The notes beneath the pieces are model-generated. The model was given only the letters and a program-made list of their open reading frames with translations. It was not told the origin of the DNA and searched no databases. A DNA stretch of 64,000 nucleotides from NCBI GenBank assembly GCA_036226585.1, contig CP108997.1:2232001-2296000 (forward strand), in the 5' to 3' direction. Position 1 is the stretch's first letter; each line of letters starts with the position of its first letter. The stretch is from Streptomyces sp. NBC_00708 (GTDB taxonomy: Bacteria; Actinomycetota; Actinomycetes; Streptomycetales; Streptomycetaceae). The position numbers and the translations under genes were made by a program. Below are positions 1 through 64,000 of the stretch, one piece after another.

Positions 1-909
1 CGCCGACCAGTCCAGCTCCGCGCGGATGCGGTCGGCGGCGGCGACCACGCGGGCCGGGTCGCCGGGGCGGCGGGCGGTGACCTCGGCGGTGGTGTCCTCG
101 TTGCCCGTGACCTTGAGGATGCGGTCGACCATCTCGCGCACCGAGCTGCCCTCGCCGCGGCCGATGTTCAGGGTGAGGTCCGTGCCGGCCGCGGCGGACT
201 CCAGCCGGCGGGCGGCCGCGAGGTGGGCGGAGGCGATGTCCTCGACGTGGATGTAGTCGCGGATGCAGGTGCCGTCCGGGGTCGCGTAGTCGTCGCCGAA
301 GATGCGCGGGGCCTCGCCGGCCTCCAGGCGCTCGAAGACCATCGGGATCAGGTTGAAGACCCCGGCGTCGGCCAGCTCCGGCTCGGCCGCGCCCGCCACG
401 TTGAAGTAGCGCAGCGAGGCACAGCGCAGCCCGTGAGCCCGAGCGGCGGCGTGGATCAGCCACTCGCCGACGAGCTTGGTCTCGCCGTAGGGGCTCATCG
501 GCGCGCACGGCGTCGTCTCGGTGACGAGATCGACGTCGGGCATGCCGTAGACGGCGGCCGAGGAGGAGAACACCAGCCGGTCGACGCCCGCGGCGACCAT
601 GCTCTCCAGCAGGACCTCCAGGCCGGTGACGTTCTCCTTGTAGTAGTAGAGGGGGCGCTCCACGGACTCGCCGACCTGCTTCTTGCCCGCGATGTGCACC
701 ACACCGGTCACCCCGTGCTCGCGGATCGCGGCGTCGAGAGCCTGGCGGTCGAGCACGCTGCCGGTCACCAGGGGAACCCCCGCGGGCACCTTCTCCGCGC
801 TGCCGGTCGACAGGTCGTCGAACACGACCACCCGCTGACCGCCCGCGAGCATCGCGCGCACCACGTGCGCGCCGATGTACCCCGCCCCGCCCGTAACCAT
901 CCAGGTCAT
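1..909 (-). CDS. galE: UDP-glucose 4-epimerase (3' part cut by window edge)
   Basis: Extended short-chain dehydrogenase that interconverts UDP-glucose and UDP-galactose with bound NAD. The N-terminus reads MTWMVTGGAGYIGAHVV, with the NAD-binding GGAGYIG fingerprint at residues 6-12, followed by a VFDDLSTGS nucleotide-binding loop. About 303 codons are present out of the roughly 325-330 usual for the family, so only the extreme C-terminus is missing. The ATG at 909 is the only start that places the Rossmann motif right at the N-terminus. The gene is divergent from the wall-polymer transferase at 1099 and probably supplies galactosyl donor for the same glycopolymer; that link is inferred from position. 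Confidence 0.93.
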   Translation of the reverse strand, partial: MTWMVTGGAGYIGAHVVRAMLAGGQRVVVFDDLSTGSAEKVPAGVPLVTGSVLDRQALDAAIREHGVTGVVHIAGKKQVGESVERPLYYYKENVTGLEVLLESMVAAGVDRLVFSSSAAVYGMPDVDLVTETTPCAPMSPYGETKLVGEWLIHAAARAHGLRCASLRYFNVAGAAEPELADAGVFNLIPMVFERLEAGEAPRIFGDDYATPDGTCIRDYIHVEDIASAHLAAARRLESAAAGTDLTLNIGRGEGSSVREMVDRILKVTGNEDTTAEVTARRPGDPARVVAAADRIRAELDWSA

Positions 910-1098
910 GTCGTGCGTCTCCTGTCAGATGCTGAACCCTGTCGGCGTTCCACCCTACGCGGACGCCCCGAGGCACCCCCCTGGGACGGCCGGGGCGATC
1001 AATTACGCTGTCCGGGTGCCGGACGCCGACCACTGTCGCACGGTCCGGCCGCGCCCCTCGTACAACCTCTGTGGACAGCCCTCTGGAACTGGTGGACG

Positions 1099-3321
1099 AT
1101 GCCTCGACTGACACTCATCGTGCCTGCGTACAACGTGCAGGGGTACATCGGGGAGTGTCTGGACTCCGTGCTCGGGCAGGATTTCACCGACATCGAGGTC
1201 ATCGGCGTCGACGACTGTTCCCCGGACGGCTCCGGCGCGATCCTCGACTCGTACGCGGTCCGGGACTCCCGGCTGCGTGTGCTGCACCTCACGGAGAACG
1301 TGGGCCTGGGCCGTGCGCGCAACGCGGGGCTGGACGCGGCGACCGGTGACTACGTCCTCTTCCTGGACAGCGACGACACCCTGGCGCCGGGCTCGCTGGC
1401 GGCGATCGCCGCGCGGCTCGACGCGACGGACGACCCGGACATCCTGGTCTACGACTACACCCGGACCTACTGGGACGGGCGGTTGCTGCGCAACAAGCGC
1501 TCCGCCCTGCTGAGCGAGGACGGCCCGGACGTCTTCTCGCTCGCGGAGCGCCCGCAGCTGCTGGATCTGCTGCAGATCGTGTGGAACAAGGCCTACCGGC
1601 GCGATTTCGTCACCCGGCAGGGATTCCGTTTCCCGCCCGGTTATTACGAGGACGCGCCCTGGACGTACAGCTCGATGATCGCGGCGGAACGCATCGCGGT
1701 GCTGGACCGTTCCTGTGTGCTGTACCGGCAGCGGCGTGAGGGCGGCAACATTCTCGGTACGGTCAGCCGGAAGCATTTCGATGTCTTCGACCAGTACGAC
1801 CGGGTCTTCGCCTTCCTGGACGAGCGCCCCGAATGGGATGTATGGCGTCCGGCGCTCTTCCGGAAAATGGCCGACCAGTTCCTGACCGTGCTGGAGAAGC
1901 CGGGCCGGCTGCCGCGCAACGCGCGCGCCGAATTCTTCCACCGGGCGGCCGAGCACTACCGCGCACGCCTTCCGGAGGGCTTCGAACGCCCGCCGGGCGG
2001 ACGCGGCTACAAGTACGCGCTGCTCGGCATGGACTCGTACTCCGCGTTCTTCGGCCTGACCCGCGCCAACAACGTCCGCCACCGCGCCCGGCTGGGCGGG
2101 CGGGCCCGCGTCGGCCGCGCCAAGCGGGCCGCCCTCGGCATGTTCTACCGCTCGCAGCTGCGGATGCCGCTGGACGAGAACCTCGCGGTGTTCTCCGCGT
2201 ACTGGGGGCGCGGCTACTCCTGCAACCCGGCGGCCATCGAGGCCGAGCTGGGCCGGCTCGCGCCGCACATACGCCGGGTCTGGGCCGTGCGCTCCGAGCA
2301 CCGCGACCGGGTGCCCAAGGGCGTCGAGAAGGTGATCGTCGGCTCGCGCGAGTACTGGGCGGTCATGGCCCGCGCCACGTACCTCACCAACAATGTGAAC
2401 TTCGGCGACACCATCGTGAAGCGCGAGGGGCAGATCCACCTCCAGACCCACCACGGCACCCCGCTGAAGACGATGGGGCTCGACCAGGCGCGGTACCCCG
2501 CGTCCACCGACATGGACATGGAGAAGCTGCTGCGCCGGTGCGACCGCTGGGACTACAGCCTGTCGTCCAACCGGTTCACCACCACCGTCTGGGAGCGGGT
2601 CTACCCCTGCCGGTACACCACGCTGGAGACCGGCTACCCGCGCAACGACGTGCTGGTCAACGCCACCGCGGCGGACGTCGTGCGGGCGCGTCGGGAGCTG
2701 GGCCTGGCCGACGGCACGACCGCCTTCCTGTACATGCCGACCCACCGCGAGTACGAGAAGTCCTTCGCGCCCCGGCTCGACCTGTCGAAACTGGCCGAGG
2801 ACCTGGGCCCGGACATCACCCTGCTGGTGCGCGGGCACTACTTCTACAAGCCCACCGGCCGGCTCGCCGAGCTCCAGGCCGGCGGCCGGATCATCGACGT
2901 CTCCGGCCACGGCGACGTCGAGCAGCTCTATCTCGCCTCCGACGCCCTGATCACCGACTACTCCTCGGCGATGTTCGACTACGCGAACCTGGACCGGCCG
3001 ATCGTGATCCACGCGGACGACTGGGACACCTACCGGGTGGTGCGCGGCACCTACTTCGACCTCATGGCCGAGCCGCCGGGCGCCGTCGCGAGGACCCAGG
3101 AGCGGCTGACCGCGATCCTGGGCTCGGACGAGTGGCGCGACGAGAAGGCGGCGGCGCTGCGCACGGCGTTCCGGAAGCGTTACTGCGACTACGACGACGG
3201 GCGGGCCGCCGAGCGCGTGGTGCGCAGGGTGTTCCTGGGCGAGGAGACCCTGCTGCCGGTCGTCCCGCTCGCCGAGCGCACCCCGGCCCCCTCCCCTGCC
3301 GAGGCGTCGGCCCGGACCTGA
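1099..3321 (+). CDS. bifunctional GT2 glycosyltransferase / CDP-glycerol glycerophosphotransferase
   Basis: Two-domain wall-polymer enzyme of 740 residues. Residues 1 to about 240 are a GT-A family 2 glycosyltransferase (LTLIVPAYN at the start, FLDSDDT as the metal-binding DxD). Residues of about 360 to 700 match the CDP-glycerol:poly(glycerophosphate) glycerophosphotransferase family: HLQTHHGTPLKTMG, FLYMPTHRE, LLVRGHYFYK and LITDYSSAMFDYA are all visible. It should act at the inner membrane face, adding sugar and polyol-phosphate units to a lipid-linked teichoic-acid-like chain. An upstream in-frame extension to 223 is rejected because it runs through galE; ATG 1099 begins exactly at the domain. 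It is convergent with obg. The polymer made cannot be read from sequence. Confidence 0.88.
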   Translation: MPRLTLIVPAYNVQGYIGECLDSVLGQDFTDIEVIGVDDCSPDGSGAILDSYAVRDSRLRVLHLTENVGLGRARNAGLDAATGDYVLFLDSDDTLAPGSLAAIAARLDATDDPDILVYDYTRTYWDGRLLRNKRSALLSEDGPDVFSLAERPQLLDLLQIVWNKAYRRDFVTRQGFRFPPGYYEDAPWTYSSMIAAERIAVLDRSCVLYRQRREGGNILGTVSRKHFDVFDQYDRVFAFLDERPEWDVWRPALFRKMADQFLTVLEKPGRLPRNARAEFFHRAAEHYRARLPEGFERPPGGRGYKYALLGMDSYSAFFGLTRANNVRHRARLGGRARVGRAKRAALGMFYRSQLRMPLDENLAVFSAYWGRGYSCNPAAIEAELGRLAPHIRRVWAVRSEHRDRVPKGVEKVIVGSREYWAVMARATYLTNNVNFGDTIVKREGQIHLQTHHGTPLKTMGLDQARYPASTDMDMEKLLRRCDRWDYSLSSNRFTTTVWERVYPCRYTTLETGYPRNDVLVNATAADVVRARRELGLADGTTAFLYMPTHREYEKSFAPRLDLSKLAEDLGPDITLLVRGHYFYKPTGRLAELQAGGRIIDVSGHGDVEQLYLASDALITDYSSAMFDYANLDRPIVIHADDWDTYRVVRGTYFDLMAEPPGAVARTQERLTAILGSDEWRDEKAAALRTAFRKRYCDYDDGRAAERVVRRVFLGEETLLPVVPLAERTPAPSPAEASART

Positions 3322-3334
3322 CGGACCTCGTACG

Positions 3335-3395
3335 ACGACCGCGGTCCCGGCCCCTCTCCGTCATCGGGAAGGGGGCCGGGACCGCGGTCGTTTTT
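3335..3395. terminator. bidirectional hairpin terminator
   Basis: A perfect stem of about 20 bp (3335-3354 with 3372-3391), loop of 17 bases, followed on the + strand by a T run. It lies between the convergent ends of the wall-polymer transferase and obg and can serve both. Confidence 0.85.
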
Positions 3396-3413
3396 CGTGA
3401 ACGCCGGGCCGCT

Positions 3414-4853
3414 CTACGCGAACGGGTCGAAGTCCTGGTACTCCTTGGCGGCCTCGTCGCGCTCGGCCTCGCGCTCGCGGCGGCGCTGGGTGGCCGGACG
3501 CTGCTCCTCCAGGCGGTGGTCCTCGCCCCGGCGGCCGAGCATCTCCGCACCGGCCGACACGGTCGGCTCCCAGTCGAAGACGACCGCGTTGTCCTCGGCA
3601 CCGATGGCCACGCCGTCGCCCGCACGCGCACCGGCCTTGCGCAGCTCGTCCTCGACGCCCAGCCGGTTCAGCCGGTCCGCGAGGTAGCCGACGGCCTCGT
3701 CGTTGTTGAAGTCGGTCTGGCGCACCCAGCGCTCCGGCTTCTCGCCGCGCACCCGGTAGATGCCGTCCTCCTCCAGGGTGACGGTGAACCCGGTGTCGTC
3801 CACGGCCTTGGGCCGGATGACGATGCGGGTGGCCTCCTCCACCGGCTTGGCGGCGCGCGCCTCGGCGATGACGCCGGCCAGGGCGAAGGACAGCTCCTTG
3901 AGCCCGGTCCTGGCGACGGCGGACGCCTCGAAGACGCGGTAGCCGCGGGCCTCCAGGTCGGGACGGATCATGTCCGCGAGGTCCTGGCCGTCCGGGATGT
4001 CGATCTTGTTGAGGACGACGATGCGGGGCCGGTCCTCCAGACCCCCGTACAGCTTCAGCTCCTCCTCGATCATGTCGAGGTCGGAGACGGGGTCGCGGTC
4101 GGACTCCAGCGTCGCCGTGTCCAGTACGTGCACGAGCACCGAGCAGCGCTCGACGTGGCGCAGGAACTCCAGGCCGAGGCCCTTGCCCTGGCTGGCGCCC
4201 GGGATCAGGCCCGGGACGTCGGCGATGGTGTAGACGGTGCTGCCCGCGGTGACCACGCCCAGGTTCGGGACGAGGGTCGTGAACGGGTAGTCCGCGATCT
4301 TCGGCTTGGCGGCCGACAGGACCGAGATCAGCGAGGACTTGCCGGCGCTCGGGTAGCCCACCAGGGCCACGTCGGCGACGGTCTTGAGCTCCAGGACGAT
4401 GTCCCGCGCCTCGCCGGGCTCGCCGAGCAGCGCGAAGCCGGGGGCCTTGCGGCGGGCGGAGGCCAGCGCGGCGTTGCCGAGGCCGCCGCGGCCGCCCTGG
4501 CCCGCGACGAAGGCGGTGCCCTGGCCGACGAGGTCGGCGAGCACATTGCCCTGGCGGTCGAGGACGACGGTGCCGTCCGGGACGGGCAGGACCAGGTCCT
4601 GGCCCTCCTTGCCGGTGCGGTTGTCGCCCGCGCCGGGCTGGCCGTTGGTGGCCTTGCGGTGGGGGTGGTGGTGGTACTCGAGGAGCGTGGTGACGGACTG
4701 GTCGACGACCAGGGTCACATCGCCGCCGCGGCCGCCGTTGCCGCCGTCCGGGCCGCCGAGCGGCTTGAACTTCTCACGGTGAACGGAGGCACAGCCGTGG
4801 CCTCCGTTACCCGCGGCGACATGCAGTTCGACGCGGTCCACGAAGGTGGTCAT
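3414..4853 (-). CDS. obg: GTPase Obg/CgtA
   Basis: Essential ribosome-assembly GTPase, 479 residues. The glycine-rich Obg fold is at the N-terminus ([18 protein letters not shown] onward). The G domain follows with P-loop GYPSAGKSS near residue 167 and NKID as G4. The C-terminal OCT domain typical of Actinobacteria runs to the end. ATG 4853 is chosen because a GGAGG lies about 12 bases upstream and the Obg domain begins at this Met; the in-frame extension to 4931 would cross the terminator of rpmA. It sits downstream of rplU-rpmA, the classic linkage, but a strong hairpin separates it from rpmA, so it probably has its own promoter. In Streptomyces, Obg levels are known to influence the onset of aerial growth. 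Confidence 0.97.
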
Positions 4854-4919
4854 GGGTGGAACCTCCAGTTGCATACCTGCGGAAAAACTTCGCTCGCCCC
4901 CGTAGGGACAACACGCGAA

Positions 4920-4959
4920 AGGCGGACCCACTTCCCTTCACAGGAAGTGAGGTCCGCCT
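4920..4959 (-). terminator. terminator of the rplU-rpmA transcript
   Basis: Stem of 16 bp with one bulged base (4920-4935 with 4943-4959), 7-base loop, followed by TTTCG on the minus strand. It separates rpmA from obg. Confidence 0.8.
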
Positions 4960-4991
4960 CCACGTCATACCGCTCGACGAGCGCCGGGAAT

Positions 4992-5249
4992 TCAGCCGGC
5001 GATCGGAACGATGTTCACGACCTTGCGGCCACGGTGCGTGCCGAACTCGACCGCACCGGCGGCGAGGGCGAACAGCGTGTCGTCGCCGCCACGGCCGACG
5101 CCCGTGCCCGGGTGGAAGTGGGTGCCGCGCTGGCGGACCAGGATCTCACCGGCGTTGACGGCCTGGCCGCCGAAGCGCTTCACGCCGAGCCGCTGAGCAT
5201 TGGAATCGCGCCCGTTCCGGGTGGACGATGCGCCCTTCTTGTGTGCCAT
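4992..5249 (-). CDS. rpmA: 50S ribosomal protein bL27
   Basis: Complete 85-residue bL27: starts [20 protein letters not shown] and contains the [16 protein letters not shown] core. The N-terminal tail reaches the peptidyl-transferase centre. This protein starts directly at AHKKG, without the cleavable N-terminal extension seen in Firmicutes. It lies 14 bases downstream of rplU in the usual operon and ends before a hairpin terminator. Confidence 0.98.
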
Positions 5250-5263
5250 GTGTTCTCAGTCCC

Positions 5264-5584
5264 TTACTTCGCAGCCGCGGGAATGCCGGTGACCTTGATC
5301 GCCGTGTACTGCTGACGGTGACCCTGACGACGGCGGTAGCCGGTCTTGTTCTTGTAGCGAAGGATGTCGATCTTCGCGCCCTTGTGGTGGTCCACGACCT
5401 CGGCCTGGACCTTGATGCCGTCCAGCACCCACGGGTCGCTGGTCACGGCGTCGCCGTCGACAACGAGCAGGGTAGAGAGCTCTACCGTGTCGCCAACCTT
5501 GGCGGTGGAAATCTTGTCAACCTCAACGATGTCGCCGACAGCAACCTTGTGCTGGCGGCCACCGCTGCGCACGATGGCGTACAC
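5264..5584 (-). CDS. rplU: 50S ribosomal protein bL21
   Basis: Complete 106-residue bL21 with the family ends [13 protein letters not shown] at the N-terminus and [12 protein letters not shown] near the C-terminus. It binds 23S rRNA. The start is GTG at 5584 with a GAGTGAGA purine stretch upstream. First gene of rplU-rpmA. Upstream, 5585-5780 holds its promoter region; a TTGACC hexamer on the minus strand near 5734-5739 is a possible -35, but I see no convincing -10. Confidence 0.98.
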
Positions 5585-5744
5585 GCGGATCTCACTCTCA
5601 CTCGAAGCGGAAACCTCTGATGCCAGCCGCTCACACGGGTCCGGAGACCCATGACGATCCGGAGTGGACGAGCGGCCTCTCCCGTACGAGCGGGAGGTCG
5701 GTGCTCAGAGGTGTGGCGAACAAACGCCGACGGTCAAGGTTACG

Positions 5745-5774
5745 GGGCCCGGCACAGCCGGTCAAACCGGGCCC
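5745..5774 (-). terminator. hairpin downstream of the dehydrogenase gene
   Basis: 8-bp GC-only stem (5745-5752 with 5767-5774) 6 bases beyond the stop codon of the glycerol-1-phosphate-dehydrogenase-like gene. A likely terminator without a T run, placed between that gene and the rplU promoter region. Confidence 0.5.
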
Positions 5775-5780
5775 GGCCCC

Positions 5781-6842
5781 TCAGACCGCGGCGCTTCTCA
5801 CGTACTCGGCGTAGGCGTCCCTGATCCCGTCCTCGGACAGGTTCAGGTGCTCCAGGACCGTGTAGCGGCCCGGCCGGGTCTTCGGCGCGAACGCCACCAC
5901 CCGTACGAACTCCTCCACGTCGAAGCCCATGTCCTCGGCGGTCACCGGCAGCCCGTGGCGCCGCAGCACCTCGGTCATCCGGACGGACTCCTGGACGGCG
6001 CCGCGCAGATGCATGGCGAACGCCGCGCCGAGCCCGCACTGTTCGCCGTGGCTGGCGGCCCGCTGCGGGAAGAGCAGGTCGAAGGCGTGGTTGATCTCGT
6101 GGCAGGCGCCGGAGGCCGGGCGGCTGTCACCGGCCACCGACATGGAGATCCCGGTGAGCACCAGGCCCTCGGCCAGCACCTGGAGGAACGCGTCGTCGTC
6201 CAGGCCGCCGGGGTGGCGCAGCACGGCCTCGCCGGCCTGCCGGGCCATCGCGGCGGCCAGGCCGTCGATGTCCTCGCCGTTGACCCGGTGGGCCAGCTCC
6301 CAGTCCGCGACGGCGGAGATGTTGGAGAGCGCGTCCCCGATGCCGGACCGCACGAAGCGGGTGGGGGCCTCTCGGATGACGTCGAGGTCGATGACCACGG
6401 CGATCGGGTTCGGCACTCCGTACGAGCCACGGCCCGCGTCGTTGTCGAGCGTCGCCACCGGGGAGCACAGGCCGTCGTGGGACAGGTTCGTCGCCACGGC
6501 GACCAGCGGCAGCCCGACGCGCGCCGCGGCGAACTTGGCGCAGTCGATGATCTTGCCGCCGCCGAGGCCCACCACGGCGTCGTACCGCCCGGACTTCATG
6601 GCCTCGGCGAGCTTGACGGCGTCGTTCAGGGTGCCGCCGCCCACCTCGAACCAGGAGGCGCCGGGCAGGCTGTCCGAGAGCCGTTCCCGCAGGGCCCGGC
6701 CGGAACCCCCGCTGATCGCGACCGCCAGCTTGCCGGAGCCGGAGATCCGCTGGTCGGCGAGGACGCCCGCCAGATCCGCGAGAGCCCCGGCCCGGATGTC
6801 GACGACGACCGGCGCGGGTATCAGCCGGGTCAGTACTGGCAC
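5781..6842 (-). CDS. sn-glycerol-1-phosphate dehydrogenase-like (EgsA/AraM-type) enzyme
   Basis: Member of the iron/zinc-containing alcohol dehydrogenase superfamily, 353 residues. Features that point to the glycerol-1-phosphate dehydrogenase branch are the NAD-binding GLGGGKIIDCAKF (glycine-rich loop), the following NLSHDGLCSP motif, and metal-ligand histidines in CHEINHAFD and SHGEQCG. Family enzymes reduce dihydroxyacetone phosphate to sn-glycerol-1-phosphate, as in archaeal lipid synthesis and Bacillus AraM. The GTG start at 6842 overlaps the stop of the upstream nucleotidyltransferase gene by 13 bases, so the two are translationally linked. Together with that gene it suggests supply of a nucleotide-activated glycerol-like alcohol for a wall polymer. 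The substrate is inferred, not shown; another polyol phosphate is possible. Confidence 0.75.
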   Translation of the reverse strand: MPVLTRLIPAPVVVDIRAGALADLAGVLADQRISGSGKLAVAISGGSGRALRERLSDSLPGASWFEVGGGTLNDAVKLAEAMKSGRYDAVVGLGGGKIIDCAKFAAARVGLPLVAVATNLSHDGLCSPVATLDNDAGRGSYGVPNPIAVVIDLDVIREAPTRFVRSGIGDALSNISAVADWELAHRVNGEDIDGLAAAMARQAGEAVLRHPGGLDDDAFLQVLAEGLVLTGISMSVAGDSRPASGACHEINHAFDLLFPQRAASHGEQCGLGAAFAMHLRGAVQESVRMTEVLRRHGLPVTAEDMGFDVEEFVRVVAFAPKTRPGRYTVLEHLNLSEDGIRDAYAEYVRSAAV

Positions 6843-7582
6843 GCGATCTTCCTGCCCTTGGCCAGGTCCTCGTGGTTGTCGATCTCGACCCACTTCACGT
6901 CGCCGATCGGCTCCACGTCGACCTTGAAGCCGCGGTTGACGAGCTCCTGGTAGCCGTCCTCGTAGTAGAGGTCCGGGTCGCGCTCGAAGGTGATCTTCAG
7001 CGCGTCGGCCAGCTCCTCGGCCGCCTCGCCCTCGATGAGCGTGACGCCGATGTACTCACCGGTCGCCTCGGCCGGGTCCATCAGCTTGGTGATCCGGCGG
7101 ACACCCTTGCCGTCCTCCACGACGACCTTCATCTCCTCGTCGGCGAGGTTCTTCACCGTGTCGAGGGCGAGGATGATCTTCTTGCCGTCGCCGCGCGCGG
7201 CCAGCAGCGTCTTCTCGACGGAGACCGGGTGCACGGTGTCGCCGTTGGCGAGGATCACGCCGTCCTTGAGGGCGTCCCGGCCGCACCACAGGGAGTAGGC
7301 GTTGTTCCACTCCTCGGCCTTGTCGTTGTCGATCAGCGTGATGCTGACGCCGTACTTGGCCTCCAGCGCCGCCTTGCGCTCGTACAGGGCCTCCTTGCGG
7401 TAGCCCACGATGATCGCGACCTCGGTCAGGCCGACCTCGGCGAAGTTGCCGAGCGTCAGGTCGACGACGGTCAGGCTCTCCTCGTCGCCCTCGGGGCCGA
7501 CGGGCACCAGGGCCTTGGGGAGCGTGTCGGTGTAGGGGCGCAGACGGCGGCCGGCGCCGGCCGCCAGAATCATGCCGATCAT
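6830..7582 (-). CDS. sugar/alcohol-phosphate nucleotidyltransferase (LicC-like)
   Basis: 250-residue single-domain nucleotidyltransferase with the signature [20 protein letters not shown] at residues 4-23 and the metal-binding LANGDT motif in mid-protein. Small enzymes of this type (LicC, CDP-alcohol and hexose-phosphate cytidylyltransferases) activate a phosphorylated alcohol or sugar with CTP or another NTP. ATG 7582 has GAGGAG upstream; the in-frame extension to 7666 is rejected because it overlaps galU and lacks family sequence. It is translationally coupled to the dehydrogenase-like gene downstream, which probably makes its substrate. Nucleotide and substrate specificity cannot be read directly. 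Confidence 0.8.
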   Translation of the reverse strand: MIGMILAAGAGRRLRPYTDTLPKALVPVGPEGDEESLTVVDLTLGNFAEVGLTEVAIIVGYRKEALYERKAALEAKYGVSITLIDNDKAEEWNNAYSLWCGRDALKDGVILANGDTVHPVSVEKTLLAARGDGKKIILALDTVKNLADEEMKVVVEDGKGVRRITKLMDPAEATGEYIGVTLIEGEAAEELADALKITFERDPDLYYEDGYQELVNRGFKVDVEPIGDVKWVEIDNHEDLAKGRKIACQY

Positions 7583-7646
7583 GGGGTTCTCCTCGGTGCG
7601 GTGGTACGGGTGTCGGGGATCAGGAGTACGGGGCCCGGCGGGCGGG

Positions 7647-8537
7647 TCAGAGTTCCGCCGCCACATAGGCGCGCAGCCAGGTGCGGAAGTCCGGGCCCAG
7701 GTCCTCGCGCTCGCAGGCGAGACGGACGATGGCCCGCAGGTAGTCGCCGCGGTCGCCGGTGTCGTAACGGCGGCCCCGGAAGACCACGCCGTGCACCGGA
7801 CCGCCGAGCTTCTCGTCGGCGGCCAGCTGCTGCAGCGCGTCGGTCAGCTGGATCTCGCCGCCCCGGCCCGGCTCCGTCTCGCGCAGTACGGCGAAGACGG
7901 CGGGGTCCAGGACGTAGCGGCCGATGACCGCCAGGTTGCTGGGGGCGTCGCCCGGCTCCGGCTTCTCGACCAGGCCGGTCACCCGGACGATGTCGCCGTC
8001 CGGTGTGCCCTCCACGGCCGCGCACCCGTAGAGGTGGCTCTGTTCGGGCGCCACCTCCATCAGCGCGACGACGCTGCCGCCCTCGCGCTCCTGGATCTCG
8101 GTCATCCGGGTGAGCAGCGGGTCGCGCGGGTCGATCAGGTCGTCGCCGAGCAGCACCGCGAAGGGTTCGTCCCCCACATGGGGCTCCGCGCACAGGACTG
8201 CGTGGCCGAGGCCGCGCGGGTCTCCCTGGCGGACGTAGTGCATGGTCGCGAGCTCGCTCGACTCCTGGACCCGGACCAGCCGCTCGGCGTCGCCCTTGCG
8301 GGTCAGCGCCGACTCCAGCTCGTAGTTCCGGTCGAAGTGGTCCTCCAGCGCCCGCTTGTTGCGCCCGGTGACCATCAGCACGTCGCTCAGCCCCGCGGCG
8401 GCGGCCTCCTCCACGACGTACTGGATCGCCGGCTTGTCGACGACCGGCAGCATCTCCTTGGGAGTCGCCTTCGTCGCCGGCAGGAACCGGGTACCGAGCC
8501 CGGCGGCCGGTATGACGGCCTTCTGGATCTTGCGCAT
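7647..8537 (-). CDS. galU: UTP-glucose-1-phosphate uridylyltransferase
   Basis: 296-residue GalU-type enzyme making UDP-glucose. The N-terminal KAVIPAAGLGTRFLPATKA loop, PKEMLP and the LLGDD metal site are intact, and length fits the family. It is followed 64 bases later by the nucleotidyltransferase gene, so the three genes at 5781-8537 form a leftward unit. UDP-glucose made here can feed GalE at 1-909, linking the two halves of the wall-polymer set around obg. No strong ribosome-binding site is visible before ATG 8537. Confidence 0.93.
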   Translation of the reverse strand: MRKIQKAVIPAAGLGTRFLPATKATPKEMLPVVDKPAIQYVVEEAAAAGLSDVLMVTGRNKRALEDHFDRNYELESALTRKGDAERLVRVQESSELATMHYVRQGDPRGLGHAVLCAEPHVGDEPFAVLLGDDLIDPRDPLLTRMTEIQEREGGSVVALMEVAPEQSHLYGCAAVEGTPDGDIVRVTGLVEKPEPGDAPSNLAVIGRYVLDPAVFAVLRETEPGRGGEIQLTDALQQLAADEKLGGPVHGVVFRGRRYDTGDRGDYLRAIVRLACEREDLGPDFRTWLRAYVAAEL

Positions 8538-8577
8538 GTGGGGCTTTCGTGTCGGGAGCGGGGCGGCCCGGCGCCGC

Positions 8578-8620
8578 GACGCGGCCAGCCGGCCCCGGAA
8601 GGGACCGGCCGGACCGCGTC
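8578..8620 (-). terminator. hairpin between rne and galU
   Basis: Outer stem of 7 bp (8578-8584 with 8614-8620) enclosing GC-rich inner pairing, located just after the rne stop and before galU. A probable rne terminator; weak because there is no T tract. Confidence 0.55.
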
Positions 8621-8638
8621 ACGCACGGTGCGAGGGGG

Positions 8639-11600
8639 TCAGGCCTCGTCGGCCGTGGCCGTGACGGACGGGGCGGACTGCTCCGCGGCCACCGTCTTCT
8701 TCGCCGCCGCCTTCTTGGCCGTCGTCTTCTTCGCGGCCGTCTTCTTGGCCGCGGTCTTCTTGACGGCCGCCTTCTTGGCCGCGGTCTTCTTGGCGGTCTT
8801 GCGGGCCGCCTTCTTGGCCGGAGCCGCCTCGGCGCCGGCGTCGGCCTCCGCCTCGGGGGCCTCCACCACGACGACCGCGGCCTCCTCGGCCCCCGCCGGG
8901 GAACCGGCGGGCGCGCTGACCTTGCGGGTGGCGCGGCGCCGGACACGCGGCGGCGCGGCCGGCTCCTCGGCCGGGGCCTCGGCGTGCGACGCCTCGACGA
9001 CCGGGTCCTCGGCGGCCACCGGGTCGGGGCCGGCGGCCGGCTCCTCGGCGGCTACGGGCGCGGGCTGCTCCGCCGGGGCCGGCTCGGTCACGACCGTGTC
9101 GGCCGGGGCCGGCGAACCCGCCGGGGCGGTCGCCTTACGGGTGGCCCGGCGGCGCGTCCGTCCCTGCGGTGCCTCGGCCGGTGCCTCGGCCGGGGCCTCG
9201 GCGGGCGTCTCGGCCACCGGCTCCGGGGCCACGACGGGCTCCGGCTCCGCGACCGGCTCGGCCACGATCTCCGCCGCCGGGGCGGGGGCGGACTTCGGGG
9301 CACCGGCCGGGGCCGATGCCTTACGGGTCGCCCGGCGCCGGCCACGGCCGCGCGAGGCGGCCGCCTCGGCCTCGGCCGCGCTGCTGTACAGCTCCTCGTC
9401 CGGGACGAACTCCGGCTCGGGCAGGGCCACCGGCGCGGCGACCTCCGCCGCCACCTCGGCCTCGGTCTCGGCCTCCGCCTCGACGGCGTGGTCGTGGTCG
9501 TGCTCGTGGCCGAGGTCCTGGCCGGCACCGCCGCGGCGCTTCTTGGAACGCTTGCCGCCACCGCCGCCGCCCGTCGAGGAGGGCTGCTCCATGTGGACGA
9601 TGACGCCGCGGCCGTTGCAGTGGACGCAGGTCTCGGAGAAGGACTCCAGCAGCCCCTGGCCGACCCGCTTGCGGGTCATCTGGACCAGGCCCAGCGAGGT
9701 GACCTCGGCGACCTGGTGCTTCGTACGGTCCCGGCCCAGGCACTCCAGCAGGCGCCGCAGCACCAGGTCCCGGTTGGACTCCAGCACCATGTCGATGAAG
9801 TCGACGACCACGATGCCGCCGAGGTCGCGCAGCCGCAGCTGGCGCACGATCTCCTCGGCCGCCTCCAGGTTGTTCTTGGTGACGGTCTCCTCCAGGTTGC
9901 CGCCCTGGCCGGTGAACTTGCCGGTGTTGACGTCGACGACGACCATCGCCTCGGTCTTGTCGATCACCAGCGAGCCGCCGCTCGGCAGGTAGACCTTGCG
10001 GTCCAGCGCCTTCATGAGCTGCTCGTCGATCCGGTACGTCGCGAAGATGTCGACCTCGGAGGTCCACCGCGACAGCCGGTCCGTCAGGTCGGGCGCCACG
10101 TGCGAGACGTAACCGTGGATGGTCTCCCACGCGTCGTCGCCGCTGACGATGACCTTGGAGAAGTCCTCGTTGAAGATGTCCCGGACGACCCGGACGGTCA
10201 TGTCCGGCTCGCCGTACAGGAGCGTCGGCGCGTTGGAGCTGCCGGTGCTCTTCGACTTCTTCCGGATCTCTTCCCACTGGCCCTGCAGCCGCTCGACGTC
10301 GCGGCGCAGCTCGTCCTCGCTCGCGCCCTCGGCGGCGGTGCGCACGATGACGCCCGCGTCCTCGGGAACGATCTTCTTGAGGATGGTCTTCAGCCGGGCG
10401 CGCTCGGTGTCGGGCAGCTTGCGGCTGATCCCCGTCATCGAGCCCTCGGGCACGTAGACCAGGTAGCGGCCGGGCAGCGAGACCTGGCTGGTCAGGCGGG
10501 CGCCCTTGTGGCCGATCGGGTCCTTGGTGACCTGGACCAGGACGGACTGGCCGGACTTGAGCGCGGTCTCGATACGGCGCGGCCCGTGAGCCATGCCGAG
10601 CGCCTCGAAGTTGACCTCGCCCGCGTACAGCACGGCGTTGCGGCCCTTGCCGATGTCGACGAACGCGGCCTCCATGGACGGCAGCACGTTCTGGACCTTG
10701 CCCAGGTAGACGTTGCCGACGTAGCTGGTGGCCTGCTCCTTGTTGACGTAGTGCTCGACGAGCACGTTGTCCTCGAGGACGCCGATCTGGGTGCGCTCGC
10801 CGCTCTGGCGGACGACCATGACGCGCTCGACGGCCTCGCGGCGCGCCAGGAACTCCGCCTCGGTGATGATCGGCACCCGGCGGCGGCCCTGCTCGCGGCC
10901 CTCGCGGCGGCGCTGCTTCTTGGCCTCCATACGGGTCGAGCCCTTGATGGACTGGACCTCGTCGAAGCCGGTGCCGGGCTCCCGCTCCTCCTTCTTGCGG
11001 GGCTCACGGACCTTGACGACCGTGCGCTCCGGGTCGTCCGCGCCGTTCTCGGCCTCGGACGCGGCGTCACCGCTGCGACGACGGCGGCGACGGCGACGGC
11101 GGCTGCTGCTCGTGCCGGAGGCGGACTCGTGCTCGTCCTGCTCCTCGTCGCCCTCGTCCTCGGACTCCTGGGCGGCCTCGTGCTCGTCCTCGGCGTGGTC
11201 GGCCCCGTCCGCGTGCTGCGGCTCGGCGGACTCGTCCTCGGCGGTCTCGCCCCGGCGGCGGCGACGGCCGCCCCGGCGACGGCGGCGCGACGGGCGGTCG
11301 CCGTACTCGTCGGAGTCGTCGCCGTCCTGCTCGGCGTCGGCGGCGGCCTCCGGCTCCTGCTCGTCCTCGGCCTGCTCCGGGGCGGCGGCCACCGGCTCGG
11401 CGGTCTCCGCCTCGGCGGCCTCACCACGACGGCGGCGACGGCGGCGCGAGCCGCCCTGCGACGCGGCCTCGGCGGGCGCGGTCTCGGCGGGGGCGGTCTC
11501 GGCGGCGGTCCGCTCCTGGACCGGGGTGATCTCGTCCTCGGGCTCCTCCTCGTGGGAGGCGGCAGCCGCGGCGGCCGCCGCGGTCTCCGGGGTCTGGAAC

Positions 11601-12850
11601 ATCGGCTCGGCGAAGACCGGCGCCTGGAAGACGGCGACGGCCGGGCGCGTCGCCCGACGGCTGCGGCGCGCGGGCTCCTCCGCCTTGGCGGTGAACTCGG
11701 GGCGGCCGGCGGCAGAGGTGGCCCGGCGGCGCTGACGGCCGCGCGGGGCGGCCTCCTCGACCTCGACGGGCTCGGCGGCCAGCTCCTCCACGGCGGCCTC
11801 GGGCAGGCTCTCGCCGGTCTGGGCCTCGGCGGGCTGCTCGGCCGGCTGCTCGTCGGCGGGCTTCGGCGCGCCGGCCGGGGCCGTCGCCTTGCGGGTCGCG
11901 CGGCGACGGCCACGCGGCGCCTCGACGGGCGACTCGGCGGCCTCGGGCGCCTCCTCGGTCTCCGCAGGCTCCTCGTCCTCGTCGGTGACCTCGTCGACGG
12001 GCTGAGCGGCGGCGGCCTGCGGGGCGCCGGCCGGGGCGGAGGCCCTGCGGCGGGTGCGGCCGCGCGGGGCCTCGGCGGGCTCGGCGGCGGGCTCGGCAGC
12101 GGCGGGCTCGGGGGTCTGCACGGCCTCCGCCACGATCTCCACGGGCTCGGCGGCCTTCGGCGCACCGGCCGGGGACGTGGCCTTGCGCACCGCGCGACGA
12201 CGCGGGCGGGCCGGGGCAGCGGAATCGGCTGCCGGTTCGGGGCTCTCCGCCACGGGGGCCTCCTCGACGCTCTCGGCAGGCTCGGCGGCCTTCGGCGCAC
12301 CGGCGGGGGACGTGGCCTTGCGGACGGCACGGCGGCGGGCGCGCGGCGCCTCGGGCTCGGCGGCCGGCTCGGGGGTCTCGGCCACGGGGGCCTCCTCGAC
12401 GCTCTCGACGCTCTCGGCAGGCTCGGCGGCCTTCGGCGCACCGGTGGGCGACGTGGCCTTGCGGACCGCGCGGCGGCGGGTGCGCGGGGTCTCCGCGGCG
12501 GGCTCCGCCACGGGCTCGTCCGCGACCGGCTCGGGGGTGGGGGCGGGCTCGGCGCTCTCGGCCGGCTCGGTGGCCTGCGGGGCGCCGGCCGGGGCGGTGG
12601 CCTTGCGGACCGCGCGGCGGCGCGGGCGGGCCGGGGCGGCGGTGTCGGAGGCGGGCTCCGCGGCCTGCGGGGACTCTGCGGCGTCAACGGCCGGTATGGC
12701 CGAGGCTTCGGCGGCGGCCCGGTCGCCCGTGGACGGCGGGCCGGCGGGGCGGGAAGCGGCGCGGCGCCTGCGGCGCGGCGGCAGCTTGTCCCCGGGGGTG
12801 TTGTTGTCTTCTGCGTTTCCGGCGGTGCCGGATTCGTTCGGCTGAGGCAT
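8639..12850 (-). CDS. rne: ribonuclease E/G family endoribonuclease with long repeat tails
   Basis: 1403-residue RNase E/G, the central endonuclease of mRNA turnover and rRNA maturation. The catalytic core occupies roughly residues 660-1090: S1 domain around residue 690 (YVGNVYLGKVQNVLPSMEAA), the Mg-binding VVDVNTGKFTG near 970, and the zinc-link CVHCNGRG near 1075. About 600 residues before and 300 after are low-complexity, alternating Arg-rich blocks (RRRAVRKATSPAGAPK type) with acidic Glu/Pro/Ala blocks. The extreme C-terminus is a Lys/Ala tail of histone-like character. This core-in-the-middle layout is known for Streptomyces RNase ES. ATG 12850 is preceded by GGGAG; the in-frame extension to 13000 is ignored. 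Not co-transcribed tightly with galU: 101 bases and a hairpin intervene. Confidence 0.95.
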   Translation of the reverse strand: MPQPNESGTAGNAEDNNTPGDKLPPRRRRRAASRPAGPPSTGDRAAAEASAIPAVDAAESPQAAEPASDTAAPARPRRRAVRKATAPAGAPQATEPAESAEPAPTPEPVADEPVAEPAAETPRTRRRAVRKATSPTGAPKAAEPAESVESVEEAPVAETPEPAAEPEAPRARRRAVRKATSPAGAPKAAEPAESVEEAPVAESPEPAADSAAPARPRRRAVRKATSPAGAPKAAEPVEIVAEAVQTPEPAAAEPAAEPAEAPRGRTRRRASAPAGAPQAAAAQPVDEVTDEDEEPAETEEAPEAAESPVEAPRGRRRATRKATAPAGAPKPADEQPAEQPAEAQTGESLPEAAVEELAAEPVEVEEAAPRGRQRRRATSAAGRPEFTAKAEEPARRSRRATRPAVAVFQAPVFAEPMFQTPETAAAAAAAASHEEEPEDEITPVQERTAAETAPAETAPAEAASQGGSRRRRRRRGEAAEAETAEPVAAAPEQAEDEQEPEAAADAEQDGDDSDEYGDRPSRRRRRGGRRRRRGETAEDESAEPQHADGADHAEDEHEAAQESEDEGDEEQDEHESASGTSSSRRRRRRRRRSGDAASEAENGADDPERTVVKVREPRKKEEREPGTGFDEVQSIKGSTRMEAKKQRRREGREQGRRRVPIITEAEFLARREAVERVMVVRQSGERTQIGVLEDNVLVEHYVNKEQATSYVGNVYLGKVQNVLPSMEAAFVDIGKGRNAVLYAGEVNFEALGMAHGPRRIETALKSGQSVLVQVTKDPIGHKGARLTSQVSLPGRYLVYVPEGSMTGISRKLPDTERARLKTILKKIVPEDAGVIVRTAAEGASEDELRRDVERLQGQWEEIRKKSKSTGSSNAPTLLYGEPDMTVRVVRDIFNEDFSKVIVSGDDAWETIHGYVSHVAPDLTDRLSRWTSEVDIFATYRIDEQLMKALDRKVYLPSGGSLVIDKTEAMVVVDVNTGKFTGQGGNLEETVTKNNLEAAEEIVRQLRLRDLGGIVVVDFIDMVLESNRDLVLRRLLECLGRDRTKHQVAEVTSLGLVQMTRKRVGQGLLESFSETCVHCNGRGVIVHMEQPSSTGGGGGGKRSKKRRGGAGQDLGHEHDHDHAVEAEAETEAEVAAEVAAPVALPEPEFVPDEELYSSAAEAEAAASRGRGRRRATRKASAPAGAPKSAPAPAAEIVAEPVAEPEPVVAPEPVAETPAEAPAEAPAEAPQGRTRRRATRKATAPAGSPAPADTVVTEPAPAEQPAPVAAEEPAAGPDPVAAEDPVVEASHAEAPAEEPAAPPRVRRRATRKVSAPAGSPAGAEEAAVVVVEAPEAEADAGAEAAPAKKAARKTAKKTAAKKAAVKKTAAKKTAAKKTTAKKAAAKKTVAAEQSAPSVTATADEA

Positions 12851-13082
12851 GCGGGCGTTTCTCCCGTCGCGCTCCCGGGCGCCGCACCTGGTTCCGGTCC
12901 GGCTCGGTCCGCGTGGTGGCCGCGGCACCGCCGTCCGGGGCGCGGGCGCCGCACGGGAGCTGAATGTCTGGCTCGCCGGTTCCGTACGCGGTCTGCGCAC
13001 GGCCTGGCGAAAGTCTTATGGGTCAGTGCGCGGCCCGGCCCAGGTGGCTCCCGAGCGCGAGGGCTGCGCTACAACGACCGCC

Positions 13083-13865
13083 TTACGCGGAACCTGCACC
13101 TTCCGGCGCCGTCGCGACGGCGGTCCCGGTGGCCGTGGTTGATGCGGCCGGGGCTGCCTCGCGGTCGGGCGCGAGCGGGTCGGTCACCGTGCCGGACTCC
13201 TCGTCGAAGAGCCCCTGCGCCAGCCTGGTCACCGCTGCGGGGACCGGCGGCGCCAGGTCGGCCACAACGCGGAGACCGGACAGGACGTCGTCAGGCCGTA
13301 CGGCAGGTGTCACGTGCCGAACAACCAGCCGCAGTATCGCACAGGCCCTGTCACCGGACCTATCAGGCGGAAGATCAAGGGTCTGGAGGTCGACCACGGC
13401 GGAACGGGCGTCGAAGGTCCGCATGCCGTTCTTGGTACGGCGCTCGACCTCGACGGTCCCGGCCGCGTTGAACGCCGACACCGCCTTCTCCGCGTCCTCG
13501 GGGGTCACCCCGTCGAGGCGGATCTCCCAGACGGAGGCGGTCAGCCGGTCGGCGAGACCCGAGGTGCGGGCCTCGACGGCGTCCGTGATGTCCAGGCCGT
13601 CCGGCATCGAGTCGTTGAGCAGCTCACGCAGGACGCCCGGGTCACGGGCCTCGGTGAGGGCGATCTCCAGGAACTCGGCCTCGCTGCCCGTACCGGTGGG
13701 GGCGGCGTTGGCGTACGACACCTTGGGGTGGGGGGTGAAGCCCGCCGAGTAGGCCATGGGCACCTGGGAGCGGCGCAGCGCCCGCTCGAAGGCACGCTGG
13801 AAGTCCCGGTGGCTGGTGAACCGGAGGCGGCCGCGCTTGGTGTAGCGCAGTCGGATGCGCTGCAC
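13083..13865 (-). CDS. DUF2344 / TIGR03936 radical SAM-associated protein
   Basis: 260 residues from GTG 13865. The protein carries the family signature RIRLRYTKRGRLRFTSHRD at the N-terminus and GFTPHPKVSYANAAP near residue 42. TIGR03936 proteins accompany a B12-type radical SAM protein of the TIGR03960 family, in other bacteria as its C-terminal fusion; their role is thought to lie in RNA modification but is not settled. The partner lies upstream at 15301-17226, with a repeat-rich membrane gene between them. GTG 13865 has no ribosome-binding site. A CTG codon 14 codons upstream (13905-13907) follows a strong GAGGAG and opens an in-frame LGKRQPEGPPPAPA extension, so the true protein may be 274 residues. 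Confidence 0.88.
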   Translation of the reverse strand: MQRIRLRYTKRGRLRFTSHRDFQRAFERALRRSQVPMAYSAGFTPHPKVSYANAAPTGTGSEAEFLEIALTEARDPGVLRELLNDSMPDGLDITDAVEARTSGLADRLTASVWEIRLDGVTPEDAEKAVSAFNAAGTVEVERRTKNGMRTFDARSAVVDLQTLDLPPDRSGDRACAILRLVVRHVTPAVRPDDVLSGLRVVADLAPPVPAAVTRLAQGLFDEESGTVTDPLAPDREAAPAASTTATGTAVATAPEGAGSA

Positions 13866-13907
13866 CGCCGGTGCGGGCGGCGGGCCTTCGGGCTGTCGCT
13901 TGCCCAG

Positions 13908-13921
13908 TGGTTCTTCTCCTC
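13908..13921 (-). promoter_or_regulatory. ribosome-binding site pointing to a CTG start
   Basis: On the minus strand this reads GAGGAGAAGAACCA, directly followed by CTG at 13905-13907. The spacing is normal for a start codon there, while the annotated GTG at 13865 is 42 bases further on with no purine-rich stretch before it. Confidence 0.6.
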
Positions 13922-13988
13922 GGTGCGGGGCGGGCGCGGTGGCGCGCCGCCCTCGAAATACGGGTGGCCCGGGGGGGTCCGGACCGGC

Positions 13989-15221
13989 TCACCCCTGCGG
14001 TGCGGATTTCTCCGGGAGCGGGGCGAACTCCGGTACGGGCGCCGCGCTGGGCACGGTCGTTGCACTACCCAGAGTACGCGCAAGGGGGCTTCCGAGTTCC
14101 CCGGGCTCGGACGGGGCGGGCCCGCCGACCAGTGCGCGCCAGGCGTCGCGCCTGGCCCGGCGGATCGTTTCGCGGGCCGTGCGCAGCGTCTGGCGGGCCG
14201 TGCGGCCCACCGCCCGCAGCCCCCGCCCGACGGGCGCGAGGACCGCGTCGCGTACGAAACGGCCGACCGGAACGCACACCGTGCGGTACGCCCAGCGCAC
14301 CGGCACGGCGATCAGGTTCCGGGCGAGCCAGGCGAGCGCGCGGCCGACCGCCCGGGAGACGAATCCGGCGACGCGCCAGGCGATGCCGAGCGCGGCGGCG
14401 ATCTCCCGGCCCACCGGGGCCAGGACGTGCCGGTACACCCAGGCGACGGGCACCACGAGCAGCGTGACGACCAGCCACCGCAGGGCGATGCCCAGCCCCC
14501 GGAAGAACGCCTCGATCCCCCGGATCAGCAGATCCAGCGCCCAGGTGATGCCGCGGCCCACCGGGGTGAGCACGCTCCGGTACGTCCACACGAGCGGGAC
14601 CACGATCAGGTACCGGACCAGCCAGGCCGCGGCCAGCCCGACGGGCACCAGGACGTACCGCCACAGCAGCACCACCGGCACCACGAACACGGCGGTGAGC
14701 AGCCACTTCAAGGCGACGCCCACCCACCGCGCCACCGGGACCAGCACCTCGCGGTACAGCCACCGCAGCCCGTGCCCGAGCGGGGTGAGCAGATGCGCGT
14801 ACGCCCACTGGAGCGGCAGCACGATCCCGTACCGCACCACGGGCACCACGACATGGCGCCAGAGCGCGACCCAGGGCCAGACGAACACCGCCCGCGCCAG
14901 CCACACCAGCGCGTGTCCCAGCGGGACGCAGACGTACCGCCACAGCCACCCCGCCGGGATCACCACCAGCACGTCGAACAGCCAGGCCAGGGCCCGCCCG
15001 AGCGGCCGGAACAGCACGCGTTCGGCGGCGCGCACGGTGACGACGAGGGCGTCCCACAGCATCCGGACCGGCAGGACGACGAGGAACACCACGATCCGTA
15101 CCGGGATCCGGATCACCGTGGTGAGGCAGCCGTCACCGCCCTCGTAGTGCGCGGGCGCCTGATGGGCGCCGTACTCCGGCCGTACGGGCGCCCGGTGCTT
15201 TCCCTGTTCCATGCACCCCAT
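13989..15221 (-). CDS. internally repeated multi-pass membrane protein, function unknown
   Basis: 410 residues, unknown function. From about residue 35 to 340 the chain is a series of hydrophobic segments built on one motif, roughly W-x-Y-R-x-V-x-x-P-V-G-x-x-x-x-W-L, which I count about seven times (for example WLWRYVCVPLGHALVWLAR, LLWRYVLVPVGLAAAWLVR, WAYRTVCVPVGRFVRD). Each repeat pairs a hydrophobic stretch with a basic/aromatic rim. The C-terminus turns strongly basic (TARQTLRTARETIRRARRD) and then Pro/Glu-rich. ATG 15221 and ATG 15212 are both possible and neither has a clear ribosome-binding site. It sits between the two radical-SAM-associated genes, apparently in the same leftward unit. 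A membrane location is a direct reading; everything else is open. Confidence 0.75.
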   Translation of the reverse strand: MGCMEQGKHRAPVRPEYGAHQAPAHYEGGDGCLTTVIRIPVRIVVFLVVLPVRMLWDALVVTVRAAERVLFRPLGRALAWLFDVLVVIPAGWLWRYVCVPLGHALVWLARAVFVWPWVALWRHVVVPVVRYGIVLPLQWAYAHLLTPLGHGLRWLYREVLVPVARWVGVALKWLLTAVFVVPVVLLWRYVLVPVGLAAAWLVRYLIVVPLVWTYRSVLTPVGRGITWALDLLIRGIEAFFRGLGIALRWLVVTLLVVPVAWVYRHVLAPVGREIAAALGIAWRVAGFVSRAVGRALAWLARNLIAVPVRWAYRTVCVPVGRFVRDAVLAPVGRGLRAVGRTARQTLRTARETIRRARRDAWRALVGGPAPSEPGELGSPLARTLGSATTVPSAAPVPEFAPLPEKSAPQG

Positions 15222-15228
15222 GACGCGA

Positions 15229-15261
15229 AGGCCCGGCCCGGGGTTTCCCCGGACCGGGCCT
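15229..15261 (-). terminator. hairpin between radical SAM gene and membrane-repeat gene
   Basis: GC-rich stem pairing 15229-15240 with 15250-15261 around a short TTT-containing loop, ending only 8 bases before the downstream start codon. It may terminate the radical SAM transcript or act as a processing site; its closeness to the start could also affect translation of the membrane gene. Confidence 0.6.
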
Positions 15262-15300
15262 CGTCACCGAGCTGTCACACGCCCGCGATCACTTCGCGGC

Positions 15301-17226
15301 TCACTTCACGACCGTCAGCGGCAGCAGCTTCTTGCCGGTCGGGCCGATCTGGATGCTGGTGTCCATCTGAGGGCACACCCCGCAGTCGAAGCACGGCGTC
15401 CAGCGGCAGTCCTCGACCTCGGTCTCGTCGAGCGAGTCCTGCCAGTCCTCCCAGAGCCAGTCCTTGTCGAGGCCCGAGTCCAGGTGGTCCCAGGGCAGGA
15501 CCTCCTCGTAGGTCCGCTCGCGGGTGGTGTACCAGTCGACATCCACGCCGAAGTCCGGCAGCGTCGCCTCGGCGCTCTTCATCCACAGGTCGTAGCTGAA
15601 GTACTCGCGCCAGCCGTCGAACCGGCCGCCGGCCTCGTAGACCGCGCGGATGACGGAGCCGACGCGGCGGTCACCGCGCGAGAGCAGGCCCTCGACGATG
15701 CCGGGCTTGCCGTCGTGGTAGCGGAAGCCGATCGAGCGGCCGTACTTCTTGTCGCCGCGGATCTTGTCCCGGAGCTTGCCGAGCCGGGCGTCCGTCTCCT
15801 CGGCGCTGAGCTGCGGCGCCCACTGGAACGGGGTGTGCGGCTTGGGCACGAAACCGCCGATGGAGACCGTGCAGCGGATGTCGTTCTGCCCGGAGACCTC
15901 GCGGCCCTTGGCGATCACGTTGACCGCCATGTCGCCGATCTGGAGGACGTCCTCGTCGGTCTCGGTGGGCAGCCCGCACATGAAGTACAGCTTCACCTGG
16001 CGCCAGCCGTTGCCGTACGCGGTGGCGACCGTGCGGATCAGGTCCTCCTCCGAGACCATCTTGTTGATGACCTTGCGCATGCGCTCGGAGCCGCCCTCGG
16101 GGGCGAAGGTGAGACCGGAGCGGCGGCCGTTGCGGGTCAGCTCGTTGGCCAGGTCCACGTTGAACGCGTCGACGCGGGTGGACGGCAGCGAGAGGCCGAT
16201 CTTGTCCTCGGTGTAGCGGTCCGCGAGGCCCTTGGCGATCTCACCGATCTCGGTGTGGTCGGCGGAGGAGAGGGAGAGCAGGCCCACCTCTTCGAAGCCG
16301 GTCGCCTTGAGGCCCTTCTCGACCATCTCGCCGATGCCGGTGATGCTTCGCTCCCGCACGGGGCGCGTGATCATGCCGGCCTGGCAGAAACGGCAGCCGC
16401 GGGTGCAGCCGCGGAAGATCTCCACGGACATCCGCTCGTGGACGGTCTCGGCGAGCGGGACCAGGGGCTGCTTCGGGTAGGGCCACTCGTCGAGGTCCAT
16501 GACCGTGTGCTTGGACACCCGCCACGGCACGCCCGACCTGTTCGGTACGACGCGGCCGATACGGCCGTCCGGGAGGTACTCCACGTCGTAGAAGCCGGGG
16601 ACATACACGCCGCCGGTCCTCGCGAGACGGAACAGCACCTCCTCGCGACCGCCGGGGCGGCCCTCGGCCTTCCAGGCGCGGACGATCTCGGTGATCTCCA
16701 GGACCGCCTGCTCGCCGTCGCCGATGACCGCGCAGTCGATGAACTCCGCGATCGGCTCCGGGTTGAACGCCGCGTGCCCGCCCGCGAGCACGATCGGGTC
16801 GTCGATGTCCCGGTCCTTCGCGGCCAGCGGGATGCCGGCCAGGTCCAGGGCGGTGAGCATGTTGGTGTAGCCCAGCTCGGTGGAGAAGCTGAGCCCGAAG
16901 ACGTCGAACGCCTTGACCGGGCGGTGGCTGTCCACGGTGAACTGGGGCACCCCGTGCTCGCGCATCAGCGCTTCGAGGTCCGGCCAGACGCTGTAGGTGC
17001 GCTCGGCGAGGACGCCCCGGCGCTCGTTGAGCACCTCGTAGAGGATCATGACGCCCTGGTTGGGCAGCCCGACCTCGTACGCGTCCGGGTACATCAGTGC
17101 CCAGCGGACGTCGCACTCGTCCCACGGCTTGACGGTGGAGTTCAGCTCACCGCCGACGTACTGGATGGGCTTCTGCACATGCGGGAGCAGAGCTTCGAGC
17201 TGTGGGAAGACCGAATCGACAGACAT
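15301..17226 (-). CDS. TIGR03960 family B12-binding radical SAM protein
   Basis: 641-residue radical SAM enzyme. The cluster motif is CTRGCRFCQAGM (CxxxCxxC, near residue 285), which binds the 4Fe-4S cluster that cleaves S-adenosylmethionine. The N-terminal half resembles a B12-binding-type domain (MYPDAYEVGLPNQGVMILYE, LAGGHAAFNPEP). A second cysteine set near the C-terminus (CRWTPCFDCGVCPQ) may hold an extra iron-sulfur cluster. The exact reaction of this family is not established. ATG 17226 is chosen because homologs as I recall begin with MSV-SVFPQLEALLP; there is no strong ribosome-binding site for it or for the alternative at 17259. The partner DUF2344 protein is encoded two genes downstream. 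Confidence 0.92.
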   Translation of the reverse strand: MSVDSVFPQLEALLPHVQKPIQYVGGELNSTVKPWDECDVRWALMYPDAYEVGLPNQGVMILYEVLNERRGVLAERTYSVWPDLEALMREHGVPQFTVDSHRPVKAFDVFGLSFSTELGYTNMLTALDLAGIPLAAKDRDIDDPIVLAGGHAAFNPEPIAEFIDCAVIGDGEQAVLEITEIVRAWKAEGRPGGREEVLFRLARTGGVYVPGFYDVEYLPDGRIGRVVPNRSGVPWRVSKHTVMDLDEWPYPKQPLVPLAETVHERMSVEIFRGCTRGCRFCQAGMITRPVRERSITGIGEMVEKGLKATGFEEVGLLSLSSADHTEIGEIAKGLADRYTEDKIGLSLPSTRVDAFNVDLANELTRNGRRSGLTFAPEGGSERMRKVINKMVSEEDLIRTVATAYGNGWRQVKLYFMCGLPTETDEDVLQIGDMAVNVIAKGREVSGQNDIRCTVSIGGFVPKPHTPFQWAPQLSAEETDARLGKLRDKIRGDKKYGRSIGFRYHDGKPGIVEGLLSRGDRRVGSVIRAVYEAGGRFDGWREYFSYDLWMKSAEATLPDFGVDVDWYTTRERTYEEVLPWDHLDSGLDKDWLWEDWQDSLDETEVEDCRWTPCFDCGVCPQMDTSIQIGPTGKKLLPLTVVK

Positions 17227-17308
17227 CGCGAACTTTCGAGAGCCGGCAGGGGTGACCATCCAGCGTACCTCGGTGCCCGGACTGCCCGCGCCCGCCGGAG
17301 TACGCCGC

Positions 17309-18823
17309 TCAGCTCCCGGGCCGACGCCGGATACGGGCCTTGTGCGCCCGGTGCCACACCCCGGGCAGCTCGCGCTCGGCCGCTGCGGCCGCCGCCTCCT
17401 CCCGCCCGTACACCAGTCCCCAGGTGAACGACGGCTCCCCCGCCGCGTGCGCCTGTACGGCGAGGGCGCGCAGGGTCTCGCGGGCGACGACGCCGTCCTG
17501 GTGGCCGCCGAGGAGGCTCTGTACGGCCTTGAGCCGCTTGGCAGCCTTCTTCGCGGGCTTCCCGAGGGCGGGGCGGTCGGCCTCCGCCGCGTACCGGGCC
17601 CGTTTCGCGGCCTTGCGGGCGCGGTGCAGGGCGGCGTCCCGGCCGGGGCCGGGCTCCAGCTCCAGGGCGTGCGCGATCCGTCGGGCGAGGCGCTTGTGGT
17701 CCTTGCGGACGGCGCGGGCCAGCTCGTCGCCGGGCGGTCGGTCCGCCCCGGGCAGCAGCGGCGGAGCGGCGAGCAGGGCTTCCAGGGCGCGCAGCAGGTC
17801 CAGGTAGCGCGCGGAGTCCAGGACGGCGGTCGTGCGCCGGCGCGAACCGCCGCGGCCCGCCGTCGACCAGAGCCGCAGCCGCGCCCTGACCGGACCGATG
17901 ACCAGCGTGCGGGGCAGCTCGTCGAGCCGGGCGCGCAGCCGGGCGTCCAGCACCTCCTGGTCCCGGTCGACGCCCAGCTCCCCCGCGAGCCACTTCAGCT
18001 CGGTGCCGAGGGGGCGGGTGGCCTCGCGGTCCAGGACGCGGCGGTATGTGCGCAGGGCGCTGCGCAGCCGCCGGGTCGCGACGCGCATCCGGTGCACGGA
18101 GTCGGGCAGCCCCCGCCGCACGGCCGGGTCGAGCGCGACGATCGCCTCGGCCTGCCGGCGTACGTAGCGCAGGACGTGGTCGCCGGCGGTGCGCGGTTCG
18201 TCCTCCCGGGGACGCGCCGCCTCGGGGGCCGTCTCCTCCAGCGCGCGGGCGAGCTTGGAGGGGGCCGCGGAGGGCCGGATGCCGGACTCCTCCAGCGCGC
18301 GGCCGACGGTGTCGAGGAAGGCGGGGTCCCCGTCGTCGGCCAGCTCGACCTCGATCTCGGTCCAGGCCGCGGTGCGGTCGCCGCCGTGCAGCCGCTCCGC
18401 GCGGACCTTGTCGACGCTCAGCTCGGCCAGGGGTGTGCCGTCGGCGGCGGTGAGCACATGGACGTCGCGGGCGGAGACCAGGCGGACCACGGGGACGACG
18501 GGGGCGTCCAGGACGCGGGAGCGGATCAGGGCGGTGAGGCGGTCCGGCACGTCGTCGGAGAGCGGGGCCCGGATCTCGTCGCGGACGCCGGGGGCGACGG
18601 GGAGCTTCAGATGCCAGCCGGCGTCCGAGCCGCCGGTGCGGCGGCGGAGGGTGATGTTTCCGGCGGCGAGGCGGAGGTCCTCGGTGTCGTAGTAGACGGC
18701 GTCGAGTTCCATGACGCCCTCGTGCTCGACGGACCCGGCCCCGGCCACCCGGCCCAGGTCGGGGAGCCGGGTGGCGTCCGTGGCCTCGTACTTCCGCTCG
18801 ATCTCGCGCTTGGTGTCCGCCAT
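17309..18823 (-). CDS. CYTH and CHAD domain-containing protein
   Basis: 504 residues. The N-terminal CYTH domain (residues 1 to about 190) has the ExExK signature as REIERKYEA, followed by YYDTEDLRL and ITLRRRTGG, forming the triphosphate tunnel. The C-terminal CHAD domain (about 215-490) has the paired basic helices with conserved His, seen in VHRMRVATRRLRSALRTYRR and HKRLARRI. CYTH enzymes hydrolyse triphosphates or inorganic polyphosphate; CHAD domains bind polyphosphate. A role in polyphosphate or triphosphate metabolism is therefore likely but the substrate is inferred. It starts 32 bases after rodA ends, on the same strand, and may be read from the mre operon. Confidence 0.92.
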   Translation of the reverse strand: MADTKREIERKYEATDATRLPDLGRVAGAGSVEHEGVMELDAVYYDTEDLRLAAGNITLRRRTGGSDAGWHLKLPVAPGVRDEIRAPLSDDVPDRLTALIRSRVLDAPVVPVVRLVSARDVHVLTAADGTPLAELSVDKVRAERLHGGDRTAAWTEIEVELADDGDPAFLDTVGRALEESGIRPSAAPSKLARALEETAPEAARPREDEPRTAGDHVLRYVRRQAEAIVALDPAVRRGLPDSVHRMRVATRRLRSALRTYRRVLDREATRPLGTELKWLAGELGVDRDQEVLDARLRARLDELPRTLVIGPVRARLRLWSTAGRGGSRRRTTAVLDSARYLDLLRALEALLAAPPLLPGADRPPGDELARAVRKDHKRLARRIAHALELEPGPGRDAALHRARKAAKRARYAAEADRPALGKPAKKAAKRLKAVQSLLGGHQDGVVARETLRALAVQAHAAGEPSFTWGLVYGREEAAAAAAERELPGVWHRAHKARIRRRPGS

Positions 18824-18855
18824 GTACCGAATCTAACGCGCCGCCGGGCGCGCGC

Positions 18856-20046
18856 TCAGGCCGTTATCGGCCGTTGCACCCGGATCGACTGGAGCAGCCC
18901 GATGGCCACCCAGACGGCGAACATCGAGGAGCCTCCGTAGGAGACGAAGGGCAGCGGGAGTCCGGCGACGGGCATGATGCCGAGCGTCATGCCGATGTTC
19001 TCGAAGGACTGGAAGGCGAACCAGGCGATGATCCCGGCGGCGACGACCGTGCCGTACAGCTCGGTGGTCTCGCGGGCGATGCGGCAGGCGCGCCACAGGA
19101 CGACGCCGAGCAGGACGAGGATGAGCCCGGCGCCGAGGAAGCCCAGCTCCTCGCCGGCGACCGTGAAGACGAAGTCGGTCTGCTGCTCGGGGACGAACTG
19201 CCCGGTGGTCTGGGTGCCCTGGAAGAGGCCGGTGCCGTGCAGGCCGCCGGAGCCGATCGCGATGCGGGCCTGGTTGGTGTTGTAGCCGACGCCGGCCGGG
19301 TCGAGCGCCGGGTTGGCGAAGGCGGCGAAGCGGGCGATCTGGTAGTCGTCGAGGAGCCCGAGCTGCCAGATGGCGACCGCTCCTGCCACGCCCGCGCCAA
19401 GGAGTCCGAAGACCCAGCGGTTGGACGCGCCGGAGGCCAGCAGCACCCCGAGCACGATGACGACCATGACCATCACGGAGCCGAGGTCCGGCATCCCCAT
19501 GACGACGACCATCGGGAGCGACGCCAGGGCGAGGGCCTTGGCCACGGTCCGGTGGTCGGGGTGCACCTGGTCGCCCGCGTCGACCCGGGCGGCGAGCAGC
19601 ATCGCCATCCCCAGGATGATGGTGATCTTGGTGAACTCGGAGGGCTGGAGGGAGAACCCGCCGGGCAGCAGGATCCAGGCGTGGGCGCCGTTGACGGTGG
19701 CGCCCAGCGGGGTAAGGACCGCCATCACGAGGAGGACGGACAGCCCGTACAGGACCGGTACCGCGCCGCGCAGGGTGCGGTGGCCGAGCCAGATGGTGCC
19801 GATCATCAGGGCGATGCCGATGCCGGTGTTGAGGGCGTGCCGGAACAGGAAGTAGTACGGGTCGCCGTGGGTCAGGGAGTCGCGTCCCCGGGTCGCCGAC
19901 CAGACCAGCAGCGAGCCGATGAAGGAGAGCGCGATCGCCGAGCCGAGGAGCGGCCAGTCGAGCCGGCGCACGACGGAGTCGCGTGCCATGAGCCGGCCCC
20001 AGGTGGACCGCTCGGGGGCGTAGCGCTGGACGGAGAAGCCGGCCAT
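18856..20046 (-). CDS. rodA: SEDS peptidoglycan glycosyltransferase RodA
   Basis: 396-residue multi-pass SEDS protein that polymerises lipid II with its PBP2 partner. Ten or so hydrophobic helices are visible. The family landmarks are present: LLPGGFSLQPSEFTK in the middle, NQARIAIGSGGLHGTGLFQG in the large external loop, and GLPLPFVSYGGSSM near the C-terminus. Its ATG overlaps the pbp2 stop by one base (TGATG), so the pair is translationally coupled. In S. coelicolor the corresponding gene is known as sfr and is needed for normal spore walls. Confidence 0.96.
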   Translation of the reverse strand: MAGFSVQRYAPERSTWGRLMARDSVVRRLDWPLLGSAIALSFIGSLLVWSATRGRDSLTHGDPYYFLFRHALNTGIGIALMIGTIWLGHRTLRGAVPVLYGLSVLLVMAVLTPLGATVNGAHAWILLPGGFSLQPSEFTKITIILGMAMLLAARVDAGDQVHPDHRTVAKALALASLPMVVVMGMPDLGSVMVMVVIVLGVLLASGASNRWVFGLLGAGVAGAVAIWQLGLLDDYQIARFAAFANPALDPAGVGYNTNQARIAIGSGGLHGTGLFQGTQTTGQFVPEQQTDFVFTVAGEELGFLGAGLILVLLGVVLWRACRIARETTELYGTVVAAGIIAWFAFQSFENIGMTLGIMPVAGLPLPFVSYGGSSMFAVWVAIGLLQSIRVQRPITA

Positions 20047-22211
20047 CAGTCGCGCCTCCCCAGGACGGCGGCGAGCGTCTGCTCGGTGGGCGGCTTCTGC
20101 GAGGCGGGGTCGTAGGGCTTGATCTTCGGGGCGTCGATGGTGCCGTCCGTCTGGACCTTCGGCAGGCCCTTCTGGGGGGTCGGCAGGAGGGCCTTCTTGA
20201 GGTCCTGCTTGCCGGTGGCGTCGAGCCCGTAGAGCGCGTTGTAGATGTTGCGGACGGCGGGCCCGGACGCGCCGGAACCCGTACCGCCCTGGGAGATCGT
20301 CATGACGATCGAGTAGTCCTTGGTGTACGTGGCGAACCAGGAGGTCGTCTGCTTGCCGTAGACCTCGGCGGTACCCGTCTTGGCGTGCATCGGGATCTTG
20401 TCCTGCGGCCAGCCGCCGAATCGCCAGGCGGCCGAACCGCGGGTCGCGACACCCGCGAGGGCTTCGTCTATCTCGTTGCGCGTCTTCTTGGTGAAGGGCA
20501 GCTTGCCGTGCGACGTGGGATCGATCTCCTGGACGGTCTTGCCGTCGCCGCTGACGATCGCCTTGCCGACGGTGGGGTCGTAGAGCGTGCCGCCGTTGGA
20601 GATGGCCGCGTAGATGGTGGCCATCTGGATCGGGGTGACGAGGGTGTCGCCCTGGCCGATCGAGTAGTTCACGGAGTCACCGGCGCGCATCTTGTCGCCT
20701 TCGAGGCAGTTCTCGTAGGCGATCTTCTCGACGTACGTGCCGTCCTTCTTGCCCTGCTTGCACCAGGCGTCGTGGTTGGCCTTGGCGAAGTTCTTCTTCC
20801 ACTCGCGGTCCGGGACGCGGCCGCTGACCTCGTTGGGGAGGTCGATGCCGGTCTCCTTGCCGAGGCCGAACTGGTGGGCGGTCTTGTAGAACCAGTCCTT
20901 GGGGTTCTTCTTGGGGCTGTTGCCGCCGTCCTTCTGCCACTCCTTGTGCGCGATGCCGTAGTACACGGTGTCGCAGGAGACCTCCAGGGCGCGGCCGATG
21001 GTGATGTCGCCGTAGCCCTGGGACTCGAAGTTCTTGAAGGTCTGCCCGCCGATGGAGTACGAGCTGGGGCAGGGGTAGTGGCCGTCGAAGGGGTATCCGG
21101 CGTTGACCGCGGCGGTCGAGGAGATGACCTTGAAGATGGAGCCGGGGGCGGCCTGGCCCTGGATGGCCCGGTTCAGCAGCGGGAAGTTGGACTTCTTGCC
21201 GGTGAGCTTGGCGTAGTCCTTGGCGGAGATGCCGCCGACCCAGGCGTTGGGGTCGTAGTTGGGCAGCGAGGCCATGGCGACGACCCGGCCGGTCTTGGCC
21301 TCCATGACGACGACGGCCCCGGAGTCGGCCTTGTAGTTCTCGCCGGTGTTGGTGTCGAACTCCTGGCGGGCCTTCTTCATGGCGTCGTTGAGTTCGTACT
21401 CGGCGACGGCCTGGACGCGGGCGTCGATGGAGGTGACGACGCTGGAGCCGGCCTCGGCCTCGTCGTTCTTGGCCTGGCCGATGACCCGGCCGAGGTTGTC
21501 GACCTCGTAGCGGGTGACGCCGGCCTTGCCGCGCAGCTCCTTGTCGTACGTGCGCTCCAGGCCGGAGCGGCCGACCATGTCGGAGCGCAGGTACGGCGAG
21601 TCGGTGTCCTGGGCCTTGGTGATCTCCTCGTCGGTGACGGGCGAGAGGTAGCCGAGGACCTGGGCGGTGTTGGCCTTGCCGGGCGCCGCGTAACGGCGGA
21701 CGGCGGTGGGCTCCGCGGTGATGCCGGGGAAGTCCTCGGCGCGCTCGCGGATCGTCAGGGCCTGCTGGGTGGTGGCCTCGTCGGTGACCGGGATCGGCTG
21801 GTAGGGCGAACCGTTCCAGCAGGGCTGCGGGGTCTTGGCGTCGCAGAGCCGGACCTTGTCGAAGACGTCCTTCGGCTTCATGTCGAGCACGTCGGCGAGC
21901 CGGGTCAGCACGCCCTTGCCGTCGTCGTCCATCTTCATCAGGTCGGTGCGGCTGGCGGAGACCACGAGGCGGGTCTCGTTGTCGGCGAGCGGCACACCGC
22001 GTGCGTCGAGGATGGAGCCCCGGGCGGCGGGCTGGACGACCTGCTGGACGTGGTTGTTCTTCGCCTCGTCGGAGTACTCCTGGCCGTTGCGGATCTGGAG
22101 GTACCAGAGGCGGCCGCCGAGGGTGAGCAGCAGGGAGAAGACGAGGACCTGGATGACGATGAGCCGGATCTGGACGCGCTGGGTCCGGCCGGTCTCGGGG
22201 ATGTTGCTCAC
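20046..22211 (-). CDS. mrdA: penicillin-binding protein 2 (class B transpeptidase)
   Basis: 721-residue PBP2. One N-terminal membrane anchor (residues 15-37) is followed by the PBP dimerisation domain and the transpeptidase domain. The catalytic motifs are complete: SIFK near residue 357, SVN near 513, and KTGT near 611. It cross-links peptidoglycan made by RodA, whose gene overlaps its stop codon by one base. It lies 49 bases after mreD in the mreBCD-pbp2-rodA order known from S. coelicolor, where these products form the spore wall-synthesising complex. Confidence 0.97.
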   Translation of the reverse strand: MSNIPETGRTQRVQIRLIVIQVLVFSLLLTLGGRLWYLQIRNGQEYSDEAKNNHVQQVVQPAARGSILDARGVPLADNETRLVVSASRTDLMKMDDDGKGVLTRLADVLDMKPKDVFDKVRLCDAKTPQPCWNGSPYQPIPVTDEATTQQALTIRERAEDFPGITAEPTAVRRYAAPGKANTAQVLGYLSPVTDEEITKAQDTDSPYLRSDMVGRSGLERTYDKELRGKAGVTRYEVDNLGRVIGQAKNDEAEAGSSVVTSIDARVQAVAEYELNDAMKKARQEFDTNTGENYKADSGAVVVMEAKTGRVVAMASLPNYDPNAWVGGISAKDYAKLTGKKSNFPLLNRAIQGQAAPGSIFKVISSTAAVNAGYPFDGHYPCPSSYSIGGQTFKNFESQGYGDITIGRALEVSCDTVYYGIAHKEWQKDGGNSPKKNPKDWFYKTAHQFGLGKETGIDLPNEVSGRVPDREWKKNFAKANHDAWCKQGKKDGTYVEKIAYENCLEGDKMRAGDSVNYSIGQGDTLVTPIQMATIYAAISNGGTLYDPTVGKAIVSGDGKTVQEIDPTSHGKLPFTKKTRNEIDEALAGVATRGSAAWRFGGWPQDKIPMHAKTGTAEVYGKQTTSWFATYTKDYSIVMTISQGGTGSGASGPAVRNIYNALYGLDATGKQDLKKALLPTPQKGLPKVQTDGTIDAPKIKPYDPASQKPPTEQTLAAVLGRRD

Positions 22212-22260
22212 GGGGCGCCCCCGGTGGTGTTCCGGGGCCGGGGCCCGCAGGAATGCAGCC

Positions 22261-22926
22261 TCACAGTCGCTTGACTCCCTTGATCCGTCCGGCGCGTGCC
22301 GCCCGGTTGCGGGCCGCCTTCACGCGCAGTCCGCCGCGCTGGCTGCCGATCCGCAGCCCGGTGCCCGCCGCGAGCCAGCCGGCCGCCACGTCGCCGCGGC
22401 CCGATGAGGACTCGGTGACGGGGTCGTTCACCGTACGTCTGGCGAGCGCCATGATCAGCGGCACGGTGAACGGTGCCAGGAGCAGGTCGTAGACGGCGGC
22501 GGTGAACAGCAGGCTGCCGAGGCCCACGTGACGGGCCGCCGTGTCGCCGACGAGCGCGCCGACGCCGGCGTACAGCAGGGTCGACCCGATCGCCGCCGCG
22601 ACGACTACGGCCATCGGCAGGAACGCGGACTTGAGCTGCCCGTTCTCCGGCCGGGCGAGGCCCGCGAGATAGCCGATGACGCAGAGGACCAGGGCGTAGC
22701 GCCCGGCGGCGTGGTCGGCCGGGGGCGCCAGGTCGGCGAGGAGTCCCGCGCCGAAGCCGATGAGGGCGCCGCTGACGTGTCCGTATACGAAGGCCAGGCC
22801 GAGGACGACCATGAGCAGCAGGTCGGGCACGGCGCCGGGGAGCTGGAGGCGGGCCAGGACGGACACCTGGACGACGAGGGCGAAGACGACCAGAACGATG
22901 GAGAGCAGGGTCCGGTTGACGTGCAT
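22261..22926 (-). CDS. mreD: rod shape-determining protein MreD
   Basis: 221-residue integral membrane protein with five or six hydrophobic helices in the first 165 residues, including the characteristic GALIGFGAGLLADLAPPADH stretch. The C-terminal 50 residues are basic and cytoplasmic. MreD bridges MreC and the PBP2/RodA machinery. It follows mreC by 11 bases and precedes pbp2 by 49. Confidence 0.93.
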   Translation of the reverse strand: MHVNRTLLSIVLVVFALVVQVSVLARLQLPGAVPDLLLMVVLGLAFVYGHVSGALIGFGAGLLADLAPPADHAAGRYALVLCVIGYLAGLARPENGQLKSAFLPMAVVVAAAIGSTLLYAGVGALVGDTAARHVGLGSLLFTAAVYDLLLAPFTVPLIMALARRTVNDPVTESSSGRGDVAAGWLAAGTGLRIGSQRGGLRVKAARNRAARAGRIKGVKRL

Positions 22927-22937
22927 GGGGATCAGCT

Positions 22938-23966
22938 CTACCTCTGTTCGTTGACCGCGTTGTCGGCGTTCGGAGTGGCGTTCCCGCTGGGGTCGGGGCT
23001 CTCGTGGATGTTGCCGACCACGTTGCCCTCGGTGTCGACGATGTCGCCGTTGGGCGAGATGGTGACGGTGACGGTCGGGGTGGGCTTCGGCTTGGCGGGT
23101 GCCTTCGGCTTCTTCGGCAGGACCATGTCGCGGGGGTCCTCGCGCGGGGCCTGGACGACGATGCCGACGATGTCGAGCTTGGTGAAGCCGACGTAGGGGC
23201 GGACGTAGACCGTGCGGGTCAGGTCGCCGCCCGACGGGTCGACGCGGACGACCTCGCCGACCGGGACGCCGGGCACGAACGGCTTGTCCTTGCTGGACCC
23301 GAACGTGACGAGGCGGTCGCCCTTCTTGACCTTGGCCTTGCCGTTCAGGAACTGGACCGCCAGCGGACGGGAGCCCTGCCCGGTGGCGAAGCCGAGTTCG
23401 TCGGTGGACTCCATCCGGGTGCCGACGGTGAAGTCGGGGTCGTTGGCGAGGAGCACCGTGGCGGTGTCCGGGCCGACGGTGGTGACGCGGCCGACGAGCC
23501 CGTCGCCGTTGAGGACGGTCATGTCGCGCTTGACGCCGTCCTTGGAGCCCGCGTCGATGGTGACCGTCCAGGAGAAGCCCTGGGCCGCTCCTATGGCGAT
23601 GACCTCGGCGGCCTTGATGCCGTACTGGCCGGTGGCCGACTTCTTCAGCATCTTGTCGAGCTCACGGACCCGGCTGCGGTTGCGGTCGTCGCTGCCGAGC
23701 TTCGCCTTCAGTTCGGCGTTCTGCTTCTCCAGCGCGGCGATCTTGTCGTGGCGGGTGCCGGAGGCGCGTACCGCCCCTATGGCGTTGCCCACCGGGTCGA
23801 CCGCCGACGCCACGCCGTTCTCCACGGGTCCGAAGACCGTGGCGGCGGCCTGCCGGGCGCCGTCCACCGGTGATGCCTCACCGCCGCGGATGTCCACCGT
23901 GATCAGTGCGAACGCGATGGCGATCAGCAGCACCAGGAGCAGCCGGCTCTCTCGTGTGTCCCTCAC
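22938..23966 (-). CDS. mreC: rod shape-determining protein MreC
   Basis: 342 residues: one membrane helix (residues 8-25), a coiled-coil segment (about 70-110, KIAALEKQNAELKAKL), then the paired beta-barrel domain with DGVKRDMTVLNGDGLVGRV and KKGDRLVTFGSS. The C-terminal 60 residues are a Pro/Lys- then Asp/Asn-rich tail. The start is GTG at 23966, with an AGGAAGG rather far upstream (about 16 bases), so start efficiency may be modest. It connects cytoplasmic MreB to external PBPs. Confidence 0.93.
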   Translation of the reverse strand: MRDTRESRLLLVLLIAIAFALITVDIRGGEASPVDGARQAAATVFGPVENGVASAVDPVGNAIGAVRASGTRHDKIAALEKQNAELKAKLGSDDRNRSRVRELDKMLKKSATGQYGIKAAEVIAIGAAQGFSWTVTIDAGSKDGVKRDMTVLNGDGLVGRVTTVGPDTATVLLANDPDFTVGTRMESTDELGFATGQGSRPLAVQFLNGKAKVKKGDRLVTFGSSKDKPFVPGVPVGEVVRVDPSGGDLTRTVYVRPYVGFTKLDIVGIVVQAPREDPRDMVLPKKPKAPAKPKPTPTVTVTISPNGDIVDTEGNVVGNIHESPDPSGNATPNADNAVNEQR

Positions 23967-24023
23967 AGTGCGGCGGCCGTGCCTTCCTCGTAGGAATGAT
24001 CGTGCCTGTATATCAACGGTCCC

Positions 24024-24050
24024 CCGCGCGGAGCGGCAGCGTCCGCGCGG
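24024..24050 (-). terminator. hairpin in the mreB-mreC gap
   Basis: 9-bp GC-only stem (24024-24032 with 24042-24050) with a 9-base loop in the 99-base gap after mreB. No T tract follows. It could act as a partial terminator or an RNA-processing point that lets mreB be expressed above mreCD. Confidence 0.5.
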
Positions 24051-24065
24051 AGGGTCGTGGGGTGA

Positions 24066-25085
24066 CTACCGTCGGGGCTGGGCGTCCAGCACCTGCTGGA
24101 GCGCCTCGAACTCCTCGACGCACTTGCCGGATCCGAGCGCGACGGAGTCCAGCGGGTCTTCCGCGATGTGGATCGGCATGCCCGTCTCGTGCCGGAGCCG
24201 CTCGTCGAGGCCGCGCAGCAGCGCGCCGCCGCCGGTGAGGACGATGCCCCGGTCCATGACGTCGCCGGACAGCTCCGGCGGGCACTTGTCGAGCGTCGTC
24301 TTGACCGCGTCGACGATCGCGTTGACCGGCTCCTCGATCGCCTTGCGGACCTCGGTCGCGGAGATGACCACGGTCTTGGGCAGGCCCGAGACGAGGTCGC
24401 GGCCGCGGATCTCGGTGTGCTCGTCCTTCTCGAGTTCGTACGCGGAGCCGATGGTGATCTTGATCTGTTCGGCGGTGCGTTCCCCGAGGAGGAGCGAGTA
24501 CTCCTTCTTGATGTGCTGGATGATCGCGTTGTCCAGCTCGTCACCGGCCACCCGGATGGACTGGGCGGTGACGATGCCGCCGAGCGAGATGACCGCGACC
24601 TCGGTGGTGCCGCCGCCGATGTCGACGACCATGTTGCCGGTGGCCTCGTGGACCGGGAGGCCCGAGCCGATGGCCGCCGCCATGGGCTCCTCGATGATGT
24701 GCACCTGGCGGGCGCCGGCCTGCGTCGAGGCCTCGATCACGGCGCGTCGCTCGACCCCGGTGATGCCGGAGGGCACGCAGACCACGACCCGGGGGCGGGC
24801 CAGGTAGCGGCGCTTGTGGATCTTCAGGATGAAGTAGCGGAGCATCCGCTCCGTGATCTCGAAGTCGGCGATCACGCCGTCCTTCAGGGGCCGTACGGCG
24901 ACGATGTTGCCGGGCGTACGGCCGATCATCTTCTTGGCCTCGGCGCCGACCGCCAGAATTCCGCCGGTGTTGGTGTTGATGGCCACGACGGACGGCTCGT
25001 TCAGGACGATGCCGCGCCCCCTGACGTACACCAGCGTGTTGGCAGTCCCGAGGTCGATAGCCATGTCACGGCCGATGAACGACAT
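24066..25085 (-). CDS. mreB: rod shape-determining protein MreB
   Basis: Bacterial actin, 339 residues. Phosphate-1 motif [17 protein letters not shown] at the N-terminus, phosphate-2 [17 protein letters not shown] in the middle and adenosine motif [17 protein letters not shown] near the C-terminus are intact. ATG 25085 is preferred because AAGGGGAA lies just upstream; an ATG 21 bases earlier is also possible. It assembles on the membrane and, in Streptomyces, functions mainly in sporulation-wall synthesis. It heads the mreBCD-pbp2-rodA series. Confidence 0.96.
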
Positions 25086-25191
25086 TGAGTTCCCCTTGTT
25101 CCCCATGAGGATGCGTCGGGCCTTCCCAAGCCAAAGCGTGGATGGCTTGTTTTGGTAGGCGAGAGTGGGCGCTGCGGGCGTGGAAGGTTCC

Positions 25192-25197
25192 ATCGTA
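25192..25197 (-). promoter_or_regulatory. candidate -10 element upstream of mreB
   Basis: On the minus strand this is TACGAT, a good vegetative -10 hexamer, about 107 bases before the mreB start. The -35 region is poor, so this could be one of several mreB promoters or an activator-dependent one. Confidence 0.35.
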
Positions 25198-25321
25198 GTG
25201 CCGGATGCACCGACACAGCGCGAGGGTACGCCGCCTTGCTGGGCAGAACGGGTGGCCGTTCCACTCATGGTGACGTTACGTCGGGGGGATGCGTTCCCGC
25301 GATCGGACACCCTATGCCGAA

Positions 25322-25347
25322 GGGCGACCGAATTAATTCGGTCGCCC
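25322..25347. terminator. perfect 26-base palindrome after ndk
   Basis: A 13-bp perfect inverted repeat without a loop, GC-rich at the ends with an AATTAATT centre. It lies 32 bases past the ndk stop and about 235 before the mreB start. The most likely role is ndk terminator; because it is a perfect dyad it could also be a protein-binding site near the mreB promoter. Confidence 0.7.
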
Positions 25348-25379
25348 CAGGTCATGAGCGCTGTTCGGCTGAGCGCGGT

Positions 25380-25793
25380 TCAGGAGAGGCCCGGGAAGAA
25401 AAGCTTCATTTCCCGCTCCGCGGACTCCTCGGAGTCCGAGGCGTGGATGAGGTTCTCCCGGGTGATCGTGCCGAAGTCACCGCGGATCGAGCCGGGCGCG
25501 GCGGCGATCGGGTCGGTGGGGCCGGCCAGGGCGCGGACGCCCTCGATGATCCGCTCGCCCTCGGCCACCAGGGCGACGACCGGACCCGACTGCATGAACT
25601 CGACCAGCGGCTCGTAGAACGGGCGGCCCACGTGCTCGGCGTAGTGCTGCTCCAGCGTGGCGCGGTCCAGGGTACGCAGCTCCAGCGCCGTGATCTTCCA
25701 GCCGGCCTTGCGCTCGATGCGGCCGACGATCTCGCCGACCAGTCCGCGGCGGACGGCGTCGGGCTTGAGAAGAACGAGGGTGCGCTGGGTCAT
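25380..25793 (-). CDS. ndk: nucleoside-diphosphate kinase
   Basis: Complete 137-residue NDK: TLVLLKPDAVRRGLVGEI at the N-terminus and the active-site histidine in ENLIHASDS (His near residue 117). It equilibrates NTP and dNTP pools by phosphate transfer from ATP. AAGGAG precedes ATG 25793. It is the last gene of the folC-DUF4233-ndk row. Confidence 0.97.
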   Translation of the reverse strand: MTQRTLVLLKPDAVRRGLVGEIVGRIERKAGWKITALELRTLDRATLEQHYAEHVGRPFYEPLVEFMQSGPVVALVAEGERIIEGVRALAGPTDPIAAAPGSIRGDFGTITRENLIHASDSEESAEREMKLFFPGLS

Positions 25794-25908
25794 GTGCGGC
25801 TCCTTGCAGGCATACGGGTGCGGTGAGGCGACATTACAGGGGCCCGGCGACGGGCCCGCCGCCGGGTTTGCCGCGGTGGGCGCGGGCGACGCGCCGGGGC
25901 GGCGCGGC

Positions 25909-26265
25909 TCAGCCGGCGGCGGCCGATTCCGCTTCGGCCTGGGCCGCCCAGCGGGCCTTCACCTCGTCGATCCGGCGTCCGTAGTGCACCGAGGCCCACC
26001 ACAGCGCGCCGAAGGCCACGCCCAGGATGAACATCACCGGGATCACGAAGCCGCTCGCGACCAGCGCGACCTGGAGGGCCCAGCCGAGCTGGATCCCGCC
26101 GGGCCGGGTGATCATGCCGCAGAGCAGCACGGAGAACAGCATGCCGATGCCGCACACCGTCCAGACCGTGGCATTCGACAGGTCGTCCGACTTCATCGCG
26201 ACGAGTCCGGCGAACCCGATCACGAAGAATTCGCCGATCAGCGTGGATGCACAGAGCGTGCGCAT
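25909..26265 (-). CDS. DUF4233 family small membrane protein
   Basis: 118 residues with four hydrophobic helices (roughly 8-24, 33-52, 60-78 and 78-92) and a short charged cytoplasmic tail (VHYGRRIDEVKARW). This DUF4233 family is typically found right after folC in Actinobacteria and has no established role. The ATG at 26265 lies 3 bases past the folC stop, so translation is probably coupled. Confidence 0.85.
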   Translation of the reverse strand: MRTLCASTLIGEFFVIGFAGLVAMKSDDLSNATVWTVCGIGMLFSVLLCGMITRPGGIQLGWALQVALVASGFVIPVMFILGVAFGALWWASVHYGRRIDEVKARWAAQAEAESAAAG

Positions 26266-26268
26266 GGG

Positions 26269-27789
26269 TCAGCGCCTTCCCAGGAGCAGCCGGGCCTCGC
26301 CGACCGTGATCACGGAACCGGTCACCAGGACTCCGGCTCCCGCGTACTCGTCCTCTTCCTCGGCGAGGGTGATCGCCGCCTCCAGCGCGTCGTCGAGCCG
26401 GGGTTCGACCTGCACCCGGTCGTGGCCGAAGACCTCGACGGCGACGGCCGCGAGGGCGTCGGCGTCCATGGCGCGCTCGGTGGAGTTCTGTGTGACGACG
26501 ACCTCGGCGAAGATCGGCTCGAAGGCCTCCAGGAGCCCTCGCACGTCCTTGTCGCCGCTGGCGCCGACCACACCGATCAGCCGGGAGAAGCCGAACGCCT
26601 CGGACAGGCCCTCGGCGGTGGCGCGGGCGCCGGCCGGGTTGTGCGCGGCGTCCAGGACGACGGTCGGGCTGGACCGGACGACTTCGAGGCGGCCGGGCGA
26701 GATCACCGAGGCGAACGCGGCGCGCACGATGTCCGCGTCCAGCGTGCGGGGCTGCTCGGCGCCGATGCCGAAGAACGCCTCGACCGCGCAGAGCGCCACC
26801 ACCGCGTTGTGCGCCTGGTGGGCGCCGTACAGCGGAAGGAAGATGTTGTCGTACTCGCCGCCGAGGCCGCGCAGGGTCAGCAGCTGGCCGCCGACCGCGA
26901 TCTCCCGGGAGACCACGCCGAACTCCATGCCCTCGCGGGCCACGGTGGCGTCGACCTCGACGGCCTTCTTCAGCATGACCTGGGCGGCGTCGACGGGCTG
27001 CTGGGCCAGGATGACCGTGGCGCCCTGCTTGATGATCCCGGACTTCTCGGTCGCGATCTCGCCCGGCGTGTTGCCCAGGCGGTCGGTGTGGTCGAGCGAG
27101 ATGGGGGTGACGACGGCGACCGAGGCGTCGATGACGTTGGTCGCGTCCCAGGTGCCGCCCATGCCGACCTCGACGACGGCGACATCGACCGGCGCGTCGG
27201 CGAAGGCCGCGTACGCCATGCCCGTGAGCACCTCGAAGAAGGACAACCGGTAGGGCTGCTGGGCGTCGACCATCTCGACGTACGGCTTGATGTCCTCGTA
27301 CGTGGAGATGAACCGCTCGGCGTCCACCGGGGCGCCGTCCAGGCTGATCCGCTCGGTGATCGACTGGACGTGCGGCGAGGTGTAGCGGCCGGTGCGCAGG
27401 TCGAAGGCGCCGAGCAGGGCCTCGATCATGCGGGCGGTGCTCGTCTTGCCGTTGGTGCCGGTGATGTGGATCGAGGGGTACGCGCGCTGCGGCTCGCCGA
27501 GCACGTCCATCAGGGCGGCGATGCGCGTGACGGACGGCTCCAGCTTGGTCTCGCCCCAGCGGCCGGCGAGCTCCTGCTCCACCGCGCGCAGCGCCTTGTC
27601 CACCTCGGGGTCGGCGGGGCGGGCGGGCACCTCCTCGGCGCGGGGCGGCCCCGAGGCGGCGCGCAGCGTGCGGCTCCCGGCCTCGATCACCGCCAGGTCG
27701 GGGTCGCGCTGGGTCGCTTCGTCGACGATCTCCTCGAAGGTCTCGTCGGGATCGGACGCGTCGGGCCGGTCGGGGCGGGGCTCACTCAC
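26269..27789 (-). CDS. folC: bifunctional dihydrofolate/folylpolyglutamate synthase
   Basis: 506-residue FolC, which adds glutamate to dihydropteroate and tetrahydrofolate. The P-loop is SIHITGTNGKTSTARM, followed by VVEVGMGGTWDATNVI (Mg and ATP site) and VVLDAAHNPAGARA (C-terminal domain signature). The first 80 residues are an acidic, low-conservation extension. The GTG at 27789 is preferred over the ATG at 27819; neither has a good ribosome-binding site. In other Streptomyces folC follows valS; here only a valS remnant and its terminator precede it, so folC needs its own promoter between 27790 and 27850 or read-through. Confidence 0.95.
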   Translation of the reverse strand: MSEPRPDRPDASDPDETFEEIVDEATQRDPDLAVIEAGSRTLRAASGPPRAEEVPARPADPEVDKALRAVEQELAGRWGETKLEPSVTRIAALMDVLGEPQRAYPSIHITGTNGKTSTARMIEALLGAFDLRTGRYTSPHVQSITERISLDGAPVDAERFISTYEDIKPYVEMVDAQQPYRLSFFEVLTGMAYAAFADAPVDVAVVEVGMGGTWDATNVIDASVAVVTPISLDHTDRLGNTPGEIATEKSGIIKQGATVILAQQPVDAAQVMLKKAVEVDATVAREGMEFGVVSREIAVGGQLLTLRGLGGEYDNIFLPLYGAHQAHNAVVALCAVEAFFGIGAEQPRTLDADIVRAAFASVISPGRLEVVRSSPTVVLDAAHNPAGARATAEGLSEAFGFSRLIGVVGASGDKDVRGLLEAFEPIFAEVVVTQNSTERAMDADALAAVAVEVFGHDRVQVEPRLDDALEAAITLAEEEDEYAGAGVLVTGSVITVGEARLLLGRR

Positions 27790-27850
27790 GGGCCCCAGTC
27801 TACGGATGGCCACCGACATCGCGCGCAGCCGCCCGGGGGGCGGACACGCG

Positions 27851-27890
27851 GGAGCCCCCGCGCCCCTCGGGTGAGGGGTGCGGGGGCTCC
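27851..27890 (-). terminator. strong hairpin between the valS remnant and folC
   Basis: Stem of about 17-18 bp with one mismatch zone (27851-27868 with 27873-27890) and a short loop. It sits just past the valS-remnant stop codon and is probably the old valS terminator, kept after the gene decayed. Confidence 0.75.
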
Positions 27891-27900
27891 GGGCGTCGTC

Positions 27901-28156
27901 TCAGGCCTGCGGCAGGGCGGCCAGCTGACCGCTGATCCGCTCGATGTCGCCCTCGGCCTGGGCCTTCTCCTTCTCGGCGGCGGCCAGGTCCTTGGCGAGG
28001 CGCTTGCGCTCGGCGGCGACGTCGATCGTGCCCTCCGGCTGGAGGCGCGGTACCCGCGTTCTGCCCAGCGCTCGTACAGCCCTTCCCCTCCGCCTCGGCC
28101 GGCGTGCACTGGGTCGGCAGTTCGGGGTGGCTGGCTGGCTGCTGCGCTGGGTTTAC
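27901..28156 (-). pseudogene. valS: decayed remnant of valyl-tRNA synthetase
   Basis: Both ends of ValS can be read in 256 bases, with the catalytic body gone. The N-terminal part (28156 downward) reads VNPAQQPASHPELPTQ and then CTPAEAEGK, as at the ValS N-terminus, but begins with GTA instead of a start codon. After EGK two extra bases shift the frame, and LYERWAERGY continues in the new frame. At a GGTACC near 28047-28052 the text jumps to the ValS C-terminus, RLQPEGTIDVAAERKRL onward, ending ISGQLAALPQA and TGA at 27901. The C-terminal coiled coil is also shortened by about 30 residues. Roughly 800 codons are missing, so it cannot be functional. Position upstream of folC is the normal valS location. 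Confidence 0.85.
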
Positions 28157-28301
28157 GGTCGCGCGGACCGCTTGGAGCCGTCACAGGAGTGCCCCGAAAC
28201 CGGTTTGTTCCGTAACGGTGTGCCTCCCGGTGGTCCGCGCGCGCGGGGCTTCCGTCAGGATGTTCGCAACGCGTAAGTATCACGAACAGGGGACACCGCA
28301 G

Positions 28302-29297
28302 ATGAGCTACAACCAGCCGGGTCCGTACGGTGGCCAGCCGCCGCAGGGCCAGCCCGGACCGTACGGCCAGCAGCCGGGCCCTTACGGCGGTCAGCCGCCG
28401 CAGGGTCAGCCCGGCTACGGCTACCCGCAGCAGGCCCCCCAGGGCGTCCCGCCCCAGCAGCAGCCGCAGCCCGGTTACGGCTACCCGCCGGCCCAGCAGC
28501 CGGGCCCGTACGGCCAGCAGCCGCCCACTCCCCCGTACGGCGGCCAGCAGGCGTACGGCCAGCAGCCGGGCTTCCCCCCGCCGGCCCCCGCGAAGAAGAA
28601 GACGGGGCTGATCGTGGGTGCCGCGGTCCTCGCGCTCGCCGTTATCGGGGGCGGGGTGTACTTCCTGACGTCGGACGGCGGCAGCGGCTCCGTCGCGTCC
28701 TCCACCAAGGGCTACAAGCTGACGCCGCCGGCCTCGGTGGGCGAGTACAAGAAGAGCAACGACTCCTCCGACAACAAGACCGGGCCGCTGACGGGCAAGG
28801 ACAAGACCGAGGCCGAGGGGATGGGCATAAAGTCGCCCACCGAGGCGAGCGCGAGCTACACCAGCGGGGACATGGAGAAGAACCCGCTCACGGCGAAGAT
28901 GCTCGTCCTCAAGGGTCTGTGGGGCCAGGTCGACGACCCGGCGAAGGCGGTCGACGCGGCCTTCGCGAGCGCCAAGGAGGAGATGGGCAAGGACGAGGGC
29001 GACAGCGACAGCGAGGTCTCGCTCGTCGGCTCCCCCGAGAAGGCCGAGCCCAAGGACTTCGACGGCGCCCTGATGAAGTGCCAGGTGCTCAAGACCGTCA
29101 ACAAGGACGCCGACGGTTCGGTCGCGAAGGGCCCCAAGGAGCTCAACACGCCCGTCTGCATCTGGTCCGACTACAGCACCGTCGGCATCGTCTTCGCCGT
29201 CGACGTCGGCGCGGCCATGACCGGCAAGAGCATGGCCACCGACGAGGTCGCCGACCTCGCCGCCAAGCTCTACAACACCTCCCGCACCAAGATCTGA
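28302..29297 (+). CDS. Pro/Gln/Gly-rich membrane-anchored protein, unknown function
   Basis: 331 residues. The first 100 are a Pro-Gln-Gly-Tyr-rich tail with repeats of the type [13 protein letters not shown]. Next come a Lys cluster (PAKKKTG) and one membrane helix of about 20 residues ([20 protein letters not shown]). The remaining 200 residues form an extracytoplasmic domain with two cysteines (MKCQVL and PVCIWS) that could form a disulfide. Streptomyces encodes many proteins of this design; this one has no assigned function. The Met at 28302 is preferred over the upstream in-frame ATG because AGGGGA lies 8 bases before it. It is divergent from the valS remnant and convergent with clpX. 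Confidence 0.85.
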
Positions 29298-29306
29298 CCG
29301 CGGCGA

Positions 29307-29355
29307 CGCGAAGGGGCGCCCCGGCCGGTTCCTCCGGCGGGGGCGCCCCTTCGCG
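29307..29355. terminator. bidirectional terminator
   Basis: A 16-bp GC-rich stem (29307-29322 with 29339-29355) between the convergent ends of the Pro/Gln-rich protein gene and clpX. Confidence 0.85.
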
Positions 29356-29378
29356 TGTGTGCGGACTACCGCACCGCG

Positions 29379-30677
<1,299 letters not shown>

Positions 30678-30833
30678 GAGGTGCTTCCCCTTCGCCTGGG
30701 AGACGCCTGGTTCAGCGGCTCCTGTGCCTCTATCCGACGGTACCTTGCCTGGCCCCCCATGCGGGCCCCCCTTGGCACGGTTCACACGGCCGGAGCCGGG
30801 TGCCGCCGCCGTGCCAAGGGGCTCGGGCGCAGG

Positions 30834-31517
30834 TCAGGCGAGTGCGCCGGCCGCGCTCTTGCGGGTCGACACGATCTGGTCGACGAGACCGTAGGCGAGG
30901 GAGTCCTCGGCGGTCAGGATCTTGTCGCGCTCGATGTCGTCGCGGATCTTCTCGATCGGCGTGGTGGAGTGCTTGGCGAGCAGCTCCTCCAGCTGGGTCC
31001 GCATGCGCAGGATCTCGTTGGCCGCGATCTCCAGGTCGGAGAGCTGCTCACGGCCGGTCTGCGAGGACGGCTGGTGGATCAGGACACGGGCGTTCGGGAG
31101 CGCCATGCGCTTGCCCGGGGTACCCGCGGCCAGCAGCACCGCGGCGGCGGAGGCCGCCTGGCCCATGCAGACCGTCTGGATGTCCGGCTTCACGAACTGC
31201 ATCGTGTCGTAGATCGCGGTGAGCGCGGTGAACGAGCCGCCGGGGCTGTTGATGTAGATGGAGATGTCCCGGTCCGGGTCCATCGACTCCAGGCACAGCA
31301 GCTGCGCCATGACGTCGTTGGCGGACGCGTCGTCGATCTGCACGCCGAGGAAGATCACGCGCTCCTCGAAGAGCTTCGCGTACGGGTCGTACTCGCGCAC
31401 GCCCTGCGAGGTGCGCTCCACGAAGCGCGGCACGATGTAGCGGTTGTCCACCTGCGGGCCCGTGTAGAGGCCGCTCGCGGAGGCGCCGGGGAAGTTGTTC
31501 ATGTGGGTGTTCACCAT
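30834..31517 (-). CDS. clpP: ATP-dependent Clp protease proteolytic subunit (ClpP2-type)
   Basis: 227-residue serine peptidase subunit. The catalytic Ser is in GQAASAAA (near residue 121) and His in VLIHQPSS (near 146); Asp is in the DDIERDK region. It carries a longer N-terminus than the upstream clpP product, ending in [20 protein letters not shown]. In Actinobacteria ClpP1 and ClpP2 form a mixed two-ring particle. ATG 31517 is used; an internal ATG at 31502 is also possible. It follows clpP1 by 78 bases in the same operon. Confidence 0.96.
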
Positions 31518-31595
31518 CCTGGTGGCGTTCTGTGGCTGGGTGTCTCGGCGTACGAGAGATGCGCGGTGCGGTGCGGCGCTGTCCGGGGGTCCGGA

Positions 31596-32213
31596 TCAGG
31601 CGCCGGTGCCGCCGCCGCCCGGAACGCCCGATGCGATCGAGATGATCTCGTCGATGAGGCCGTAGTCCTTGGCCTCCTCCGCGGTGTACCAGCGGTCGCG
31701 GTCGCCGTCGCGGATGATCGTCTCCACGGTCTGGCCGGAGTGGCGGGCGGTGATCTCCGCCATGCGCTGCTTGGTGCGCAGCAGGTACTGGGCCTGGATC
31801 TTGATGTCCGAGGCCGTACCGCCGATGCCGGCCGAGCCCTGGTGCATGAGGATGTCGGTGTTCGGGAGCGCGAAGCGCTTGCCGGCGGTGCCACCGGTGA
31901 GCAGGAACTGGCCCATCGAGGCCGCCATGCCCATACCGATGGTGACGACGTCGTTCGGGATGTACTGCATGGTGTCGTAGACCGCCATGCCGGCCGTCAC
32001 CGAACCACCGGGGCTGTTGATGTAGAGGTAGATGTCCTTGTCCGGCTCGGCGGCAAGGAGGAGCAGCTGCGCGGTGATCTTGTTGGCGATGTCATCGTCG
32101 ACCTGCTGACCGAGGAAGATGATGCGCTCGCCGAGCAGCCGGCTGTAGACCTGGTCACCGAGGCCTCCACCGAGGGACGGCTCTCCGGCGGCGTAGGGCA
32201 TCAGATTCGTCAC
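31596..32213 (-). CDS. clpP: ATP-dependent Clp protease proteolytic subunit (ClpP1-type)
   Basis: 205-residue ClpP: oxyanion region [18 protein letters not shown], catalytic Ser in GMAASMGQ (near residue 98), His in ILMHQGSAG (near 123), and Asp in RDGDRDRWY. The start is GTG 32213 with AGGTGG upstream. A ClgR-like operator and a -10 hexamer lie 90-150 bases upstream. It heads clpP1-clpP2. Confidence 0.97.
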
Positions 32214-32302
32214 GTATCCACCTGCTCGTCTCTGACGGCTCCGGCCGTCTCAGCGTCTTCGTACCGGGTGGGCCGGGACTACCCGACCCTTCCTCTTCAT
32301 GG

Positions 32303-32363
32303 ACCCTAACGCGCAGGTGGAACAACGCCATCCCGCTTCCGCGACTGTTCGCTGGGAGCGCAA
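32303..32363 (-). promoter_or_regulatory. clpP: clpP1 promoter with ClgR-like operator
   Basis: The near-palindrome TTCGCTGGGAGCGCAA (32348-32363) matches the ClgR operator type (CGC, about 5 bases, GCG; Streptomyces form GTTCGCT-N5-). About 40 bases downstream on the minus strand is TAGGGT (32303-32308), a good -10 with a poor -35. An activator site just upstream of a weak -35 is what ClgR activation of clpP1 would need. Confidence 0.65.
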
Positions 32364-32410
32364 GGTCCGCAGCCCGCACGCGGGTTGTGGGGAAACGCCC
32401 GCCGGTACGA

Positions 32411-32448
32411 CGACGGGCTCCGGACGCGGTGGCGTCCGGAGCCCGTCG
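32411..32448 (-). terminator. tig terminator
   Basis: A 17-bp perfect GC-rich stem (32411-32427 with 32432-32448) with a 4-base loop, 20 bases past the tig stop and upstream of the clpP1 operator. It insulates clpP1 from tig. Confidence 0.85.
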
Positions 32449-32467
32449 TACGGGGTCAGCGCGAGGC

Positions 32468-33859
32468 TCAGGCCTCGGTCTTCTCCTCGGCGGCGGCCTC
32501 GGTGGCCTCGGCGGCGGCGGACTCGGTGGTCTCCTCCGCTGCCTCCTCGTCGTCCTCGAGCTCGACGACCTCACCGTTGGTGTCGACGACCTTGGCGGCC
32601 TCGACCACGACGGCGAGCGCCTTGCCGCGGGCGACCTCGCCGACGAGCATCGGCACCTGGCCGCCCTCGACGACGGCCTGGGCGAACTGGTCCGGGCTCA
32701 TGCCGGAGGAGGCCGCACGCCGCATGAGGTGCTCGGTGAGCTCCTCCTGGTTGACGTTCAGCTTCTCCTTGTTGACGAGCTCGTCCAGGATGAACTGGGT
32801 CTTGATGCCCTTGACGGCCTGCTCGGACGTCTCGGCCTCGAACTCCTCGGCGGTCTTGCCCTGGATCTCGAGGTACTTGTCGAGGGTGAGACCCATCTGG
32901 CCGAGCTGGTGGTGCTCCAGGTTGTGCTTGCGGGTCTGGACCTCGTCCGCGAGCAGCTTCTCCGGGATCGGGACCTCGGCGAGCTTCAGCAGCTCCTCCA
33001 GGACGCGCTCCTGGGCCTGGGTGGCCTGGTCGTACTGCTTGGTGTTCTCCAGGCGCTTGCGGCTGTCGGCCTTCAGCTCCTCCAGCGTGTCGAACTCGCT
33101 GGCCATCTGGGCGAAGTCGTCGTCCAGCTCCGGCAGCTCGCGGGCGGCGACCGCGGTGACCTTGACGGTGACCTCGGCCTCCTTGCCCTCGGCGGAGCCG
33201 CCCTTCAGCTCGGAGGTGAAGGTGGCCTCGCCACCGGCCTCCAGACCGGTCACGGCCTCGTCGATGCCCTCCAGGAGCTCGCCGGAACCGATGGTGTACG
33301 AGACACCGTCGGCCACGCCGTCCTCCAGGACCTCGCCGTCGACCTTGGCCTGCAGGTCGATCGTGACGACGTCGCCCTCGGCGGCGGCGCGCTCGACCGG
33401 GTTGGTGGAGGCGAAGCGGCCGCGCAGCTGCTCGACGGCCTTGTCGACGTCCTCGTCGGTGACCTCGATGGCGTCGACGGTGACCTCGATGCCGGAGTAG
33501 TCCGGGATCTCGATCTCGGGGCGCACGTCGACCTCGGCGGTGAAGGCCAGCAGCTCGCCGTCCTTCAGCTCCGTGATGTCGACCTCGGGCTGGCCGAGGA
33601 CGTTGAGCTCACCCTCGTTGACGGCCTCGGTGTAGAACTTCGGGAGCGCGTCGTTGACGGCCTCCTCCAGCACAGCACCACGGCCGAACCGCTGGTCGAT
33701 GACCCGGCTGGGGATCTTGCCCTTGCGGAACCCCTTCACCGTGACCTGCTGGTTGATCTTCTTGTACGCCGCGTCGAGGCTGTCCTTGAGCTCCTCGAAG
33801 GGCACCTCGATGCTGAGCCGAACCCGGGTCGGGTTCAGGGTCTCCACGGCGCTCTTCAC
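32468..33859 (-). CDS. tig: trigger factor
   Basis: 463-residue ribosome-bound chaperone. The N-terminal ribosome-binding loop is [19 protein letters not shown] (residues 41-59, with the FRK motif). The PPIase-like domain spans about 150-245 ([31 protein letters not shown]). The helical C-terminal cradle follows. The last 35 residues are a Glu/Ala-rich acidic tail common in Streptomyces. Located directly before clpP1-clpP2-clpX, the usual tig-clp order. Confidence 0.97.
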
Positions 33860-33965
33860 GGTTCGGTCTCCTTGGTGGCTGACTTCTTGGGGTTCTGCTC
33901 CGCCGCACGGGGGGCGGCTTCGCGGACCGAGCCCGGTACATCAGACACACGGGCACGCATTTTGC

Positions 33966-33971
33966 ATAGTA
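33966..33971 (-). promoter_or_regulatory. tig: candidate -10 of the tig promoter
   Basis: On the minus strand this is TACTAT, 107 bases before the tig start. A TTGCGG lies about 19 bases further upstream as a possible -35, inside the hairpin that follows tRNA-Pro. Confidence 0.35.
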
Positions 33972-33972
33972 A

Positions 33973-34009
33973 CGGCAAGGGGGAGAACTCCCGCAATGCG
34001 ATCTTGCCG
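33973..34009 (-). terminator. hairpin after tRNA-Pro
   Basis: A 7-bp outer stem (33973-33979 with 34003-34009) with an inner GGGAG/CTCCC pairing, starting two bases past the encoded CCA of tRNA-Pro. A likely terminator or 3'-processing signal. Confidence 0.55.
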
Positions 34010-34010
34010 G

Positions 34011-34087
34011 TGGTCGGGGTGGCCGGATTCGAACCGACGACCTTCCGCTCCCAAAGCGGACGCGCTACCAAGCTGCGCCACACCCCG
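34011..34087 (-). tRNA. tRNA-Pro (anticodon TGG)
   Basis: 77-base cloverleaf including the encoded CCA. Acceptor stem CGGGGTG pairs with CACCCCG, the T-loop is GGTTCGAATCC, and the anticodon loop is CTTTGGG with anticodon TGG. On the minus strand, TACCCT about 15 bases upstream of the 5' end (34102-34107) is a plausible -10. Confidence 0.97.
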
Positions 34088-34242
34088 TCGGTGCGACACG
34101 TAGGGTACATGCAGCAGGGCCCCGGGCCCCCCGCTTTCCGCGCGCCGCCGCGCGGCCCGGGGGAAGGGGTGTGCGGGCGGCGTCCGCGACCCGCTACGAT
34201 GCTTGTCGTGCCGCGGTCGTCGTGACCTGCGGTGCAGTCTCT

Positions 34243-34316
34243 GCGGGCGTAGCTCAATGGTAGAGCCCTAGTCTTCCAAACTAGCTACGCGGGTTCGATT
34301 CCCGTCGCCCGCTCCA
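34243..34316 (+). tRNA. tRNA-Gly (anticodon TCC)
   Basis: 74-base cloverleaf including the encoded CCA. Acceptor stem GCGGGCG pairs with CGCCCGC, the D-loop is AGCTCAATGGTAGAGC, the T-loop is GGTTCGATTCC, and the anticodon loop is CTTCCAA with anticodon TCC. TACGAT at 34195-34200 is a plausible -10. It is divergent from tRNA-Pro, with 155 bases between them. Confidence 0.97.
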
Positions 34317-34320
34317 TCGC

Positions 34321-34351
34321 GAAGGGCCCGGTCCGGTGGACCGGGCCCTTC
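34321..34351. terminator. terminator after tRNA-Gly
   Basis: A 14-bp perfect stem (34321-34334 with 34338-34351) and 3-base loop, 5 bases past tRNA-Gly. It also faces the end of the small membrane-protein gene on the other strand. Confidence 0.88.
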
Positions 34352-34394
34352 CGCGTCGCGCCGGCTCCGCGGCCCGGGGGGGCCGTCAGGCGGC

Positions 34395-34589
34395 TCAGAA
34401 GCTGATCTGGCTGATCGAGTCGATGATCGAGTGCATGAACCTGTTGATCGACGGCCCCATGCCCGTCGGTGCCAGGAAGAAGCCGAAGAGCGCCGCGACG
34501 ACCGCGGGCCCGGCCTTGATCGAGCCGCTTCGGATCATGACCACCAGGATGATCCCCAACAGAAGCACCACAGACAGCGAAATGGCCAC
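34395..34589 (-). CDS. small membrane protein, unknown function
   Basis: 64 residues. Two hydrophobic segments (about 4-19 and 27-40) are separated by a basic turn (RSGSIKAG), and the C-terminal 22 residues are amphipathic (INRFMHSIIDSISQISF). I recognise no family, but this kind of 60-residue protein next to these tRNAs is familiar in Streptomyces. Codon bias fits a real gene and it ends just before the tRNA-Gly terminator. Confidence 0.65.
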   Translation of the reverse strand: MAISLSVVLLLGIILVVMIRSGSIKAGPAVVAALFGFFLAPTGMGPSINRFMHSIIDSISQISF

Positions 34590-35077
34590 GACTGCTCACA
34601 CCCTCGGTCGGTCCGCCTTGCCGGCCCGGAGATGTGCGGCCGTGCACCCTCCGTCGCTTCCATCGTGCCACCAACTCCCCCCGGGTTGTTGCCCGGTGAC
34701 GTATCGACCTGTCGATATCGCGCCATCTTGCGCCCCTTGCGCCCCCTGTGCGCCGGGTCACAGCGGAACCGCGTGATCCTGCGGTGCCCGCCGCTCCGGG
34801 CCGTCGCCGCCAAAGCCGCCCGTTCCCGCGCGACCGCAGTTCGGGGCGATATGCAACGTGATCGTTTCTGTATCCACACAGTTTATTCACAGGCAAATTC
34901 GACGCCGAACGCGAGGTAATTCACTTCGGTCAACTGCCGGACGGTTCGCCCCATTTGATGCGGATGAAAGCGCACATAACGGGCAGATTCCATTGGTTTG
35001 GCATTTGATATGCAGGGAAGACGCGCTATTCAACGGCGGTTTTACGAATGGCAATCGAGACGTCTAGGGTGCCTGAG
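34590..35077. other. 488-base intergenic region with an AT-rich stretch
   Basis: From about 34845 to 35060 the base composition drops to roughly 50% G+C, well below the window's level. The stretch holds two copies of GATATGCA (near 34848 and 35008) and several T/A runs, and precedes the acyltransferase gene. There is no convincing ORF: a 69-codon frame at 34858-35067 lacks the G/C third-position bias. Probably a regulated promoter region. Confidence 0.55.
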
Positions 35078-36229
35078 ATGTTCCACGCTCCGAACGCAAT
35101 GCAGAGGGCCGCGCTCCCCCCGGCGACCGGGGAGTCGGAGCCCAGACACCCTGCGCAGACGGCGGTGCGGGAGGCCCCCGCCCCGGTGGCGGACCAGCCT
35201 GCTCGGGGCGGCCCGGCCAAGAAGCGTGACCCCTTCTTCGACAACGCCAAGTACCTCGCCATCGTGCTCGTCGCGGTGGCGCACTCGTGGGTCCCGGTCA
35301 TGGACGGCAGCCGGGCCGCCCGCGCGCTCTACATGGTCGTGTACACGTTCCACATGCCCGCCTTCATCCTCATCTCAGGTTATTTCTCCCGGTCGTTCGA
35401 CCTGAGCGCCACCAAGGTGAAGCGGCTGGTCACCGGTGTCGCCGTGCCGTACGTGGTGTTCGAGACGGCGTACTCGCTGTTCCGGCGGTACGCGAACGAC
35501 CAGCCGGACGCCGCGATCAGCCTGCTGGAGCCCTGGTACCTGACCTGGTTCCTGGCCGCCCTGTTCATCTGGCGGCTCACCACGCCGGTCTGGCGCAACC
35601 TCCGCCACCCGCTGGCCGTTTCCCTCGCGATCGCCGTCCTCGCCTCGCTCGCCCCCAGCATCGGTGACGACCTCGACCTGCCGCGCGTCCTGCAGTTCCT
35701 GCCGTTCTTCGTGCTCGGACTCCAGCTGAGGCCCGAGCACTTCGCGCTGGTCCGCCGCCGGGAGGCACGGCTGCTGGCGCTGCCGCTGTTCGCCGGCGCG
35801 CTGGTCTTCGCGTACTGGGCGGCGCCCCGGATGCAACTGGGCTGGTTCCTGCGGGACTCCAGCGCCCAGGACATGGGGGCGCCCTGGTGGTCGGGCGCGG
35901 TGATGACCCTGGCGATGTTCGGCTGCGCGACGCTGCTGACGGCCGGGTTCCTGGCGCTGGTCCCGCGCCGCCACATGTGGTTCACGGTGCTCGGCGCCGG
36001 CACGATCTGCGGCTACCTGCTGCACGGCTTCCTGGTGAAGGGCGCCGACTACGCGGGCGTCTTCGACGACCACACGTGGCTGGTCTCCCCGGCGGGCCTG
36101 GTGATCGTGACCGTGGTCGCCTCCGCCGCCGTCACCCTGCTGTGCACGCCGCCGGTGCGGCGGGTACTGCGCTGCGTGACCGAACCGGACATGGACTGGG
36201 CCTTCCGCCGGGACGCCGCCCGGATCTGA
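35078..36229 (+). CDS. acyltransferase-3 family membrane protein
   Basis: 383 residues from ATG 35078. A 50-residue Pro/Ala-rich cytoplasmic lead is followed by about ten membrane helices. The N-terminal RDPFFDNAKYLAIVLVAVAHSW with its His and the later FHMPAFILISGYFSR are hallmarks of the OafA/YrhL acyltransferase-3 family, which moves acetyl or other acyl groups to sugars or lipids outside the membrane. The acceptor is unknown. The start at 35078 has AGGGTG 7 bases upstream; ATG 35048 would add 10 residues but has no good ribosome-binding site. It lies behind an AT-rich region and is convergent with the HD hydrolase gene. Confidence 0.85.
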   Translation: MFHAPNAMQRAALPPATGESEPRHPAQTAVREAPAPVADQPARGGPAKKRDPFFDNAKYLAIVLVAVAHSWVPVMDGSRAARALYMVVYTFHMPAFILISGYFSRSFDLSATKVKRLVTGVAVPYVVFETAYSLFRRYANDQPDAAISLLEPWYLTWFLAALFIWRLTTPVWRNLRHPLAVSLAIAVLASLAPSIGDDLDLPRVLQFLPFFVLGLQLRPEHFALVRRREARLLALPLFAGALVFAYWAAPRMQLGWFLRDSSAQDMGAPWWSGAVMTLAMFGCATLLTAGFLALVPRRHMWFTVLGAGTICGYLLHGFLVKGADYAGVFDDHTWLVSPAGLVIVTVVASAAVTLLCTPPVRRVLRCVTEPDMDWAFRRDAARI

Positions 36230-36247
36230 CCCCTCCGTACGCACCCC

Positions 36248-36278
36248 ACGAAGCCCGGCCCCCGCGGCCGGGCTTCGT
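36248..36278. terminator. bidirectional terminator
   Basis: A 13-bp perfect stem (36248-36260 with 36266-36278) between the convergent acyltransferase and HD-domain genes. Confidence 0.85.
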
Positions 36279-36297
36279 CGTGTTCACCGGTGTTGGC

Positions 36298-36783
36298 TCA
36301 ATCCCGACGCTCCGGGGGCGCGTCCGGCGCGGTGAGCCCCAACAGCTGCCGGACCCGCGCATACTTCGCGGTCAGCCGGGTACGGGTGGCCGGCTCCAGC
36401 ACCGCGAGGCGGGCCGGGTCCGCGTTGTGCGCGAGGTCCGCCTCCTTGACCAGCAGGGCGCCGGGCGTCGCCAGGATGCGCCGGGTGTACGCCTCCGGCT
36501 CCTCGCCGGCCCGTTTGGTGACCGCGAGCACCATGTCCTTGACCTCCTCCGGCAGGGCGGCCCCGGCCAGCCACTCGGCCGACAGCGCGTCGTCCTCCAC
36601 CGCGTCGTGCAGCCAGGCCGCGGCGATCTGCTCGTCGCTGCCGCCCCTGATCCGTACGCCTGCCGCGACGGCCGCGAGGTGTTCCGTATAGGGGCGGCCG
36701 GCCTTGTCCCGCTGGGCGGCGTGGGCCTCGCGGGCGAGGGCCTCGACCTCGGCCAGGGTCAGCTGGGGGTGTGATGCGGTCAT
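36298..36783 (-). CDS. HD domain phosphohydrolase, RelA/SpoT-hydrolase-like
   Basis: 161 residues. The metal-binding histidines and aspartates of an HD domain are visible: PYTEH near residue 32, AWLHDAVEDD near 57-66, and EADLAHNAD near 115. Small proteins of this kind resemble the ppGpp-hydrolase domain of RelA/SpoT (Mesh1-like), but could equally hydrolyse other nucleotides. ATG 36783 is chosen since the HD fold begins there; the upstream extension to 36837 has no family sequence. The gene is divergent from the antiporter at 36879. Confidence 0.8.
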   Translation of the reverse strand: MTASHPQLTLAEVEALAREAHAAQRDKAGRPYTEHLAAVAAGVRIRGGSDEQIAAAWLHDAVEDDALSAEWLAGAALPEEVKDMVLAVTKRAGEEPEAYTRRILATPGALLVKEADLAHNADPARLAVLEPATRTRLTAKYARVRQLLGLTAPDAPPERRD

Positions 36784-36878
36784 GGCGAGGACTCTAGAGC
36801 GCGCCCCCGCTCCCCGGCCGGAGAGTTGCAAGGTCAATCGTTCGGTAAACTAACTGCTGACGATTTCTTGACGATCTC

Positions 36879-38114
36879 TTGACTCTTCGAAAGGTCAGGC
36901 TCATCGGACACGCAGACACGCTCATCGCCATGGGCGGCGCCTTCCTCGCCGCCGCGGTCCTCGCCCGCGTGGGCAGCCGCATCGGACTGCCCACGATCCC
37001 CCTGTTCATCCTGGCCGGAATCCTGCTCGGCCCGCACACCCCCGGCATCGTCCTCGTCGCCGACCCGCACGACCTGGAAATGCTCTCCGCGCTCGGCCTG
37101 GTGCTGCTCCTCTTCTACCTGGGCCTGGAGTTCCACCTCGACGACCTCAAGGCGGGCGGCCGCAAGATGGCCGTCGCCGGAGGCACCTATCTCGCCCTGA
37201 ACGTCGGCGCCGGTCTCGGCTTCGGCTTCGCGCTCGGCTGGGGCACCTCCGAGGCGCTGGTGCTCGCCGGGGTGCTCGGGATCTCCTCGTCGGCCATCGT
37301 CACCAAGGTGCTGGTCGACCTCGGCCGGATCGGCAACCCGGAGACCCGGCCCATCCTCGGCATCATCGTCGTCGAGGACGTCTTCCTCGCCCTCTATCTG
37401 GCGGCCCTGCAGCCCATCCTCTCCGGCGCCGACAGCCTCGCCGCGGCGGCGGTCGACGGCGGCAAGGCCTTCGGCTTCCTGCTGCTGCTCGCCCTCGCCG
37501 CCCGGTACGGCACCCGGGTCGTCGGGAAGCTGATCGGGACCCGGGACGACGAACTCCTGGTCATCTCCTTCCTCGGCGCCGCCGTCCTGGTGGCCGGGAT
37601 CTCGGAGTGGTTCGGCGTCGCGGACGCGATCGGCGCCTTCATGGTCGGGCTCATGCTCGGCAGCACGTCGTCGGGCGAGCGCATCCTCAAGCTGGTGCAC
37701 CCGCTGCGCGACGCGTTCGGGGCGATCTTCTTCTTCGCCTTCGGGATCTCCATCGACCCGGGCGACCTGCCGACCGTGGTGTGGCCGGTGCTGGCCGCCG
37801 TCGCGGTCACCCTCGCGATGAACGTCTGCGCCGGTATCGCCGCCGCCCGGGTGTACGGCTTCGGCCCGCAGGCCACCGCGAACATCTCGACCACGCTGGT
37901 GGCGCGCGGCGAGTTCGCCCTGATCCTCGCCACGATGGCGGCGGGCGCCGGGCTCGACGAACGGCTCTCCCCGTTCATCGCGGGCTATGTACTGGTCCTC
38001 GCCGTCCTGGCCCCGCTGGCGGCCGGGCGCTCGCACTGGCTGGCGCGCTTCCTGCCGGGCGGACCGGAACCGGCGCTCCCCGAGCCCGTGCGCGCGGGCT
38101 CAGGACTTCCGTGA
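36879..38114 (+). CDS. CPA2 family cation:proton antiporter (Kef-type membrane domain)
   Basis: 411 residues with about 12 helices of the Na+/H+ exchanger fold. LPTIPLFILAGILLGPHTPG, FYLGLEFHLDDL and ISSSAIVTKVLVDLGR are typical of Kef/CPA2 transporters, and AIFFFAFGISIDP closes the pattern. No TrkA-N/RCK domain is attached and no separate regulatory-subunit gene is adjacent, although Streptomyces relatives usually have one directly upstream. The start is uncertain: TTG 36879 is the only in-frame codon that keeps the first helix whole, while the next ATG would truncate it. The last 15 bases overlap the convergent phosphatase gene. Confidence 0.85.
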   Translation: MTLRKVRLIGHADTLIAMGGAFLAAAVLARVGSRIGLPTIPLFILAGILLGPHTPGIVLVADPHDLEMLSALGLVLLLFYLGLEFHLDDLKAGGRKMAVAGGTYLALNVGAGLGFGFALGWGTSEALVLAGVLGISSSAIVTKVLVDLGRIGNPETRPILGIIVVEDVFLALYLAALQPILSGADSLAAAAVDGGKAFGFLLLLALAARYGTRVVGKLIGTRDDELLVISFLGAAVLVAGISEWFGVADAIGAFMVGLMLGSTSSGERILKLVHPLRDAFGAIFFFAFGISIDPGDLPTVVWPVLAAVAVTLAMNVCAGIAAARVYGFGPQATANISTTLVARGEFALILATMAAGAGLDERLSPFIAGYVLVLAVLAPLAAGRSHWLARFLPGGPEPALPEPVRAGSGLP

Positions 38115-39245
38115 CAGGAGCAGCAGCGCCCGGTCGTCGTTGACGTCCTTGGCGCAGGCCTCGATCAGGTGCCAGGCCGCGCCCTCGAAGCCGGTGCTGA
38201 CATAGCGGTCGGCCTCGCCGGTCAGCCGGTCGATACCCTCCGCGATGTCCCGGTCCGCCGCCTCCACCAGCCCGTCGGTGAACAGCATCAGCACGTCGCC
38301 GGGGGCGAGATGGCCCTTCACCGCGTCGAACTCGGCGCCGTCGTACACCCCGAGCAGCGGGCCCTCCGCCGCCTTCTCCTCCCACTGGCCGCTGCCGGCG
38401 TGGAGCTGGAGGGCGGGCGGGTGGCCCGCCGAGAGGAGTTCGTAGTCGCCCGTCTCCAGGTCGAGGACCAGGTGGATGGAGGTGGCGAAGCCCTCGTCCC
38501 AGTCCTGGCGCAGCAGATAGCCGTTGGCGGCGGGCAGGAAGCCGTGCGGCGGCAGGGAGCCGAGGAGCCCGCCGAAGGCGCCGGACAGCAGCAGGGCGCG
38601 GGAGCCCGCGTCCATGCCCTTGCCGGAGACGTCGGTGAGGACGGCTTCCAGGGTGCGGCCGTTGTGGGTGCGGGCGGCGACGACGAAGTCCCCGGAGAAG
38701 GACTGCCCGCCGGCCGGGCGCAGCGCCATCTCGCGGTGCCAGCCCTGCGGGAGCCGGGGCAGCGAGCTCTGGACCCGGATGCGTTCGCGCAGGTCGAAGA
38801 GCATGGTGCCGCCGCGCCGCCAGGGCACGCCGACCCGGGCGCGGAACTGGGCGAGGATCAGCCCGAAGAACCCGCAGGCGGCGACGGTGAGCACGGTGCC
38901 CGGGGTGACCCTGGCCGGCCCGTCCTCGTAGGGGCCGAGCCAGATGGACTCGACGATGAGGGCGGCGGCGGCCGCCGCGTACAGGCCGAGGAGGCTGGCG
39001 GGGCGCAGCAGCAGGCCGCCGGCGACGATCGGCAGGACGAGCATGGTGGGCGCGCACCAGACCGGGTCGGCCAGGGTGACGCAGGTGATGGCCGGGATGA
39101 GGAGCAGCAGGCCGGCCAGGGCGATCCAGTCGGAGCCGTCGCCGCGGAAGTAGTCGACCCCGGACCGGCGCAGCGTGCTGTAGACCCGGTGCGCCGATTT
39201 CCGCAATCGGGCCGGGTACGTCTCTGCTCCTGCGCGTCGGGCCAT
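38100..39245 (-). CDS. membrane-anchored PP2C/SpoIIE-type serine phosphatase
   Basis: 381 residues. Four or so N-terminal helices (about 40-135) precede a SpoIIE-type PP2C domain (about 165-375) with the metal-binding GGQSFSGDFVVAAR, LTDVSGKGMDAGSRALLLSG and LLMFTDGLVEAADRD-like motifs. Such phosphatases usually act on anti-anti-sigma factors, but no anti-sigma pair is adjacent. ATG 39245 is favoured by AAGG upstream; ATG 39263 would add 6 residues. Its end overlaps the antiporter gene by 15 bases in convergent orientation. Confidence 0.88.
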   Translation of the reverse strand: MARRAGAETYPARLRKSAHRVYSTLRRSGVDYFRGDGSDWIALAGLLLLIPAITCVTLADPVWCAPTMLVLPIVAGGLLLRPASLLGLYAAAAAALIVESIWLGPYEDGPARVTPGTVLTVAACGFFGLILAQFRARVGVPWRRGGTMLFDLRERIRVQSSLPRLPQGWHREMALRPAGGQSFSGDFVVAARTHNGRTLEAVLTDVSGKGMDAGSRALLLSGAFGGLLGSLPPHGFLPAANGYLLRQDWDEGFATSIHLVLDLETGDYELLSAGHPPALQLHAGSGQWEEKAAEGPLLGVYDGAEFDAVKGHLAPGDVLMLFTDGLVEAADRDIAEGIDRLTGEADRYVSTGFEGAAWHLIEACAKDVNDDRALLLLSRKS

Positions 39246-39350
39246 TGCGGGGACCTTATCCACCCGGCGGCCTCCGGTGCAGGGGGACCCCGTGACAATG
39301 TGTTCGAAATCGGCCCGGCCGATGTCGTACTGACGGGTAGGGCGTCGGGG

Positions 39351-40160
39351 CTAGGCGGACTGGCAGCCCGGACACCAGAAGAGGTTGCGGGCGGCGAGGT
39401 CGGCGGTGCGGATCTCGGTGCCGCAGATGTGACAGCCCTGACGGGCCCGCCGGTAGACGTAGACCTCGCCGCCGTGGTCGTCGACGCGCGGCGGGCGGCC
39501 CATCGCCTCGGGCAGGTGCTCGGGGCGGACGGTGTCGATCCGGTTGTTCCGTACGCCCTCGCGCATCAGCTCGCCCAGGTCCGCCCAGATCGCGTCCCAC
39601 TCCCGGCGGGTGAGGTCCCTGCCCGCGCGGTACGGGTCGATGCCGTGCCGGAACAGCACCTCGGCGCGGTAGACGTTGCCGACGCCCGCGATGACCTTCT
39701 GGTCCATGAGGAGGGCGGCGACGGTGATCCGGCTGCGGGAGATCCGCTGCCAGGCCCGCTCGCCGTCCTCGCCGGTGCGCAGCGGGTCGGGGCCGAGCCG
39801 GTCGTGTATCGCGCGCTTCTCGGCGTCGGTGATCAGGGCGCAGGTGGTGGGGCCGCGCAGGTCCGCGTGGTGCGCGTCGTTCACCAGACGCAGCCGGACG
39901 GTGTCGGTGGGCGGCGGGGCCGGCACCGTACCGAAGTTCAGCTTGCCGAACAGGCCGAGGTGGATGTGGACCCAGCCGGTGTCCGGGAAGCCGAGGAAGA
40001 GGTGCTTGCCGTGGGCGTCCGCCGTGCCGAGGACCCGGCCGTCGAGCAGGGCGGCGCTGTCGGCGAACTTCCCCTGCGGGCTGCTCACCCTCACCGGCCG
40101 GCCGGCGAAGCGCTCGCGGTGGTCGTCGGCGAGGCGGTGGATCGTGTGTCCCTCGGGCAC
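39351..40160 (-). CDS. Fpg/Nei family DNA glycosylase
   Basis: 269-residue base-excision glycosylase/AP lyase. After the initiator, PEG (Pro2 and Glu3, the catalytic pair) opens the protein as PEGHTIHRLAD. The H2TH region contains VIAGVGNVYRAEVLF. The C-terminal zinc finger is CHICGTEI with CPGC. The pattern fits actinobacterial Nei2-type enzymes that remove oxidised pyrimidines. The GTG start at 40160 has AGGAGA upstream and places Pro at position 2, which settles it; the longer frame runs into rpiB. Confidence 0.93.
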   Translation of the reverse strand: MPEGHTIHRLADDHRERFAGRPVRVSSPQGKFADSAALLDGRVLGTADAHGKHLFLGFPDTGWVHIHLGLFGKLNFGTVPAPPPTDTVRLRLVNDAHHADLRGPTTCALITDAEKRAIHDRLGPDPLRTGEDGERAWQRISRSRITVAALLMDQKVIAGVGNVYRAEVLFRHGIDPYRAGRDLTRREWDAIWADLGELMREGVRNNRIDTVRPEHLPEAMGRPPRVDDHGGEVYVYRRARQGCHICGTEIRTADLAARNLFWCPGCQSA

Positions 40161-40234
40161 GGTGGCGGGTCTCCTGGTGGTGCGGGGGCCGGACATGGCT
40201 GTGCCGCCGGAAGGACCGGCGGCACAGGAAGCGG

Positions 40235-40723
40235 TCAGCCCTGCTGCGGGTGGTGGGCCGGGATCGGGGGGAGCTCGCCGGTGTTCTCGTACGCCGTGAG
40301 CATGTCGATGCGGCGGGTGTGCCGCTCCTCGCCGGAGTACGGGGTGGCGAGGAAGATCTCGACGAACTTGGTGGACTCCTCGACCGTGTGCATCCGGCCG
40401 CCGATGGAGATCACGTTGGCGTCGTTGTGCTCGCGGCCGAGCGCGGCGGTCTGCTCGCTCCAGGCGAGTGCGGCGCGGACGCCCTTGACCTTGTTGGCGG
40501 CGATCTGCTCGCCGTTGCCGGAGCCGCCGATCACGATGCCGAGGCTGTCCGGGTCGGCGGCCGTCTTCTCCGCGGCCCGGAGGCAGAACGGCGGGTAGTC
40601 GTCCTGGGCGTCGTAGACGTGGGGGCCGCAGTCGACGACTTCGTGGCCCTGTGCCTTGAGCCACTCGACGAGGTGGTTCTTGAGTTCGTAACCGGCATGG
40701 TCGGATCCGAGGTACACGCGCAT
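40235..40723 (-). CDS. rpiB: ribose-5-phosphate isomerase B
   Basis: 162-residue RpiB, interconverting ribose-5-phosphate and ribulose-5-phosphate. The N-terminal RVYLGSDHAGYELK and the GIVIGGSGNGEQIAANKVKG loop are characteristic. It has the actinobacterial Glu in the active site (GNGE) rather than the Cys of E. coli RpiB, as in Mycobacterium RpiB. It lies 74 bases upstream of the DNA glycosylase gene and is divergent from the FAD oxidoreductase. Confidence 0.95.
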   Translation of the reverse strand: MRVYLGSDHAGYELKNHLVEWLKAQGHEVVDCGPHVYDAQDDYPPFCLRAAEKTAADPDSLGIVIGGSGNGEQIAANKVKGVRAALAWSEQTAALGREHNDANVISIGGRMHTVEESTKFVEIFLATPYSGEERHTRRIDMLTAYENTGELPPIPAHHPQQG

Positions 40724-40861
40724 GGGAGGAGTGTGGCACGAGCGGCGCCGGGCGGCCGACGACGGGGGGCCAGGGCGCGCGGCGATACCTGACAGTGGAT
40801 GTCGTGTATGGCGGGGAGGCTGGGTGCGCACCTGATCGAGCGAGCGACTGGAGAGCACGCC

Positions 40862-42184
40862 ATGACCGCCGTCCCCGCCGGATTCCAGACCGGTTTCCCC
40901 GTCCGCCCGGACCTCGTCGTCGAGGCCGCCGACGCCGAGGAGGTACGCGCCGCGGTGGCCCGCGCCGCCCGCGAGGGCCACCGGATCGCCCTGCACGCCA
41001 CCGGGCACGGCCTGCCCGGCCCCGTGGACGGCGGGGTCCTGATCAGCACCCGCCGCCTCGACGAGGTCCGCGTCGATCCGGAGCGCCGCACGGCGTGGAT
41101 CGGCGCCGGTGTCACCTGGGGGCAGGTGATCGAGGCCGCCGCGCCGCACGGCCTGGCGCCGCTCAACGGCTCCTCGCCCGGCGTGGGCGCGGTCTCGTAC
41201 ACGCTCGGGGGCGGTCTCGGGGTGCTGGCCCGGGAGTTCGGGTACGCGGCGGACCGGGTGCGTGCGCTGGACCTGGTGACGGCCGACGGGTCGGCGCGCC
41301 GGGTGACCGCCGACGGGGAGCCGGAGCTGTTCTGGGGGCTGCGCGGCGGCGGGCACCGGCTGGGCGCGGTGACCGGCCTGGAGACGGGACTCGTCCCGGT
41401 CGCCCGGCTGTACGGCGGTGTGCTCGCCTTCGACGGGGACGGGAACGGGGATGGGAACGGAGACACGGACGGGGCGGCCGGGGTGGTGCGCCGCTGGCTG
41501 GAGTGGACGCGGACCGTGCCGGACACGGTCACCTCGTCGGTGGCCGCGATGGTCTACCCGCCGATCCCGCAGGTGCCCGAGGAGCTGCGCGGGCGGTACG
41601 TGCTGTCGGTGCGGGTCGCGTTCACCGGGTCGGCGGAGGAGGGCGAGCGGCTGGTCGCGCCCTTGCGGGCGGCCGGGCCGGTGCTCAGGGACTCGCTGCG
41701 GGAGATGCCGTACACCGACAGCCACACCATCCACAACGACCCGCCGTTCCCGCACGCGTACTACGGGGACGGGCTGATGCTGAGCGGGCTGGACGCCGGG
41801 CGGGCGGCGCGGGTGCTGGAACTCACCGGGCGGGCCGCGCCGACGATGACCGTGGTGCAGCTCAACCACCTCGGCGGCGCCCTGGCCGCGGCGCCGGACC
41901 CGGACAGCGCGGTGCCGTACCGCGAGGCCGCCTACCTGCTGCGGCTGCTCACCCCGCTGGACGGCACGGACGTGGCCTCCGCGCGGGCCCTGCACGCGGA
42001 GGTGGCCGGTGCTCTCGGGCCGCTGGTCGTCGGCCGTTCGCTGAACTTCTCCTTCGGCGGCGGCGACCGCACGGACCGCTTCCACGGCCCCCGGACAGCG
42101 CAGAGGCTCGCCGGTCTGGTGTCGCGATACGACCCGGCGAGCCTCTTCGGAGGTCCTTACGGTGTCAGCCCCGGCGGCCGATGA
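40862..42184 (+). CDS. FAD-binding oxidoreductase (BBE/PCMH type)
   Basis: 440 residues. The N-terminal PCMH-type FAD domain has HATGHGLPGPVDGGVLIS (the His typical of covalent 8-alpha-histidyl FAD) and LNGSSPGVGAVSYTLGGGLG; the C-terminal berberine-bridge segment is FSFGGGDRTDRFHG. Substrate unknown; relatives oxidise sugars or natural-product intermediates. A Gly/Asp/Asn low-complexity loop (about residues 196-208) made of GDGNGDGNGDTDG interrupts the fold. ATG 40862 has GGAGAG upstream. Convergent with bioY, overlapping it by 20 bases. Confidence 0.87.
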   Translation: MTAVPAGFQTGFPVRPDLVVEAADAEEVRAAVARAAREGHRIALHATGHGLPGPVDGGVLISTRRLDEVRVDPERRTAWIGAGVTWGQVIEAAAPHGLAPLNGSSPGVGAVSYTLGGGLGVLAREFGYAADRVRALDLVTADGSARRVTADGEPELFWGLRGGGHRLGAVTGLETGLVPVARLYGGVLAFDGDGNGDGNGDTDGAAGVVRRWLEWTRTVPDTVTSSVAAMVYPPIPQVPEELRGRYVLSVRVAFTGSAEEGERLVAPLRAAGPVLRDSLREMPYTDSHTIHNDPPFPHAYYGDGLMLSGLDAGRAARVLELTGRAAPTMTVVQLNHLGGALAAAPDPDSAVPYREAAYLLRLLTPLDGTDVASARALHAEVAGALGPLVVGRSLNFSFGGGDRTDRFHGPRTAQRLAGLVSRYDPASLFGGPYGVSPGGR

Positions 42185-42758
42185 GCTTCCAGGAGGCGGG
42201 CAGCGCGCCCATGGCCAGCGCCGCCTTCAGCGCGTCGCCGAGCAGGAACGGCGTCAGGCCCGCGGCGATCGCGGCGCTCGCCGACATGCCGGTGGACAGC
42301 GCCAGGTACGGCACGCCGACCGCGTAGATGATCGCCGAGCCGAGCACCATCGTCCCGGCGGTGCGCAGCACGGAGCGGTCGCCGCCGCGCCGGGCGAGGC
42401 CGCCGACGACGGTGGCGGCCAGCAGCATGCCGAGGACGTAGCCGAAGGAGGCGCCGCCCGCGCCGGAGGTGCCGCTCGCGAACCACGGCATGCCGGCCAT
42501 GCCGACGAGTGCGTACACGGCGAGGGAGAGGAAGCCGCGGCGGGCGCCGAGCGCGGTGCCGACGAGGAGGGCCGCGAAGGTCTGGCCGGTGACCGGGACC
42601 GGGGAGCCCGGGACCGGCACGGCGATCTGGGCGGCTATGCCGGTGAGCGCGGCGCCGCCGAGCACCAGGGCGGTGTCCACGGCGTAGCGGTGCCGGGCGG
42701 CGGGCAGCAGGTCGGCGAGGACCGCTCCGGTGCGGACGGGGGCGGCAGCAGTGCTCAT
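42165..42758 (-). CDS. bioY: biotin transporter BioY
   Basis: 197-residue substrate-binding S component of an ECF-type biotin importer. Six hydrophobic helices and the signature VPVTGQTFAALLVGTALGARRG are visible. No bioM/bioN genes follow, so it must work alone or with a shared energy-coupling module. The 3' end overlaps the FAD oxidoreductase gene. Confidence 0.94.
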   Translation of the reverse strand: MSTAAAPVRTGAVLADLLPAARHRYAVDTALVLGGAALTGIAAQIAVPVPGSPVPVTGQTFAALLVGTALGARRGFLSLAVYALVGMAGMPWFASGTSGAGGASFGYVLGMLLAATVVGGLARRGGDRSVLRTAGTMVLGSAIIYAVGVPYLALSTGMSASAAIAAGLTPFLLGDALKAALAMGALPASWKLIGRRG

Positions 42759-43154
42759 CGGGGACTCCGCGGGGTGAGGGTGGGGGCATTCGGGGACGGG
42801 CTGATCGTGACGCTATCCGACGGAGCGGGGCTCGATCACCATCAGCGGCCCACAAAGCGGCGGTTGGGGCGTTGGTGGGATTCTCACAAGGAGAGCCGCG
42901 CAATCATCGCGAGGGGTGATGCTTGTCACGGAGGTGAGGGCGGATCCGTCCGGGCCCGGCAGGGAAGGGGCGCGGGGGCGGGACTGTGAACTCCCTCTAA
43001 ACGCGCGGTACGTGACGCCTGCCCGTCGACCGCCGCCCCGTGGGCGCGCGGTGTGGACCCGGTGACCGTATAACGGACGATGGTTCCCGGTGACCGGGGC
43101 GCGTGGTCAGACTGGACGCAACCGCCCGTCTCACCGACCGAACAGAGTTCGTCC
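42759..43154. other. 396-base divergent promoter region
   Basis: Between bioY (leftward) and the amino-acid permease (rightward). TAGCGT on the minus strand at 42810-42815 could be a bioY -10. On the plus strand GTATAAC near 43068 could be a permease -10. I see no convincing biotin-regulator operator and no ORF with Streptomyces codon bias. Confidence 0.4.
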
Positions 43155-44567
43155 ATGTCCCGGACCTCCGCGCCCTCCCCCACCGGCTCCCCGGCCACCG
43201 CGCCGGACACCGGCCCCGACTCGCCCCTGACGCACGGGCTCAAGCAGCGCCATCTCTCGATGATCGCCCTGGGCGGTGTCATCGGCGCCGGGCTCTTCGT
43301 CGGCTCCGGTGCCGGTATCGCCGCAGCGGGCCCCTCGATCGTCATCGCGTACGCGGTGTCGGGGCTGCTGGTCATGCTCGTGATGCGGATGCTGGGCGAG
43401 ATGTCGGCGGCCAATCCGGCGTCCGGTTCGTTCTCCGTGCACGCCGAGCGGGCGATCGGGCCGTGGGCCGGGTTCACGGCGGGCTGGGCGTTCTGGGTGC
43501 TGCTCTGCGTGGCCGTGGGCCTGGAGGGGATCGGCGCGGCGAAGATCGTCACGGGCTGGCTGCCGGGGACCCCGGAGTGGGCCTGGGTGGCGCTGTTCAT
43601 GGTGGTGTTCCTGGGGACGAACCTGGCCTCGGTGACGAAGTTCGGCGAGTTCGAGTTCTGGTTCGCCGCGCTCAAGGTCGCCGCGATCACACTGTTCCTG
43701 GTGCTGGGCGTGCTGGCGGTCCTCGGGGTGCTTCCGGGGACGGACGCGCCGGGCACCGCCAACCTGAGCGGCGCGGGCGGCTTCCTGCCGAACGGCCCGG
43801 ACGGGCTGGTCATCGGACTGCTCGCCTCCGTCTTCGCGTACGGCGGTCTGGAGACCGTCACCATCGCCGCCGCCGAGTCCGAGGACCCGGTGGGGGGCGT
43901 CGCGCGGGCGGTGCGGACGGCGATGTGGCGGATCGCGCTGTTCTACGTGGGCTCGATGGCGGTCGTCGTCACGCTGGTCCCGTGGAGCGACCCGAAGGTC
44001 GTGGAGGTGGGCCCGTTCTACGCGGCGCTGGACCACCTCGGTGTCGGCGAGGCGGCGCAGATCATGAATGTGGTCATCCTGGTCGCCCTGCTCTCCGCGA
44101 TGAACGCCAACATCTACGGCGCCTCGCGCATGGCCTGCTCGCTGGTGGCGCGCGGCCAGGGCCCGAAGCGGCTGGGCCGGGTCTCCGGCGGGGTGCCGCG
44201 CACGGCGGTCCTGGTCTCCTCCGCCTTCGGCTTCCTGTGCGTGCTGCTGAGCTACTGGCGCCCGGACGACGTCTTCCCCTGGCTGCTCAACATGACCGGC
44301 GCGGTGATCCTGGTCGTCTGGATCTTCATCGCCGTCTCCCAGCTGATCCTGCGCGCCCGCCTGGAGCGCGCGGCGCCCGAGAAGCTGGTGGTGCGGATGT
44401 GGCTGTTCCCGGGCCTGACGGTGGCGGCGCTGCTCGCCATGGCCGGCATCTTCGTACTGATGCTCCGTCAGCCCGGCACCCGCGACCAGCTCCTGGCGTC
44501 GGGCGCGCTGACGCTCGTCCTGGCGGCGATCGGGGCGGTGCGGCAGCGCCGGCGCGCCGGGGTCTGA
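43155..44567 (+). CDS. amino acid permease (APC family, GABA permease-like)
   Basis: 470-residue transporter with 12 predicted helices. The N-terminal LKQRHLSMIALGGVIGAGLFVGSG region is the amino-acid-binding GxxG segment of AnsP/GabP-type permeases; FAYGGLETVTIAAAESEDP is the conserved helix-6 region. Imports an amino acid with protons; the substrate cannot be told apart from sequence alone. ATG 43155 is preferred over the ATG at 43080, which would add a hydrophilic lead without family similarity. Transcription should end at the hairpin at 44594. Confidence 0.92.
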   Translation: MSRTSAPSPTGSPATAPDTGPDSPLTHGLKQRHLSMIALGGVIGAGLFVGSGAGIAAAGPSIVIAYAVSGLLVMLVMRMLGEMSAANPASGSFSVHAERAIGPWAGFTAGWAFWVLLCVAVGLEGIGAAKIVTGWLPGTPEWAWVALFMVVFLGTNLASVTKFGEFEFWFAALKVAAITLFLVLGVLAVLGVLPGTDAPGTANLSGAGGFLPNGPDGLVIGLLASVFAYGGLETVTIAAAESEDPVGGVARAVRTAMWRIALFYVGSMAVVVTLVPWSDPKVVEVGPFYAALDHLGVGEAAQIMNVVILVALLSAMNANIYGASRMACSLVARGQGPKRLGRVSGGVPRTAVLVSSAFGFLCVLLSYWRPDDVFPWLLNMTGAVILVVWIFIAVSQLILRARLERAAPEKLVVRMWLFPGLTVAALLAMAGIFVLMLRQPGTRDQLLASGALTLVLAAIGAVRQRRRAGV

Positions 44568-44593
44568 ACCGGAACCCTCCGCGGCAGTACGCG

Positions 44594-44628
44594 ACACCGG
44601 GTCCTAGGCCGAAGGGCTGACCCGGTGT
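44594..44628 (+). terminator. permease terminator
   Basis: A 10-bp perfect stem (44594-44603 with 44619-44628), 15-base loop, followed by TTTCG. It lies between the permease gene and the FeSOD operator. Confidence 0.8.
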
Positions 44629-44654
44629 TTCGCATTCCTGCTGTTAGCCTGCTC

Positions 44655-44671
44655 TTGCATAGAGGTCGCAA
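44655..44671 (+). promoter_or_regulatory. sodF: Nur-like nickel-responsive operator of the FeSOD gene
   Basis: TTGCAT-AGAGG-TCGCAA matches the Streptomyces Nur box TTGCAA-N5-TTGCAA at 10 of 12 positions with the exact 5-base spacer. It lies 35 bases before the sodF start. In S. coelicolor, Nur with nickel represses the FeSOD gene so that NiSOD is used instead. Confidence 0.7.
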
Positions 44672-44706
44672 TAACAACTTGTCAGCAGTTGGAGGGTTCG
44701 AAACCA

Positions 44707-45348
44707 ATGGCCACGTACACGCTCCCGGAACTCCCGTACGACTACGCCGCGCTCGAACCGGTCATCAACCCGCAGATCATCGAGCTCCACCACGACAAGC
44801 ACCACGCGGCCTACGTGAAGGGCGCCAACGACACCCTGGAGCAGCTGGAGGAGGCCCGCGACAAGGAGGCCTGGGGAGCGATCAACGGCCTCCAGAAGAA
44901 CCTCGCCTTTCATCTGTCCGGCCACATCCTGCACTCGATCTACTGGCACAACATGACCGGTGACGGCGGCGGCGAGCCCCTCGCCGCGGACGGTGTCGGC
45001 GACCTCGCGGACGCGATCACCGAGTCCTTCGGCTCCTTCGCGGGCTTCAAGTCCCAGCTGACGAAGGCCGCGGCCACCACGCAGGGCTCCGGCTGGGGCG
45101 TCCTCGCGTACGAGCCGGTCAGCGGCAAGCTGATCGTCGAGCAGGTCTACGACCACCAGGGCAACGTGGGCCAGGGCTCGGTCCCGGTCCTCGTCTTCGA
45201 CGCCTGGGAGCACGCCTTCTACCTCCAGTACAAGAACCAGAAGGTCGACTTCATCGAGGCGATGTGGGCCGTCGTCAACTGGCAGGACGTGGCCAAGCGC
45301 TACGCCGCCGCCAAGGAGCGCGCGGACGTCCTGCTGCTCGCGCCCTGA
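44707..45348 (+). CDS. sodF: iron (Fe/Mn-family) superoxide dismutase
   Basis: 213-residue SOD converting superoxide to hydrogen peroxide and oxygen. The metal ligands are His in [12 protein letters not shown] (near residue 27), His in [12 protein letters not shown] (near 75), and Asp/His in [10 protein letters not shown] (near 162-166). GGAGGG precedes ATG 44707. The Nur-like box directly upstream supports identification as the nickel-repressed FeSOD known in Streptomyces. Metal choice between Fe and Mn is taken from this regulation and not from residues. Confidence 0.94.
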
Positions 45349-45430
45349 GCCGGCGCCCCGCACCGGGGCGCGCCGAACGTCCTGCCTCGTGATCGTCTTC
45401 TCAACCTTCACCGGGCAGGCGGATGAAGGG

Positions 45431-45465
45431 GAGGCCCCCGCCCGGACGTGACGGGCGGGGGCCTC
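45431..45465 (+). terminator. sodF terminator
   Basis: A 13-bp perfect stem (45431-45443 with 45453-45465) with a 9-base loop in the gap between sodF and the MOSC gene. Confidence 0.83.
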
Positions 45466-45513
45466 TCTGTCGCATCCCCCGGCTGCCATGATGGCCGCCA
45501 TGAGGAGCACATC

Positions 45514-46353
45514 ATGACGATCACCGTCCACACGCTCGTGTACTACCCGGTCAAGGGGTGCGCCGGGACCACGGTCGACTCCGCGCGGGTCACCTTCACC
45601 GGTCTCGAACACGACCGGTTGTTCATGGTGGTCGACGCCGCCGACGGCGCGTTCCGCAGCCAGCGCACCCACCCCGCGATGGCGGCGGTCGGGGTCCGGG
45701 TCCTGGACGACGGGGCCGCTCTCGCCCTGTCCGCGGGGGCCGTCGAGCCGCTGCGCCTGGAGGTGGCGACGGACGGGCCGCGCCGCGAGGTCAGCATGTT
45801 CGGCCGGGACCTCGGGGAGGCCGTCGACCAGGGGGACGAGGCCGCGGATTGGTTCTCGGAGGCGCTGGGAGCGGCGTCCCGGCTGGTACGGGTGCGGCCC
45901 GGCTTCGACCGCGACGGCTGGGGCGAGACCCCCGGCAAGGTCAACTTCGGCGACGCGCACGCGCTCCTGGTCACCTCGACGGCCTCGCTGGCCGGTCTCA
46001 ACGCCCGCATCGCGGCCCGGGGCGACGCCGCGCCCGTGCCCATGGACCGCTTCCGCGCGAACATCGTGCTGACCGGTGACGACGAGCCGCACTTCGAGGA
46101 CCGGGTGGCGCGGATGACCGTGGGCACCGCCGAACTCGCCCACTCGGTACGGGCGATCCGGTGCAACGTCCCGCTCATCGACCAGCGGACCGGGCGCCGC
46201 GCCGGCCCGGAGCCGGTGCGCACGCTGGCCACGTACCGCAGGGAGCCGGAGTTCGGCAACAAGCTCAGCTTCGGCGCGAAGAACGCGGTGGTCCGCGAGG
46301 GCGTGGTGCGAGTCGGCGATCCCGTCTCCGTCCACAGCCCGGTGGGCGGCTGA
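45514..46353 (+). CDS. MOSC domain-containing protein
   Basis: 279 residues. The N-terminal beta-barrel domain (TVHTLVYYPVKGCAG) is followed by the MOSC domain (about 130-275), with FRANIVLTG and the molybdenum-cofactor Cys in IRCNVPLIDQRTG, as in mARC and YcbX. A ferredoxin domain is absent, so an outside electron donor would be needed. The likely role is reduction of N-hydroxylated compounds. ATG 45514 follows GAGGAG; the in-frame ATG at 45448 sits inside the preceding terminator. Confidence 0.88.
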   Translation: MTITVHTLVYYPVKGCAGTTVDSARVTFTGLEHDRLFMVVDAADGAFRSQRTHPAMAAVGVRVLDDGAALALSAGAVEPLRLEVATDGPRREVSMFGRDLGEAVDQGDEAADWFSEALGAASRLVRVRPGFDRDGWGETPGKVNFGDAHALLVTSTASLAGLNARIAARGDAAPVPMDRFRANIVLTGDDEPHFEDRVARMTVGTAELAHSVRAIRCNVPLIDQRTGRRAGPEPVRTLATYRREPEFGNKLSFGAKNAVVREGVVRVGDPVSVHSPVGG

Positions 46354-46438
46354 ACTCCCGTAAAACCGGCTGCCCCTGGCGGGCCGCTCTCCTATCGTCG
46401 ACGCGAGGTGTGTCCGGAACGGGACGACGACGTGGAGG

Positions 46439-47410
46439 ATGACTGTGCGCTACCGCGAGCTGGGACGCAGCGGACTTTCGGTGTCCGAGATCGGCTACGG
46501 GGCCTGGGGCATCGGTGAGTCCAGCTGGGTGGGGGCGACGCGGGACGAGTCGCTGCGCGCCCTGAACCGGGCCATCGACCTCGGCGTGAACCTCATCGAC
46601 ACCGCGCGCGGCTACGGCGAGAGCGAGCGCATCGTCGGGCAGGTCGTCCGGGAACGGGCCGGTGACGGGGTACTGGTCGCGACCAAGGTGCCGCCGCTGA
46701 ACGGGCAGTGGCCGGCGGCGGACGGCACGGACCCGGCGGACGCGTTCCCCGGCGAGCACATCCGCACCAGCCTGGAGACCAGCCTCGCCGCCTCCGGCCT
46801 CGACCACTTCGACGTGCTCCAGTTCCATGTCTGGAACGACGAGTGGCTGGGGCGCGGGGACTGGCTGGAGACGGTCGCGGCGCTCAAGCAGGAGGGCAAG
46901 ATCCGGCTGTTCGGGGTGTCCGTCAACGACCACGCGCCCGAGAGCGCCGTCGCGCTGGTGCGCAGCGGCGCGGTGGACAGCGTGCAGGTCATCTACAACG
47001 TGTTCGACCAGGCGCCGGCCGACGCGCTGCTGCCGGCCTGCGCGGAGCACGGGGTCGGGGTGATCGTGCGGGTCGCGCTGGACGAGGGCGGGCTGACCGG
47101 CCGGATCACCGCGGACACGACGTTCCCCGAGGGCGACTTCCGCAACCGCTACTTCCGCGACGACCGCCCGGCGCAGGTCGAGCGGCGCGTCGCGGCGATC
47201 GTGGCGGACCTGGGCATCGGGCAGGACGCGCTCGCGGAGCACGCGCTGCGGTTCGTCCTGAGCCACCCGGCGGTCTCCACGGTCATCCCGGGCATGCGCA
47301 GCGTCCGCAACGTGGAGCGCAACGCGGCCGTCAGCGACGGGAAGCCGCTCACCGAGGCGCAGCTGGCGGTGCTGGCCGCGCACCGGTGGCCGCGCAACTT
47401 CTACTCCTGA
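46439..47410 (+). CDS. aldo/keto reductase
   Basis: 323-residue NADPH-dependent (beta/alpha)8 barrel. Catalytic Asp/Tyr in [14 protein letters not shown], Lys in VLVATKVPP and His in VLQFHVWND are present. Substrate unknown; the set resembles the large AKR5/AKR11-like group. Its ATG follows the MOSC stop by 85 bases with GGAGG-like purines just upstream. Convergent with a lipoprotein gene, overlapping it by 10 bases. Confidence 0.91.
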
Positions 47411-48282
47411 CCGGCACCCGCCGGGGTCTTCGTCCACGGGCCGACGCCGAGCCGGCCCGTGGTCCCGAGGTCGAGCTCCGGGGTGACCGTCACGGGCTTC
47501 GCGCCGGGCTTCGCGGTGACCTCGACGTACGGGGCGTTCACCGGGTCGCCCTCGGTGGTGGTGTTGCGCCAGGCGAGGCTGGCGCGCGCGCTCTCGCCCG
47601 GGTGCAGCGTGACGGGGCGGGGCGCGGCGTCGCCCCCGATGCCGGTGGAGATCGCGGCGGTGCCGTCCAGGATCTTCACCCCGGTCACCGCGTGCCGGTC
47701 CTCGTCGAGGAGCCGGAGCGCCGGGTAGCCGTCGAGGCGGTAGTCGGCGGCCCCGCAGTTCTCCAGGTGGATGCCCACGACACGCAGTCCCATCGCGGCG
47801 TCGCCCCGGTCGTTGGTGATGCGGACCCCCGAGGACGGGCAGTCGCCGCCCGCCCCGTCCGCCGGGACAGCCCGCACCTTGATGATCCGGGCCCGGTACG
47901 TACGTGCCGAGCCCGGTCCGTCCGCCGCGTCCAGGGGCCGCCGCACGGTCTGGCCGGGCCCGACCGCCTCCACGGTGCGCGTGAGGGTGTCCATCGCCTC
48001 GCCGAGGCCGTTGACCAGGCTGAACGTGAGGGTGAAGGTGAGCGGTTCCTTGTCGGTGTTGGTGACCTCGTAGCCGGTGGACGGGGCGCCGGAGGGACCG
48101 CACTTGCCGCTGACGACCCGGACGTTGCCCCAGGTCCGCCCGTCGGGGTCCACGACCGGCTCGTCGGGCGCGCAGGTCGCCCCGGGCGAGGCCGGGGCCC
48201 CGGCCGTCTCCTTCCCGCATCCGGTGAGCAGCGCGGTGCTCGCGAGGGCGGCACACAGGGCGAGGGCGGTGGCGGGACGCAT
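47401..48282 (-). CDS. DUF4232 lipoprotein
   Basis: 293 residues, beginning with a lipoprotein signal (hydrophobic core [12 protein letters not shown], lipobox LLTGC with Cys at residue 22). The mature part has beta-rich sequence and a C-terminal DUF4232-like domain with two cysteines (GDCPSS and LENCGAADY). Family proteins are secreted or cell-surface in Streptomyces, of unknown function. The last 10 bases overlap the aldo/keto reductase gene. Confidence 0.87.
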
Positions 48283-48358
48283 CCGCCCAGAAGATCAAAG
48301 GGCGCCGGGGCGGGGCTGTGCTCCAGGTCACATATCGCGTCACAGCGGCGTCACAGAC

Positions 48359-48384
48359 GGCGGCGGGGAGGGCTCCCCGCCGCC
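48359..48384 (-). terminator. terminator of the DsbA-like gene
   Basis: A 12-bp GC-rich inverted repeat (48359-48370 with 48373-48384), 12 bases past the stop of the DsbA-family gene. Confidence 0.75.
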
Positions 48385-48395
48385 GGGGCGTGCGC

Positions 48396-49043
48396 TCAGT
48401 CGAAGATCGGGCCCTGGGTGCGGGTGCGCTTGATCTCGTAGAAGCCGGGGATCGAGGCGACCATCAGGGTGCCGTCCCAGAGCTTCGCGGCCTCCTCGCC
48501 CTTGGGGGCGGGGGTGACGACCGGGCCGAAGAAGGCGATCTGCTCGCCGTCGGAGCCGGGGACGGCGATGACCGGGGTGCCGACCTCCTGGCCCACCTTG
48601 TCGATGCCCTCCTTGTGGGAGGCGCGCAGCTCGGTGTCGTAGGTGTCGGAGTCCGCGTGGTCCGCCAGCTCGACGGGCAGGCCGACGTCCTTCAGCGCGG
48701 CCTCGACGGCCTCGCGGGTGACGCCCTCGCCCCGGTTGTGGAAGCGGGTGCCGAGCGCGGTGTAGAGGGGGCCGACGACCTCGTCGCCGTGGAGCTGCTG
48801 GGCGGCGACCACCACGCGCACCGGGCCCCACGCCTTGTTCTCCAGCATGTCGCGGTACTCGACGGGCAGGTCGTCGAGCCGGTCCTCGTTGAGCACGGAC
48901 AGGCTCATCACGTGCCAGCGGACCTCGACGTCGCGGACCTTCTCCACCTCCAGCATCCAGCGGGAGGTCATCCAGGCCCAGGGGCAGACCGGGTCGAACC
49001 AGAAGTCGACGGGGGTCCTGCCGGTCGTGCTGTTGTCAGACAT
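48396..49043 (-). CDS. DsbA-family protein, mycothiol-dependent nitroreductase-like
   Basis: 215 residues with thioredoxin/DsbA fold. The N-terminal VDFWFDPVCPWAWMTSRWM carries the active-site position as CPWA: the first Cys is present and the second is Ala. The cis-Pro loop is EVGTPVIAVPG. It resembles mycobacterial Rv2466c, a mycothiol-dependent reductase whose motif is CPWC as I recall. Lack of the second Cys favours a monothiol (mycothiol-linked) mechanism. ATG 49043 is preceded by GAGGAGAG. It is divergent from pepN, 143 bases apart. Confidence 0.88.
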   Translation of the reverse strand: MSDNSTTGRTPVDFWFDPVCPWAWMTSRWMLEVEKVRDVEVRWHVMSLSVLNEDRLDDLPVEYRDMLENKAWGPVRVVVAAQQLHGDEVVGPLYTALGTRFHNRGEGVTREAVEAALKDVGLPVELADHADSDTYDTELRASHKEGIDKVGQEVGTPVIAVPGSDGEQIAFFGPVVTPAPKGEEAAKLWDGTLMVASIPGFYEIKRTRTQGPIFD

Positions 49044-49186
49044 GTCTCTCCTCGAACGGGCGATCGCATTGGTACGCAAGCCTGTGCGCGAGAACACCGG
49101 ACGACGCTCCGGCCATTCCCGCCCGCGGGTCCCGGAGACGGCATGGGAGGATCAAACTATTCGAACGTGACACAAAGGAGTGTGCC

Positions 49187-51778
49187 GTGCCCGGCGAGAA
49201 CCTGTCCCGAGACGAGGCCCGCGAGCGGGCGGAACTGCTGTCCGTCGACGCTTACGACGTAGAACTCGACGTCCGTTCCGCGATCGGCGAGCCCGGCCGG
49301 GACGACCGGGAGGACGGTCCGCTGACCTTCCGCTCGGTGACGACGATCCGGTTCCGCACGGCGCGCGGCGGCGCGTCGACCTTCGCCGACCTGATCGCCC
49401 CGTCCGTGAACGCGGTGACGCTGGACGGTGCGCAGCTGGACCCGGCGGCCGTCTTCGACGGGGCCCGGATCGCGCTGGCGGACCTGCCGGAGGGCGAGCA
49501 CGTCCTGGTGGTCGACGCGCAGTGCGCGTACAGCCGCACCGGCGAGGGCATGCACCGCTTCGTCGACCCGGAGGACGGCGAGGTCTACCTCTACACCCAG
49601 TACGAGCCGGCCGACGCCCGCCGTGTCTTCGCCAACTTCGAGCAGCCCGATCTCAAGGCTCCCTACCGCTTCCGGGTGACGGCGCCCGCGGAGTGGACGG
49701 TCTGGAGCAACGGGGCGGAGGAGTCCCGCGAGGGCGGGGTGTGGCGGTTCGCGGAGACCGAGCCGATCTCCACGTACATCACGGCCGTCGTCGCCGGCCC
49801 CTACCACTACGTCACCGACTCCTACAGCCGGACCTTCGACGACGGCACGACGCTGGAGATCCCGCTCGGCGCGATGTGCCGCAAGGGGCTCGCCAAGCAC
49901 TTCGACGCCGACGACATCTTCCTGATCACCAAGCAGGGCCTGGACTTCTTCCACGACAACTTCGACTACCCGTACCCGTTCGGGAAGTACGACCAGGCGT
50001 TCGTGCCGGAGTACAACCTCGGCGCGATGGAGAACCCGGGCTGTGTCACGTTCCGCGAGGAGTACATCTTCCGCGGCAAGGTGACGCAGGCGGCGTACGA
50101 GGGCCGGGCCAACGTCATCCTGCACGAGATGGCGCACATGTGGTTCGGGGACCTCGTCACCATGCAGTGGTGGGACGACCTGTGGCTCAAGGAGTCCTTC
50201 GCGGACTTCATGGGCGTCTTCGCGATGGTCGGGGCGACCCGTTTCGAGGACGGCTGGATCACCTTCGCCAACAACCGCAAGTCCTGGGCGTACCGCGCCG
50301 ACCAGCTGCCCTCCACCCACCCGGTCACGGCCGACATCCGTGACCTGGAGGACGCCAAGCTGAACTTCGACGGCATCACGTACGCCAAGGGCGCCTCGGT
50401 GCTCAAGCAGCTGGTGGCGTACGTGGGACGGGACGCGTTCCTGGAGGGCGCCCGGCGCTACTTCAAGAAGCACGCGTACGGCAACACCCGGCTCGGGGAC
50501 CTGCTGTCGGTGCTGTCCGAGACCTCCGGCCGGGACATGACGGCGTGGTCGCGCTCCTGGCTCCAGACCGCGGGCGTCAACTCGCTGACGCCGGTGGCGA
50601 CGTACGACGCGGCCGGCCGGATCACCGAACTGGCCGTCCTCCAGGAGGCCGCCGAGTCCCACCCCGAGCTGCGGCCCCACCGCGTCGCCGTGGGCCTGTA
50701 CCGGCGCGACACCGAGGGCGCGCTGGTGCGTTACGCGCGCGCCGAGGCGGACGTGTCGGGTCCGCGCACGGTGATCGGGGAGCTGGCCGGCGCCGAGCGC
50801 CCCGAGCTGATCCTCGTCAACGACGACGACCTGACGTACTGCAAGGTCCGCTTCGACGAGGTCTCCCTCGCCACCCTGCGGGCGCACCTGGGCGACATCA
50901 CGGACCCGCTGGCCCGCGCCCTGTGCTGGTCCGCGCTGTGGAACCTCACCCGCGACGGACTGATGCCGGCCCGCGACTTCGTCTCGCTGGTCCTGGCCTT
51001 CGCCGGGCGCGAGACGGACATCGGGGTGCTCCAGATGCTGCACGCCTGGACGCGCGGCGCGCTCGTCCACTACGCCGCTCCCGCGTGGCGCGAGGAGGGC
51101 GGCCGGGCGCTGGCCGAGGGCGCGCTCGGCGAACTGCGGCTCGCCGAGCCGGGCAGTGAGCACCAGCTCGCCTGGGCCCGGTTCTTCGCGTCGGTCGCCA
51201 CGTCGGACACCGACTTCCAGCTGCTGTCCGGGCTGCTCGACGGCACGGCCAGGATCGACGGGCTCGACGTCGACCAGGAGCTGCGCTGGGCGTTCCTGTC
51301 CCCGCTGGTCGCGCACCTCGCGGCCGACGAGGCGGCCGTGGACGCGGAGCTGGCCCGGGACGACACGGCGTCCGGCAAGCGGCACCAGGTGCGGTGCCTG
51401 GCCTCCCGGCCGTCCGCCGAGGTCAAGGAGCGGGCGTGGGCGGACGTCGTGGAGTCCGACGCGCTGTCCAACGCCCTGGTGGAGGCGACGATCGCGGGCT
51501 TCGCGCAGTCCTCCCAGCGGGAGCTGCTGGCGCCGTACACCTCGCGGTACTTCGAGGCGATCGAACGGGTCTGGTCCGAGCGGTCGATCCAGATCGGGAT
51601 GGCCGTGGTGAAGGGACTGTTCCCGTCGCTCCAGGACGACCCGGCGACGCTGGAGGCGACCGACGCGTGGCTGGAGGCCCGGCCCGACGCGGCGCCGGCG
51701 CTGCGGCGGCTGGTGCTGGAGGCCCGGGACGACCTGGCTCGGGGGCTGCGGGCGCAGGCCGCGGACTCGGTGGCCTGA
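49187..51778 (+). CDS. pepN: aminopeptidase N (copy 1)
   Basis: 863-residue M1 zinc metallopeptidase releasing N-terminal residues from peptides. The exopeptidase motif GAMENPGCV and the zinc site HEMAHMWFGDL with the third ligand in LWLKESFAD are intact (near residues 283 and 318-341). The C-terminal ERAP1-like helical domain follows. There is no signal peptide, so it is cytoplasmic. The GTG start at 49187 follows AAAGGAG. A second full-length pepN lies at 58533, 6.8 kb away. Confidence 0.95.
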   Translation: MPGENLSRDEARERAELLSVDAYDVELDVRSAIGEPGRDDREDGPLTFRSVTTIRFRTARGGASTFADLIAPSVNAVTLDGAQLDPAAVFDGARIALADLPEGEHVLVVDAQCAYSRTGEGMHRFVDPEDGEVYLYTQYEPADARRVFANFEQPDLKAPYRFRVTAPAEWTVWSNGAEESREGGVWRFAETEPISTYITAVVAGPYHYVTDSYSRTFDDGTTLEIPLGAMCRKGLAKHFDADDIFLITKQGLDFFHDNFDYPYPFGKYDQAFVPEYNLGAMENPGCVTFREEYIFRGKVTQAAYEGRANVILHEMAHMWFGDLVTMQWWDDLWLKESFADFMGVFAMVGATRFEDGWITFANNRKSWAYRADQLPSTHPVTADIRDLEDAKLNFDGITYAKGASVLKQLVAYVGRDAFLEGARRYFKKHAYGNTRLGDLLSVLSETSGRDMTAWSRSWLQTAGVNSLTPVATYDAAGRITELAVLQEAAESHPELRPHRVAVGLYRRDTEGALVRYARAEADVSGPRTVIGELAGAERPELILVNDDDLTYCKVRFDEVSLATLRAHLGDITDPLARALCWSALWNLTRDGLMPARDFVSLVLAFAGRETDIGVLQMLHAWTRGALVHYAAPAWREEGGRALAEGALGELRLAEPGSEHQLAWARFFASVATSDTDFQLLSGLLDGTARIDGLDVDQELRWAFLSPLVAHLAADEAAVDAELARDDTASGKRHQVRCLASRPSAEVKERAWADVVESDALSNALVEATIAGFAQSSQRELLAPYTSRYFEAIERVWSERSIQIGMAVVKGLFPSLQDDPATLEATDAWLEARPDAAPALRRLVLEARDDLARGLRAQAADSVA

Positions 51779-51785
51779 CGGGCCG

Positions 51786-51826
51786 GGAGCCCTTCCCCGG
51801 TTGACTTGGTCCCGGGCAAGGGCTCC
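51786..51826 (+). terminator. pepN terminator
   Basis: A 9-bp perfect stem (51786-51794 with 51818-51826) with inner CCCGG/CCGGG pairing, beginning 8 bases past pepN. Confidence 0.75.
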
Positions 51827-51975
51827 GTCCTCACACGCCGGACGGGCTGGATTGTGGGGCGGACCCGGCCTTTTCGGAAGCCGAACGTCCGTGCTTTAGG
51901 ACGGCGTTGTCCGGGTATGTCGACGGGCCTGTAACAAGGGTTAAGGTCCCGGCTTTCGGCGGGATACACCGGAGC

Positions 51976-53034
51976 ATGACCCAGAACACCCCGCTCCCGC
52001 CCTGCCGCTCCGCCACCACCCGTATCCACCAACGCGTGCTGTCCGCGACCCAGTTGAAGGTGATGGGGGTGACCTCCGGGCAGGCCGCCGAGCGGTGCCG
52101 GGACGGCGGACCGTGGCAGCAGCCCTTGCCCGGTGTCTTCGTCCTGCACCCCGGGCCGCTCAGCGGTCCGGAGCGGCTGCGGTCCGCGCTGCTGTACGCG
52201 GGCCGGCCGCCCGCCTCCGGGCGGCGGCCGGCCCCTTCCCGGGTCGCCGACCCCGCGTACGGCGAGGCGATGCTCACCGGGCTCGCCGCGCTCTCGCTGT
52301 ACGGCTTCGCCTCCGCACCGCCCGCCGCCGCCGTGGACCGGGTCGACGTGCTGGTCCCCCGGGTGCGGCGGCTGCGCTCGGCCGGGTACGCCCGGCTGCT
52401 GCGGACCGCCGAACTGCCGCGCCCGGAGCGGGTGGACGGGCTGCCGGTCGCCCCGGTGGCGCGGGCGCTGGCGGACGCGGTGGCCGGACTCGGGGACGCG
52501 GTCACCGTGCGCCGGCTGCTGACCGAGGCGGTGCGCGGCGGCCACTGCGAACCGGCCGTGGTGGTCGGCGAACTGAACCGCGCCAAGGTGCTCGGCCGGC
52601 CCCAGGTGGTGCACGCGGTCGACACCCTGCTGGCCGAGGGCCGGGCCATGGCGGAGGAGCGGCTGTACGACATGGTGCGCGCGCACGGGCTCAAGGAGCC
52701 GCTGTGGAACGTGGACCTGCGACTGCCCGGCGGGCCGCACCTCGGCGGGGTGGACGCCTACTGGCCCGACGAGGCGGTCGCCGTGGAGCTGGACACCAGG
52801 GCCCCGCGCCACAGCCGGCTCGACGGGGGCCGGCGCCAGGAGGAGCACGAGGCGGAGTGGTCCGCGTACGCCGCGCGGCGCGAACACCTGGAGCGGCTCG
52901 GCGTCACCGTCGTCCACCTCACGCCGAAGAAGCTGCGCGACGCCCGCGAGCAGCAGGCGGCCGTGGTCCGGACAGCACTGATGGCCGCGGCGGACCGGGA
53001 GCCGGCGGCGTATGTGATGATCCTTCCCCGTTGA
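51976..53034 (+). CDS. AbiEi-antitoxin-like protein with DUF559-type nuclease fold
   Basis: 352 residues. The N-terminal 60 residues look like the winged-helix of AbiEi-type antitoxins (LSATQLKVMGVTSGQAAERC, then WQQPLPGVFVLHPG). The C-terminus has the DUF559/Vsr-like pattern GVDAYWPDEAVAVELDTRAP, RQEEHEAEW and LGVTVVHLT, a PD-(D/E)XK-like fold in which the final Lys position is unclear. No AbiEii toxin gene is adjacent. Common in Streptomyces as a lone gene; true function unknown. ATG 51976 has GGAG very close upstream, so the start is moderately certain. Confidence 0.75.
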   Translation: MTQNTPLPPCRSATTRIHQRVLSATQLKVMGVTSGQAAERCRDGGPWQQPLPGVFVLHPGPLSGPERLRSALLYAGRPPASGRRPAPSRVADPAYGEAMLTGLAALSLYGFASAPPAAAVDRVDVLVPRVRRLRSAGYARLLRTAELPRPERVDGLPVAPVARALADAVAGLGDAVTVRRLLTEAVRGGHCEPAVVVGELNRAKVLGRPQVVHAVDTLLAEGRAMAEERLYDMVRAHGLKEPLWNVDLRLPGGPHLGGVDAYWPDEAVAVELDTRAPRHSRLDGGRRQEEHEAEWSAYAARREHLERLGVTVVHLTPKKLRDAREQQAAVVRTALMAAADREPAAYVMILPR

Positions 53035-53122
53035 ACCGGGCCCACACTCCCCCGGCGCCCCCGCACGGCCGGATTTACGTGCCGTATCAGCCCGTTCGTC
53101 CCCTCTGACGCTTCGGCCCCCG

Positions 53123-53138
53123 TGGCGGAATTCCGCCA
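53123..53138. repeat. 16-base perfect palindrome upstream of the subtilase gene
   Basis: TGGCGGAATTCCGCCA, centred about 120 bases before the subtilase start. It is too short for a strong terminator but a suitable size for a dimeric regulator's site. Confidence 0.5.
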
Positions 53139-53249
53139 TGTCCGCAACAAGCCCCCCACAACTCTCCACAAACCCCTGGCATTTACGAAAGGGTGAGCGG
53201 TCATCCGGTACCGATTTCCGGACTCTCTCTTTCACATACAGGGATGCTG

Positions 53250-56200
53250 ATGACCTCCGAATCCCCCGGTTCCATATCCGGAGCGAGACGTGCGGCCCGG
53301 GTGGCTGCCGCCGCCGGTCTGGTGGCCGCGCTGGCCGCCACCGGTGTGGCCCCCGTCTTCGCCGCCGACGACCCGGCCACCGCACCTGTCAAGGCCGCCG
53401 GCACCGCTCCGGCGGACAAGCTGGGCACCGCCGACGCCGACGTCCTGACCAAGGCCAAGGCCAAGGGCGAGAAGAACATCACCATGATGGTCGCGACCGC
53501 CCCGGGCGCGACCGAGCAGGTCACCAAGCAGCTGGACGCCGTCAAGGGCTCCGTGCTGGGGCGCGCGTACGACAAGCTCGGCTACGTCCGCGCGACCGTG
53601 CCGACCTCGGCCGCCGAGGCCACCATCAAGGCGGCGTCGAAGCTCAGCTCCGTCCACGGCATCGATCTCAAGCAGGAGATCATGCTGGACGACCCGACCC
53701 CCGCGGCCGACCGGGCGACCGGCAGCAAGGCCAAGGCGAAGTCGAACGGCAGCTACGCGGCGCCCGGGAAGAAGACCCCGGCGAAGAACCCGTACAACCC
53801 GTCCTTCGAGACCGGTGCGGTCGACTTCGTCAAGCAGCACCCGAAGGCCGACGGACGCGGGATCACCATCGGGGTCCTGGACGCGGGCGTCGACATCGCG
53901 CACCCGGCGCTGCAGAAGACCACCACCGGTGAGCGCAAGATCACCGACTGGGTGACCGCCACCGACCCGGTCAGCGACGGCGACGGCACCTGGCTGCGGA
54001 TGACGGACGCCGTGTCCGGTCCGGTGTTCACGTACAAGGGGCGTACGTACAACGCGCCCAAGGGCTTGTACCGGATCAGCCTGTTCGCCGAGGCCGCCAC
54101 CAAGGGCGGCGACATGGCGGGCGACCTGAACCGCGACGGCGACACCACCGACACCTGGGCCGTCCTGTACGACCCGGTCACCGGCACCACCCGCGTCGAC
54201 CTGAACGGCAACGCGGACTTCTCCGACGACACCGCCCTCAAGCCGTACAAGGAGAAGCACCAGGTCTCCTACTTCGGCAAGGACGACCCGCGCACCGATG
54301 TGGTGGAGCGCATCCCGTTCGTCGTCGAGAACCGCAAGAACGTGGTCTACAACGCGGCCGGTGACACCTCCGACTACGTGTCCATCGGGGTCATCGAGTC
54401 CGAGCACGGCACCCACGTCGCGGGCATCACCGCCGCCAACGGCCTGTTCGGCGGCAAGATGAACGGTGCCGCGCCCGGCGCGAAGATCGTCTCCTCGCGC
54501 GCCTGCACCTGGTCCGGCGGCTGCACCAACATCGCGCTCACCGAGGGCATGATCGACCTCGTCGTGAACCGCGGCGTCGACGTCGTCAACATGTCGATCG
54601 GCGGCCTGCCGCCGCTGAACGACGGCAACAACGCCCGCGCCGAGCTGTACAAGCGGCTCGTCGACATCTACGGCGTCCAGCTGGTCATCTCGGCCGGCAA
54701 CGACGGCCCCGGCGTCAACACCATCGGTGACCCCGGCCTCGCCGACCACGTCATCTCGGTCGGCGCGTCCATCTCCAAGGAGACCTGGGCCGCCAACTAC
54801 GGCTCGAACGTCACCAAGAAGTACGACATGCTGCCCTTCTCCTCGCGCGGCCCGCGTGAGGACGGCGGCTTCGCGCCGACCCTGACGGCGCCCGGCGCGT
54901 CGATCAACTCGACGCAGACCTGGCTGCCCGGTTCCCCGGTCAAGGAGGCGGGCTACTCGCTGCCGGCCGGCTACTCCATGCTCCAGGGCACGTCGATGGC
55001 CTCCCCGCAGGCCGCCGGCGCCACCGCGCTGCTGCTGTCCGCCGCGAAGCAGAAGCACATCGAGCTGCCCCCGGCCGACCTGCGCACCGCGCTGACCAGC
55101 ACCGCGACCAAGATCAAGGACGTGCCCGCGCACGCCCAGGGCGCCGGTCTGATCAACATCGTCGACGCCTGGAAGCTGATCGCGAAGCAGGGCGCCCCGG
55201 CGCACGAGTACTCCGTCAAGGCGCCCGTCGACACCGCGATCGACTTCGCGCTGAAGACCCCGGGCTTCGGCACCGGCCTGTACGACCGCGAGGGCGGCCT
55301 CAAGGCGGGCCAGAAGAAGACCTACGACGTCACGGTCACCCGCACCACGGGCCCGGACAAGAAGGTCGGGCACACGCTCTCCTGGAAGTACAACGACGGC
55401 ACCTTCAAGCTCGTCGGCTCCAAGAAGGTCTCGCTGCCGCTGGGCAAGCCGGTGACGGTCAAGGTCCAGGCGAAGCCGGGCAGCGCGGGCGTGCACAGCG
55501 CGATCCTGCAGCTCGACGACAAGAAGACCGCCGGGACGGACCAGCAGATCCTCACCACGGTCGTCGTCTCCAAGGAGCTGGCGAAGCCGTCCTACGCGTT
55601 CAAGGCGTCCGGCTCGGTGCAGCGCAACGGCACCACGTCGTACTTCGTGACCGTGCCGGAGGGCGCCAAGACCCTTGAGGTCGCGATGAGCGCCCTGCGC
55701 TCGGGCAGCCAGACCCGCTTCATCTCGATCCACCCGTACGGGGTGCAGATGGAGGACAGCGGTACGCCGTTCTGCTACCCGAACTACGAGAACCCGGCCA
55801 ACACCTGCCGCCCGGACGCGCGTTCCTACGCCGACCCGCAGCCCGGTGTCTGGGAGATCGAGGTCGAGGCCCGGCGCACCTCGCCGCTGCTGGACAACCC
55901 GTACAAGCTCGACGTGGCGCTGCTCGGCGCGACCTTCGACCCGGCGGTGCGGACCATCCCCGAGGCGAAGATCGGCACCCCGGCGGCGGTCGACTGGAAG
56001 GTCACCAACAACGCGGGTCCCCTGGAGGGCCGGCTCAAGGGCGGCTCGCTGGGCTCGGCCGACGTCGAGCGTCCGTCGATCTCCACGGGCGGCGAGTACG
56101 TCAAGGAGGTCACCATCGGTGCGGGCGTCGAGAAGCTGGACGTCGCCATCGGCGGCACGAGCGACGCCAACGCCGACCTCGACCTGTACGTCTACAAGGG

Positions 56201-56552
56201 CAGCACCGAGGTGGGCGCCTCCACCACGGCGGGCTCCGAGGAGTCCGTCAGCCTGGTGAAGCCGGCCGCGGGCACGTACACGGTCGTCATCGACGGCTAC
56301 TCCGTCCCGGCCGGGACCACCGCGTACGACTACCGGGACGTGTACTACTCGGCGTCGCTCGGCACGATCTCCGTCGACGAGTCGAAGGCCGTGAACCTGG
56401 CCCCCGGCGCGTCGGCCACGGTCGGTGCCCAGGTGAAGGTGGCCGGCGCGGCCCCCGAGGGCCGGCAGTTCTTCGGCGAGGTGAGCCTGGTGAACGCCCG
56501 GGGCACCGCGGCGGGCACCGGCAGCGTCGTGATCGGGAAGGTCACCCCGTAG
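53250..56552 (+). CDS. secreted S8 (subtilisin-like) serine protease, 1100 residues
   Basis: A Sec signal peptide (basic start, hydrophobic core VAAAAGLVAALAATG, cleavage after APVFA near residue 38) is followed by a propeptide, the S8 catalytic domain and about 450 residues of beta-rich C-terminal domains. The triad is Asp in GVLDAGVDIAHP (near 211), His in SEHGTHVAG (near 386) and Ser in GTSMASPQA (near 581). The Asp-His distance of about 175 is far longer than in subtilisin and recalls the tripeptidyl-peptidase-II-like branch. A C-terminal segment (DANADLDLYVYKG) resembles a pre-peptidase C-terminal domain. ATG 53250 is preferred because AGGGA lies 5 bases upstream; ATG 53244 would add two residues. 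Confidence 0.92.
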   Translation: MTSESPGSISGARRAARVAAAAGLVAALAATGVAPVFAADDPATAPVKAAGTAPADKLGTADADVLTKAKAKGEKNITMMVATAPGATEQVTKQLDAVKGSVLGRAYDKLGYVRATVPTSAAEATIKAASKLSSVHGIDLKQEIMLDDPTPAADRATGSKAKAKSNGSYAAPGKKTPAKNPYNPSFETGAVDFVKQHPKADGRGITIGVLDAGVDIAHPALQKTTTGERKITDWVTATDPVSDGDGTWLRMTDAVSGPVFTYKGRTYNAPKGLYRISLFAEAATKGGDMAGDLNRDGDTTDTWAVLYDPVTGTTRVDLNGNADFSDDTALKPYKEKHQVSYFGKDDPRTDVVERIPFVVENRKNVVYNAAGDTSDYVSIGVIESEHGTHVAGITAANGLFGGKMNGAAPGAKIVSSRACTWSGGCTNIALTEGMIDLVVNRGVDVVNMSIGGLPPLNDGNNARAELYKRLVDIYGVQLVISAGNDGPGVNTIGDPGLADHVISVGASISKETWAANYGSNVTKKYDMLPFSSRGPREDGGFAPTLTAPGASINSTQTWLPGSPVKEAGYSLPAGYSMLQGTSMASPQAAGATALLLSAAKQKHIELPPADLRTALTSTATKIKDVPAHAQGAGLINIVDAWKLIAKQGAPAHEYSVKAPVDTAIDFALKTPGFGTGLYDREGGLKAGQKKTYDVTVTRTTGPDKKVGHTLSWKYNDGTFKLVGSKKVSLPLGKPVTVKVQAKPGSAGVHSAILQLDDKKTAGTDQQILTTVVVSKELAKPSYAFKASGSVQRNGTTSYFVTVPEGAKTLEVAMSALRSGSQTRFISIHPYGVQMEDSGTPFCYPNYENPANTCRPDARSYADPQPGVWEIEVEARRTSPLLDNPYKLDVALLGATFDPAVRTIPEAKIGTPAAVDWKVTNNAGPLEGRLKGGSLGSADVERPSISTGGEYVKEVTIGAGVEKLDVAIGGTSDANADLDLYVYKGSTEVGASTTAGSEESVSLVKPAAGTYTVVIDGYSVPAGTTAYDYRDVYYSASLGTISVDESKAVNLAPGASATVGAQVKVAGAAPEGRQFFGEVSLVNARGTAAGTGSVVIGKVTP

Positions 56553-57761
<1,209 letters not shown>

Positions 57762-57908
57762 ATTTTCAGCCCCTCCGGCGATTGAGGAGCGGGGTACGGG
57801 GCGGAGCCCCGCGCGGTGCCGCTGCGCGGAGCTGTCCCCTCCCCGCCCCTTCCCGAAACCGGGGCTCCGCCCCGGACCCCGCGCCTCAAACGCCGGCGAG
57901 GCTTGAAG
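57762..57908. repeat. 147-base intergenic imperfect inverted repeat (MITE-like)
   Basis: Arms of about 47 bases (57766-57811 and 57860-57907) pair with roughly 85% identity; each includes GGGGCGGAGCCCCG or its complement and a CCGGCG-TTGAGG/CCTCAAACGCCGG block. The sequence type (CTCAAACGCCGG, CGGGGCTCCGCCCCG) is familiar from many Streptomyces intergenic regions. It fills the gap between the convergent asd and DUF1203 genes and may terminate both. Confidence 0.7.
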
Positions 57909-57918
57909 GTTCGGGGCT

Positions 57919-58419
57919 TCAGGGGCGCCGCACCTCGAAGTGCCAGCAGCCGTATTCCACGGCGCGTACGTGGACCAGGGCCACCGCCGGGTCCGTGAAG
58001 GCCTCCGCGAAGGCCTGGTCATAGCCGCGCTCCTCGTCCGCGGGGATCTCCAGGAGGCGGCCGCCCACGATGTGGCCGTCCGCGTCGTAGCGCCGGACCG
58101 TGCGCAGCGCGCCCGCGCGCGAGAACGGGTAGCCGTTCCGGGCGGGGTCCGGCCCCTCGCAGGTGTCGGCGTGGATGAAGACCGGGCCCTGTTCGTCGTA
58201 CGCCCCCGGGCGGGCCCAGGTCTCCGCCGCCCAGCGGCGCAGCGGGGCGTACGAGACGAGCGCGACGCGCTCCCCCGGTTCGCTGCCGCGCAGGCAGCAC
58301 CGCAGCGGGTCGCCGCCCTCGGTGGCGGTGTACGGGACACAGGGGCGGCCGGCGTCGTCGGTCTCCCGGAGTTCCTTCAGCGCGTCCGGTTCGATCGCGC
58401 GTGCCTCGTAAGTGGTCAT
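57919..58419 (-). CDS. DUF1203 family protein
   Basis: 166 residues, no signal peptide or membrane helix. DUF1203 character is seen in CVPYTATEGGDPLRCCLR, ERVALVSYAPL, GPVFIHADTC and the C-terminal VHVRAVEYGCWHFEVRRP. The family has no known function; conserved Cys, His and Arg residues suggest an enzyme or metal-binding role, but that is a guess. It is divergent from the second pepN by 113 bases. Confidence 0.87.
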   Translation of the reverse strand: MTTYEARAIEPDALKELRETDDAGRPCVPYTATEGGDPLRCCLRGSEPGERVALVSYAPLRRWAAETWARPGAYDEQGPVFIHADTCEGPDPARNGYPFSRAGALRTVRRYDADGHIVGGRLLEIPADEERGYDQAFAEAFTDPAVALVHVRAVEYGCWHFEVRRP

Positions 58420-58532
58420 GGTCCGAGCCTCCCGCGCCTCGGCGCCGCGGTCCGGCGGAAAACGGACATCGCCCTGGGCACGCGTCCCGTGGAAGGATGA
58501 CGGGAAACATCACAGAGCAAGGAGATGACCGC

Positions 58533-61109
58533 GTGCCTGGCACGAATCTGACCCGCGAAGAGGCACAGGAGCGGGCGCGCCTGCTGACCGTGGACGCGTA
58601 CGAGATCGATCTCGACCTCTCCGGAGCGCAGGAGGGCGGGACCTACCGGTCCGTCACCGTCGTGCGCTTCGACTCCGCCGAAGCCGGTGCGGAGACCTTC
58701 ATCGACCTGGTCGCCCCCGCGGTGCACGAGGTCGAGCTGAACGGCAGGGCGCTGGACGTCGCGGCGGTGTTCCGCGACTCACGCATCACCCTGCCGCACC
58801 TGCAGGCCGGCGCCAACGAGCTGAAGGTCGTCGCCGACTGCGCGTACACCAACACCGGTGAGGGGCTGCACCGCTTCGTCGACCCGGTCGACGAGCAGGC
58901 GTACCTGTACACCCAGTTCGAGGTGCCGGACGCGCGCCGCGTCTTCGCGAGCTTCGAGCAGCCCGACCTGAAGGCGACCTTCCGGTTCACCGTGAAGGCG
59001 CCGTCCGGCTGGACCGTGATCTCCAACTCGCCGACGCCGGAGCCGAAGGACGACGTCTGGTCGTTCGAGCCGACTCCGCGCATCTCCTCGTACATCACCG
59101 CGCTGATCGTCGGCCCGTACCACTCGGTGCACAGCAGCTACGAGAAGGACGGCCGGACCGTCCCGCTGGGCATCTACTGCCGGCCCTCGCTCGCGGAGTA
59201 CCTGGACGCGGACGCGATCTTCGACGTGACCCGGATGGGCTTCGACTGGTTCCAGGAGAAGTTCGACTACGACTACCCGTTCGCCAAGTACGACCAGCTC
59301 TTCGTCCCGGAGTTCAACGCGGGCGCGATGGAGAACGCGGGCGCGGTCACCATCCGCGACCAGTACGTCTTCCGCTCCAAGGTGACGGACGCGGCGTACG
59401 AGACGCGGGCCGAGACCATCCTGCACGAGCTGGCCCACATGTGGTTCGGCGACCTCGTGACGATGGAGTGGTGGAACGACCTCTGGCTGAACGAGTCGTT
59501 CGCCACCTACACCTCGATCGCCTGCCTGGCGTACGCCGAGGGCTCGGGGTGGCCGCACTCCTGGACCACGTTCGCCAACTCCATGAAGACGTGGGCCTAC
59601 CGGCAGGACCAGCTGCCCTCGACCCACCCGATCATGGCCGACATCCGCGACCTGGACGACGTCCTGGTCAACTTCGACGGCATCACGTACGCCAAGGGCG
59701 CATCCGTCCTGAAGCAGCTGGTGGCGTACGTCGGCATGGACGAGTTCTTCAAGGGCGTCCAGGCGTACTTCAAGGCGCACGCCTTCGGCAACACCCGGCT
59801 CTCCGACCTCCTCGGCGCGCTGGAAGAGACCTCGGGCCGCGACCTGAAGGCCTGGTCGAAGGCGTGGCTGGAGACGGCCGGCATCAACATCCTGCGCCCG
59901 GAGACCGAGACCGACGAGAACGGTCACCTCACCTCGTTCACCGTGCTCCAGGAGGCGCCCGCGCTGCCCGCCGGCGCGAAGGGCGAGCCGACGCTGCGCC
60001 CGCACCGCATCGCCATCGGTTTCTACGACCTCGACGAGGCCGGGAAGCTGGTGCGTACGGACCGGATCGAGCTGGACGTCGACGGCGAGCGCACCACCGT
60101 GCCGCTCCCGGCCGGCACCGCGCGGCCGGCCGTCATCCTGCTCAACGAGGACGACCTCTCGTACGCGAAGGTCCGCCTCGACGAGGAGTCGCTGCGGGTC
60201 GTCACGGAGCACCTGGGCGACTTCGCCGAGTCGATGCCGCGCGCCCTGTGCTGGGCGTCGGCCTGGGACATGACCCGCGACGGCGAACTGGCCACCCGCG
60301 ACTACCTCGCGCTGGTCCTGTCCGGGATCGGCAAGGAGACGGACATCGGCGTCGTGCAGTCGCTGCACCGCCAGGTCAAGACGGCGATCGACCTGTACGC
60401 GACGCCGGAGTGGCGCGAGGCGGGGCTGACGCAGTGGACCGAGGCGACGCTCGCGCACCTGCGTGCGGCGGAGCCGGGCAGTGACCACCAGCTGGCCTGG
60501 GCGCGCGCCTTCGCGGCCACCGCCCGCACCCCGCAGCAGCTGGACCTGGTGCGTTCGCTGCTCGACGGCACCGAGGCGATCGAGGGGCTGACCGTCGACA
60601 CCGAGCTGCGCTGGGCGCTCGTCCAGCGGCTCGCTGCCACCGGGCTGATCGACGAGGACGAGATCGACGCCGAGTACGCGCGCGACCGCACGGCGGCGGG
60701 CGAGCGGCACGCGGCCTCCGCCCGTGCGGCGCGGCCGAGCGAGGAGGCGAAGGCCGAGGCGTGGGCGTCGGTCGTGGAGTCCGACAAGCTGCCGAACTCC
60801 CTCCAGGAGGCGGTCATCGCCGGCTTCGTGCAGACGGACCAGCGCGAGCTGCTGGCCCCGTACACGGAGAAGTTCTTCGCCTCGGTGAAGGGCGTGTGGG
60901 ACTCGCGGAGCCACGAGATGGCCCAGCAGGTCGCCATCGGCCTGTACCCGGTGCTCCAGGTCTCGCAGGAGACCCTGGACGCCACGGACGCCTGGCTGGC
61001 CTCGGCCGAACCGGGCGCGGGTCTGCGCCGGCTGATCTCGGAGTCCCGCTCGGGCGTGGAGCGCGCGCTGCGGGCGCGGACGGCTGACGCGGCGGCCGCG
61101 ACCGCGTAG
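58533..61109 (+). CDS. pepN: aminopeptidase N (copy 2)
   Basis: 858-residue M1 aminopeptidase, paralogue of the gene at 49187. GAMENAGAV, HELAHMWFGDL and LWLNESFAT are intact, and it reads NESFA (the common form) where copy 1 has KESFA. Both have the ERAP1-like C-terminal domain with the same length. The GTG start at 58533 follows AAGGAG; upstream in-frame extension to 58401 is out of the family. Cytoplasmic peptide recycling is the expected role. Confidence 0.95.
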   Translation: MPGTNLTREEAQERARLLTVDAYEIDLDLSGAQEGGTYRSVTVVRFDSAEAGAETFIDLVAPAVHEVELNGRALDVAAVFRDSRITLPHLQAGANELKVVADCAYTNTGEGLHRFVDPVDEQAYLYTQFEVPDARRVFASFEQPDLKATFRFTVKAPSGWTVISNSPTPEPKDDVWSFEPTPRISSYITALIVGPYHSVHSSYEKDGRTVPLGIYCRPSLAEYLDADAIFDVTRMGFDWFQEKFDYDYPFAKYDQLFVPEFNAGAMENAGAVTIRDQYVFRSKVTDAAYETRAETILHELAHMWFGDLVTMEWWNDLWLNESFATYTSIACLAYAEGSGWPHSWTTFANSMKTWAYRQDQLPSTHPIMADIRDLDDVLVNFDGITYAKGASVLKQLVAYVGMDEFFKGVQAYFKAHAFGNTRLSDLLGALEETSGRDLKAWSKAWLETAGINILRPETETDENGHLTSFTVLQEAPALPAGAKGEPTLRPHRIAIGFYDLDEAGKLVRTDRIELDVDGERTTVPLPAGTARPAVILLNEDDLSYAKVRLDEESLRVVTEHLGDFAESMPRALCWASAWDMTRDGELATRDYLALVLSGIGKETDIGVVQSLHRQVKTAIDLYATPEWREAGLTQWTEATLAHLRAAEPGSDHQLAWARAFAATARTPQQLDLVRSLLDGTEAIEGLTVDTELRWALVQRLAATGLIDEDEIDAEYARDRTAAGERHAASARAARPSEEAKAEAWASVVESDKLPNSLQEAVIAGFVQTDQRELLAPYTEKFFASVKGVWDSRSHEMAQQVAIGLYPVLQVSQETLDATDAWLASAEPGAGLRRLISESRSGVERALRARTADAAAATA

Positions 61110-61122
61110 GGCCTGCTGGAAA

Positions 61123-61166
61123 CCGCCCGGCGGACAGGCGCTGAAGCGCAGCCGTCCGCCGGGCGG
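61123..61166. terminator. bidirectional terminator
   Basis: A 13-bp perfect stem (61123-61135 with 61154-61166) with an 18-base loop between the convergent ends of pepN copy 2 and allantoicase. Confidence 0.82.
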
Positions 61167-61175
61167 GAGCAGGGG

Positions 61176-62315
61176 TTACGAGGCCGACGCCTCGTAACGG
61201 GCGGTCAGTTCGGCGGCTCCGGACGCGGTCAGGGAGCCGTGCAGGCGCATCCGGGCGACCCCGCCGTCGGGGAAGGCGTCGAGCCGTACGTGGGTGACCA
61301 CGGCCTCGGCCGGCAGCGGGAAGCGGTGCAGGGTGTCGGGCTGGAGCCGGGTGCGCGGGATGATCTCGAACCACTCGCCGCTCTCGCCGTCGCGGCCGTG
61401 CAGGGCGATCCAGCCGGCCGCGTTGCCCTTGAGATAGGCGGTGTCGATCTCGACCGCGCGGACGGCGCCCTGGGCGGGCAGCCGGAAGCGGACCCAGTCG
61501 TTGGTGTCGCGGACCCGGCGGCGGCGGTTCTCCCAGCCGTCGTCCATCTTGCGGGAGGTGCCGGGCAGGATGATCTGGGTCGGCGAGGAGTAGAACCGGT
61601 CCGAGGCGTCCTCGTAACTGCCGCCGTTCAGGACCGAGATCAGGTCGAACGTGGAGAGCGCGGCCAGCCAGGCCGGGTCGGGGACGACCTCGCCGTGCAC
61701 GCGCAGGCGGGCGATGCCGCCGTCGGGGTGCTGGCAGAGGCGGATGTGGGTGTAGCGGCGTCCGCCGGTGATCTCGAAGCCGTTGGCGGCGTGGCCGCGT
61801 ACGGGCGTCGGGGGGACGATCTCCTCCCACTTCACGTCGTCGGCGAGCAGCTGCTCCGGGCCGGGCGCGCCCTCGACGCAGGTGGCCTGGACGGAGACGC
61901 GCTGCGGGTAGTTGCCCCGGAAGTGGGCGGTGTCGACGACGATCCCGCGGATGATGCCGGGGGCGCCGAGGCGGATCAGCGCCCAGTCGTGCTCGTCGGG
62001 GGCCGGGAAGGGGTGTCCGGCGTCGGCGCCGCGCCGGCGGCGGGTCTCCCAGCCGTCCATGATCTTGCCCTTGTGGCCGAAGTGCTCGGGGTCGAAGACC
62101 GCGCGCTCCCGGACGAGCAGGTTCTCGCGCTGGGCGAAGAACTCGTCGTTGGCGGCGATCACGCCCGCGCCGAGGCGGCGGTCGGCGAGGTCGACGAGCT
62201 CGGTGAAGGGGAGGTCGGCGGTGCGGTAGTCGGCGTAGGGGTCGCCGCCGCCGTACGGGGCCGCGTCGTTGGCGTGGGGATCGTCGTTCCGGATCTCATT
62301 CTGTTCGGTGGTCAT
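61176..62315 (-). CDS. alc: allantoicase
   Basis: 379-residue enzyme hydrolysing allantoate to ureidoglycolate and urea in purine breakdown. It consists of two allantoicase repeats that mirror each other: MDGWETRRRR with HDWALIRLG in the first (about 80-115), and MDDGWENRRRR with NDWVRFRLP in the second (about 260-290). No allantoinase or other ureide gene is next to it, unlike many clusters. The frame extends upstream to 62720 through LysR; ATG 62315 is chosen, although its ribosome-binding site is weak. Confidence 0.93.
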   Translation of the reverse strand: MTTEQNEIRNDDPHANDAAPYGGGDPYADYRTADLPFTELVDLADRRLGAGVIAANDEFFAQRENLLVRERAVFDPEHFGHKGKIMDGWETRRRRGADAGHPFPAPDEHDWALIRLGAPGIIRGIVVDTAHFRGNYPQRVSVQATCVEGAPGPEQLLADDVKWEEIVPPTPVRGHAANGFEITGGRRYTHIRLCQHPDGGIARLRVHGEVVPDPAWLAALSTFDLISVLNGGSYEDASDRFYSSPTQIILPGTSRKMDDGWENRRRRVRDTNDWVRFRLPAQGAVRAVEIDTAYLKGNAAGWIALHGRDGESGEWFEIIPRTRLQPDTLHRFPLPAEAVVTHVRLDAFPDGGVARMRLHGSLTASGAAELTARYEASAS

Positions 62316-62374
62316 GCGTTCACTGTCGTACGACGGAAGCCGGTAGGTCCATCGAAAGTTTCCGCACGAATTGT

Positions 62375-63313
62375 TCAGCAGAACTGAACGGTCGCGTTCT
62401 CCCCGTACGGCTCCGCCGCCTCGCGCAGCGCCGCGAGGACCCGGGCCACCGCCGGGGCGTCCTCGCTCCCGCGCCGGACGGCGGCGACGACATGGCGCCG
62501 GGGCCGGTCCGCGTCCAGGACCCGCATCACCACGCCGTCCCGGCCGTGCCGCTCCGCCGAGGCCATGCGCGGCACCAGGGCGATGCCCAGATCCGCGGCG
62601 ACCATGGCGAGGATCGCGGTCCAGCCGGACGCGCTGTGCGCCTGCTCGGGGACGAAGCCCGCGGCCCGGCACGCGGAGACGGTGATCTCCGACCAGGGCT
62701 CCGAGCCGCCGAAGATCCACGGCTCGGCGGACAGATCGGCCAGCCGCAGCCCCGGCGCGTCCGCGAGCCGGTGACCGGCCGGCAGCGCCACGTCGAGCGG
62801 GTCGGCCAGCAGCGGCAGTACGGCGAACCGGGGGTCACGGGCCGTCGGGGCGTGGGCGGCCAGCGACAGGGCGAGGTCCACCTCGGCGGCGGCCAGCAGT
62901 TCGAACGCGAGGGCGGCCTCCGCCTCCCGGACCCGGACACCGGGGCCGGGGCGGCCGTCGGCGCGCAGCCGCTGCACGGCCGGGACGACGAGGGCGGGTA
63001 CGGCGGTGGCGAAGGCGGCGACGCGCACCTCGCCGGCCTCGCCGCGCAGATAGCCGGTCAGTTCGGCGTCGGCGCGCTCCAGTTGGGCGAAGACCGCCTC
63101 GGCGTGGCGCAGGACGAGATGGGCGGCGTCGGTCAGGCGGACGCGCCGGCCCTGGGCCTCCAGGAGGGGCACGCCGAGCTGTTTCGCCAGGTTGGAGAGC
63201 TGCTGGGAGACGGCCGACGGGGTCATCAGCAGGGCCTCGGCGGTCGCGGTGACCGTGCCCCGGTCGCGCAGGGTGCGCAGGATGCGGAGCTTCTTGACGT
63301 CCCACTCGGTCAT
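62375..63313 (-). CDS. LysR family transcriptional regulator
   Basis: 312 residues. The N-terminal winged helix-turn-helix is at residues 15-45 (TVTATAEALLMTPSAVSQQL); the C-terminal part is a periplasmic-binding-like effector domain. It lies 59 bases upstream of allantoicase on the same strand, so it is not the typical divergent arrangement. It could control alc in an operon or be unrelated. Effector unknown. Confidence 0.9.
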   Translation of the reverse strand: MTEWDVKKLRILRTLRDRGTVTATAEALLMTPSAVSQQLSNLAKQLGVPLLEAQGRRVRLTDAAHLVLRHAEAVFAQLERADAELTGYLRGEAGEVRVAAFATAVPALVVPAVQRLRADGRPGPGVRVREAEAALAFELLAAAEVDLALSLAAHAPTARDPRFAVLPLLADPLDVALPAGHRLADAPGLRLADLSAEPWIFGGSEPWSEITVSACRAAGFVPEQAHSASGWTAILAMVAADLGIALVPRMASAERHGRDGVVMRVLDADRPRRHVVAAVRRGSEDAPAVARVLAALREAAEPYGENATVQFC

Positions 63314-63405
63314 GGCCGCAACCTACCGCCGTACCCCGCCCCGGACATGCGTGTGCGCCGCGCGGTAGTGGCTACCGTGCGGCGCACCCGTGCTGCGCGG
63401 GGCGG

Positions 63406-63426
63406 GACCGGGGCGGGGCCCCGGTC
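63406..63426 (-). terminator. terminator of the small membrane-protein gene
   Basis: A 9-bp perfect stem (63406-63414 with 63418-63426) with a 3-base loop, 14 bases past that gene's stop and before the LysR start. Confidence 0.75.
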
Positions 63427-63440
63427 GCCGGGCAGGTGGG

Positions 63441-63671
63441 TCAGGCCTGCTTCTTGGACTTGTCGAGCACCATGACCAGGCCCGCGATGACCGCGAACAG
63501 GACGAGGGGCGCCAGGACGAACAGGCCGAGCGTGTCGAGCACGCTCAGGCCGGGACCCGGGTCGTCGCCGTCGTCGCGGGTGAGCGCGAGCGCGGGGGAC
63601 GACATGAGCAGCATCATCAGCGTCGTTCCGGCGGCGACGGCGCCGGCGCGCATAGCGTTCTTCTTGTCCAC
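63441..63671 (-). CDS. small membrane protein with signal peptide, unknown function
   Basis: 76 residues from GTG 63671. A signal-type segment (AMRAGAVAAGTTLMMLLMSSPALA) is followed by a short acidic segment (RDDGDDPGP), a second helix (LGLFVLAPLVLFAVIAGLV) and a Lys-rich end (DKSKKQA). I recognise no family. GTG 63671 is favoured over the ATG at 63695 because the DKK start gives a normal signal-peptide n-region. Confidence 0.7.
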   Translation of the reverse strand: MDKKNAMRAGAVAAGTTLMMLLMSSPALALTRDDGDDPGPGLSVLDTLGLFVLAPLVLFAVIAGLVMVLDKSKKQA

Positions 63672-63731
63672 GGTGCAAACGTAGCGAACGCCCACGCGGG
63701 CCGCGCGCCCGGGGGTGCCGTACGGGGTCCG

Positions 63732-64000
63732 CTAGGGCGCTTCCCGCACCTCCGGGCGCTCCCCGGGGTTGCGCAGGACATCCATCAGGCGGTGCAGCCG
63801 GGGCGAGGCGGCCAGCTGCTCCAGCGTCACCGGGACGCCCTCCGCGTCGGCGATGGGCAGCCGCCAGTTGGGGTACTGGTCCCAGGTGCCCGGCAGGTTC
63901 TGCGGGCGGCGGTCTCCGATGGTGTCGGGCAGCCACACCCCGGCCATGCGGGCGGGGGTGCGCAGCAGGAAGCGGTGGACGGCCCGGACGGCCGCCTCCT
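63732..64000 (-). CDS. malQ: 4-alpha-glucanotransferase, C-terminal part (cut by window edge)
   Basis: The last 89 codons of a GH77 amylomaltase. The readable end includes VWLPDTIGDRRPQNLPGT and DQYPNWRLPIAD, the conserved C-terminal region of MalQ. The enzyme transfers alpha-1,4-glucan chains in maltodextrin/glycogen metabolism. The rest of the gene lies beyond position 64000. Confidence 0.85.
   Translation of the reverse strand, partial: EAAVRAVHRFLLRTPARMAGVWLPDTIGDRRPQNLPGTWDQYPNWRLPIADAEGVPVTLEQLAASPRLHRLMDVLRNPGERPEVREAP

Follow-up and report, generated by a model that had tools for sequence, protein, structure and literature searches.

That a tRNA synthetase can be displaced by a non-orthologous one acquired through horizontal transfer is well known: a distant enzyme of the same specificity arrives and replaces the resident one. 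Synthetases also occur in connection with natural products, and in the parts of the sources cited here the albomycin producer is described as carrying a second SerRS (SerRS2/AbmK) among its biosynthetic genes while keeping its housekeeping SerRS (PMC9032320), and agrocin 84 is associated with a self-resistant LeuRS, AgnB2 (PMC5059758). Here we describe a locus of Streptomyces sp. NBC_00708 (G000) at which the canonical gene for valyl-tRNA synthetase (ValRS), valS, lies in ruins. We hold it to be highly probable that an acquired ValRS of the alt_ValS family took over the essential ValRS job by non-orthologous displacement, and that the old valS is decaying in two sister species, which have reached different stages.

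The valS remnant beside folC

The window, a 64,000-base stretch of this genome, carries on its minus strand a 262-base remnant of canonical valS (28162-27901), in which both ends of the gene can be read by alignment to the valS of relatives. It lies upstream of folC, the usual downstream neighbour of valS, which is intact here (26269-27819, minus strand, 516 aa) and whose counterpart in Streptomyces sp. JJ36 contains Mur ligase domains. The remnant aligned collinearly to the intact valS of genome G227 in three stretches, at 117, 105 and 65 bits. As a control, 391 random segments of 261 bases were drawn from the window, and a single one of them gave a match at E ≤ 1e-5, at 39 bits. About 85 of the 873 codons of canonical valS survive. 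The sequence and its position beside folC identify the remnant as a pseudogene of the canonical Streptomyces valS, and no Rfam family matched it. Elsewhere in the window, at 45377-45467, the sodF sRNA family was matched at 99 bits.

The N-terminal piece (28050-28162, minus strand) holds codons 1-37, as aligned to valS of G195 and G227. The relatives begin with GTG ACC GAG AAC and the remnant reads GCG ACC GTA AAC at 28162-28151, the former start codon (28162-28160) now being GCG. A GG insertion follows codon 27, within the GGG at 28082-28080, and the piece ends at codon 37 (...GGGTAC, 28050). The next 16 bases (28034-28049, minus strand), at the join of the main deletion, include a 10-base in-frame match to G195 valS: CTCCAGCCGG at 28044-28035 matches codons 776-779 (RLQP) in the frame of the piece that follows, and probably represents these codons, the match being only 10 bases long. 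At this join about codons 38-775 are absent. A further 22-23 codons are missing between the 776-779 match and codon 803, and thus there is probably one deletion beyond those listed earlier. The first C-terminal piece (27949-28033, minus strand; about codons 803-830, from GTIDV into the coiled coil) is identical to valS of the sister G195 at 73 of 85 bases; the second (27901-27948, minus strand), placed by alignment to G195 and G227, consists of roughly the final 16 codons with the TGA stop (27903-27901). The two share one reading frame and are separated by an in-frame deletion of 84 bases, or 28 codons, in the coiled coil, which is located at an imperfect repeat of some 10 bases. The former upstream region of valS, between the gene and a divergent one at 28303, is kept (28163-28302), and the sister matches it at 154 of 158 bases.

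These alignments confirm the decayed valS upstream of folC that a preliminary description of this DNA had reported; it had named a failure of the two end pieces to align to the ValS termini as an adverse outcome, and both termini align collinearly to intact valS. The 2-base insertion after CTPAEAEGK is the GG found here, the in-frame coiled-coil gap that it put at about 30 codons is of 28, and its estimate of about 800 codons lost was close. The description was right that the start codon had been lost and wrong in taking GTA for it, since GTA is codon 3 and GCG occupies the old start; for the same locus, the remnant begins at 28162, not at 28156. The N-terminal piece does end at the GGTACC where it had placed the join, and the probable extra deletion beyond that point had been missed.

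The only ValRS gene of the genome

The genome assembly comprises 7,654,464 bases in 3 contigs and is 99.99% complete. Searched as a whole with the valS family model, it returned nine matches, amounting to five frames' worth of loci and none above the model cut-off, which represent one ValRS gene in two pieces together with other class I synthetases that we take, from frame size and score, to be IleRS and LeuRS. A canonical ValS query at E ≤ 1e-60 found a single gene in the whole genome, at 33% identity, and neither the family nor the protein searches of the whole genome detected a full-length canonical valS elsewhere. The gene that was found lies outside the window, 3.3 Mb from the remnant (G000:C1:5582996-5585620, minus strand), and encodes a protein of 874 aa that scores 1375.3 bits against the NCBIfam model NF000540 (alt_ValS; cut-off 900) and 1103 bits against PRK13208 (valine--tRNA ligase; cut-off 738). 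The HVGH and KMSKS motifs are present, and the dN/dS of 0.076 relative to the sister G195 indicates purifying selection. An Rfam search near the gene (locus L009) recovered no known RNA element at the gathering threshold. Thus, the sole ValRS of this genome is alt_ValS, and because no other was found it must, almost of necessity, be predicted to perform the housekeeping charging of valine tRNAs. The preliminary description had anticipated a second valS, and such a gene is indeed present, intact and belonging to the alt_ValS family; its further suggestion that this would be a divergent, perhaps transferred copy that made the old one dispensable gains support from the 33% identity to the canonical enzyme, from the occurrence of the surrounding island, judged by its fused PLP gene, in 2 of 392 sampled genomes and from the broken valS of the other island carrier.

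Canonical valS and alt_ValS across the genus

From the genus we drew 392 genomes, NBC_00708 among them, and at a threshold of E ≤ 1e-200 found canonical valS in 388. The four others are this genome, G195, G176 and G376. The last two are assembly gaps, and neither was accepted as a further loss: the valS match of G176 reaches the end of contig C325 (21290-22195 of 22,197 bases), with folC opening C363, and in G376 the folC match is absent too. Fourteen of the 392 genomes carry alt_ValS, namely this one, G195 (97% identity), G227 (81%) and eleven at 61-63%, and 12 of the 14 retain a full-length canonical valS. A second draw from the genus gave 10 carriers in 304 genomes, all among those of the first sample.

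In a tree of alt_ValS proteins (66 of the 120 rows collected; quick search, midpoint root), G000, G195, G227, S. pactum, S. chumphonensis, NPDC059785 and others form a 12-row set with a support of 100, to which JJ36 and PU-14G are the next to attach; the eleven Streptomyces copies at 61-63% identity fall in another set, with a Pseudonocardia. Streptomyces pactum has two nearly identical alt_ValS records (P0058 and P0060; contig of 7,284,573), which may be two copies, possibly in terminal inverted repeats, or a single locus for which two gene models were recorded.

Decay of valS in the sister species

The sister genome G195, very likely Streptomyces drozdowiczii, is assembled as a single 7.39-Mb contig (7,386,614), and its valS is broken as well. 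By nucleotide alignment to G227 it retains codons 1 to about 207 and about 522 to the end, some 315 codons being absent; the 5' part, including the upstream region, is 85% identical to G227, with gaps, and the 3' part about 90%. The protein matches stop after query residue 126 and restart at 505, with a stop just past the ISDIEV motif. The GTG start is kept, and both the GG insertion and the coiled-coil deletion of NBC_00708 are absent, so these two lesions arose after the species split. A first lesion common to both species may have lain within the part that is deleted in NBC_00708.

In the valS pieces retained by both species, 28 of 256 sites differ, distributed 6/10/12 over the codon positions, both copies being broken; between the same two genomes the difference is 2.6% in folC and, as the median over 36 window genes that a rough gene finder predicted, 5%. 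The loss of the start, the 2-base insertion, the large deletions and these site differences together establish that the remnant has suffered frame-destroying lesions and is under relaxed constraint.

The island around alt_ValS

The alt_ValS gene sits in an 18.1-kb island outside the window (G000:C1:5568634-5586761), which aligns in the same order to positions 1593844-1575725 of G195 over 18,138 bases at 91.0% identity and which, in both species, is placed between collinear shared flanks. The simplest account is that it would have been gained once, before the species split. Against a single early gain, seven of the island genes have dS values of 0.21-0.32; those of the 36 window genes range from 0.06 to 0.30, with a median of 0.145. 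The high island values possibly reflect faster evolution of the chromosome arm, and they fit a separate or later exchange too. The dN/dS of six island genes other than alt_ValS is 0.06-0.15. The GC content of the island is 0.667-0.698; on the galE side it is 0.712-0.764 and on the other side 0.698-0.753 over about 12 kb. Because values of 0.67-0.70 recur at 5545-5555 kb, beyond the island, the low GC is weak evidence of a foreign origin. Each species also has a stretch of its own that separates the island from the shared flanks (G000:C1:5547-5568 kb, which holds adenylation and carrier genes, and G195:C1:1484-1575 kb), and this suggests that the arm locus gathers new clusters.

Family searches assign to the island, beside alt_ValS, a galE-like epimerase and a second NAD-dependent epimerase, a weakly matched phosphoribosyltransferase, a small phosphodiesterase/sulfatase-like protein and a type I phosphodiesterase, a fused pyridoxal phosphate (PLP) enzyme that joins a threonine-dehydratase-type to a Cys/Met-type part, a carrier protein, an AMP-binding (adenylation) protein, a short-chain dehydrogenase/reductase (SDR), glycosyltransferases of two kinds, a HAD hydrolase and a sulfotransferase or sulfotransferase-like protein; one island protein found no family match in them. 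This content makes the island probably a natural-product cluster. The fused PLP gene occurs in 2 of the 392 genus genomes, G000 and G195. Eight database proteins are 59-100% identical to its product: two are those of G000 and G195, beside alt_ValS, three more (NPDC059785, PU-14G and one other) come with an alt_ValS record on an equal-sized contig, and the remaining three, including that of NBC_00876, have no paired alt_ValS among the 120 of 7,954 records listed. The fused PLP gene thus probably travels with alt_ValS, judged by these pairings. More distant relatives of it, at 41-45% identity, occur in fungi (Aspergillus, Xylaria, Monosporascus and Pyricularia) and in Pseudomonas (P0010, P0011, P0019, P0023 and P0030).

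Other alt_ValS carriers

Streptomyces sp. JJ36 encodes an alt_ValS 72% identical to that of NBC_00708, and a search at E ≤ 1e-20 of its assembly, of unstated completeness, found no canonical valS. Upstream of folC it has genes for a thioesterase, a condensation-adenylation-carrier non-ribosomal peptide synthetase protein and a cytochrome P450 (L217/L218, G416:C159), and the 1.7 kb just upstream of folC contain no valS match better than E 7.6; it looks as though the place left by valS had been taken up by a biosynthetic cluster. Around JJ36 alt_ValS, 10 kb upstream and 3 kb downstream contain no relative of the island genes.

In other genomes alt_ValS has varied surroundings. In G227 its neighbours are a gene for a regulator-EPSP synthase fusion and, across 6 kb, genes for a ketoreductase (KR)-carrier-thioesterase protein, an FAD enzyme and an acetyltransferase; in G064, G025, G110 and G353 the adjacent genes are unrelated. 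Eighty alt_ValS loci from other genomes belong mostly to Actinomycetota. Relatives at 55.6-63.2% identity occur in six records of a plasmid collection, one of which, at 11.9 Mb, is hardly a plasmid; those of Variovorax and Streptomyces sp. NBC_01724 adjoin aminotransferases or a radical SAM protein, and that of Burkholderia glumae adjoins an IS element. In the tree the extra alt_ValS proteins of the Burkholderia glumae, Paraburkholderia caribensis and Variovorax plasmid records (L221, L222 and L224) come together as a single proteobacterial group, and this, with their unlike surroundings, suggests that alt_ValS may behave as a mobile accessory ValRS.

Discussion

In the displacement that we favour, the ancestor of NBC_00708 and its sister would have gained the 18.1-kb island with alt_ValS, and two ValRS enzymes would have coexisted for a time. 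With alt_ValS charging the valine tRNAs of the cell, canonical valS would have lost its constraint, and the copy beside folC would have decayed by different steps in each species. It was directly observed that valS survives as a remnant, that the genome has no full-length canonical copy and one intact alternative, that both species share the island and that their valS lesions differ; JJ36, with alt_ValS and without canonical valS, counts in favour. On the other side, 12 of the 14 carriers keep canonical valS, so alt_ValS alone does not cause the loss, and the island dS lies above the window median, which fits a separate or later exchange as well.

As to why the newcomer prevailed, we tentatively propose, by analogy and at somewhat less than even probability, that the island product inhibits canonical ValRS and that alt_ValS is the self-resistance enzyme, in which case the sensitive valS would have become useless and been lost. 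Such a mechanism would explain the outcome, since the producer of an inhibitor gains nothing from a sensitive valS. We scanned 120 sequences for residues special to the supposedly cluster-linked copies, a grouping in which linkage was assumed for jgi94 and, from equal-sized contigs, for three rows, and which is confounded by descent. The scan yielded one column, K403, which is shared with nine other sequences, and a residue signature of resistance was rejected. The want of a signature and the 12 of 14 carriers that keep both genes argue against self-resistance. In a literature search, conducted largely outside subscription journals, none of the top-ranked titles and abstracts described a natural inhibitor of ValRS or a valS displacement of this kind, and the review passages that it reached name no such inhibitor.

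A purely neutral displacement is a plausible rival that likewise falls a little short of an even chance: alt_ValS would be a redundant second ValRS with incidental biosynthetic neighbours, and one of the two copies would have been lost by chance. JJ36, which lost canonical valS with no relatives of the island genes in the stretches searched around alt_ValS, agrees with this, as do the many settings of alt_ValS, from plasmid records to the unrelated genes in G064, G025, G110 and G353. However, the fused PLP gene probably travels with alt_ValS, two of the eight PLP proteins being seen beside it and three on equal-sized contigs, and a model with a sensitive resident predicts which copy goes, whereas chance does not.

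We regard it as unlikely that the cluster ValRS is a biosynthetic enzyme supplying valyl-adenylate or valyl-tRNA, with translation taken over as a by-product. The passages available from PMC9032320 provide precedents in AbmK for albomycin and VlmL for valanimycin, and the island does encode adenylation and carrier proteins, but family searches of the island recovered no tRNA-dependent transferase, a weak objection given that one product matched no family. An intact valS collapsed or dropped in assembly is most improbable: such errors do occur, as the gaps in G176 and G376 attest, but the remnant is embedded in a 7.3-Mb contig, within a genome rated 99.99% complete, and it combines several deletions with an insertion and point changes. 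The sister, a single-contig assembly, moreover has a valS pseudogene of its own. Retention of the remnant for a new function, such as a small coiled-coil peptide or a leader, has in its favour that the C-terminal pieces remain in frame with each other and is scarcely credible given the lost start, the shifted frame, the 6/10/12 spread of substitutions over codon positions and the lack of an Rfam family.

Genomes seldom show an essential synthetase halfway through its loss, and the sister pair lets the order of events under displacement be dated and tested. Were the island to make a ValRS inhibitor, the ruined valS would be a signpost to an antibiotic against ValRS, and acquisition of a cluster would have rewired an essential gene; alt_ValS genes on plasmids or beside amino-acid enzymes could then be mobile immunity genes against such compounds, and genomes with a broken housekeeping synthetase could reveal producers.

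The acquired enzyme scores far above the curated cut-off of NF000540, an entry that is named only valine--tRNA ligase and contains no link to resistance. As with SerRS2/AbmK of albomycin (PMC9032320) and AgnB2 of agrocin 84 (PMC5059758), in the accounts excerpted from those papers, a divergent synthetase, beside or apart from the canonical one, stands among biosynthetic genes, which in NBC_00708 are probable ones. Unlike the albomycin producer, which by the same account keeps its housekeeping SerRS, NBC_00708 has lost the canonical gene and the island copy is the only one. In contrast to the usual displacement of a synthetase, the newcomer resides in a probable biosynthetic island, and the resident valS can still be recognised, its decay having gone to different lengths in the two sisters.
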